Virus record (IMG/VR): IMGVR_UViG_3300044712_000851
Location: 1 to 32,884 of that record
Direction: 5' to 3' (one strand)
Length of the DNA stretch: 32,884 bases
Source: a virus
Made by a program: the position numbers and the translations under genes. Positions 1 to 32,884 of this stretch are shown here, in pieces (within the stretch, counting starts at the first letter, position 1; each line of letters starts with the position of its first letter). Under the pieces are notes generated by a model that was not told the origin of the DNA, searched no databases, and was given only the letters and a program-made list of their open reading frames with translations.

Positions 1-103
1 TGGGGGGGCGGGTACATGGGCGAGGCTAGAAAACCGATCCCGCTCGTGGGGCAAGGGGTACCCCTCACCCGTCGCGGTACTAATATAACACGGCTCAAAT
101 ACC
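1..103 (+). rRNA. rrl: 3' end of 23S rRNA (partial)
   Basis: The first ~100 bases are far richer in G+C than the rest of the window. They contain GGTACTAAT at 76-84, a sequence typical of the last ~30 bases of bacterial 23S rRNA, followed by CGGCTCAAATACC at 91-103, which would pair with the 23S 5' end. GGCGGGT near 8-14 can pair with ACCCGTC near 67-73, as in the penultimate 23S helix, and GGGGTACCCC forms an inner hairpin. No 5S rRNA follows. The identification rests on remembered 3'-end consensus and helix logic over a short stretch, so it is likely but not certain. Confidence 0.55.
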
Positions 104-121
104 TTTCCCCATTTTTTCATT

Positions 122-172
122 TTTCCCAATTTAGGCACATCTCAAAATTTTTTTGGGAAATTTTTACACTTT
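122..172 (+). terminator. intrinsic terminator after the rRNA-like tail
   Basis: TTTCCCAA at 122-129 pairs perfectly with TTGGGAAA at 153-160, and the second arm is followed by TTTTTACACTTTT. This fits an intrinsic terminator closing the rRNA-like transcript. The rest of 104-263 is AT-rich and shows no convincing gene. A short ORF of 11 codons beginning at the ATG at 198 is not supported by anything else. Confidence 0.6.
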
Positions 173-263
173 TAGGACTCATAGTATTTTTGCTCTCATG
201 CCTAAAGGCAAAGAAAATCCCGACTTTTATTAAATATCGATTTAACCTATAGCTTTTGCTGAT

Positions 264-292
264 TTGACTTCTTAAGATAGGACCTTTATTAT
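264..292 (+). promoter_or_regulatory. promoter giving a leaderless mRNA
   Basis: TTGACT (264-269), a 17-base spacer and TATTAT (287-292) form a strong sigma-70 type promoter. The -10 box ends 6 bases before the ATG at 299, so transcription should start at or next to that A. There is no room for a Shine-Dalgarno site. It drives the first phage operon. Confidence 0.75.
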
Positions 293-298
293 TAAGTA

Positions 299-634
299 AT
301 GAAACTGCCCAGATTCTATTATGTAGCTAGAAACTACTTTAATGATCACAAACACATCCCTTTTAAGATAGCAAGGCATATTTGGAATGAAGTCCGCTCT
401 CTCTTCAACCGTGCAAGGGGTTTATTCCACGAACATCAGTTTCACTACAACAGTTCCATCCTCGGGGTTGACGGTGGGCAAATACAATTGACCTGTGATT
501 ACTCTAAGTATGGGTATTATTGTGGCAAAGCTTTAAGACTTTATTACGGAAACATTAAAGGCGACGTTGAAATAGCTGAGCCTTATGTAATTAGGAGTGA
601 TAAGCCCAGTAAGACTATCTACCAAGCAAAATGA
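299..634 (+). CDS. hypothetical phage protein
   Basis: A 111-residue protein I do not recognise. It is basic and aromatic in its first half, with an Arg/Lys-rich stretch around residues 20-45, and more polar afterwards. There is no signal peptide or membrane segment. The ATG at 299 is chosen because it lies 6 bases after a good -10 box, making it the first gene of a probable leaderless operon. Its TGA overlaps the next start (ATGA at 631-634), which implies translational coupling. Function unknown. Confidence 0.6.
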   Translation: MKLPRFYYVARNYFNDHKHIPFKIARHIWNEVRSLFNRARGLFHEHQFHYNSSILGVDGGQIQLTCDYSKYGYYCGKALRLYYGNIKGDVEIAEPYVIRSDKPSKTIYQAK

Positions 635-828
635 TCGAAGAGCTAGAGCTATTAGTATTAGAGAAAATAGAGGGATATGTTGTTCAATGTCTCATCTCTG
701 ATTGTCCCCACTGTGGAAAAGAAAACTATTTCCCTAACTGGACTAAAAAAGATATCTTTGGTGATGGGGAAAAAGAAGTTCATTGTCAGTTCTGTAAGAA
801 AGAATACGTTATTTTAATTGAAAGATGA
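631..828 (+). CDS. small zinc-ribbon protein
   Basis: A 65-residue protein with two metal-binding knuckles, CPHCGK near residues 25-30 and CQFC near 52-55, separated by about 25 residues. This is the usual layout of a four-cysteine zinc ribbon. Such small phage proteins often bind nucleic acid or protein partners, but the sequence gives no specific role. It overlaps both neighbours by four bases (ATGA), so it is translated as part of the same operon. The first ~20 residues are acidic and leucine-rich and probably helical. Confidence 0.65.
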   Translation: MIEELELLVLEKIEGYVVQCLISDCPHCGKENYFPNWTKKDIFGDGEKEVHCQFCKKEYVILIER

Positions 829-1058
829 CAAACCGCAAAGCCTTTACCAAACTTTTAGAAGAAACCCGAGACTATATAGATCTGAGTTACTTAAACATGT
901 GGTCTCAATACCCCCTTGGATACCTTAGATGCCAGAGTGCAGGTCACACTGAAGAGTCTGGTGACGTGGTAGTGGAAGAAAATAACCCTACGGGGACAGA
1001 TAACTTGCACGTCTGCCACACATGTCGGTTACGTTGGCATGTTGATAGTAGCGATTAA
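825..1058 (+). CDS. hypothetical protein with Cys/His cluster
   Basis: A 77-residue acidic protein. It has a Cys and a His near residues 36-41 (CQSAGH) and a CHTC pair near 64-67, so a single zinc site is plausible. The N-terminal 30 residues look helical. Its start overlaps the stop of the upstream zinc-ribbon gene, and its TAA at 1056-1058 is one base before the next ATG. No family recognised. Confidence 0.55.
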   Translation: MTNRKAFTKLLEETRDYIDLSYLNMWSQYPLGYLRCQSAGHTEESGDVVVEENNPTGTDNLHVCHTCRLRWHVDSSD

Positions 1059-1059
1059 T

Positions 1060-1416
1060 ATGAAAATAACTTTTGACATAGATGGAGTTTTGAGTCATTA
1101 CCCTGATATTTTGTTTCCTTTGATAGCTTTATTGAGGGCTTCTAAGCATGAAGTCGGTATTTGTACTGGTAGGGCGTTGTCTGGCATTCCTCAAGACCTT
1201 AGGGATCAGTTTGATTTTGTTATAAGTGCTGATGGAGAAGATGACGAAATGACCGTCTTAGGACATTTAGCCAAGGACGATGAAGAAAAAATGTGTGTCT
1301 GGAAACCAATAGTTATGCGTAAGCACGGCATTGACTTACACTTCGATGATTGGGCTGATAAGATGGACGACTTTGGAGGAATCGCTGTAAGGATAGGACT
1401 CCCTAAGAGTGATTAA
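1060..1416 (+). CDS. HAD-like phosphatase family protein
   Basis: A 118-residue protein of the haloacid dehalogenase fold. The nucleophile loop FDIDGVL is at residues 4-10, the motif II threonine lies in ICTGR near 40, and an acidic loop (HFDDW) near 95-100 stands where HAD enzymes bind Mg2+. It is short and has no room for a cap domain, resembling small phage HAD phosphatases or 5'-nucleotidase-like proteins. The ATG at 1060 is preferred over an upstream start at 1039 because the DxDG motif then sits at the normal distance from the N terminus. The substrate cannot be read from the sequence. Confidence 0.65.
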   Translation: MKITFDIDGVLSHYPDILFPLIALLRASKHEVGICTGRALSGIPQDLRDQFDFVISADGEDDEMTVLGHLAKDDEEKMCVWKPIVMRKHGIDLHFDDWADKMDDFGGIAVRIGLPKSD

Positions 1417-1424
1417 AATGAAAA

Positions 1425-2597
1425 ATGAATATACGCTTTATAGATCTTTTTGCAGGAATAGGAGGGTTCAGGTATGGACTTGAAAAGACAAAAGGCTATG
1501 AATGTGTCTATTCCAATGAATGGGATAAATATGCAACACAAATCTACGATAGCCATTTCAAGCACCCAAGCACACTCGACGAAAATGGTGGAGATGAGTC
1601 CGACTCTTCCAGAAGCGATGGGGAAAGGTGGGGGTCACGTACCGATGGTGTTGACACAAGAGACATTCGAACAGTCCCCAGCTCGGAAATCCCCGACTTC
1701 GACCTCCTTGTTGGAGGCTTCCCTTGCCAAGCGTTTAGCATCGCTGGAAAGCGTGCAGGATTTAATGACACCAGAGGGACGCTCTTTTTTGAAATCGCTA
1801 GGATTCTCCGAGACAAAAGACCCAGATATTTTATTCTTGAAAACGTCAAAGGTCTACTTAGTCATGACGAAGGAAAAACTCTCCAGACAATCTTTGGGGT
1901 TCTCTCCGACTTGGGGTATGAGTTTCAATGGCAAGTTCTTAACAGCAAAAATTTCGGAGTCCCCCAGAATAGGGAAAGAATCTTCATTGTCGGAAATCTT
2001 AGAGGAGAACGTAGACCAAAAGTATTTCCTGTCTCAGGAACAAGTGAAGAAGATAACCGCAACACAGGGGAAGATTTGTCTTACGCCTTAGATGCAAACT
2101 ATCACAAAGGAACAAACACTTTAAGCAAGGGGAGAAGACAGCTTATCCAAAAGATAGGCGGATCTCAGGGAATGAGGGTTTACGACCCAGAAGGTCTCTC
2201 TACTACAATTGCAGGTTTGGCTGGAGGATGGGGAGCAAAGACTGGTCTTTATGCCATGCAATGGCGTAGGACTGAAAAAGGAAAAGCCGAAAGACGAAAG
2301 AATCAGGCTAACGGACGAGACTACACACCTTTTTCAGACGGAGCTAGGGAAGTTGTTCCTAATCCAGATAAAAAGGTTATTGGAACAATTACCTCTCAGG
2401 CGGTAGCAAAAGACTCATTGGTGGGGAACGAAACCCAAATTCGAAGGCTTACGCCTGTGGAGTGTGAAAGATTGCAAGGATTTCCTGATGGGTGGACTGA
2501 AGGGATCAGTGATACACAGCGTTATAAGTGTTTGGGTAACGCGGTTACTACGAATGTTGTTGAGTGGATTGGAAGACAATTAATTAAAAGCATATGA
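1425..2597 (+). CDS. DNA (cytosine-5) methyltransferase
   Basis: A 390-residue C5-cytosine methyltransferase with motifs in the standard order. Motif I (DLFAGIGGF) near residue 7 binds SAM. Motif IV (GGFPCQAFS) has the catalytic Cys at about 101. Motif VI is ENV near 139, motif VIII is QNRERIFIVG, and the motif X region GNAVTTNV is near the C terminus. The target recognition region lies between VIII and IX. A polar Ser/Asp/Arg-rich insert of about 35 residues precedes motif IV. No restriction enzyme is adjacent, so it is probably an orphan enzyme that protects phage DNA from host restriction or marks it. The TGA stop overlaps the next ATG. Confidence 0.92.
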   Translation: MNIRFIDLFAGIGGFRYGLEKTKGYECVYSNEWDKYATQIYDSHFKHPSTLDENGGDESDSSRSDGERWGSRTDGVDTRDIRTVPSSEIPDFDLLVGGFPCQAFSIAGKRAGFNDTRGTLFFEIARILRDKRPRYFILENVKGLLSHDEGKTLQTIFGVLSDLGYEFQWQVLNSKNFGVPQNRERIFIVGNLRGERRPKVFPVSGTSEEDNRNTGEDLSYALDANYHKGTNTLSKGRRQLIQKIGGSQGMRVYDPEGLSTTIAGLAGGWGAKTGLYAMQWRRTEKGKAERRKNQANGRDYTPFSDGAREVVPNPDKKVIGTITSQAVAKDSLVGNETQIRRLTPVECERLQGFPDGWTEGISDTQRYKCLGNAVTTNVVEWIGRQLIKSI

Positions 2598-2704
2598 GTA
2601 TTTCTATTTGTCCTTACTGCGGAAAAATGATTGATGAGGATTATGATGTTGAACACTACGAGGAGTGTAGGCTGGAGCATGAAGAAAATGACGAGGGGAA
2701 CTAG
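2594..2704 (+). CDS. small zinc-finger protein
   Basis: A 36-residue ORF starting in the ATGA that ends the methyltransferase gene and overlapping the start of the HisRS-like gene. It contains CPYCGK near residues 6-11 and H-x4-C (HYEEC style) near 21-25, which fits a C2HC zinc finger, followed by an acidic tail. Size, overlap on both sides and the complete metal motif argue that it is real. Its role is unknown. Confidence 0.55.
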   Translation: MSISICPYCGKMIDEDYDVEHYEECRLEHEENDEGN

Positions 2705-3338
2705 ACATCTTTTTGGAGACGAAGCTTTAGACTTTCAAAAGGTTACTGAGAGTTTGATTAAAACCGTCACCACTTGGGGATATAAACCTTTCTATCCCTC
2801 AACACTTGCGGATCAGAAGCTCTTTGTAGACAAAGCTGGAGACGAAGTCTTAAACCAAATGTACACCTTTAAGGACAAAGGAGATAGAGACTTATGCCTT
2901 ATTCCCGAAGTAACTGCCGTTGTTCAGAATTTGTATAATGAACACTGGTCTAAAACCCTACCAAAGCCGATTAAGCTCTATTATCTTACTAAATGTTATC
3001 GATATGAACGCCCTCAGGAAGGTAGATATAGAGAGTTCTGGCAGTTCGGAATTGAACTACTTGGCGGAGAGGAAGATATCCTTGTCAGGGATGTTCTTGT
3101 AAATGCTCTTTATAACGTCAATCCACAAGCTTTTGAAAACAATATATATAAATTTAATGGCAAAGTTAAACGGGGTCTGAACTATTATGTCGAAGATGGG
3201 TTTGAAGTAGAAGTTCCCTCTCTTGGTGCACAAAAACAAATTGCTGGAGGCGGAAGATACAAAGAGGGTATCGGATGGGCTATTGGGGTTGATCGGTTAT
3301 TATTGGCTCTAAAAAACCCACTTGACAAAGCGGAATAA
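2679..3338 (+). CDS. minimal histidyl-tRNA synthetase-like core protein
   Basis: A 219-residue class II synthetase-like protein that keeps HisRS signatures. The N terminus (TRGTRHLFGDEA) matches the usual RGT..LLP start. Motif 2 is RYERPQEGRYREF at about 108-120. The HisRS-specific Arg loop RGLNYY is near 165, and motif 3 (GGGRYKEG..GVDRLLL) lies near 189-212. HisRS is normally ~420 residues; here both the insertion domain and the C-terminal anticodon-binding domain are absent. The ATG at 2679 is preferred (2688 is possible); an upstream start at 2631 adds an unrelated extension. It might adenylate histidine, act on another acceptor, or regulate like HisZ. Normal tRNA charging is doubtful. 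Confidence 0.75.
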   Translation: MKKMTRGTRHLFGDEALDFQKVTESLIKTVTTWGYKPFYPSTLADQKLFVDKAGDEVLNQMYTFKDKGDRDLCLIPEVTAVVQNLYNEHWSKTLPKPIKLYYLTKCYRYERPQEGRYREFWQFGIELLGGEEDILVRDVLVNALYNVNPQAFENNIYKFNGKVKRGLNYYVEDGFEVEVPSLGAQKQIAGGGRYKEGIGWAIGVDRLLLALKNPLDKAE

Positions 3339-3349
3339 ACGTTTAATAA
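3322..3349 (+). promoter_or_regulatory. promoter giving a leaderless mRNA
   Basis: TTGACA (3322-3327), a 16-base spacer and TAATAA (3344-3349) lie over the end of the HisRS-like gene. The ATG at 3356 is only 6 bases after the -10 box, so the mRNA should start at or just before the start codon. Confidence 0.65.
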
Positions 3350-3355
3350 TAAATC

Positions 3356-3517
3356 ATGCCAAAATACAAACATTCTTCTTTTGTAATCGATTTCTTTCTC
3401 TTTTTGGGACTCAGTTTCTCCATAGGTCAGGCATTTATATTTTATCCTCGTTTAGGTCTTGGTCTTGTCTTGGTAACAATTGCATTTTTGATTTGGAGGT
3501 CGGAACAATTATTCTAA
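3356..3517 (+). CDS. small two-helix membrane protein
   Basis: A 53-residue protein with two hydrophobic segments, at about residues 9-29 and 32-46, separated by a short PRLG turn and ending in a charged tail. This predicts a hairpin in the cytoplasmic membrane. A different reading frame is open here too, but this one starts 6 bases after a strong promoter's -10 box and has sensible membrane-protein composition. The next gene starts at 3519. Phage proteins of this shape include holins and superinfection or membrane-stress proteins; there is no evidence for any of these. Confidence 0.55.
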   Translation: MPKYKHSSFVIDFFLFLGLSFSIGQAFIFYPRLGLGLVLVTIAFLIWRSEQLF

Positions 3518-3518
3518 T

Positions 3519-3905
3519 ATGAAATTTAAAATTGGAGACAGAGTCAAGGTTGTGGGTAATTGCTGTAACCACAATTATAGAATTGGGAGTGTTAAAACAA
3601 TTAACAAGCTTTATCGCAGTGGTTCAATCCAAGGGTATCATTTGGGCGGAGACAATTATGTTGAAGACGAAGATATTGTCTTGGCTGGAAAGGAGATAAA
3701 AATGAAAGACACAAAATGGGGAGTTAAATATGAGATGGGTTCTGATCCAGTAGAATTCTTTAAGACTCGTAAAAAAGCTGAAGAAAGAATATTTGAATTG
3801 ATGGACGACAAAGAAGTTGTAAAATCAAGTATATACTTATTCGAAGTTGCAAAGATTTATAAAGCCAAAAGACCAATAGCTTTTATATTGGAGGAGGAAA
3901 AATAA
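3519..3905 (+). CDS. hypothetical protein with KOW/SH3-like N terminus
   Basis: A 128-residue protein. The first ~55 residues (KFKIGDRVKVVGNC and following) have the pattern of a small SH3-like barrel, as in KOW-type and similar phage proteins: IGD-RV-V, then a turn, then IG-V and a YHLGGDNYV strand. The second half, charged and helical with alternating strands, is not recognised. It follows the membrane protein by one base. An RBS-like GGAGGAGG lies at its 3' end and serves the next gene. Confidence 0.55.
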   Translation: MKFKIGDRVKVVGNCCNHNYRIGSVKTINKLYRSGSIQGYHLGGDNYVEDEDIVLAGKEIKMKDTKWGVKYEMGSDPVEFFKTRKKAEERIFELMDDKEVVKSSIYLFEVAKIYKAKRPIAFILEEEK

Positions 3906-3906
3906 C

Positions 3907-4179
3907 ATGAGTCACACTTATAAATTTGATATTAGAATAAAACTGTCTCATTTTGACGGTATCAAAAAAATCTTTGATAGCGTTAATAAGTCTATGGAAG
4001 AATTTACTGGGGAGAAGCATAAACTAGATGCAACCAGTTCTCTGGGGACTTTTAGTGTAACATCCGAAAAAGAACTTAGTTATAAGGATCGGATCACTAT
4101 CGCCAATCTAGCTGAGAAAGATTTTCAGGAAAAAACAAAGAATATGGATTTAACAGTAGAGGAGGTGCAAGATGAGTAG
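3907..4179 (+). CDS. hypothetical protein
   Basis: A 90-residue protein, not recognised. A strong Shine-Dalgarno (GGAGGAGGAA) lies about 8 bases before the ATG at 3907. Predicted as a small alpha/beta protein with lysine-rich helices; there are no cysteines and no membrane segment. It overlaps the next gene by eight bases, suggesting translational coupling. Confidence 0.55.
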   Translation: MSHTYKFDIRIKLSHFDGIKKIFDSVNKSMEEFTGEKHKLDATSSLGTFSVTSEKELSYKDRITIANLAEKDFQEKTKNMDLTVEEVQDE

Positions 4180-4390
4180 AGAAATTTGGTCAGGGGAAGA
4201 TGAACTAGGTTTTCAGATCGGAGATATGCATGGTGAGTGGCAAACCGAGGAAAGTAAAGAAGCCAGTGGCGGTGGTCAGGGTAAAGGAAAAAAGCCTGTA
4301 ACAAAGATTCAGGGTACTCAACATCGACAAAAAGTAGAAAAACAAGTTGTCAAAGTTAGGATTCAACAAAATCCGCCCAATAAACACTAA
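4172..4390 (+). CDS. hypothetical disordered basic protein
   Basis: A 72-residue protein with an acidic start and a Gly/Lys/Gln-rich, low-complexity remainder that is probably disordered and nucleic-acid binding. A good RBS (GAGGAGGTG) precedes its ATG. Its TAA overlaps the next ATG by one base (TAATG). No family recognised. Confidence 0.5.
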   Translation: MSREIWSGEDELGFQIGDMHGEWQTEESKEASGGGQGKGKKPVTKIQGTQHRQKVEKQVVKVRIQQNPPNKH

Positions 4391-4701
4391 TGGAAGACAT
4401 AGAAGTTAAAAATGCAAAGATTGACAGTACAACGCTTGGTTTTGAAGACCACGGAATCTTTACTGCCTTTTTACATCTCAACTATGGCGGATCGGCACAG
4501 GGTTTTGGTGGCTATTCATATCAAGGTCTAATGTCTTACAAGTTTTTAGATGGAGTTTTAAAGACTGTTGGAGTAGATAATTGGGAAGATTTGCCTGGAA
4601 AATACATTAGGGTTAAGTGTACGAGAACGAAAGTAGTTGAAATCGGGAACATTATAGAGGATAAATGGTTTAATCCAGAGGAGGGTGAAGATGTTATCTA
4701 G
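4390..4701 (+). CDS. conserved phage protein of unknown function
   Basis: A 103-residue protein. Segments such as STTLGFEDHGIFTAFLHL and YGGSAQGFGGY match what I remember of a protein family common in unrelated phages and mobile elements: an N-terminal strand pattern 'I..T.LG.EDHGI', then a Gly-rich QGFGGY loop. The family has no settled function. The C-terminal part (NWEDLPGKYIRVK) continues the usual pattern. It is internal to an operon with one-base overlaps. Confidence 0.6.
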   Translation: MEDIEVKNAKIDSTTLGFEDHGIFTAFLHLNYGGSAQGFGGYSYQGLMSYKFLDGVLKTVGVDNWEDLPGKYIRVKCTRTKVVEIGNIIEDKWFNPEEGEDVI

Positions 4702-4885
4702 TTTGGCTTGGTGGCATTGGGTACTTATTGTTTATTTTACTATTAGCCTTTTGGTAATTTTTGCTGTAAGAGCTGAAAGCAAAAAAGATAAAAAGGAATA
4801 CAGGATGAGTTTAGGCGAGTGGTTATTTTATCTACTTGCAATTCCTTTAATAGTTATTATAACAATCTTGGGAGGAGATAAATAA
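4691..4885 (+). CDS. small membrane protein
   Basis: A 64-residue protein with two hydrophobic helices, at about residues 4-24 and 42-60, joined by a Lys/Asp-rich loop. It probably spans the membrane twice with the charged loop in the cytoplasm. The ATG at 4691 follows AGGAGG by 6-7 bases and is preferred to a GTG two codons upstream. Unknown role; lysis or membrane-associated functions are possible but not supported. Confidence 0.55.
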   Translation: MLSSLAWWHWVLIVYFTISLLVIFAVRAESKKDKKEYRMSLGEWLFYLLAIPLIVIITILGGDK

Positions 4886-5037
4886 TGAAAATTATACAAG
4901 TAATATCTGAACACAAAAAGAACAAGGCTAACCAACAAAAGCCTGGTAGATTTCACACTAAACGTGGATGGGGTGAGGTAACTGTGGAGGAAAATGGTCA
5001 AATTGTTACCAGACACAGACCTCTGGAACAAACATGA
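4885..5037 (+). CDS. small hypothetical protein
   Basis: A 50-residue basic protein beginning within the upstream TAATG and preceded by GGAGGAGA. Its TGA overlaps the next ATG (ATGA at 5034-5037). The tight fit on both sides supports it as a real gene. It contains a Lys/Asn/Gln-rich helix and a C-terminal strand-like segment. No family recognised. Confidence 0.5.
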   Translation: MKIIQVISEHKKNKANQQKPGRFHTKRGWGEVTVEENGQIVTRHRPLEQT

Positions 5038-5834
5038 AGACAATTGTAGGAATAAGACCCACAGGAAAATTACATATTGGACACTACTTTAGTGTTATTA
5101 AACCAGCATTAGAAGATGATAATGTCGATGTTTTGGTAGCGACTTACCACATGTCCCCTCCAAGCAGGAAAGCGACAAATGAAGTGTGTGTTGAATTAAA
5201 CAGTTTAGGAATACTACCTAAAATGCAAGAGGTGGATGTAGATTTATATTTTAAATTATTATCTGCTTCTAGGGTGGGAGAGCTTGAGAGAATGATTCAG
5301 TACAAGTCTGTAAAAGTCAAAACTCCTCATCTCCTCGTCTACCCAGTTTTGATGGCACACGATTTGGTTGGATATGACAGGGTAATTGTTGGCGAAGACC
5401 AAAAGCAACACGTCGAATATGCCAACACTCTTTTTAAGCGTCTTGGTATGCCTACCATAAAGGGAGACTTTAGGGGTGGAAGAATAATGAGTCTTACTGA
5501 TCCGACTAAAAAGATGAGCAAGTCCGAGCCAAAGGGTTGTTTGTTTTTAGACGACAACTTTGAAGAAAAACTTAAAGGGGCAGTCACCACCCCAGCAGGA
5601 GTTAAAAACCTTAGTTACATAGCCAGTCAGTTTGGAATGAAGTGGCTTCCAAATGACAACAAGGCTTGTAAAGAACATTTGGCAACTGTATTGGAAAAGA
5701 AGTTTGGTAAAATTGGAGAAGAAAACTGTAATATATATTCTGACAACCTATCAACAGTAGTGTCACCAAAGAAGTTTCAAGAGATACTCAAGTTTATAGG
5801 AGTTCCAAAAAGCCAATGGGAAAAATTTACGTAA
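5034..5834 (+). CDS. tryptophanyl-tRNA synthetase-like protein (short)
   Basis: A 266-residue class I synthetase. It keeps the PTGKLHIGHY signature with HIGH at about 14-17, the TrpRS hallmark GEDQKQH near 120, ERMIQYK before it, and KMSKS near 160. Bacterial TrpRS is ~330 residues; the shortening falls mostly in the C-terminal helical region that reads the tRNA anticodon. It should be able to activate tryptophan, but how it recognises tRNA is unclear. It is encoded between a small ORF (4-base overlap) and a metallophosphoesterase (19-base overlap). With the HisRS-like gene it makes two trimmed synthetases within 3 kb. Confidence 0.82.
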   Translation: MKTIVGIRPTGKLHIGHYFSVIKPALEDDNVDVLVATYHMSPPSRKATNEVCVELNSLGILPKMQEVDVDLYFKLLSASRVGELERMIQYKSVKVKTPHLLVYPVLMAHDLVGYDRVIVGEDQKQHVEYANTLFKRLGMPTIKGDFRGGRIMSLTDPTKKMSKSEPKGCLFLDDNFEEKLKGAVTTPAGVKNLSYIASQFGMKWLPNDNKACKEHLATVLEKKFGKIGEENCNIYSDNLSTVVSPKKFQEILKFIGVPKSQWEKFT

Positions 5835-6355
5835 TAACAGACACACATTTTAATCACCAAAAGATCATTGAATATGGTCGTCCTCCAGATTTTGAGGACA
5901 GAATATTCGAAGGTCTTAAGATACTTAAACCCGATGATATGCTAATACATCTTGGGGACTTTTGTATTGGCAAAGACGAAGAGTGTCATAAGAAGTTTAT
6001 GGATGCAGTCCCCTGTAAGAAGATTCTGGTTTTAGGGAATCACGACAAGAAATCTTACAACTGGTATATGGAGCATGGCTGGGATTTTGTTTGTGAAATG
6101 TTTTACCTTAAAAAGTTTGGTGAGCATATTCTCTTCTCCCACACACCTAAATCTAAAAGAAGTATTAATTTCTGGAGCATGAATGTACACGGACATTTAC
6201 ACGACAATCTACACAGGTTTCCCGAATACATAAAAATACTCACACCTAAGCACTATCTACTGTCTATGGAAAAAACAGACTACAAACCAGTAGAGCTTGA
6301 GAGCTTTATAAAAAAGAAAAGTATAGTAGAAACAGACCTTCTCAGCACATTATAG
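5816..6355 (+). CDS. calcineurin-like metallophosphoesterase
   Basis: A 179-residue protein with the full two-metal phosphoesterase set: DTHFNH near residues 9-14, GDF near 47, GNHD near 74, SHTP near 107 and HGHLH near 123. This resembles YfcE-like or small phage phosphoesterases that act on phosphodiesters or phosphoproteins. The substrate is unknown. The ATG at 5816 lies inside the end of the TrpRS-like gene. It ends the operon before a promoter region at 6363. Confidence 0.8.
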   Translation: MGKIYVITDTHFNHQKIIEYGRPPDFEDRIFEGLKILKPDDMLIHLGDFCIGKDEECHKKFMDAVPCKKILVLGNHDKKSYNWYMEHGWDFVCEMFYLKKFGEHILFSHTPKSKRSINFWSMNVHGHLHDNLHRFPEYIKILTPKHYLLSMEKTDYKPVELESFIKKKSIVETDLLSTL

Positions 6356-6362
6356 GGTTTAT

Positions 6363-6411
6363 TTGACTTCTTGATATTTAAAGATATACACTGATCTAGT
6401 TTGTACTAGAT
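6363..6411 (+). promoter_or_regulatory. promoter with an inverted-repeat operator candidate
   Basis: TTGACT (6363-6368), 16 bases and TATACA (6385-6390) form a moderate promoter. Right before the ATG at 6412 is a perfect inverted repeat, ATCTAGT (6394-6400), TTGT, ACTAGAT (6405-6411). It covers the predicted start of transcription and could bind a dimeric repressor or form a small hairpin that hides the start codon. Confidence 0.5.
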
Positions 6412-6756
6412 ATGAATATTCCTGCCCAGGATTTTAAAGTGAAAGTTGGTGAGTTTTGGATAGATGTTATCTACAAAGAGACATCTAAGGTTTCTGGTCG
6501 TGCAAACTTCGGTCACTATAACCATATCAATCTTCGAATCGTCATCTCCAGAAAGTATAATAAAAATCAGCAACAGCTAGAGAACACCCTTATCCACGAG
6601 ATCTTTCATGCCATTTGGGAAATATTCGGTGTTCATGATGTGTCTGGGTATGCTTCAGATGAGAGTGCCGAGGAAACATTTGTTTCGAGATTAACTTCAG
6701 GTTGGCAAAGCTTTATGGTTGATAATCCCCAACTCTTCAATGAAGAAAAAAAATAA
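6412..6756 (+). CDS. HExxH metalloprotease-like protein
   Basis: A 114-residue protein with a zincin motif, LIHEIFHAIWEI near residues 61-72, and a downstream SAEETF that could supply the third ligand (Glu). This layout is seen in small phage metallopeptidases related to ImmA/SprT-type proteins. It has no signal peptide, so it should act in the cytoplasm, for example cutting a host or phage regulator. The target cannot be deduced. Its end overlaps the endonuclease VII-like gene by 17 bases. Confidence 0.65.
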   Translation: MNIPAQDFKVKVGEFWIDVIYKETSKVSGRANFGHYNHINLRIVISRKYNKNQQQLENTLIHEIFHAIWEIFGVHDVSGYASDESAEETFVSRLTSGWQSFMVDNPQLFNEEKK

Positions 6757-7108
6757 GAGAGACTGGATAAGTCACTGGCTTAAAAAGGCTTATGGTCTCA
6801 CAAAAGAAGAAAAGAAAAAACTTTGGGAATACCAAAAAGGAAGATGTGCTATTTGTGGTATTAAACTGAGATTAGATTCTGATTGTAATATTGATCACGA
6901 CCACGGTAAAAATGATTTTAGGGCTAATGGTGTGAAAGGGGTTAGTTATAAAGATAGGCGTGATGCTGTCAATGGTATCGTTTGTTGGCAATGCAATACT
7001 CTGATGGGAAAGTTGGCAAGGCTAGATCCAGATCCACTCATTGCAGCCCAGAAGATTTCACAATACCTGCTTCATCCTCCTGCCCAAGAGGTTTTGACAA
7101 TGGGGTAG
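6740..7108 (+). CDS. endonuclease VII-like HNH/His-Me finger nuclease
   Basis: A 122-residue protein resembling the T4 endonuclease VII family. It has GRCAICG (first zinc pair), the catalytic NIDHDHG, and a second zinc pair in VNGIVCWQCNTLMGKL. These enzymes resolve branched DNA before packaging or nick DNA as homing nucleases. The ATG at 6740 is chosen over a TTG at 6719. Compared with T4 Endo VII (157 residues) it lacks most of the C-terminal helical domain, so a simple nicking or recombination role is as likely as Holliday-junction resolution. Its 3' end carries the -35 box of the next promoter. Confidence 0.75.
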   Translation: MKKKNKRDWISHWLKKAYGLTKEEKKKLWEYQKGRCAICGIKLRLDSDCNIDHDHGKNDFRANGVKGVSYKDRRDAVNGIVCWQCNTLMGKLARLDPDPLIAAQKISQYLLHPPAQEVLTMG

Positions 7109-7122
7109 CAAAGGTACATACT
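7094..7122 (+). promoter_or_regulatory. promoter giving a leaderless mRNA
   Basis: TTGACA (7094-7099), a 17-base spacer and CATACT (7117-7122). The ATG at 7128 follows the -10 box by 5 bases. The -35 box lies inside the upstream nuclease gene. Confidence 0.6.
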
Positions 7123-7127
7123 AAATT

Positions 7128-7442
7128 ATGAATCAACAAGAGTTTTTCAAGTATTTAGAAGAGACCTATAAGGAGGCTCTCGAAATAGTCAGAAAGAAAA
7201 ATGCTGATTATGCAGAAGAAGTTGATCCGTTTAAGAACTTCAAGTTTTCAACCCTCATAAACACTCCCCCAGAACAAGCTATACTTGTCAGGGTTTGTGA
7301 CAAAATGGCTCGGGTTGCCAATCTACTTCAGCCTGGCAAAGAAGCTAAAGTTAAAGACGAAACGATACAAGATACAATTCTTGACATGATCAATTACCTT
7401 GCCATTCTCCGTGCTTACATCTCCGATAAAAAGTCCTCTTGA
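7128..7442 (+). CDS. Nmad1/DUF1599-like protein
   Basis: A 104-residue helical protein. EIVRKKNADYAEEVDPFKNF near residues 19-38 and the C-terminal DTILDMINYLAILRAY match the DUF1599 (nucleotide modification associated domain 1) pattern. The family is common in phages and is proposed to act in nucleotide metabolism or DNA base modification. The conserved K-N-x-DY and the helical acidic positions are present. It is the first gene after a promoter and probably a one-gene unit, since another promoter overlaps its stop codon. Confidence 0.65.
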   Translation: MNQQEFFKYLEETYKEALEIVRKKNADYAEEVDPFKNFKFSTLINTPPEQAILVRVCDKMARVANLLQPGKEAKVKDETIQDTILDMINYLAILRAYISDKKSS

Positions 7443-7466
7443 CAAATTAAATAAAGATGTTATATT
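7439..7466 (+). promoter_or_regulatory. promoter giving a leaderless mRNA
   Basis: TTGACA (7439-7444), a 16-base spacer and TATATT (7461-7466). The next ATG (7472) is 5 bases past the -10 box. The -35 box overlaps the upstream stop codon. Confidence 0.7.
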
Positions 7467-7471
7467 GAGGT

Positions 7472-7684
7472 ATGACATCAGCAGAACAAAATCTTCTTAA
7501 GAAATACGGCAAGATCTTTTTAGTGGGTTGGATACTCGTTATTTTAATAATTGGACTGACTGGGTTTGGTATTTGGTTTAACGACTCGAAGTCCGCCAAT
7601 GCCCAAGTTGGCTATTGGAACAAGCTCCGTGATCAGGTAGGAAAAGAGACCGTAATTAGACAGATAAACGAATATAATAGGTAG
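7472..7684 (+). CDS. single-pass membrane protein
   Basis: A 70-residue protein with a short basic N terminus, one strong transmembrane helix at about residues 14-34 and a polar C-terminal tail with a helical KLRDQVGKE segment. The tail after the helix probably faces outside the cytoplasmic membrane by the positive-inside rule. It sits alone between two promoters. Phage proteins of this form include spanins and inner-membrane exclusion proteins, but no motif points to either. Confidence 0.55.
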   Translation: MTSAEQNLLKKYGKIFLVGWILVILIIGLTGFGIWFNDSKSANAQVGYWNKLRDQVGKETVIRQINEYNR

Positions 7685-7721
7685 ACTGTGTTTTTCCTCT
7701 TCATTTAGCCTCACCCAAACT

Positions 7722-7750
7722 TTTACAATTTCTGACAAAGTCTTTATGAT
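7722..7750 (+). promoter_or_regulatory. promoter giving a leaderless mRNA
   Basis: TTTACA (7722-7727), a 17-base spacer and TATGAT (7745-7750). The ATG at 7757 is 6 bases after the -10 box. Confidence 0.65.
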
Positions 7751-7756
7751 GAATAT

Positions 7757-7939
7757 ATGGCTATTGAAATCTACTCCTCATCTCCAACTAAGGACGACTT
7801 AATCGAATGGTTTCATGAGTTTGTTGCCGAGGGTAGAAACAAGTTAGCTGATAGGGCTTTTAAAGAAGCCACAGAAATTTCACACAGAGAAGATCAATCC
7901 CGTCTTTCGTCCCTTCGTAGAGAACTTTCGTCTTATTAA
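7757..7939 (+). CDS. small hypothetical protein
   Basis: A 60-residue charged, helical protein with no recognised family. Two helices rich in Glu/Arg (around residues 12-35 and 40-58) suggest a small helical hairpin. It begins 6 bases after a promoter's -10 box, which supports its start. It is followed four bases later by the HNH gene. Confidence 0.5.
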   Translation: MAIEIYSSSPTKDDLIEWFHEFVAEGRNKLADRAFKEATEISHREDQSRLSSLRRELSSY

Positions 7940-7943
7940 TTAA

Positions 7944-8429
7944 ATGAGAAAAGAAATATACATCGCCATGGCTGTTGGAGGAGCCCTCTTGTCTACAGCA
8001 GCATTTACTCAAAAACAAAGAGCTGCTATTATTGAAAGAGATGAGGGTAAATGCCAAGCTACTGTCCCCCATCAACACAGCACTGCTAAGTACCCGCTCG
8101 AAGTAGACCACGTTATTCCTCAGCGTTATGCAGAAAAAATCGGACTCCCAGATGTTGATATTCCAGAGAACGCTTTAACCAAATGTCGCAATGCTCATGA
8201 TCTCAAACACAGGGATAGAATAGCCGCTAGGGAGAAGTGGGCGGAGAGTCATAATGGGTCTTTTGAGTCCATGTTTAAAGAAAGAAATGAAAAACTTGAA
8301 AATGGTGAAGTTTATTGGGATACTACATATGATAGGCAAGATATGGTTCAAGCATTAAAAAGGACTCAAATTGCCAAAAAGAAAGGGTGGATATTTCCAG
8401 CCAAGAGGAAAACAAAGAATGAAGAATAA
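7944..8429 (+). CDS. HNH endonuclease
   Basis: A 161-residue protein. After a hydrophobic N-terminal stretch (residues 5-21) comes RAAIIERDEGKC, then LEVDHVIPQR near 51-60 with the catalytic DH, and ENALTKCRNAHDLKH near 74-88, the metal-binding His region of HNH nucleases. The C-terminal third is basic and helical. The role could be homing, packaging-linked nicking or host DNA breakdown. The hydrophobic start is unusual; the true start could lie later, but no better ATG precedes the HNH core. It overlaps the next gene by 11 bases. Confidence 0.7.
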   Translation: MRKEIYIAMAVGGALLSTAAFTQKQRAAIIERDEGKCQATVPHQHSTAKYPLEVDHVIPQRYAEKIGLPDVDIPENALTKCRNAHDLKHRDRIAAREKWAESHNGSFESMFKERNEKLENGEVYWDTTYDRQDMVQALKRTQIAKKKGWIFPAKRKTKNEE

Positions 8430-9183
8430 AGTTTTTGCTATAGCTGACATTCATGGGTGTTATAAGACACTTATGGCTTTAATGGAAAAATTACCAATAG
8501 ACTTAGAAAATGATCAGGTTGTTTTTGTTGGTGACTATACAGATCGCGGACCAAGATCCAAACAGGTTATTACCCAACTAATGAAATGGGAGAAAGAACA
8601 CCCTACTTGGAAGTTTTTATATGGCAATCACGAAGATCTACTTCTCGATGCTTTAGTTTACAAGGGTAGGCAATACCACATGTATGATCTTTGGTGGGGA
8701 CAGGGCGGTAAAGAAACTGCTATGAGCTATGTTCCAAAAGGTCGCACAGCTTACGAAAAAGCTATCACTCCAGTTAAAGACTCCATTCCATACACCCATC
8801 TTAAATGGCTTATGGATCGTCCTTACTATGCCGAGTTTGGAGATTACTTTTTTGTTCACGGGGCGGTTATTCCTGGAACATCTCTGGAAGATTTGAAAGA
8901 AAAGCTTGACTCTCCTCTTCCAAACGATGAAAAACAATCTGTCATATGGGGACGAGACCTTTTTATATTTTCCAAGTATAACTGGGGAAAGAAAATAGTA
9001 TTTGGTCATACAGCCGACTACGACGGTAGATACCATGCCCCTCCAGGTGGAGATCCATTTCAACCCATCGTCAGGAAGAATAAAATAGGAATTGACTGTG
9101 CTGTTTGTCCTCCAGCTTGTAACAAACTATGTGCTGTTGAACTGCCTTCTGAAACTTTTTACTTTCAGGACTACGTGGACTGA
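8419..9183 (+). CDS. PPP-type protein phosphatase / Ap4A hydrolase-like metallophosphoesterase
   Basis: A 254-residue enzyme with the serine/threonine phosphatase signature: ADIHG near residue 8, GDYTDRG near 37, GNHE near 64, VHGAV near 150 and GHTAD near 194. It resembles lambda phosphatase and bacterial PrpE/ApaH-like enzymes, which remove phosphate from proteins or split dinucleoside polyphosphates. A Cys-rich segment (CAVCPPAC) near the C terminus is unusual. The ATG at 8419, within the end of the HNH gene, places DIHG at the normal position. It ends this transcription unit before a terminator. Confidence 0.82.
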   Translation: MKNKVFAIADIHGCYKTLMALMEKLPIDLENDQVVFVGDYTDRGPRSKQVITQLMKWEKEHPTWKFLYGNHEDLLLDALVYKGRQYHMYDLWWGQGGKETAMSYVPKGRTAYEKAITPVKDSIPYTHLKWLMDRPYYAEFGDYFFVHGAVIPGTSLEDLKEKLDSPLPNDEKQSVIWGRDLFIFSKYNWGKKIVFGHTADYDGRYHAPPGGDPFQPIVRKNKIGIDCAVCPPACNKLCAVELPSETFYFQDYVD

Positions 9184-9195
9184 AAATTGCTCCAA

Positions 9196-9236
9196 GATAG
9201 GCTTATAAAAAAGCCTAGTATCTATTGTGTTTTTAT
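9196..9236 (+). terminator. probable intrinsic terminator
   Basis: GATAGGCTT (9196-9204) pairs with AAGCCTA..ATC (9211-9222) around a short A-rich loop, and a T-rich stretch (TATTGTGTTTTTATC) follows a few bases later. The T-tract is set back, so termination may be partial. Confidence 0.5.
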
Positions 9237-9252
9237 CTCTTTCTTGATAGAT

Positions 9253-9260
9253 TATATATA
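9253..9260 (+). promoter_or_regulatory. weak promoter candidate for the reductase gene
   Basis: TATATATA at 9253-9260 ends 6 bases before the ATG at 9267, the same spacing as the leaderless promoters elsewhere. No good -35 box is seen (TTTATC at 9232-9237 at best), so it may need an activator or rely on another sigma factor. Confidence 0.35.
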
Positions 9261-9266
9261 CCGCTC

Positions 9267-11288
9267 ATGAATACAAATACAAGAGGTTCTGTCGTCCCTG
9301 AAAAAATTAAGTCGTCTTTTAAAGAGTCAGAAAAGTACTTCCCTACACAATTACAACAATTCCAGTTTTTTGATAAATATTCCCGCTTCGATTGGGATAA
9401 AGGACATCGAGAAACTTGGATGGAAACAGTTGACCGAAGTGTAGACTTTCTAAAAGAACTCAGTCTCAACAAACTTTCTCCAGAAGAATACAGTGAAATC
9501 CGTCAGTACATCCTCGAAATGAAGGCTACTCCTTCTATGCGTCTTCTTGCTATGGCTGGTAAGGCGGCGCGTAGGCAAAACGTCTGTATCTACAATTGTT
9601 CCTTTATGCCTGTCGACAGTATTGATGCATGGGTTGAAGCACTTATTATTTCCATGTCTGGATGTGGTGTTGGATTTTCAGTCGAGAAACAATTTGTAGA
9701 TAAACTCCCCTTTGTCATTTCACAGACAAATACCGATCCAATTAATCATGTTATCGAAGATACTACAGAGGGCTGGGCAAAGGCGGTTAAGACTGGGTTG
9801 GAATCTTGGTTTGATGGTCATGATATTGCTTTTGATTACTCACAGATTCGTCCAGCAGGTGCGGTACTTAAAGTTAAGGGTGGTAGGGCTTCAGGTCCAG
9901 AGCCACTCAAAAAAATGCTCGACTTTGCACGTAAAGTCATTCTTAATGCTCAAGGAAGAAAACTCACCTCCCTCGAAGCTCATGACATTATGTGCGAGGT
10001 CGGCAATGCAGCTGTATCAGGCGGAATGAGACGCACTGCAATGATTTCCCTTTTTGACTTTGATGATGATGAAATGAGGAACTGTAAGAATGGAGATCTT
10101 ACGGGTAATGAACAAAGATGGAATGCAAATAACTCAGCTGTTTGGCCTGCAACGATTACAGATACCGACATTAAAAGACAGTTTAAGGAAATGGATGAGG
10201 GTCAACGTGGAGAACCTGGAATCTTTAGTCGCGATGCAGCAAGATCCACAATGCCAACTCGAAGACTGGCTTTGGGTGAAGAGGCTTGGGGTACTAATCC
10301 TTGTGGAGAGATAGTTCTACGTCCTTATGAGTTTTGTAACCTCACAATCGCTGTAGCGAGACCAGACGACACGATAGAAACCCTTAAGGATAAAGTTAGG
10401 GTTGCATCTATAATTGGAACTATTCAATCAATGGGAACAGACTTTCCAGGATTACGGCCTCAGTGGAAGAAAAATTGTGAAGAAGAAAGGTTGTTAGGAG
10501 TCGATATTACTGGGCAGTTGGATTGTCCCATCTTTAATCAAATGTTACAAGATGACGAAGGATATCGAAAGGCATCAGAAGCATTCAAGATTTTAAGAGA
10601 CGTTGCGGTTGAGACAAACAGAGTCTACGCGCAGAGACTAGGAATCAATCAATCCGCGTCAGTTACTTGTGTTAAACCATCAGGAAATTCATCTCAATTA
10701 TTTGGATGCTCTTCAGGTCTTCATGCAAGACATTTCCCTTATTACATCCGCAATGTCAGAGTTTCCGCTCACAGTCCAATCTTCAGCGTCCTCAAGGATG
10801 CAGGAGTTCCAATGGACCCAGAGAACGGTCAGAAAGCAGAAACAGCCGAAACATGGGTTATACACTTCCCAGCCAAGTCTCCAGATGGCGGAAAGATTCA
10901 AGATGATATGACAGTTGAAGATCAGTGCAATGTTTGGCTTAACAACAAACTCAATTGGACAGAACACAATCCGTCATGCACGATTACCTATAAACCAGAT
11001 GAACTAGAGGCATTGACTAATTGGGTAATTAAAAACAAGGATAATGTTGGAGGTCTTTCTTTCTTGCCTCGTTTGGATGCTAAATACGACCAGATGCCAT
11101 ATGAACCCATTTCAGAAAAGCAGTATAATGTGCTCTTATCTGAATTCCCTGCTATAGATTTCAGCCGACTTTACATTTATGAACTAGAAGATTACACTAA
11201 AGCTGCACAGGAACTTGCTTGTATGAGCGGGGCTTGTGAAATTGATTACCAGCCTAATGCGAACGCATCGACTGGGCAGAGTAAGTAG
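9267..11288 (+). CDS. nrdJ: adenosylcobalamin-dependent (class II) ribonucleotide reductase
   Basis: A 673-residue class II reductase of the monomeric RTPR type, which makes deoxynucleotides for phage DNA without oxygen or a small subunit. Seen: YNCSFMP near residue 110 (first active-site Cys), SGCGVGFS near 131, NPCGEI near 344 (thiyl-radical Cys and Glu), FCNL about ten residues later (partner Cys), SSGLHARH, and a C-terminal CMSGAC pair for thioredoxin-type reduction. The ATG at 9267 is preferred; an extension to 9225 would put unrelated residues in front. Cobalamin must come from the host or medium. It overlaps the next gene by 32 bases. Confidence 0.93.
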   Translation: MNTNTRGSVVPEKIKSSFKESEKYFPTQLQQFQFFDKYSRFDWDKGHRETWMETVDRSVDFLKELSLNKLSPEEYSEIRQYILEMKATPSMRLLAMAGKAARRQNVCIYNCSFMPVDSIDAWVEALIISMSGCGVGFSVEKQFVDKLPFVISQTNTDPINHVIEDTTEGWAKAVKTGLESWFDGHDIAFDYSQIRPAGAVLKVKGGRASGPEPLKKMLDFARKVILNAQGRKLTSLEAHDIMCEVGNAAVSGGMRRTAMISLFDFDDDEMRNCKNGDLTGNEQRWNANNSAVWPATITDTDIKRQFKEMDEGQRGEPGIFSRDAARSTMPTRRLALGEEAWGTNPCGEIVLRPYEFCNLTIAVARPDDTIETLKDKVRVASIIGTIQSMGTDFPGLRPQWKKNCEEERLLGVDITGQLDCPIFNQMLQDDEGYRKASEAFKILRDVAVETNRVYAQRLGINQSASVTCVKPSGNSSQLFGCSSGLHARHFPYYIRNVRVSAHSPIFSVLKDAGVPMDPENGQKAETAETWVIHFPAKSPDGGKIQDDMTVEDQCNVWLNNKLNWTEHNPSCTITYKPDELEALTNWVIKNKDNVGGLSFLPRLDAKYDQMPYEPISEKQYNVLLSEFPAIDFSRLYIYELEDYTKAAQELACMSGACEIDYQPNANASTGQSK

Positions 11289-11643
11289 ACTACAGCAACA
11301 GTGTGATTTAGAATTCTCCAAGTTAATTAGAGCAAAAGGTGTTTGTGAGAAGTGTGGAACAAAAAACACAGCTTTCGATACTGCCCATATAATTGGCCGA
11401 AAAAACCTAACACTCCGTTGGGATATAATGAATGCCCTCTGTCTATGTAGGGGATGTCATTTGTATGCCCACCAAAACCCCAAGAACTTCATGAAATGGT
11501 TTGAATCTTCATTTAAGGAAAGATTTGACTATCTTGAGAGGGCAAAAAATATTATATCGTTTAGGTCTGAGGAGGATTACGAGAAGTTGTTAGAGAATCT
11601 CAAAGGGAGAGAGTTCTGGGGGCTTATTCAAATTATTGAGTAA
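11257..11643 (+). CDS. NinG-like HNH protein
   Basis: A 128-residue protein with CEKCG, AHIIGRK, and CRGCHLYAH, a zinc-supported HNH fold as found in lambda NinG and related phage recombination or homing nucleases. The KNLTLRWDIMNALCLC segment between motifs matches that group. The ATG at 11257 lies in the end of the reductase gene. Its 3' end overlaps the oppositely oriented regulator gene by 54 bases, so transcription from both sides would collide there. Confidence 0.7.
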   Translation: MRTHRLGRVSRLQQQCDLEFSKLIRAKGVCEKCGTKNTAFDTAHIIGRKNLTLRWDIMNALCLCRGCHLYAHQNPKNFMKWFESSFKERFDYLERAKNIISFRSEEDYEKLLENLKGREFWGLIQIIE

Positions 11644-12072
11644 TCTAGTTGAGTGGTCCTTAGTTCTACGTCTCTGGTCTTGCATTTGCTGTAACTTTTT
11701 GTGTTCTGGGCAACAATATTTGATTCTTCTATCTCCACTGGGTAAAGGAAACTCTGTATGACACCACTTACACACGCCACTTCTATCCACTTTTTGTTTA
11801 AGTTTTTCTTCTGATCTAGCCTTTTTGATTGAGGCATAGTCGACGTTATTTCTATTAAGAATTAGTCTGATAGCCTCACGACTTAGATTGAATTTTCGAG
11901 CAACATCTGCGGCGGATTTATGTTGATTAAGTATCATATCGACAATAGAGACATCCCTATCGTTTCGGTTTAATATGTAGCTTTTTCTTAGTTGTTCTCG
12001 GTAGCAGTTTTTACACCTTTGTGTCTTAGGTGTCGAGGTTATTCCACCGCACGAAATACATATTCCGTGCAT
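11590..12072 (-). CDS. HTH plus double zinc-finger regulator
   Basis: A 160-residue protein and the only minus-strand gene. A first zinc knuckle pair lies at C5/C8 and C20/C23, a helix-turn-helix (AADVARKFNLSREAIRLIL) at about 53-72, and a second zinc site at C101/C104 with C120/H124. The last ~35 residues are basic and Leu/Asn-rich. The ATG at 12072 lies 8 bases after the -10 box of a strong promoter, so the mRNA is probably leaderless; a GTG at 12090 would lie upstream of the expected transcript start. Domain content mirrors the divergent gene at 12296, so the pair likely forms a regulatory switch. Confidence 0.72.
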   Translation of the reverse strand: MHGICISCGGITSTPKTQRCKNCYREQLRKSYILNRNDRDVSIVDMILNQHKSAADVARKFNLSREAIRLILNRNNVDYASIKKARSEEKLKQKVDRSGVCKWCHTEFPLPSGDRRIKYCCPEHKKLQQMQDQRRRTKDHSTRLLNNLNKPPELSPFEIL

Positions 12073-12080
12073 ATAGGCAT

Positions 12081-12109
12081 ATACTAACACTGATTTGCAA
12101 AACTGTCAA
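12081..12109 (-). promoter_or_regulatory. minus-strand promoter of the regulator
   Basis: Read on the minus strand: TTGACA (12109-12104), a 17-base spacer and TAGTAT (12086-12081). The ATG at 12072 follows 8 bases later. It overlaps the plus-strand promoter at 12095-12123, so polymerase can occupy only one at a time. Confidence 0.72.
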
Positions 12110-12123
12110 GTAATATTTAAAAT
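12095..12123 (+). promoter_or_regulatory. plus-strand promoter overlapping the divergent promoter
   Basis: TTGCAA (12095-12100), a 17-base spacer and TAAAAT (12118-12123). Transcription would begin near 12130, exactly where the predicted outer stem of the leader begins (AGAAGA). Its -35 box sits in the spacer of the minus-strand promoter. Confidence 0.5.
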
Positions 12124-12129
12124 GGTATC

Positions 12130-12290
12130 AGAAGACATCAGAGTGGATCATGGTTGCCCTATCGGCAATCGTTTCCCGAATAAAGGTAAGTGGGTGATTT
12201 AAGTAGGTGCCCACGGGCATCTTCTATAAAACCTCCCTATAAGAGTGTTGGTCAGGAAACATCACCAATAGGGCTAATTAATAATAATAA
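12130..12290 (+). ncRNA. structured leader RNA of unknown class
   Basis: A ~165-base untranslated leader precedes the regulator gene at 12296. Pairings: AGAAGA 12130-12135 with TCTTCT 12220-12225; GGTTGCC 12152-12158 with GGCAATC 12164-12170; GTGGG 12190-12194 with CCCAC 12210-12214; CCCTA 12235-12239 with TAGGG 12269-12273, with TTGGT 12248-12252 and ACCAA 12264-12268 nested inside. It does not match any riboswitch consensus I recall. It could be a cis-regulator of the downstream gene, a protein-binding site, or operator DNA. Confidence 0.45.
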
Positions 12291-12295
12291 CAATA

Positions 12296-12741
12296 TGGCA
12301 AAAAAGCAAACTGACTATAGTCGCGGGTACAGATTAGTTGAACACCTAGAGGGTGGAGGAAACTTGGTTCAATTTGCCAAGTCTGAGGGTATTAGTAAAC
12401 AAAGGGTGTCTCAAATGATCGATGAATTGAATATAAGGGACTTCTATAAAGATATTCTCAAAAAGAGAAAGTCACGCAAGACTAATAAACTTAAAGCCTT
12501 TTTAAGACATTTTGATCGTCGATATTGTAACTATTGTGGAAAACAATACTCCCATGCTCTGAGACCTTTATCTGTTTATTGTTCTCCCTACTGTCACGAT
12601 ATGGCAATTAAGTACAGGGAACGGATTAGATTGAGAAAATATTACAATGAAACCTTTAACGGTCAAATGTACAGACAAGCCCTCTATGCACTACGAAAAG
12701 AGAAGAGACGTGAGGCTAAACTTGACAAACTACAAAAATAG
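12296..12741 (+). CDS. HTH plus zinc-finger regulator (divergent partner)
   Basis: A 148-residue basic protein. A helix-turn-helix (QFAKSEGISKQRVSQMIDEL) lies at about 26-45, and a zinc site is formed by C78/C81 and C96/C100 (YCNYCG, then YCSPYCHD). The C-terminal ~45 residues are Arg/Lys/Tyr-rich and helical. The zinc spacing (CxxC, ~15 residues, C-x3-[CH]) equals that in the divergent minus-strand protein, so the two are probably paralogues or functional counterparts. The ATG at 12296 is preferred; a GTG at 12190 would run through the structured leader. Confidence 0.68.
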
Positions 12742-12751
12742 GTGTTATCTT
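12722..12751 (+). promoter_or_regulatory. promoter giving a leaderless mRNA
   Basis: TTGACA (12722-12727) overlaps the end of the regulator gene. TATCTT lies 18 bases downstream (12746-12751), or TTATCT at 17. The ATG at 12758 is 6-7 bases after it. It would drive the chaperonin operon. Confidence 0.55.
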
Positions 12752-12757
12752 TAAAAA

Positions 12758-13159
12758 ATGAACTTTCTTGCCCGATTGTTTAACAAAACCAAAAACTGGC
12801 AACTCATTGGAGCAACAACTACAGATCCACAGCCAGTAACTCCAGAAATATTGGGAAAGGTATCTGATGATACCATCCAAAAAATGTTATTCGGAACAAC
12901 TTCTTATGTTTGGGAAGATCAGGATACTCACGATATTAGAAAGCAAGAAGTCCTTGGTTCTGAAGAAACATCTCTCAGGCAAGTCTTGTCTCGTGTGGAT
13001 ATGTGGGGTAGGTTTGAAGTTCAGTTAGACGGCAAAAAATATATAGTAGTTAAGGTTCAATCTCCAGTTCTTCCAGTCGTATCAGAAAATCCTGCACCAA
13101 TTCTCCCTTCTTTACCTCCAATCTCTTTGGATGACGTGGGGAAATTACCAGTGAGATAA
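12758..13159 (+). CDS. hypothetical protein of the chaperonin operon
   Basis: A 133-residue protein, not recognised. It starts with a basic segment (NFLARLFNKTKNWQ), has a mixed central part with a strand pattern (GRFEVQLDGKKYIVVKV) and ends in a Pro-rich tail (PAPILPSLPPISL). It is the first gene after a promoter and directly precedes GroES, so it may share the chaperonin's regulation or be a client or co-factor; that is inference from position only. Confidence 0.5.
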   Translation: MNFLARLFNKTKNWQLIGATTTDPQPVTPEILGKVSDDTIQKMLFGTTSYVWEDQDTHDIRKQEVLGSEETSLRQVLSRVDMWGRFEVQLDGKKYIVVKVQSPVLPVVSENPAPILPSLPPISLDDVGKLPVR

Positions 13160-13162
13160 AGT

Positions 13163-13429
13163 ATGGCTGCCATAGTACCACTAAATAATTACGTCGTTGT
13201 TGTTGAAGCTATTACAGACCCGATTAAAAAGGGTAGGTTTTATTCGACTGATGAAGTACATGAAATCAAAAGAGGATCTGTTGTGGGTGACAAATCTCAG
13301 GGAAAAGAGTCCCTTTTGGATAAAGAAGTTTTCTACAAGACAGAGGATGCGATTAGTTTGAAGTTTAATGATGAAAATTTAGTCATAATCGATAAGTCTA
13401 AATTATTAGCTTTTACATATAATGCCTAA
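13163..13429 (+). CDS. groS: GroES-like co-chaperonin
   Basis: An 88-residue protein with the GroES barrel pattern: PLNNYVVV at the start, RGSVVG in the middle, and KEVFYKTED...ENLVIIDKSKLLAF at the end, matching V-YGKYAG...EYLIV-E-DILA. GroES is ~95 residues. The mobile loop tripeptide that docks into GroEL (IVL in E. coli) is replaced by an RFY-type sequence (KKGRFYST), so it may be adapted to the phage GroEL beside it. It overlaps groEL by eight bases. The divergence makes it recognisable mainly from context plus pattern. Confidence 0.75.
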   Translation: MAAIVPLNNYVVVVEAITDPIKKGRFYSTDEVHEIKRGSVVGDKSQGKESLLDKEVFYKTEDAISLKFNDENLVIIDKSKLLAFTYNA

Positions 13430-15044
13430 AGTAAAGAAAAAGATTTTATTTAACAAAGATGCCAGACAAGCTCTGATTAGAGGAGTCTCTGTTTTGGCTA
13501 AAGCAGTTACGACTACGCTTGGTCCACGCGGAAGGAACGTTGGTTTGGGGAGAAAATGGAATGCTCCTAAGGTTGTTCACGACGGTGTCTCTGTTGCCAA
13601 AGAAGTAGAAGTCGATGATCCATTTGAACAGATGGGTGTGGACATGGTTAGAGAAGCAGCAGAAAAAACCAATACTCAAGCTGGTGATGGAACAACCACT
13701 TCAATTCTATTAGCCGAACAAATAGCCTTAGCTGGAGACAAAGAAGTTGAAACACATGGAGCAAACCCAATGGCTATTCAACGAGGTCTTCAAACCGCTG
13801 GTGAGATAGTCTCCAAAAAACTTCTAGAGATGACTTCTTCAATTGATAGTTCAGAACAAATTACCCAAGTCGCCACTGTCTCTTCAGCTGACCCCGAGGT
13901 TGGTAAAAAGATTGCTGAAGCAGTTGAACGTGTCGGTAAAAAAGGAGTCATTTATGTAGAAGAGGGTAAGGGATTGGATACTTCGATAGAATACAAAGAA
14001 GGTATGGAATTTGACCGAGGTTATGCTTCACCTTACTTTGTCACAGATAATGAACGAGAGGAAACTGAAGTTTCTAATCCATACATCTTTATGACTGCCG
14101 AAAGGATAGTTACCAACAAGCAAATTATGCCTATCCTTAATGCAATTGGAAACATTGAAAAGTCAGATGGTTTTAATGTAGTTATTATTGCTGACAAAGT
14201 AGATTATGAAGCTTTGGGTACTTTATTTGTCAATCACTCAAAAGGAGTCTTGGGTGCTATCCCTATAGAAGCTCCAGGATTCGGAGATAAGCGCGAGGAA
14301 ATACTTGAAGACATCGCGGTTCTTACTGGTGGTCAAGTCTTTTCACCTAAAAAAGGAATGTCTTTTGATCAAATAGACCCGTCAATCTTTGGTAGGGCTG
14401 ATAAAGTTTGGTCTGGCAAGAGTTCCTCAAAAATAATTGGAGGAAAGGGAGACACAGAAGTTATTTCTCTTCGTGTTAAACAACTTGAGAATCAGTTGTC
14501 AAAAGAAACCTCTGAATTTGAAAGAGAAAAAATTGAAGAAAGAATTGCGAGACTTGTGGGAAGTGTTGCGATAATCAATGTTGGGGCTGCAACAGAGACA
14601 GAACTTCACGACAGGAAAGAAAGAATGGTTGATGCTGTTGCTGCTACTAAGGCAGCTGTAGCCGAGGGTATTTTGCCTGGAGGTGGAATAGCCTTACTTC
14701 GTGCGAGAGAAGAACTTAAAAAGACCACCGTTGAAAATCCAGAGGAGCAAATAGGAATCAACATCTTATATGAAGTATTAGGAAGACCAGTTGAGAGACT
14801 TCTTGAACTTGCCAATATTAAAGACTCAAAGACAGCCCTAAAGGAAATAATGAGTTCTAAAGATCCTAACTATGGATGCAATGTTTCTACTGGTGAAATG
14901 GGAGATCTTATAAAATTGGGAATTATCGATCCGACAAAAGTTATCCGCACCGCTCTTCAAAATGCCATATCAGTTGCTGGAATTGTCATTACCACAGAGG
15001 TTTTGATCGCTGTTACGGATATTGTGGAAGGAGGCGAGTCTTAA
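13422..15044 (+). CDS. groL: GroEL chaperonin
   Basis: A 540-residue 60-kDa chaperonin. The ATP site is intact: TTTLGPRGRNV near residue 31 and AGDGTTT near 87-93, and the equatorial, intermediate and apical regions are colinear with bacterial GroEL, including PGFGDKREE and AVAEGILPGGG. The usual Gly-Gly-Met tail is missing; the protein ends in EGGES. It folds proteins inside a double ring with GroES, and in phages it typically aids the major capsid protein. It overlaps GroES, and a strong AAGGAGG at its 3' end serves the small ORF that follows. Confidence 0.95.
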   Translation: MPKVKKKILFNKDARQALIRGVSVLAKAVTTTLGPRGRNVGLGRKWNAPKVVHDGVSVAKEVEVDDPFEQMGVDMVREAAEKTNTQAGDGTTTSILLAEQIALAGDKEVETHGANPMAIQRGLQTAGEIVSKKLLEMTSSIDSSEQITQVATVSSADPEVGKKIAEAVERVGKKGVIYVEEGKGLDTSIEYKEGMEFDRGYASPYFVTDNEREETEVSNPYIFMTAERIVTNKQIMPILNAIGNIEKSDGFNVVIIADKVDYEALGTLFVNHSKGVLGAIPIEAPGFGDKREEILEDIAVLTGGQVFSPKKGMSFDQIDPSIFGRADKVWSGKSSSKIIGGKGDTEVISLRVKQLENQLSKETSEFEREKIEERIARLVGSVAIINVGAATETELHDRKERMVDAVAATKAAVAEGILPGGGIALLRAREELKKTTVENPEEQIGINILYEVLGRPVERLLELANIKDSKTALKEIMSSKDPNYGCNVSTGEMGDLIKLGIIDPTKVIRTALQNAISVAGIVITTEVLIAVTDIVEGGES

Positions 15045-15148
15045 TGAGATTTGGTGAAGTTTTAGCTCTTCTTATTTTGAGGCTTTTTGGTCTTATAGAT
15101 AACAAGATGATTGCTCGTTATTTACGACAGGTTCATAGCTTATGGTAA
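15044..15148 (+). CDS. very small hypothetical protein
   Basis: A 34-residue ORF starting in the TAATG that ends groEL, with AAGGAGG about 9 bases upstream, and overlapping the ParB-like start by seven bases. It has a hydrophobic N-terminal half (VLALLILRLFGLI) and a basic second half, so it could be membrane-associated. The RBS and the tight packing are the only support. Confidence 0.45.
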   Translation: MRFGEVLALLILRLFGLIDNKMIARYLRQVHSLW

Positions 15149-15684
15149 AGATCACAGAAAAAGACGGTAAACAGTTTGCCAATATTGATGAATTGTTTCG
15201 TTGGGAAAAAAACCCAAAGATTGTTCTTCGGGAAGACTTTGACAGACTTAAGAAACATATTCAGAAGTTTGGTCAGTTCAAACCTATTATCATTACTCCA
15301 GATGGAGAGGTTATAGGTGGAAATTCACGTCTTGAAGCACTTCGAGATTTGGGAATTAAAGAAATATGGGTATCTGTTGTAGAACCAAAGGACGAAGCCG
15401 AAAAAATTGAGATAGCCCTAGCCGATAACGATGAAGTGGGTAAATATGTTGAGGAAGATCTAGCAATGCTCATTACTGATTTGGATGAGCCTTTTCCAAT
15501 GGAAGATTACAAAGTTAATGTAGGAAAGGATATCGATCTAAACGAGTTACTTAAAAAGCTTGGACCTACGGATGACAAAGATATTGAAGGGGAAAAAGAT
15601 GAAGATTTAGACGATTTACAGACGATTACCTGCCCAAAGTGTGGACACGAATTTACGGTTTTAAAAGAAAAGAAAGGTAAGTAG
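15142..15684 (+). CDS. ParB/Srx-fold protein with C-terminal zinc ribbon
   Basis: A 180-residue protein. The N-terminal ~95 residues match the ParB/sulfiredoxin fold: WEKNPKIVLREDFDRLKKHI, FKPIIITPDGEVIGGNSRLEALRDLG (the GG-x-R box that binds nucleotide) and KEIWVSVV. An acidic linker follows, then CPKCGHEF near residue 168, half of a zinc ribbon; no second Cys pair is seen. Stand-alone ParB-domain proteins next to terminase genes are common in phages and may be nucleases or DNA-modification partners, not true partition proteins. It lacks the ParB HTH domain. Confidence 0.75.
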   Translation: MVKITEKDGKQFANIDELFRWEKNPKIVLREDFDRLKKHIQKFGQFKPIIITPDGEVIGGNSRLEALRDLGIKEIWVSVVEPKDEAEKIEIALADNDEVGKYVEEDLAMLITDLDEPFPMEDYKVNVGKDIDLNELLKKLGPTDDKDIEGEKDEDLDDLQTITCPKCGHEFTVLKEKKGK

Positions 15685-15687
15685 GTT

Positions 15688-15765
15688 TTGGGTTGGGTAT
15701 GGGGAAGATGAGGTATAACCCAAGCGAGCGTAAATCTCGATAAGTCTCTCCCGAACGTACCCAAC
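15688..15765 (+). ncRNA. structured element between ParB-like and terminase genes
   Basis: This 100-base gap forms a multi-stem structure. GTTGGGTA 15692-15699 pairs with TACCCAAC 15758-15765 (8 bp). CGAG 15725-15728 pairs with CTCG 15736-15739, and GGGGA near 15701 can pair with TCTCC near 15747. TTGGGTT 15688-15694 can instead pair with AACCCAA 15717-15723, so two folds compete. It may be a small RNA, an mRNA control element, or the DNA site recognised by terminase (pac/cos). Confidence 0.4.
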
Positions 15766-15784
15766 ACCAAAGTTTATTTATCAA

Positions 15785-16306
15785 ATGTCAGAAAAATCCA
15801 CCACAGTAATTGGTGGAGCCACACACATCGGCAAGAGAAAGACTAGCTCCTCAAAGTTTAATTGGCTCGCCATCAAGAGAGAATATATTACGGACCCTAC
15901 TGCGTCCTATCCTGTGTTGGCTAAAAAATATGGAGTATCTATCGGATCTATAACAGCAAAAGGTGCTACTGAAAAGTGGGGACTTCTCAGAGAAGAGATT
16001 CAAAGGAAAGCAGAACTTGCTTTAACCGATGATGCTGAGAACGAAATACTTGAGGTTAAGAAGCGTCACGTTCGAATAGCTCGTTTGATGCAGAAAGTTG
16101 GATTGGAAGCACTTGAGAAGAGTAAGTATGTTCCACGTAGCTCTAAAGAAGCTCGTGAATTTATCATCGAGGGGGTAAAGATGGAAAAGGAATCAATGGG
16201 TCTTGATAAACAGCAAAAAGTTCCAGCGATAGTAAACATTGTCAATCAAGAAAAAGCCATAGTTGATAAATACGCAAATATTCAAGAGGCTGAGATTATC
16301 TCGTAA
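15785..16306 (+). CDS. terS: terminase small subunit
   Basis: A 173-residue protein. After a basic, Ser/Thr-rich start comes an HTH (ITDPTASYPVLAKKYGVSIGSITAKGATEKW) of the type found in TerS proteins, then a long charged helical oligomerisation region, and a C-terminal tail that would contact the large subunit. It binds the packaging start site on phage DNA. Position directly upstream of the terminase ATPase supports the call. It overlaps the next gene by one base (TAATG). Confidence 0.72.
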   Translation: MSEKSTTVIGGATHIGKRKTSSSKFNWLAIKREYITDPTASYPVLAKKYGVSIGSITAKGATEKWGLLREEIQRKAELALTDDAENEILEVKKRHVRIARLMQKVGLEALEKSKYVPRSSKEAREFIIEGVKMEKESMGLDKQQKVPAIVNIVNQEKAIVDKYANIQEAEIIS

Positions 16307-16608
16307 TGAGAAGCATATATGAAAGAAAAGCACAAAAAGAACTTGAAGCAGAAGGATATAAGGTCGATTGGAAGACCCGACCCTTTCGCGTCCCCAAAGG
16401 GTATCAAGTTGATTTTCTTGGTGTTTTTGATTTACTTGCAGTTAAGCGTGGAACTCCTATTCGCTGGATTAGTATCAAAGGTAAAGCAGGTATTCCTTCG
16501 TGGCACCGCAAAGAAGTAGAGGAGATGTGGCTTCCCCCAGAAACGAACATCAAAGAGATCTGGTACTGGAAAGGTAAATCAGGATGGACAAAACAACTAA
16601 TAAAATAA
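16306..16608 (+). CDS. putative PD-(D/E)XK-type nuclease
   Basis: A 100-residue basic protein. It has an N-terminal helix (YERKAQKELEAEGY) with a conserved Glu, a strand with DFLGVFDLLAV (likely metal-binding Asp) and a following strand WISIKGK whose Lys could complete a D-x(n)-x-K site. This is the layout of small resolvase/VRR-type nucleases. The usual Glu of the E-x-K pair is replaced by Ser, so activity is uncertain. Embedded between small and large terminase genes, it may help trim or resolve DNA for packaging. Confidence 0.5.
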   Translation: MRSIYERKAQKELEAEGYKVDWKTRPFRVPKGYQVDFLGVFDLLAVKRGTPIRWISIKGKAGIPSWHRKEVEEMWLPPETNIKEIWYWKGKSGWTKQLIK

Positions 16609-16763
16609 AAATATATAAATTAGAAAAAACACCTTTTCCTAATGTTTATGGAATAAGGGTAGAGTCTCATAAATATTTAGACAATCCGATTATCACTTAT
16701 GTCCCTACCCCAAAGATAGGTGATGCGTGGTATGCAGATATTTTTATAGAAGAAAGAAAATAG
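16584..16763 (+). CDS. small hypothetical protein
   Basis: A 59-residue ORF overlapping the end of the nuclease-like gene and ending directly before the terminase ATG at 16764. It has a basic start, several aromatic residues and a strand-rich look. No family recognised. Its exact fit between two genes supports it. Confidence 0.5.
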   Translation: MDKTTNKIKIYKLEKTPFPNVYGIRVESHKYLDNPIITYVPTPKIGDAWYADIFIEERK

Positions 16764-17642
16764 ATGACATCAGCAGGTTACAAAGCATTTATAGAAAACG
16801 AGTTTGATATCCTTGATAGGGACAGTAATATAGTGCCTTTCAAACTCTTCGATGTCCAAGCAAAGTATCTCAAACTCATGGGAGAAGACTACCGCGACAT
16901 GGAGGGTGTTAGGGAAATTATACTTAAAGCCCGACAGGAGGGAATGTCTAGTTTTGTCCTTGCACTTTTCACTGTTGATTTTATCACCCATCCAAATTCA
17001 ATCAGTATTTGTATAGCTCACAAAAAGGACGCTACCCAGAAGCTTTTCAAAAAGGTTAAATTTTATATTGATAGCTATTGTAAAAAGCACGGCTTTGATA
17101 CCGACAGCTATCTTTTGTCAGATAACAAAAACGAAATTGAATCAAGAGCTAACGGTTCTTACTTCTATCTGGGTACAGCTGGATCTAAAGTTGGAGGTCG
17201 CGGAGGCACAGCACAAAATATTCTTTTTTCAGAGGCGGCATTCTATCAAGATACAGACCTTATTACCGCCCAAGAAATCATTGAAGGTTCAGCTCAACAG
17301 GTTTCACAAGGAGCTGGAAAAATTTTTATAGAATCTACGGCTAATGGTTTTGGAAATTACTATCAAGTTGAATGGGAACGTGCAGTTAAACAGCAGAGTG
17401 CTTATCACCCTAGATTTTTTAGCTGGGAAGAGTTTTATTCCGATGAGTGGGTAAAGGAAAAGATTAAGGCTTTCCAAAGTGAGGATAAATTTAAACAGGA
17501 ATATCCAAGAACACCAGAGGAAGCTTTTATTAGATCAGGTACTCCTTTCTTTGACATGCAAAAAGTTGATGAACAATTAAGAACCAATGCCATAGAGCCA
17601 TTAAGACAAGGAAGACTTGCTACAGATGGTGAGTGGATTTAA
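16764..17642 (+). CDS. terL: terminase large subunit, ATPase part
   Basis: A 292-residue protein equal to the N-terminal half of a large terminase. The Walker A-like loop KARQEGMSS is near residue 55, Walker B ILFSEAAF near 153 and the coupling motif ESTANGFG near 190. It then has the usual region up to EAFIRSGTPFF and stops at TAA 17640-17642, where an ordinary TerL would run on into the nuclease domain. It pumps DNA into the procapsid at the portal vertex. The nuclease half is encoded by the next ORF in the -1 frame; one extra T in the TTT run at 17638-17640 would join the two. Confidence 0.85.
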   Translation: MTSAGYKAFIENEFDILDRDSNIVPFKLFDVQAKYLKLMGEDYRDMEGVREIILKARQEGMSSFVLALFTVDFITHPNSISICIAHKKDATQKLFKKVKFYIDSYCKKHGFDTDSYLLSDNKNEIESRANGSYFYLGTAGSKVGGRGGTAQNILFSEAAFYQDTDLITAQEIIEGSAQQVSQGAGKIFIESTANGFGNYYQVEWERAVKQQSAYHPRFFSWEEFYSDEWVKEKIKAFQSEDKFKQEYPRTPEEAFIRSGTPFFDMQKVDEQLRTNAIEPLRQGRLATDGEWI

Positions 17643-17644
17643 AA

Positions 17645-18325
17645 ATGACAGATCAAAAAACATTTAGACCAGACATTGCAGGACTACAAGCATATCGTCT
17701 TTATAGGGAACTTGAAAAAGACGAACAGACCTGCATCTTTGCCGACCCTTCAGAGGGGAGAGATTTCTGTGCTGCTGTGGTTGTAAGTAAAAAGTATGCA
17801 GATTATCCCTTTGTCTATAACCAGCATACCGAAAGTAGTCAGTTTGGTTATGATCTGCATAAAATTGCCAAATATATCCACCACATGACGGGTATGTGGC
17901 CTACAATAGCAATCGAACGAAATACTGGACAAGCAACAATCCACGTTTTACAAGAGCTTAACTATCCAAATCTGTTTAGAATGAGGATCTTTGACCATAC
18001 CAGCGTCCAAGAAAGCTCAAAGATAGGATGGTTGACCAACATGGCTACCAGAAAAAAGATGTTGGATGACTTAGCAATGGCTATCAGACAAGGAATATTA
18101 AAAATTTATGACAGAGAAATTCTTTATCAGATGGGTAGTTTTGTTATTAAACAGAAAAAAGGATCAACGGGAAGAGCTGAGGCAGAATCTGGAAAGAATG
18201 ACGATTTAGTTATCGCAACCGCAGGAGCTTGGCAGTTATATTCCCTCGTGCCATCTTTTGATTATGAAGATTACGAAACCCCAGAAGTGAGAAAAGAGGA
18301 ACGGGAAAAATGGAGATTTAGATAA
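17645..18325 (+). CDS. terL: terminase large subunit, nuclease part
   Basis: A 226-residue protein equal to the C-terminal RNase H-like nuclease of TerL. Acidic metal ligands lie in FADPSEG near residue 32, AIERNTG near 89 and NDDLVIA near 186. The ATG at 17645 lies two bases after the stop of the ATPase gene, so ribosomes could reinitiate; a GTG at 17633 is also in frame. It cuts concatemeric DNA at the start and end of packaging. With the ATPase part it equals a normal ~520-residue terminase cut in two. Confidence 0.82.
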   Translation: MTDQKTFRPDIAGLQAYRLYRELEKDEQTCIFADPSEGRDFCAAVVVSKKYADYPFVYNQHTESSQFGYDLHKIAKYIHHMTGMWPTIAIERNTGQATIHVLQELNYPNLFRMRIFDHTSVQESSKIGWLTNMATRKKMLDDLAMAIRQGILKIYDREILYQMGSFVIKQKKGSTGRAEAESGKNDDLVIATAGAWQLYSLVPSFDYEDYETPEVRKEEREKWRFR

Positions 18326-18326
18326 C

Positions 18327-18494
18327 ATGCATATAGGTGATTACGATGTCTATTTTGGTGGCGAATGGAAATTTGATTTGATGACCGATTGTTATAAGTG
18401 TTGTTCTGATTGTGGCAGTTTATTGGAGTGGAGGATGCATATAGGTCCAATAGGAATTCAAAAATATAGAAAATGGTTAAAAAGAAAGATATAA
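18327..18494 (+). CDS. small Cys-rich protein
   Basis: A 55-residue protein, one base after the terminase stop. It carries CYKCCSDCG near residues 22-30, a tight four-cysteine cluster suited to zinc, and a basic C terminus. The sequence MHIG occurs twice (residues 1 and 37). It overlaps the next gene by 22 bases. Role unknown. Confidence 0.5.
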   Translation: MHIGDYDVYFGGEWKFDLMTDCYKCCSDCGSLLEWRMHIGPIGIQKYRKWLKRKI

Positions 18495-18796
18495 TACAAG
18501 AAGCAGCAACTTCTCTATACGACCGCGAAGAAAATAATAATAAAAAAATCTTCTCTGAGATGGTTCAAAGGGTTAGACCTGATATTTGGGTTTTAATGGA
18601 TTTATTAGACCAAACTGGGGTTGATCCTTTTATTCTTTTGAAGATCATTAGACAGGTCAATAACATTGCCATAGGCTCGAAATATGGTCAGGTTGTAGTA
18701 GCAATTGAGAAGGGAGTAGTCCGTTATGTCCGAGGAGAAGACGTTGACAAAATCGAATTACCTATATTAAAAGCTCGAGGTCAACTTGACAAATGA
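18473..18796 (+). CDS. hypothetical protein
   Basis: A 107-residue protein, mostly helical with a short strand region near the C terminus (GQVVVAIEKGVVRYV). Lys/Asp/Glu-rich start. Not recognised. It is the last gene before the promoter-terminator module at 18786, and the -35 box of that promoter lies in its 3' end. Confidence 0.5.
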   Translation: MVKKKDIIQEAATSLYDREENNNKKIFSEMVQRVRPDIWVLMDLLDQTGVDPFILLKIIRQVNNIAIGSKYGQVVVAIEKGVVRYVRGEDVDKIELPILKARGQLDK

Positions 18797-18815
18797 TAGA
18801 TAGGTAAAATATCAT
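18786..18815 (+). promoter_or_regulatory. strong late promoter candidate
   Basis: TTGACA (18786-18791), an 18-base spacer and TATCAT (18810-18815). Transcription would begin near 18822 and meet a strong terminator at 18853-18904 before the portal gene. This is the only promoter I see for the structural operon until 29070. Confidence 0.62.
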
Positions 18816-18852
18816 CTTATTACATAGGCACTTAGGCGTCACACGCAGAGAG

Positions 18853-18904
18853 CCGTCCAAAATTAGTTACCCTGATAGGGTTACTTGTTGTGGACGGTTT
18901 TTTT
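18853..18904 (+). terminator. strong intrinsic terminator in front of the portal gene
   Basis: CCGTCCA (18853-18859) pairs with TGGACGG (18891-18897), followed by seven T (18898-18904). Inside, ACCCT (18869-18873) pairs with AGGGT (18877-18881), flanked by AGT/ACT pairs around a T-T mismatch. From the promoter at 18786 it would yield an RNA of about 83 bases unless read through. Confidence 0.82.
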
Positions 18905-18916
18905 ATTGCAAAAAAT

Positions 18917-21025
18917 ATGGCTAAATTTAGCACCACAACTACAGATACAGCAAACAGTCCCGATCAATTATTTTCCGATCTTAAGAGACATTATGACTGG
19001 GCTTCTAGAGATACCGATAGGAGACGAACTGGGCGAGGAAGGATTGGATCTATTTCATTTGACGAAGCTGATGAGCTTTTCCGATCTTGGATAGACGAAA
19101 CCAAATGGCCCTACGACGCACTTCTTTTCGATCCACGAGTTTTCACTTTCATTTTTGAAAAGACTTCACGATTACTCAGTAGCAAACTTAAAGGACGATT
19201 AATTCCCCGAGAAGGTTCAGATGTTTTAGCAGCTCACATTAACAACGAGCTACTAGATTTTCAGTGGGATCAAGCCAACCATGGCGGAACAATGCTTTCA
19301 AAATGGGCATTGATGGATCTTAATACCCGAAAATATGGAGCATCTTTCGCAGTTTGTAAGTGGCGTTATGAAAAAGATAAAAAGGGTAGAGTTCTTTTTG
19401 ACGGTCCAGAAATGAGAGTTCTCAATAACCGCGACTGTCTACCTGATCCAACAGCAACCAGCATTGAGAATGCAAATTGGTTTCAGGTTAGGGAATATAT
19501 CACTATTCAGGAACTCCAAAGCGTCAATGATGCAGCAGGAACAGCTCCTATATACAAAAATCTTTCTGAATTGAAAGACAAAATGGAACAAGGTGGAGTA
19601 GCTGGTGGTGATAGTAGGGACACTAATTGGATTTCAAGAAACAGAACTATTTCAGGATTGTCATCTGATCCAGTTGGTCAAGATCAGGTTTTCAGAAATA
19701 TTGAAATTGTCACCGAATACCGAAGAGATAGATGGATTACCTTTTCACCTAAGCATGGTGTTATTTTGAGAGACATTCCAAATCCTTACGACAACAACGA
19801 GCTACCAATTGTTATGTTGAGATATTACCAGATTGACGATGACATTTATGGTATGAGTGAAATTGAGCCAGTTAAGGGTCTACAAAAAGCTATTAATGCT
19901 CTTTTGTCACAATATGTTGATGAAATAAATCAGAAACTTTATTCACCAATTGCTATCGGACCTGGAGTAAGAGAACACACACTACATTGGGGTAAGGGTG
20001 CTAGATGGAGAATGTCAAACCCAATGACAGACTTTAGACTTGTTGAGTCACGATCAAATGCGGCACAGTTCTTTAACTCAACCTATTCCGCTCTTGTTGC
20101 AGCATTAATGAACGCTGTTGGAAGTCAGTCTATTGGTGTTTCGAATATCAACAGATATAACCCAGAAAAGACCGCTCAGGAAGTTAAAGCCATGAGTCAA
20201 CAGCAAAATGCTCGAGACAACTTTAACCAAAATTTCTTAGCAGAAGCTCTTGAACGACAGATGAGCCTCTGGTATTCAATGAATCAAAAGATGTTGTTTA
20301 GCGATCCTAAAAAGATTTACAAAATTATAAGAATTGTAGGAAGAGATGCTATTGCTTATTTCCAAGAGAGAGGTCTTGATCAAATGACGATGGACCCAGA
20401 AGCGGCGATGAATGCTGTTACCGATCCTACTATTCCGAGAGGAGAACCATATCCAGCAGTTGGTGTTATGGTTCCAAAGAACCCAGTTAATGTTGGTAGT
20501 GCTGATAAGCCTAGTTATATGCCTAAGTTGCACATGGAATCAAATGGACAATCAGGATTCTTGTACTTAGAGCCATCAGACTTAATGGGAACATTCGACT
20601 TTATAGCCGATGTTCAGTCAATGTCTTTGGGATCTGAGGACGAGGGAGCACAAGGTAGAAAAGTTGCAGTTCAAACGATGTTGGCAAGTCCAGTTGCTGT
20701 TCAGCTATTGGCACAAGAAGGTGTTAAGCCAAAGTTTAAAGATTTATTTGTTGCTTGGTTGGAAGACTCAGGCTTTAAGAATGCAGATAAATTCTTTGAA
20801 ACTTCTCAAGCCCCAGCTGCCCCAGGACAGGGTGGTGTACAGACTGGCCCAGGACAGGAGCAAAAATTATCACAACCAGAAGCAACAGCAATTGATCAGG
20901 GGGGAAATCCATTGGAGGCTTTAATGCAAAAGATGCAGGGAGCTCAAGGTGGAGGTATGGCAACACCACCTCCCCAGATGCCAAACATGGGAGGACAACC
21001 TCCAATGCCAGGAATGATGGGTTAA
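18917..21025 (+). CDS. portal protein
   Basis: A 702-residue portal protein forming the dodecameric DNA gate at one capsid vertex. It follows terminase in the usual order. Seen: DPRVFTFIFEKTSRLLSSKLKG near residues 70-92, the long central region with LPIVMLRYYQIDDDIYGMSEIEPVKGLQKAINALLSQ typical of portals, and a QSIGVSNINRYNPEKTAQEVKAM segment near the clip/stem. The last ~70 residues are Gln/Gly/Pro/Met-rich and probably disordered inside the head. The ATG at 18917 is chosen because an upstream in-frame start would lie in the terminator hairpin. Confidence 0.85.
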   Translation: MAKFSTTTTDTANSPDQLFSDLKRHYDWASRDTDRRRTGRGRIGSISFDEADELFRSWIDETKWPYDALLFDPRVFTFIFEKTSRLLSSKLKGRLIPREGSDVLAAHINNELLDFQWDQANHGGTMLSKWALMDLNTRKYGASFAVCKWRYEKDKKGRVLFDGPEMRVLNNRDCLPDPTATSIENANWFQVREYITIQELQSVNDAAGTAPIYKNLSELKDKMEQGGVAGGDSRDTNWISRNRTISGLSSDPVGQDQVFRNIEIVTEYRRDRWITFSPKHGVILRDIPNPYDNNELPIVMLRYYQIDDDIYGMSEIEPVKGLQKAINALLSQYVDEINQKLYSPIAIGPGVREHTLHWGKGARWRMSNPMTDFRLVESRSNAAQFFNSTYSALVAALMNAVGSQSIGVSNINRYNPEKTAQEVKAMSQQQNARDNFNQNFLAEALERQMSLWYSMNQKMLFSDPKKIYKIIRIVGRDAIAYFQERGLDQMTMDPEAAMNAVTDPTIPRGEPYPAVGVMVPKNPVNVGSADKPSYMPKLHMESNGQSGFLYLEPSDLMGTFDFIADVQSMSLGSEDEGAQGRKVAVQTMLASPVAVQLLAQEGVKPKFKDLFVAWLEDSGFKNADKFFETSQAPAAPGQGGVQTGPGQEQKLSQPEATAIDQGGNPLEALMQKMQGAQGGGMATPPPQMPNMGGQPPMPGMMG

Positions 21026-21029
21026 AAAT

Positions 21030-21368
21030 ATGGAACCAACTAATACAGAAGAAACAAAGTTAATTCCTCAAGAATTAACAGAAGACGAAGAAAAGGCTTT
21101 AAAGATTGGAATGGACGTTCAAGCTATTCTAACTATGCCAGGGTGGAAGACCATTCAAGATGGACTAGAAGACAGAATGATTCACTCATGGGTAGATCCT
21201 AGAGAAACAAAGTCTAAGGAAGATTGGGAGTGGAGAGAATTAAATGCTTTTCATTCACATGATGTAGCAAGACAAATAATTGAGGATATTAATGAAATAG
21301 TCAGATCTGCCAACGAATTACAAGACATTAAACTCGGAAAGAAAAAGAGAGCGTCTATAAAAATATAA
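21030..21368 (+). CDS. hypothetical structural-operon protein
   Basis: A 112-residue acidic, helical protein. The middle (MPGWKTIQDGLEDRMIHSWVDP) looks compact, and the C terminus is Lys-rich (LGKKKRASIKI). Proteins like this sit after portal genes in several phages without a known function. It follows the portal stop by four bases. Confidence 0.55.
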   Translation: MEPTNTEETKLIPQELTEDEEKALKIGMDVQAILTMPGWKTIQDGLEDRMIHSWVDPRETKSKEDWEWRELNAFHSHDVARQIIEDINEIVRSANELQDIKLGKKKRASIKI

Positions 21369-21370
21369 AA

Positions 21371-21553
21371 ATGGTAGCTAAAACGGTTTTAAAAAAGCTT
21401 CCAAAAACAACCGAAAAGTTTTTAAGGAACTTGGCAAAGAAGATAGACAAAAAGAAAGTTGCTTTAATTAGAAAATTAATGAAACAGGGAGTCTCGTTTA
21501 GAAAGTCGATTACTCTTTCAAAGAGTAAACATCTACTAAGGGAGGTGAAATAA
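21371..21553 (+). CDS. small Lys-rich protein
   Basis: A 60-residue, strongly basic protein (about one third Lys/Arg), predicted helical, with no acidic cluster. It begins two bases after the preceding stop, and GGGAGGTG near its end serves as RBS for the next gene. Likely nucleic-acid binding; a place inside the head is suggested only by the gene order. Confidence 0.5.
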   Translation: MVAKTVLKKLPKTTEKFLRNLAKKIDKKKVALIRKLMKQGVSFRKSITLSKSKHLLREVK

Positions 21554-21558
21554 GAAAC

Positions 21559-21747
21559 ATGGCAAAAGGAATGAAACCAAAAGGAAAAAAAGGAATGGCA
21601 ATGGTAAAGAAACTTGGAAGAACTAAAAAGACAGGTGGATTTGCAAAGATTGCCAAAAAAGCCGCTGCAGAATACGGTTCAACCGCTGTAGGTAAGAAAG
21701 TCGCAGGATCAATTTTTTGGAAAATGGCTAAAAAGCGAGGGAAATAA
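21559..21747 (+). CDS. small Lys/Gly/Ala-rich basic protein
   Basis: A 62-residue protein with many Lys and few acidic residues, beginning MAKGMKPKGKKGMA. The composition recalls histone-tail-like or packaged DNA-condensing peptides such as adenovirus Mu. A good RBS (GGGAGGTG) lies upstream. Encoded between portal and scaffold, it could be a head-packaged DNA-binding protein; this is inferred from composition and place. Confidence 0.5.
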   Translation: MAKGMKPKGKKGMAMVKKLGRTKKTGGFAKIAKKAAAEYGSTAVGKKVAGSIFWKMAKKRGK

Positions 21748-21776
21748 GATCTGTGTCTAGCAGAGGTGATAACAAT

Positions 21777-22052
21777 ATGGAAAATAATAAGGTAGATTTA
21801 CCACCACTGCCAGGCTCAGATGAAGAAACTCTTCGTAGGAATTCTTACGATAGTTTCTATAAGAAGAGACCTAGCGATTTATGGGTAGGGAAAGTCAATC
21901 AGACTTACCTCGAAGAGCCTAAACCTTGTGATCATTTTTTCGTTAGAACCCAAAATGGGGTTGAATGTAAAAAATGTCATATGGGTCTTATAGGTAATGA
22001 ACTCAAAGTGACAGACGGACATATATATTTTGGAAAACAGAAGTTACTTTAA
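21777..22052 (+). CDS. small zinc-ribbon protein
   Basis: A 91-residue protein with a Pro/Asp-rich start and CDHFF...CKKCHMG near residues 50-72, giving Cys/His ligands for one zinc. The ATG at 21777 follows AGAGGTGA by about 7 bases; an upstream GTG at 21753 lacks such a site. It is the last gene before the hairpin that precedes the scaffold gene. Confidence 0.55.
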   Translation: MENNKVDLPPLPGSDEETLRRNSYDSFYKKRPSDLWVGKVNQTYLEEPKPCDHFFVRTQNGVECKKCHMGLIGNELKVTDGHIYFGKQKLL

Positions 22053-22064
22053 TTTCTGTCCTCC

Positions 22065-22081
22065 GTGGTGATGCTCACCAC
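22065..22081 (+). other. perfect hairpin upstream of the scaffold gene
   Basis: GTGGTGA (22065-22071), TGC, TCACCAC (22075-22081): a 7-bp perfect stem with a 3-base loop and no U-tract, so not a classic terminator. It lies in the intergenic gap before the scaffold gene. Confidence 0.55.
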
Positions 22082-22119
22082 ATTAAATAATCGAGCATGA
22101 TGGAGGAGGTGAATAATAA

Positions 22120-23151
22120 TTGGAAACTAATAATAACACTAGCACTGCACCAGCAGTAACGACGACTCCTGTAGCTCAGGCACCAGCCCCAGCTCCAGTT
22201 GTCCCAACGGTAGCACAACCTGCACCTGTTGTTCCACAACCAGTGGTTCCACAGCCAGTTGTACCTGCCCCTGAAATTCAACAGTTAGCTCAACAGCTTA
22301 CGCAAGTAGCTCCACAGCCAACCGCTCCGAGTTTCGAGTTACCACAGGGTGTAAGTGATAGAACAAAGGAAAATTTCGATAAGTTAACCGAAAGTAATCG
22401 AAAGCTTTTGGAAGCTAATCAGATCTTGGAATCAGAGTTGAGTAAAAGAACAGTTGCCGAAACGCAAATGGCACCTATTACACAACCTGCTCCAACTCAA
22501 CAGCCAGACGTAAGTCAGTTTGTTGATGTAGATCCATTAACTGGGGAAAGATTTGTCAATGAAGTAAAACTTCAACAGGCAATTGCCCAAGCTAATGACA
22601 GAGCTCTCAAAGCGGAACAACAGATTCGTACATACATCGATACTCAGCAACAAAAAGAGGTTAGGAGACAGGAGGAGGAGGCCTATCAGGCTTACCCACA
22701 ACTCAAGCCTAACGATCTTGCAAATTTCGATAGAGATTTAAGCAAGATGACTCAAATGTATGCTTTGGACTCAATGATGAATCCATCTGATTATGGCAAC
22801 AGAACTCTTTCATTCAAAGAGGCTGCAGATTTAGCTTATAAGAGATTGCATGGAGAGCAGATAGCTGCTCCAAGTGCCCAAGCACAACAGATGACAGTAC
22901 AACCTACTGTAAATACAACCAATGTTAATACTCAACCAACACAAGACAATTCAGCTCAGTCTGGTATTCCAGAACAAGGTGGCATGGCAGCCGAAGGTCG
23001 ACCAGTAAACGTCAACCCTCAGGATCTAACCAGTGACCTACGAGTTCTACAGGATAAAACCAGAAAAGGGGATATGTGGGCTCTCGCTAAGAGGCTTACA
23101 CAGGTCCCGCACACTGGAACACCTACACACGGAGGTGAGGGAGGTGAGTAA
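22120..23151 (+). CDS. capsid scaffolding protein (probable)
   Basis: A 343-residue protein just upstream of the major capsid gene, where scaffolds are encoded. The first ~75 residues are Pro/Ala/Val/Thr-rich and disordered. Then come coiled-coil-like Gln/Glu/Lys-rich helices (around 80-115 and 145-190) and a helical C-terminal part. The last ~100 residues are again polar and flexible. Scaffolds direct capsid assembly and leave or are degraded. The start is TTG at 22120, about 10 bases after GGAGGAGG; no in-frame ATG occurs for ~115 codons, so the rare start seems real. No protease gene is visible nearby. Confidence 0.7.
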   Translation: METNNNTSTAPAVTTTPVAQAPAPAPVVPTVAQPAPVVPQPVVPQPVVPAPEIQQLAQQLTQVAPQPTAPSFELPQGVSDRTKENFDKLTESNRKLLEANQILESELSKRTVAETQMAPITQPAPTQQPDVSQFVDVDPLTGERFVNEVKLQQAIAQANDRALKAEQQIRTYIDTQQQKEVRRQEEEAYQAYPQLKPNDLANFDRDLSKMTQMYALDSMMNPSDYGNRTLSFKEAADLAYKRLHGEQIAAPSAQAQQMTVQPTVNTTNVNTQPTQDNSAQSGIPEQGGMAAEGRPVNVNPQDLTSDLRVLQDKTRKGDMWALAKRLTQVPHTGTPTHGGEGGE

Positions 23152-23153
23152 AA

Positions 23154-23178
23154 ACAGGAAGGGTTCGCGGCTTCCTGT
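23154..23178 (+). other. perfect hairpin between scaffold and capsid genes
   Basis: ACAGGAAG (23154-23161) pairs with CTTCCTGT (23171-23178) over a 9-base loop. No U-tract follows. AAGGAGGTG near 23196 is too far from the capsid ATG (23232) for normal initiation; it could start an 8-codon ORF from GTG that stops just before the capsid gene. Confidence 0.55.
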
Positions 23179-23231
23179 CTAATCTAAAACGCAGGAAGGA
23201 GGTGAAAAAGGGAAAATTTATTCCGTAAAAT

Positions 23232-24140
23232 ATGGCTTGGGGTTTACAAACTTACGACGACACTGCACGAAGAGAAGACTTATTGGATATCATCGGTGAT
23301 GTTTCACCAGATGAAACTCCTCTATTGACTTTGTTCGGAAACTCAAACGTTTCTGGAACTCTTCATGAGTGGCTTAAGCACAATGTCTCACGACCAACTT
23401 CAGTTCAGGCTGACGTTGAAGGTGCAGACACAGTTTTCAATGACTTAACACAACCTACCAGAGCTAACAACTTTACTCAAATAATCAAGGAACCCGTAAG
23501 AGTTTCAAGAACTGAGAGAAAAGTTAACGTAGCTGCAATGGGCGATCCTTATGCTTATCAAAAAGCTGACAGGATGAGAGTATTGAAGATGAAGATGGAG
23601 TATGCACTTTTGAACGCTGTTAAGGCTTCAGGTGCGTCAGGAGCTGCTCGTCAGATGGACGGTATCGATGCATTTATCACGACTAACGTAACGGCTAGAA
23701 ATTCAGGAACATCATTCTCAGAAGCTGAGCTTAATGATATTGTTGCTGATGTTTGGGCAGTTGCTGATCCAGATAAGATCTTCGATATGGTTCTATGTAC
23801 CTTTAAGATAAAACAGGCAATAGCAGGTTTTGGTGGAAATTCAACTCGATTTATCGACGCTACAGAGCGAAGATTGGTCAAGGAAGTTCTTGTTTACGAT
23901 TCATCAGGTGGTTCACACAGGATATTCGCACACAAAGACGTCAGAAATTCAGCAGGATCAACTACTGTCTACGGTTTGAGAGAAGACTTATTTAGAACTG
24001 GTTATTTGGACAAACCAATGTTCGAAGAACTAGCTAAGCTTGGTGATTCCGACAGGGGTCACTGGGTAACTGAGTTCACTCTTGAATCTCTTGAGGAACG
24101 TGCAAGTGCTAAAAGAACAGGATACAACCAGAACGGTTAA
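23232..24140 (+). CDS. major capsid protein, SU10-like (DUF5309)
   Basis: A 302-residue major capsid protein. The start WGLQTYDDTARREDLLDIIG...SPDETPLLTLFG and the following region match the SU10/DUF5309 HK97-fold family: the N-terminal 'Y-----EDL-D-I---SP-ETP' signature, RTERKV near 95, and a C-terminal ESLEERAS segment typical of that family. It builds the icosahedral shell. Lacking a long N-terminal delta domain, it agrees with a separate scaffold upstream. It is a probable client of the phage GroEL. Confidence 0.82.
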   Translation: MAWGLQTYDDTARREDLLDIIGDVSPDETPLLTLFGNSNVSGTLHEWLKHNVSRPTSVQADVEGADTVFNDLTQPTRANNFTQIIKEPVRVSRTERKVNVAAMGDPYAYQKADRMRVLKMKMEYALLNAVKASGASGAARQMDGIDAFITTNVTARNSGTSFSEAELNDIVADVWAVADPDKIFDMVLCTFKIKQAIAGFGGNSTRFIDATERRLVKEVLVYDSSGGSHRIFAHKDVRNSAGSTTVYGLREDLFRTGYLDKPMFEELAKLGDSDRGHWVTEFTLESLEERASAKRTGYNQNG

Positions 24141-24142
24141 TA

Positions 24143-24258
24143 ACCGCTGGTCTAATAGTTCTATGGCTACAAGGGAGATTAAGACGCATGGCATTTTCAC
24201 CATGCTACTCTTGAAAATTGAAAACGCAAGCGGTGGCTTGCCAAAAGTTGCACCGCTT
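24143..24258 (+). ncRNA. structured RNA downstream of the capsid gene
   Basis: The 131-base gap after the capsid gene has two perfect hairpins: GCATGG (24186-24191) with CCATGC (24200-24205), and AAGCGGTG (24228-24235) with CACCGCTT (24251-24258). A second ACCGCT at 24143-24148 competes for the same AGCGGT arm, so two folds are possible. No U-tract. It may protect the capsid mRNA 3' end or regulate the next gene. Confidence 0.48.
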
Positions 24259-24271
24259 ACACAAAAACATT

Positions 24272-24658
24272 ATGTCTATTTTGGCTTACGACGCTCAAAC
24301 TAAAAAGATTACAAGTTCGTCAGCAATTGATACTGTGGATAAGATCCTTGATATGAAAAAGGACAAAAATCCATGGGAAGTTATCGATTATCTGGTTACT
24401 TTGTGGTATGACACTTCTCCCGAGGATGCTCAGGGAACGATGATCAGTGTTAGAGACCTAAAGGAAACCCGAAAAGATCAACAATTTGGTCAGACTGACG
24501 ATAAGAATATGAGTAGGAGACTTATTATGATTTTTCCTACAGAGCTTCAGCGCTTGATTAGAAAGGTTTATTCGACGACAGAGATGCCATTTGATAAACA
24601 ATTTTTTCTTGATTTTGCTAATAGATATAAAGCATTTCAGATACCAGAACAATTATAA
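24272..24658 (+). CDS. hypothetical head/neck protein
   Basis: A 128-residue protein after the capsid gene, the usual place for head-completion or connector proteins. It is mixed alpha/beta with a central polar stretch (TSPEDAQGTMISVRDL) and a helical C terminus. No family recognised. The ATG at 24272 is preferred because an upstream in-frame start at 24218 lies within the hairpin region. Confidence 0.55.
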   Translation: MSILAYDAQTKKITSSSAIDTVDKILDMKKDKNPWEVIDYLVTLWYDTSPEDAQGTMISVRDLKETRKDQQFGQTDDKNMSRRLIMIFPTELQRLIRKVYSTTEMPFDKQFFLDFANRYKAFQIPEQL

Positions 24659-24660
24659 AA

Positions 24661-24972
24661 ATGGCTGTAAATTTAGGAGCACTACAAAGACAGTGGTTTG
24701 CCAGACATCTATCTGGTGTAACCGCACAGACTCCGCTTAACGATCTTAAGAGGAGATATTTTGTGTCTCAAATTGGTGGAGCTTCAGCTAATGTTCAGGA
24801 TTTGAATGATATGGAGGTTCAGTGGTTTAGAAAACTAATTAATGATAATGGAGGAACTCCTAGTGGAATGTACCCACCAGATCTTCTTAAACAAGCTCTT
24901 GCAGCTCTCGGTTTTACGGTTACTAAATATGACAATCAAAACAGAATTAACTTATTTCAAAACTTAGCATAA
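24661..24972 (+). CDS. hypothetical protein with three short repeats
   Basis: A 103-residue protein containing three related ~22-residue units starting around residues 5, 27 and 49. Each has the form L-x2-[LM]-x3-[WY]F-x3-[LI], as in LGALQRQWFARHL, LNDLKRRYFVSQI and LNDMEVQWFRKLI, followed by a Gly-rich turn. Such repeats occur in phage tail/fibre-associated proteins and may bind another virion part. It ends one base before the fibre-like gene. Confidence 0.55.
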   Translation: MAVNLGALQRQWFARHLSGVTAQTPLNDLKRRYFVSQIGGASANVQDLNDMEVQWFRKLINDNGGTPSGMYPPDLLKQALAALGFTVTKYDNQNRINLFQNLA

Positions 24973-24973
24973 A

Positions 24974-26848
24974 ATGGCACTACCTACCAATCTAGATCAA
25001 CTCAATAGAACAAGCTTCTCAGAAGTTAACAGTAAACCTGCAAAAAGGGTTGATGTTGTATCTACGGCCACATTATTTGCAGTAGTTAACACAGGAAATC
25101 CTGGTCAGGCTTCAGTTGTTATTGATACGGGTACAAACTTCATAGGTCTAGCGACAGTTACAGTAGGTAATTTGGTCAATTCACTTTCAACAATTAACAG
25201 CCCTGTTACAGTAATTCAAGGAACAACTCCTTGGAGTTCTCTCGGTACGATGACTGTTGGTGCATCTCTTCCAGTTGGAACAAATTACATTGGTTTAGCA
25301 TCAGTCAATGTGGGAGGAACTCTTCCAGCATTGACGGTTGGTACAGCTACAATTGGTATCGTAAGGGTCGCAAATCAAAATGCTTTGATTGCTGGTTCTG
25401 CTTATGTAGGTTTGGCATCAGTAAACATTGGTGGAACTCTACCCGCACTTACCGCGGGAACTGCTTATATAGGATTAGCTTCTGTTAATATTGGTGGTAC
25501 CCTTCCAGCTCTATCAGCGGGATCAGCTTTCATAGGACTAACCACAACTGTTGTTGGCTCTGCCGCTACTTTATTCGCCGTTGTCAATACGGGAGCATCT
25601 AATTCAAATATAACCTTAAATCCATCACCTAACTTTATAGGTCTTGCTACGGTTGTTATAGGATCAGGAGCAACTATCTTTGCTGTAGTCAACACCGCCG
25701 CCGCTGGTGAAGCTTCTATAGCTTTTGATCCAACCCCAATCCTTAATACAAGTGCAAAGAATGCCGCGTGGGTATCTACCGCTACGGGTTCTTTGTTAAA
25801 TGTAAATTTAACTGGTAGAGATGGTAGTGTTGCAAAAGTTGAAACAACTGGAGCATTAGATGTTTTAGGTTTAGCTGGTACTAACTATATAGGACTAGCC
25901 TCTGTCAACATTGGAGGAACACTTCCTGCATTGACAGCTGGTTCAGCTTTTATAGGTTTAACTACCGCTGTTATTGGTTCGGCAGCTACAATATTTGCAG
26001 TTGTTAACACGGCTGCGGCAGGAGAGGCTTCAATCGCTCTTGACCCTTCTCCAATTTTGAATACATCACTTAAGACAGCTGCTTGGGTTTCAACCGCAAC
26101 GGGATCAATGCTTAATACAGCTCTTATGGGTCGTGGAGGAACTGTTGCTAATATAGAAACCTCTGGGGCTTTGGATGTTCTTAATGTCGCGGGAACGAGT
26201 TATATTGGTCTTGCATCAGTTAATATCGGAGGCACACTCCCTGCTTTAGTAGCGGGAACGGCGTATGTCGGTCTTGCTTCTGTAAATATTGGAGGTACTC
26301 TACCAGCCTTAACAGTTGGAACTGCTACTATTGGAATAGTTCGCGTTGCCAACCAAAATGCCCTTGTTGCTGGAACAGCATACGTTGGACTTGCTTCCGT
26401 TAATATTGGAGGAACTTTACCAGCTCTTACTACAGGCACAGCGTTTATTGGTCTTGCAACGGTGGTTAATGGAGCAGGATCTGCATTTATAGGTCTAGCT
26501 ACTGTTGTTGTTGGAAGCAATGTAACAACTTACCAAGTTCCTATCTCAACTTATACAGCAATAAACAGCATTTATTCAGCTTCGGGGGCAGCAACACTTT
26601 TTCTTCCTCCTTCTGGTCAAAGATGGGTACTTAAAGATGTTATTGTGGGTTCTCTTGGAAAATCTGAGGTTAATATTTCTTCTGCTACAAATGTGGTCAT
26701 TCCTTACATGTCTCTTGCAACCCAGAGTGGATATATCGGCAACTTTGGTGATTCTGGTGTAAGGGCTAAAGCCGTAGACCAAGCTTTGGTTATAAATCTT
26801 AACGGAGCGGCAACTATATCAGTTATGACTAATGTTAGATTTGAATAA
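24974..26848 (+). CDS. repetitive fibre-like virion protein
   Basis: A 624-residue protein built mostly of beta-rich repeats of ~20 residues. The consensus is GTAYIGLASVNIGGTLPAL; the GTLPAL core occurs seven times. A larger unit of 105 residues is duplicated in tandem. The composition is Ala/Gly/Thr/Val/Ile-rich with almost no Cys, His or Trp. The last ~110 residues form a separate non-repeat domain (YQVPISTYTAINSIYSASG onward). This fits an elongated fibre or decoration with a C-terminal knob, though no specific family is identified. Placed after the capsid genes and before an adhesin-like gene. Confidence 0.62.
   Translation: MALPTNLDQLNRTSFSEVNSKPAKRVDVVSTATLFAVVNTGNPGQASVVIDTGTNFIGLATVTVGNLVNSLSTINSPVTVIQGTTPWSSLGTMTVGASLPVGTNYIGLASVNVGGTLPALTVGTATIGIVRVANQNALIAGSAYVGLASVNIGGTLPALTAGTAYIGLASVNIGGTLPALSAGSAFIGLTTTVVGSAATLFAVVNTGASNSNITLNPSPNFIGLATVVIGSGATIFAVVNTAAAGEASIAFDPTPILNTSAKNAAWVSTATGSLLNVNLTGRDGSVAKVETTGALDVLGLAGTNYIGLASVNIGGTLPALTAGSAFIGLTTAVIGSAATIFAVVNTAAAGEASIALDPSPILNTSLKTAAWVSTATGSMLNTALMGRGGTVANIETSGALDVLNVAGTSYIGLASVNIGGTLPALVAGTAYVGLASVNIGGTLPALTVGTATIGIVRVANQNALVAGTAYVGLASVNIGGTLPALTTGTAFIGLATVVNGAGSAFIGLATVVVGSNVTTYQVPISTYTAINSIYSASGAATLFLPPSGQRWVLKDVIVGSLGKSEVNISSATNVVIPYMSLATQSGYIGNFGDSGVRAKAVDQALVINLNGAATISVMTNVRFE
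25670..26299 (+). repeat. tandem 315-base (105-residue) duplication in the fibre gene
   Basis: The unit starting ATIFAVVNTAAAGEASIA at 25670 recurs at 25985, and YIGLASVN at 25886 recurs at 26201; both offsets are 315 bases. The protein copies are close but the codons differ at many third positions. Shorter 60-base units (25411-25470, 25471-25530) are nested nearby. Confidence 0.75.
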
Positions 26849-26851
26849 AAG

Positions 26852-28351
26852 ATGTCAACATTTACAAAACAAATAACATCGTCTTCTGATGATGCAGAGG
26901 AAAACGTCTCTACTGGTGGAGTTACTTTAGATAGTTCTGACTTAGAATTTTTGTATGATGGGGTGCAACAGGTAATTGGTCTGAGATTTCCTAGTGTAAC
27001 AATTTCTAAAAATGCAACGATTAGTGCTGCTTATGTAACTTTTACCATTAAAGATGCTAATAGTGGAACGATCACTGTAGATATTCACGGACAAGCCGCT
27101 GATAATGCTTCAACTTTTACGACTTCTACAAATGATGTTTCTGGTAGGACAAAAACCACAGCTTCGGTTACTGGGTGGTCTATAGGAGGAAGTGGTTCGG
27201 GAACTGGGGTTACAGTGGATACTGATGATATCAGTAGCATAATAACAGAGATAACAGCCAGAACAAATTGGACTTCTGGAAATGCTTTAGCTTTGATTTT
27301 TGATAATCCATCAACCACCGCCAATATTAGAAGATTTTGGACAGTCGATGGTTCCAGTGGTGGTGCCCCCACTCTTCATGTTACATACACAGATAATGCT
27401 TCTCCTACCGTTACCCTAAATTCACCAGCAGATGCTGCAACAGGGGTTTCAACTACTCCAGATCTTACTTTTACAGGAACTGATGGAGAAAGTAATGATA
27501 TTAGATATGAAGTAGAAGTGGATACGGTAAATACTTTTGATAGTACCTCAAGTGGAACAACAGAATATTTAGATCAGCATCAAGATAGTACGGGGACAAA
27601 TTTTGGTTTTGGACAATTTGCCGCTGTGCGTTATAGAGGGCAGGTTTTTACTTGTGGAATATCGGGAACTCTTACTACAATTGGTTTTGACAGAGTGAAA
27701 GGAAGCCAAGGCGTAAAAGTTTATATTGATACTGTAGATGGAAGCAATTTTCCCGCTCATGCAGTGGGTTCAGAACTTTATTCTTTTACAATTAGTAATG
27801 CCAATATAGTTAATGGTTATTCTACCTATGCCGTTCCAACCCCTCCGACATTAACATCTGGAACAAAATATTGTATGTATTTAGCTCCTTGGAATACTGG
27901 TACCGATGCTTATGCGGACGATTATCAAGATCTTCATGGTACAAATAGTACTACGGGTGGAGTTACTGAAATTACCTATAACGGAGGCTGGTCAACGGAA
28001 AATTTATGTTTTCACTATGCAACATATATTACAGCGACAGCATATGGTCCTTTGTTAGATAAGATAAGCGGAACTGACACAGGATTTACAGATGTTACAA
28101 ACGGTGCAGATACAGACCCATTTGCAAGTGGTGATCAAATTAAATTTACAGTCCAAGCAGGAGATACTTTGTCGGTTTCAACAGTTTACTATTGGAGAGT
28201 AAGAGGAATAGACCCATCAGGTTCTAATACTTATGGTGCGTGGGCAACTACAAGGAGTTTTACGACGGGAACTGGTGGCGGGGGAACAGCTCTTAATCTC
28301 AGGGGAGTGATAAATGGTCACGGATTTATTCCTACTTTTAGGGACTTTTAA
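26852..28351 (+). CDS. adhesin-like virion protein with CBM-type, split Ig/FN3-like and jelly-roll domains
   Basis: A 499-residue secretion-free beta protein. Residues 1-185 resemble the DNRLRE/CBM96-type carbohydrate-binding fold (VIGLRFPSVTISKNATISAAYVTF..., ITEIT, TLHVTY). From about 188 (SPTVTLNSPADAATGVSTTPDLTFTG) an Ig/FN3-like domain starts; its strands resume near 430 (VYYWRVRGIDPSG...TTRSFTTG). The ~180 residues in between (FAAVRYRGQVFTCG..., TLTSGTKYCMYLAPW) look like an inserted jelly-roll. The Gly linker and the tail NLRGVINGHGFIPTFRDF end it. Probably binds host surface sugars. Confidence 0.6.
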   Translation: MSTFTKQITSSSDDAEENVSTGGVTLDSSDLEFLYDGVQQVIGLRFPSVTISKNATISAAYVTFTIKDANSGTITVDIHGQAADNASTFTTSTNDVSGRTKTTASVTGWSIGGSGSGTGVTVDTDDISSIITEITARTNWTSGNALALIFDNPSTTANIRRFWTVDGSSGGAPTLHVTYTDNASPTVTLNSPADAATGVSTTPDLTFTGTDGESNDIRYEVEVDTVNTFDSTSSGTTEYLDQHQDSTGTNFGFGQFAAVRYRGQVFTCGISGTLTTIGFDRVKGSQGVKVYIDTVDGSNFPAHAVGSELYSFTISNANIVNGYSTYAVPTPPTLTSGTKYCMYLAPWNTGTDAYADDYQDLHGTNSTTGGVTEITYNGGWSTENLCFHYATYITATAYGPLLDKISGTDTGFTDVTNGADTDPFASGDQIKFTVQAGDTLSVSTVYYWRVRGIDPSGSNTYGAWATTRSFTTGTGGGGTALNLRGVINGHGFIPTFRDF

Positions 28352-28364
28352 GGAGGTGTTTTAT

Positions 28365-28499
28365 ATGGCAAAAAAATCACAAACAACAGAATCAGAAACA
28401 ATGAATGAAAACGAAGCAGACGATGTTAAAATGCAAATTCCTGCTAAACCAAGCAAGGTAAGCAAATTTGGTCAGTTTTTAAAATCTTTGAAGAAATAA
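28365..28499 (+). CDS. small hypothetical protein
   Basis: A 44-residue protein with a strong RBS (AAGGAGGTG) about 8 bases before the ATG at 28365. It has Lys-rich ends and an acidic middle. An in-frame upstream start at 28314 would overlap the adhesin gene and lacks an RBS. Role unknown. Confidence 0.5.
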   Translation: MAKKSQTTESETMNENEADDVKMQIPAKPSKVSKFGQFLKSLKK

Positions 28500-28500
28500 A

Positions 28501-29064
28501 ATGAGTAACCTCGATCAAATACAAAAAAACGTTCAAGCGGTCAATGATCAAATCTCGGCTATTGGTGCTGAGATTCAATCTGCTGTGGATTCTGGAAACT
28601 CTGCCAAATTAAAAGAAGTAGCCAATCAAGTAAAAATGATGAAGAGTCAGTTGCTTGGTCTTAAGAAAGAACAAGCTAAAAAAATGATTGAAGCTAAGAT
28701 GCCAGACCAAAAGGTTGGGGCAGAGGAAGATTATTCTTTAACAAAAATGTGGGGAGACCAGAGGTACAATCCTTACTGGCTTAAAGTAGCTGAATACTTC
28801 GGCGTCAAAGAAAAGGAGTTTTCATTAGCCCAAAATAAAATAAGCGATATTTTAGACTGGGCAGCTAATACCGCGAAATCTAGGAAGATGTCGGATATTA
28901 TCGCCACGATAGGCAAGACTGCACGTAAATTGTCATCTCCAGGTTATACCGAAAGACCATACGCAATTTTGTATAGGTATATTAAACTCGAAGCAGAAAA
29001 ACAGATGGCAAATCCTCAGGCTAAAAAAGATATAGAAAAAGAGATGTCAGCCTATAAAAAATAG
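28501..29064 (+). CDS. hypothetical coiled-coil protein
   Basis: A 187-residue protein. Residues 1-65 form a coiled coil (DQIQKNVQAVNDQISAIGAE onward). Then a helical region with MWGDQRYNPYWLKVAEYFGV and a basic segment (KSRKMSDIIATIGKTARKL) follows. It is similar in design to tail or baseplate-associated phage proteins but not matched to a family. It ends just before the promoter at 29070. Confidence 0.55.
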   Translation: MSNLDQIQKNVQAVNDQISAIGAEIQSAVDSGNSAKLKEVANQVKMMKSQLLGLKKEQAKKMIEAKMPDQKVGAEEDYSLTKMWGDQRYNPYWLKVAEYFGVKEKEFSLAQNKISDILDWAANTAKSRKMSDIIATIGKTARKLSSPGYTERPYAILYRYIKLEAEKQMANPQAKKDIEKEMSAYKK

Positions 29065-29069
29065 CTGAC

Positions 29070-29099
29070 TTGACAAATACTAAAAAGATGTTTTATGAT
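29070..29099 (+). promoter_or_regulatory. promoter of the glycosyltransferase unit
   Basis: TTGACA (29070-29075), an 18-base spacer and TATGAT (29094-29099). This matches the late promoter at 18786 in spacing and near-identical boxes. Transcription would begin near 29106, leaving a ~100-base leader. Confidence 0.6.
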
Positions 29100-29105
29100 G
29101 TATTA

Positions 29106-29206
29106 TCTTCGTGAATTTAGATTCTTCTAGTGATTAGATTTAGTATTACCTTCTAGACCGTTCTGGGGAAAGGTCTTGTGAAAATCTGTACTAACATCCA
29201 AAAATT
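29106..29206 (+). other. untranslated leader of the glycosyltransferase gene
   Basis: About 100 bases between the predicted transcript start and the ATG at 29207. AGACC (29155-29159) can pair with GGTCT (29172-29176) over a 12-base loop, and CTTCTAG occurs twice. There is no U-tract and no obvious RBS. Weak structure only. Confidence 0.35.
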
Positions 29207-31711
29207 ATGCAAAAAGATCCTGCCGAGAAGATTGCTTTTACACTACTAGCTAAATATAATGAACCTGCGGATATTATTCGTAGGTGTATTTCTTCTGTCG
29301 CTCCATTTGTCGATGGCGTTTTCCTCACGATTACTAAAGACTCTCCAGAAAGTGATACCTCAGAACTTGAAAAAGTTGCGAGTGAATTCAATGCCAAGGT
29401 TTCCTATTATGATTGGGTTGATGACTTTTCAATGGCTCGTAACTATGCCCTAGAACAAATTCCAAAAGAGGAGTATGGGTGGTTTTATTGGCAAGACGCA
29501 GACGATATTCTTCAGAATGCAGACAAGCTTCCAGAAATTCTTCATGAAGCAATTCTTAATAGTTGGTCAGCAGTGTTTTTCTCATATTGGTATGCAGTAG
29601 ATCTTGACAAAAATGGAAATGTCAGAGAGGTTGTTATCGAACACAAGCGCGAGAGAATTCTTCGACACGATGGAACTTACAAATGGGTGGGTAAAATTCA
29701 CGAAACCTTAATAGAACAAAAACCCTCAACTAAAGTTTTAAAGAATGAATGTATTGTTGTTCATTTAAGTGATAATAAAAGACTGGAAGTTAGCTTAGAT
29801 CGAAATATCAGAATCCTCGAAAAAGCTCTTAAACTTGAAAATAGAAAAGATCCTCGTACTGTCATGTATCTAGCTAAAGCTTATTTCGATCGTGCCAAAT
29901 TTAGAGAGACCGAAAACGATAAAAAGATAGATTTTGGTTTAGCTAAAGCTTTATTCCTTGAATATCTCCAAGGTGCGGGAACGCCAGGTCAGGAGGGATA
30001 TCAAGAGTCTTCAGGTTGGGAAGAGGAAAGGTCTTCAGCATGGGCTTATCTTGCAGATACTTTTAGATTGGAAGGACAATACAACCAATCAATTAAATGT
30101 TCTCTGAATGCTATTGCAGAATCTAATCAGTTCCCTGGATATTATCTCGATCTTGCCATGACCTATGTTTTGATGAATAAATTTGATAAAGCTGACATAT
30201 GGCTCAGAATTGGTTTAAACATTCCTCTACCACAAACCACCCTTATTACTAACCCACGAGATTTGAAAGCTAGAGCTCTTGAAGTCGATTACCACATTGC
30301 TATTGCCAAACAAGATCTAGATAGGGCATTTAAGGCTTCTGAGGGGCTTAAAAAGGTCCTTCCTGATATAGAAGCGGTTGAAGAGAGGTTAAAGGTTGTT
30401 GGTAAGCTTAGAGAGGCAAACCATGCAGCTCAATCACTTGTTTATTTGTCTCGTTATCTTGAAGCCTCTGGTGAACCACAAAAGATATCTGATCTTATAA
30501 AGGCTATTCCTACAAACCTAGAACAAGAAAGATTTTATTCAGAAATGAAAAACAAATATCTTCCTCCAAGAATTTGGGATAAGGATGAAGTTGCTATTTT
30601 CTGTGGACCTGGATTTGAGAAATGGTCACCTAAAAATATTAAAGACGGAATAGGTGGTTCAGAAGAGGCAGTTATTTATCTATCAAAAGAACTCCATAAA
30701 CTTGGATATAAGGTTACAGTTTTTGCAGATCCACGCGATGATAGGGGGGTTTATGAGGGAGTTACTTATGTACCTTTCCATGAAATAAATATTAAAGATA
30801 ACTTCAATATAATGATTTTCTGGAGACAGATTGCTTCTGTTGATGCCAATATTACAGCAAACAAAACTTACGTGTGGTTGCATGATGTACCTACTAATCC
30901 AGAGTTTACCGAAGAGAGAGTTGCTAAAGTTGATAAAATATTTGTTTTATCTGACTATCACAAGAGTTTACTTAGAATGAATCGAAAAGGTGAAATGATT
31001 CCAATGCCAGAAGACAAGGTATTTGTCACCTCAAATGGAATTAACAAACCAGCTATCAATAAAAAGTGGGCAAGGAAGAAACACTCAATGATTTGGACTT
31101 CAAGCTATGACCGTGGTCTTCCGTATTTACTCAACATGTGGCCAGATATCAAAAAAGAAATTCCTGATGCAACTCTTGATATTTATTACGGTTGGAATTT
31201 ATACGACGTTGTCCATGCCAACAATCCAGCCAGAGCTCAATGGAAAAATCAAGTCGAACAAATGATGAAACAGGATGGTGTTACCCATCACGGCAGAGTC
31301 GGACATTCTGAGTTGGCTAAGGCATTATCTCAAGCAGAGGTATGGACATATCCAACCGACTTCCAAGAAATAAGTTGTATTTCTGCGATGAAGGCACAAG
31401 GTCATGGAGCTTTTCCAGTTGTCACCAACTATGCTGCTCTCAAAGAAACTGTACAGTCTGGTAAGAAAATTGATGTTGATATGACAACTAAGGATGGTCA
31501 AGAGACCTACAAACAGGAATTAATTAAATTCTTAAAAGAAGACTCTGAAAACGAAGAAAAGAGAAAAGAAATGATGAAAAATGCTGAAGATAAGTTTTTG
31601 TGGTCAGTTGTCGCAAGACAATGGGAAAAACTATTTTCAGAAAAAGTCAGCACAACTTCACCAACAGTGATAGATGCGGGAAAGGAGATGATTAAAGATG
31701 GCACAGTTTAG
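29207..31711 (+). CDS. two-domain glycosyltransferase (GT2 + helical repeats + GT4-like)
   Basis: An 834-residue enzyme. Residues 1-~240 are a GT2-type domain: AFTLLAKYNEP start, MARNYALEQ, and the metal/sugar-nucleotide motif WQDADD with DAD at about 97-99. Residues ~190-450 look like TPR-type helical repeats. From ~455 a second Rossmann pair of GT4 type follows, with GIGGSEEAV near 481 and the donor-site region EISCISAMKAQG near 720; the second Glu of the usual E-x7-E is Lys here, so this half may be altered in activity. It probably adds sugars to virion proteins or host surface. The start follows a leader from a dedicated promoter. Confidence 0.78.
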   Translation: MQKDPAEKIAFTLLAKYNEPADIIRRCISSVAPFVDGVFLTITKDSPESDTSELEKVASEFNAKVSYYDWVDDFSMARNYALEQIPKEEYGWFYWQDADDILQNADKLPEILHEAILNSWSAVFFSYWYAVDLDKNGNVREVVIEHKRERILRHDGTYKWVGKIHETLIEQKPSTKVLKNECIVVHLSDNKRLEVSLDRNIRILEKALKLENRKDPRTVMYLAKAYFDRAKFRETENDKKIDFGLAKALFLEYLQGAGTPGQEGYQESSGWEEERSSAWAYLADTFRLEGQYNQSIKCSLNAIAESNQFPGYYLDLAMTYVLMNKFDKADIWLRIGLNIPLPQTTLITNPRDLKARALEVDYHIAIAKQDLDRAFKASEGLKKVLPDIEAVEERLKVVGKLREANHAAQSLVYLSRYLEASGEPQKISDLIKAIPTNLEQERFYSEMKNKYLPPRIWDKDEVAIFCGPGFEKWSPKNIKDGIGGSEEAVIYLSKELHKLGYKVTVFADPRDDRGVYEGVTYVPFHEINIKDNFNIMIFWRQIASVDANITANKTYVWLHDVPTNPEFTEERVAKVDKIFVLSDYHKSLLRMNRKGEMIPMPEDKVFVTSNGINKPAINKKWARKKHSMIWTSSYDRGLPYLLNMWPDIKKEIPDATLDIYYGWNLYDVVHANNPARAQWKNQVEQMMKQDGVTHHGRVGHSELAKALSQAEVWTYPTDFQEISCISAMKAQGHGAFPVVTNYAALKETVQSGKKIDVDMTTKDGQETYKQELIKFLKEDSENEEKRKEMMKNAEDKFLWSVVARQWEKLFSEKVSTTSPTVIDAGKEMIKDGTV

Positions 31712-31889
31712 TCAAGAAATGCACAGTGTCCCTTGTCTAGTTTGTGGTAAATCAACATATGTTCGTTCTACCAAAGACAAGCCTTTTTGTTCCCGCATTT
31801 GTAAATCAGAATATATGAATAAAGTGAAGTATCACGGAATGAGATCTGAAAGATATGATGGTCCAACAAGACCAACAGGTTCTTTATAA
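31698..31889 (+). CDS. small zinc-finger protein
   Basis: A 63-residue protein with CLVCGK near 13-18 and CSRICKSEY near 31-39, a treble-clef or four-Cys zinc finger like those of small phage DNA-binding proteins. It overlaps the glycosyltransferase end by 14 bases; RBS-like GGAGATG lies upstream. The basic C-terminal tail (GMRSERYDGPTRP) may bind nucleic acid. Role unknown. Confidence 0.6.
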   Translation: MAQFSQEMHSVPCLVCGKSTYVRSTKDKPFCSRICKSEYMNKVKYHGMRSERYDGPTRPTGSL

Positions 31890-31890
31890 A

Positions 31891-32319
31891 ATGAATTCAA
31901 TTAGAGAGAATTACAAAAAGTATTTAGATTATCCTAGTAGAGATACCAAGGATAATTATATTTGGTCTATTGCGGAAGCTTTACAAAAAGTCGACCACTC
32001 GGGGAGAAAACCAAAAGAAAAATGGTATGTCAGATTCTTTAATAAGATTAAAGGTCGTCTAGTAAAAGAGAAACCTTATAAGGATACATACTTTGCGATT
32101 AAGATGCCTTTTGACAAAGATGATTTTGCAGATTTGCAAATAGTCGACTTTAGTCCTAAAGCACTTACTGGAGATATAACTTCTGCTTTATATCCATCAC
32201 CAGCTAAGAAATTTGTTATTTTTGCCAAGGTTGTAGGTTTTTCGGATTCTAATGATATCGAGTTTAATTGGGGCATGAATTATAAAGATTATCTTAAAGA
32301 TAAATTTAAAAAGAAATGA
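31891..32319 (+). CDS. hypothetical protein
   Basis: A 142-residue basic protein. The N terminus is helical and charged (MNSIRENYKKYLDY), and the middle has strand-like pieces (DTYFAIKMPF, FVIFAKVVGF). Not recognised. The ATG at 31891, one base after the previous stop, is preferred to an in-frame start at 31855 that would overlap the zinc-finger gene. Its TGA overlaps the next ATG. Confidence 0.5.
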   Translation: MNSIRENYKKYLDYPSRDTKDNYIWSIAEALQKVDHSGRKPKEKWYVRFFNKIKGRLVKEKPYKDTYFAIKMPFDKDDFADLQIVDFSPKALTGDITSALYPSPAKKFVIFAKVVGFSDSNDIEFNWGMNYKDYLKDKFKKK

Positions 32320-32884
32320 ATATAGCTTTTATTTGTGATAGTCCACCAGTTCACGCTGTTTATTGGAATGATGGACTAAAAGCCGCTCTAGGAGTATTGG
32401 TTAATCAATACAAGTGGGAGGTAGATATTTTTAATGTTCAGACAGATGATCTTAGAGATATTAAAAAAGATATTTATGATATAGGGTTGTTTTGGGGATC
32501 ACTCATAGATCCAGCTTTTCAGTATAAGTATTTTAAAAAACAGGCACTTTGTTTTGGAGGAGGACCAACATTTAGTCCCGCTCTACACAATTTTGATTTG
32601 ATTTTCGCGGAGTCAAAAACAGATTTTCTAGATTTCAAAAGGTTTGGAAAGAAAGTGATACAGGCTTTTGGTACAAATACTAAACTCTTTAAACCGATGC
32701 CTGATCAGCCAAAATCTTTTTCTTATTTATATCCAGCCGCTTTTGCCAAATGGAAACATCACGAAAAGTTCGTTGAGTTTATAAAAGAAAAAGAAAGCAA
32801 GTACGCAATAGAGCTCCCTCCTTTGGCTGTGGGACATATACAAGAAAATGGAGTAGAAAAAGAGTGTTATGAAATTTGCCAGAA
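32316..32884 (+). CDS. glycosyltransferase-like protein, 5' part only
   Basis: An ORF open to the end of the window (189 codons so far), with no stop seen. It begins MNIAFICDSPP and later has FGTNTKLFKP, SFSYLYPAAFAKWKHHEKFVEF and GHIQENG, the sequence flow of GT4/GT1-type sugar transferases: an N-terminal Rossmann half, then a linker with F-P and the donor domain starting with a strand and KHHEKF. The N-terminal half lacks a clear Gly-rich loop, so the call is moderate. It starts inside the previous stop (ATGA). Confidence 0.5.
   Translation, partial: MNIAFICDSPPVHAVYWNDGLKAALGVLVNQYKWEVDIFNVQTDDLRDIKKDIYDIGLFWGSLIDPAFQYKYFKKQALCFGGGPTFSPALHNFDLIFAESKTDFLDFKRFGKKVIQAFGTNTKLFKPMPDQPKSFSYLYPAAFAKWKHHEKFVEFIKEKESKYAIELPPLAVGHIQENGVEKECYEICQ

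Follow-up and report, generated by a model that had tools for sequence, protein, structure and literature searches.

The locus considered here raises the question of what two small genes, P0001 and P0002, are doing back to back across a shared intergenic region in front of the structural genes of a phage. The window, by which we mean the whole stretch of 32,884 nucleotides analysed, represents bases 1–32884, or the first third, of a 96,884-base (96.9-kb) viral record, and the terminase, portal and major head proteins recognised in it identify its source as an uncultured tailed phage. The genes of the first 52.7 kb are carried by the plus strand and those past 52.7 kb mostly by the minus strand, with P0001 the sole minus-strand gene recognised in the former region (regulators are often the lone opposite-strand gene in an arm otherwise transcribed from one strand). 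The pair lies between nucleotide-metabolism genes and a chaperonin/structural block, just upstream of the capsid genes, and we suggest that the two proteins regulate transcription locally, forming a control node before this block, a reading which we favour tentatively and with slightly less than even confidence.

Table 1. Features of the divergent gene pair and its immediate surroundings, in window coordinates.
Feature	Position	Strand	Remarks
HNH endonuclease, NinG/Rap-like	11236–11643	+	Convergent with P0001, with a 3' overlap of ~54 bp
P0001, 160 aa	11590–12072	-	N-terminal zinc ribbon, HTH, C-terminal treble-clef-like module
P0001 promoter, TTGACA-17-TAGTAT	12081–12109	-	TG before the -10; 8 nt from the -10 to ATG 12072
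Weak promoter-like site, TTGCAA-17-TAAAAT	12095–12123	+	Proposed in the original prediction; not conserved in L033
Inverted repeat / long hairpin, ~120 bp	12156–12274	+	Conserved as L033 3532–3646
Outer arms of the repeat	12156–12162 and 12268–12274		
Inner arms of the repeat	12171–12176 and 12255–12260		GTTTCC and GGAAAC
P0002, 148 aa	12295–12741	+	HTH and C-terminal CxxC-x14-C-x3-C; no N-terminal ribbon
Strong promoter, TTGACA-18-TATCTT	12722–12751	+	6 nt upstream of ATG 12758

The same slot was found in L033, a 21.9-kb contig identified by a portal-protein search and having a major capsid protein which is 90% identical. In both phages the order is RNR, HNH gene, minus-strand gene, plus-strand gene, the gene starting at ATG 12758 or its homologue, chaperonins (GroES/GroEL-like), terminase, portal and capsid, and the HNH neighbour is kept in L033 at 49%. 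The ATG 12758 gene directly follows P0002 and opens the downstream chaperonin/structural gene block, and a TTGACA promoter similar to the one in front of it is present at the equivalent place in a further phage, L035 (terminase 63%).

Other features of the record and its relatives include a phage-encoded chaperonin GroEL (PF00118, window 13163–15044) preceded by a GroES-like gene, a pair also kept in L033, and a large terminase (window 16764–18325) made up of two adjacent ORFs for the ATPase and nuclease parts, an arrangement shared with L031, L033 and L035, with a single ORF in L032. The RNR homologues of L033 (1–2559), L031 (3–3095), L023, L024 and L028 carry apparent large insertions (intein-like or split) when referred to the 687-aa RNR gene of the window. 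Anticodons for all 20 amino acids are provided by 36 tRNA genes (L003 15463–19857 plus L004 384–4218, corresponding to record 68.3–77.1 kb), and the tRNA region includes one tmRNA-like gene with a predicted tag (EISKSLLKCQPLEKLLSV) which looks atypical. There is also a histidyl-tRNA-synthetase-like core (window 2631–3338; PF13393, 5e-18) and a Trp/Tyr-type synthetase which is unusually short at 266 aa (window 5034–5834; PF00579, 1e-24). A search of bacterial genomes with the MCP gave no match, and a terminase search for the host returned one distant MAG contig only.

P0001 and P0002 are real genes whose frames each have the best codon score of the six at their own place, and both ORFs lie where the original prediction had put them, transcribed apart. 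The P0001 ORF can also open at GTG 12090, but this codon is located at the -10 hexamer of the gene's own promoter; ATG 12072, with which the conserved Met of the homologue in L033 is aligned, was taken as the likely start. The HTH (P0001 residues ~43–79; helices at ~24–44 in P0002) is followed in each protein by the zinc module which had been predicted, with C101xxC104 and C120-x3-H124 forming CxxC-x15-C-x3-H in P0001, and C78xxC81 and C96-x3-C100 the equivalent in P0002. P0001 has in addition an N-terminal CxxC-x11-CxxC zinc ribbon which is absent from P0002 and had been overlooked earlier. Structure prediction had been proposed as a check, and AlphaFold models built from a five-member family alignment contained a confident HTH (pLDDT about 90) in P0002 and in P0003, the L033 counterpart of P0001, though with a pTM of only about 0.4 for the models as a whole. 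In fold comparison the modelled HTH resembles the DeoR DNA-binding domain and the HTH of the Tn552 resolvase (recombinase), with Foldseek scores which are weak overall, and a PDB profile search also returned KorA-type repressors and resolvase HTHs. This likeness to KorA-type and DeoR/resolvase-type proteins is local to the HTH, with no common architecture outside it; the proteins contain no catalytic resolvase domain and PF00239 is absent from the record. P0001 and P0002 are putative DNA-binding proteins.

The two proteins belong to one family as diverged paralogues, a relationship which emerges from sequence comparison by way of L033. A direct comparison of P0001 with P0002 gave no match (BLASTP E = 0.55), and P0002 is barely similar to P0005, its positional counterpart on the plus strand of L033, a protein having a zinc ribbon, an HTH and a zinc module (E = 0.002 in a single BLASTP comparison). 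The L033 minus-strand protein P0003, however, shares 38% identity with P0001 (phmmer E 2.5e-23 to about 1e-22), and when searched against 10,153 ORFs it also recovered P0006 from L035 (8.7e-14), P0005 (6.5e-5) and P0002 (8.6e-5). No others passed the inclusion threshold, the next match (0.035) being an HNH protein from L053 with the same C-terminal zinc module. As P0003 matches all four of these proteins, both genes of the window can be placed in one family, which bears out the claim of an unfamiliar HTH-zinc family with two members here. The search for homologous divergent pairs which had been proposed with it returned the same pair in the same slot of L033, so homologues do occur as divergent pairs, and the arrangement is conserved in two phages.

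Members of the family were found in three phages only in the collections searched. P0001 and P0002 had no direct relatives in IMG/VR or among deposited phages, the best matches to P0006 reached only E about 0.2, and profile searches of 24 related records added no full family members; there was no syntenic phage among the ribonucleotide reductase relatives, and searching for loci via the neighbouring gene and via a P0001/P0003 alignment returned L033 again and nothing further. A tree of the five family proteins had branches too long for resolution. L035 has a single member, P0006, which is encoded on the plus strand and directly precedes the homologue of the 12758 gene. Divergent from the P0006 gene is a 66-aa ORF (L035 4193–4390, minus strand) which by eye resembles a Phd antitoxin (MKRISMRELQKSSRKIFDN...); it has a TTGACA promoter of its own and no Pfam match.

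No family protein has a characterised close homologue in the searches made, and their phage sequence and fold neighbours are often annotated as HNH endonucleases. HNH-type endonucleases find their DNA by means of zinc ribbon, HTH and treble-clef modules, and the main rival to a regulatory role, which we regard as somewhat unlikely, is that P0001 and P0002 are accessory halves or leftovers of HNH-type (homing) endonucleases which lack the nuclease domain and regulate nothing, persisting as binding proteins in their own right or as selfish remnants subject to drift. This would explain why P0001, P0003 and P0006 match the HNH families phrog_1271, phrog_15471 and phrog_20467 over their non-HNH part, why the L053 HNH protein bears the same zinc module and why HNH proteins are among the best viral fold neighbours, and it fits with a conserved HNH gene being the immediate neighbour of P0001. 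Zinc and HTH accessory modules are shared with phage HNH endonucleases (phrog_1271 and phrog_15471), but the nuclease domain itself was matched in none of the five family proteins (no HNH Pfam match in P0001 or P0002 at E up to 1, or in P0003, P0005 or P0006 at E up to 0.1). Furthermore, the P0001 and P0002 reading frames are intact, and the pair, its order and a strong promoter have been conserved while the sequences diverged to 38% identity, which points to function and away from decay. Profile searches also gave weak to moderate matches over the HTH/zinc region to two families of unknown function, phrog_2308 (P0006 at 1.3e-6, P0001 only at 0.015 and no match for P0002) and phrog_1333 (P0003 at 3.3e-4), neither of which is described as forming divergent pairs in the search results obtained.

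The promoters were assessed by means of a weight matrix for which 15 other promoters from the record served as the training set (scores 13.4–24.5). The P0001 promoter ranked 13th of 193,688 positions and is kept in L033 (3512–3484, TTGACA-17-TATTAT) with an even higher score, and by this matrix it is real, beyond chance. The P0006 gene of L035 likewise has TTGACA-17-TATATT 7 nt upstream of its ATG. Taking as leaderless those genes with the -10 hexamer 5–10 nt before the start codon and no Shine–Dalgarno sequence between them, P0001 falls within this class with its gap of 8 nt, and its mRNA is predicted to be leaderless or nearly so. Ten other genes share the layout with the -10 just before the ATG, making eleven with strong sigma70-like sites (matches of at least 10/12) 5–8 nt before the ATG, compared with ~0.1 per gap position elsewhere, and from this consistent spacing we infer that the phage makes general use of leaderless mRNAs. 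TTGACAaa-N15-TATAAT-like promoters 5–8 nt before an ATG occur record-wide (e.g. window 264–299, 7094–7128 and 12722–12758), with further examples at record 57801, 68333 and 79980 (minus). We also note, by eye, an 8-bp perfect palindrome (TTTGCAAA, AACATGTT) within the minus-promoter spacer of each of the two phages (window 12094–12101; L033 3495–3502), which is a possible operator.

The plus-strand site is of a different quality, with a score of 9.4 (rank 54) which is below all 15 training promoters (≥13.4), and the chance of a site like this arising on the plus strand of the intergenic region is ~6%; no site scoring well by the matrix was found at the equivalent place in L033. The original prediction had described the plus and minus promoters as interlocked and mutually exclusive, and as the geometry of a bistable switch of the lysis/lysogeny type. 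The two sites do exist and interlock where it had placed them, the divergent HTH proteins share one intergenic region in both the window and L033, and P0001 has a leaderless-type promoter like that of lambda and PY54 cI (PMC4488713). However, interlocked divergent pairs occur in the record at a frequency near that expected by chance (3 distinct pairs under a 9-of-12 rule versus about 1.7, as estimated from 125 sites on the plus and 117 on the minus strand), and the geometry, while real, is no evidence of function. Given these counts and the missing plus site in L033, we dropped interlocked promoters as the main mechanism. A lysogenic switch is further disfavoured as neither a tyrosine integrase (PF00589) nor a serine recombinase/resolvase (PF00239) was found in the 96.9-kb record, which is possibly incomplete, in searches with positive controls, and the genes present (36 tRNAs, chaperonins, RNR and tRNA synthetases) resemble those of a virulent phage. 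Since L035 carries one family member only and in the other orientation, a bistable loop of two genes is not a general feature, and overall we consider such a lambda-like switch very improbable.

A new and unexpected addition to the regulator pair is the conserved inverted repeat ahead of P0002. Its arm pattern, CCCTAT-C-GG-(5)-GTTTCC, is followed by an inverse copy near the P0002 start, with a conserved CTCCCTATAA (12233–12242) between the arms, and neither the arms nor CTCCCTATAA occur elsewhere in 1.17 Mb of compared sequence. Comparison of the 15 pairs between the window and L033 revealed three which had changed, each on both sides (A-U to G-C, G-C to A-U and C-G to U-A), and one outer pair which was lost in L033; sliding the partner by 1–3 columns destroyed this compensatory signal. 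The repeat score was reached by 6/400 and 17/400 single-sequence shuffles, making each copy alone only moderately unusual, and a covariation shuffle control gave 60/500, noting that two sequences cannot give a strong control. A leader peptide at 12122–12202 was also considered, by eye, and rejected, as its start sits in the -10 box and the peptide is without a conserved equivalent in L033.

In the leader of P0002 the repeat may form a hairpin, or it may provide a set of paired operator sites; it may even be the main player at this locus, as a structured RNA of ~120 nt acting as the P0002 5' leader or as a small RNA in its own right, in which case the zinc proteins would either bind RNA or simply be encoded next to the element. 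The window and L033 share the fold, with the three compensatory pairs and a conserved C-A mismatch, and we lean slightly towards RNA because the internal loop is unequal between the copies (5x4 vs 5x5), which suits an RNA above a fixed DNA site, and the middle CCCTAT has stayed constant although both arms changed together. Nevertheless, all of the pairs are Watson–Crick and so would be explained equally well by a DNA inverted repeat, only two sequences are available, the z-scores for folding reach only a modest -2.6 and -1.7, and no Rfam family was matched, and we think it fairly improbable that a structured RNA is the principal element here.

Returning to the regulatory role which we prefer, the locus is comparable with the CI/Cro systems of lambda and the telomere-phage PY54, which also have two divergent HTH proteins, one intergenic control region and leaderless mRNA (predicted here, and mapped by RACE for both genes in PY54; PMC4488713). 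In contrast to these, the proteins here are zinc-module HTH proteins of another family which adjoin structural genes, integration genes were not found, the plus promoter is weak, and operators and mutual repression are putative. We propose that P0001 would be made from its strong sigma70-type and probably leaderless promoter and so be available once host polymerase meets the DNA, with P0002 expressed from a weak or activator-dependent promoter behind the conserved repeat, which would serve either as a pair of operators or as a 5' leader that folds. The two proteins would probably regulate their own genes and, in whichever direction this runs, one another through the 222 bp between the genes, and would in this way time the expression of P0002 and possibly of the structural block behind it. 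A bolder version, to which we give little credence, is a decision or timing switch in which a paralogue with a leaderless early promoter is combined with one behind a 120-nt structured leader, joining transcriptional with RNA-level control at a single node before the capsid genes.

The locus presents a candidate pair of phage regulators which is conserved, plausible and of ordinary appearance, accompanied by a conserved inverted repeat. A regulatory role, if true, would provide a function for small HTH-zinc phage proteins whose present annotation is either unknown or HNH endonuclease, and would give access to the regulation of an uncultured group of phages with tRNAs for all 20 amino acids and many putatively leaderless promoters.
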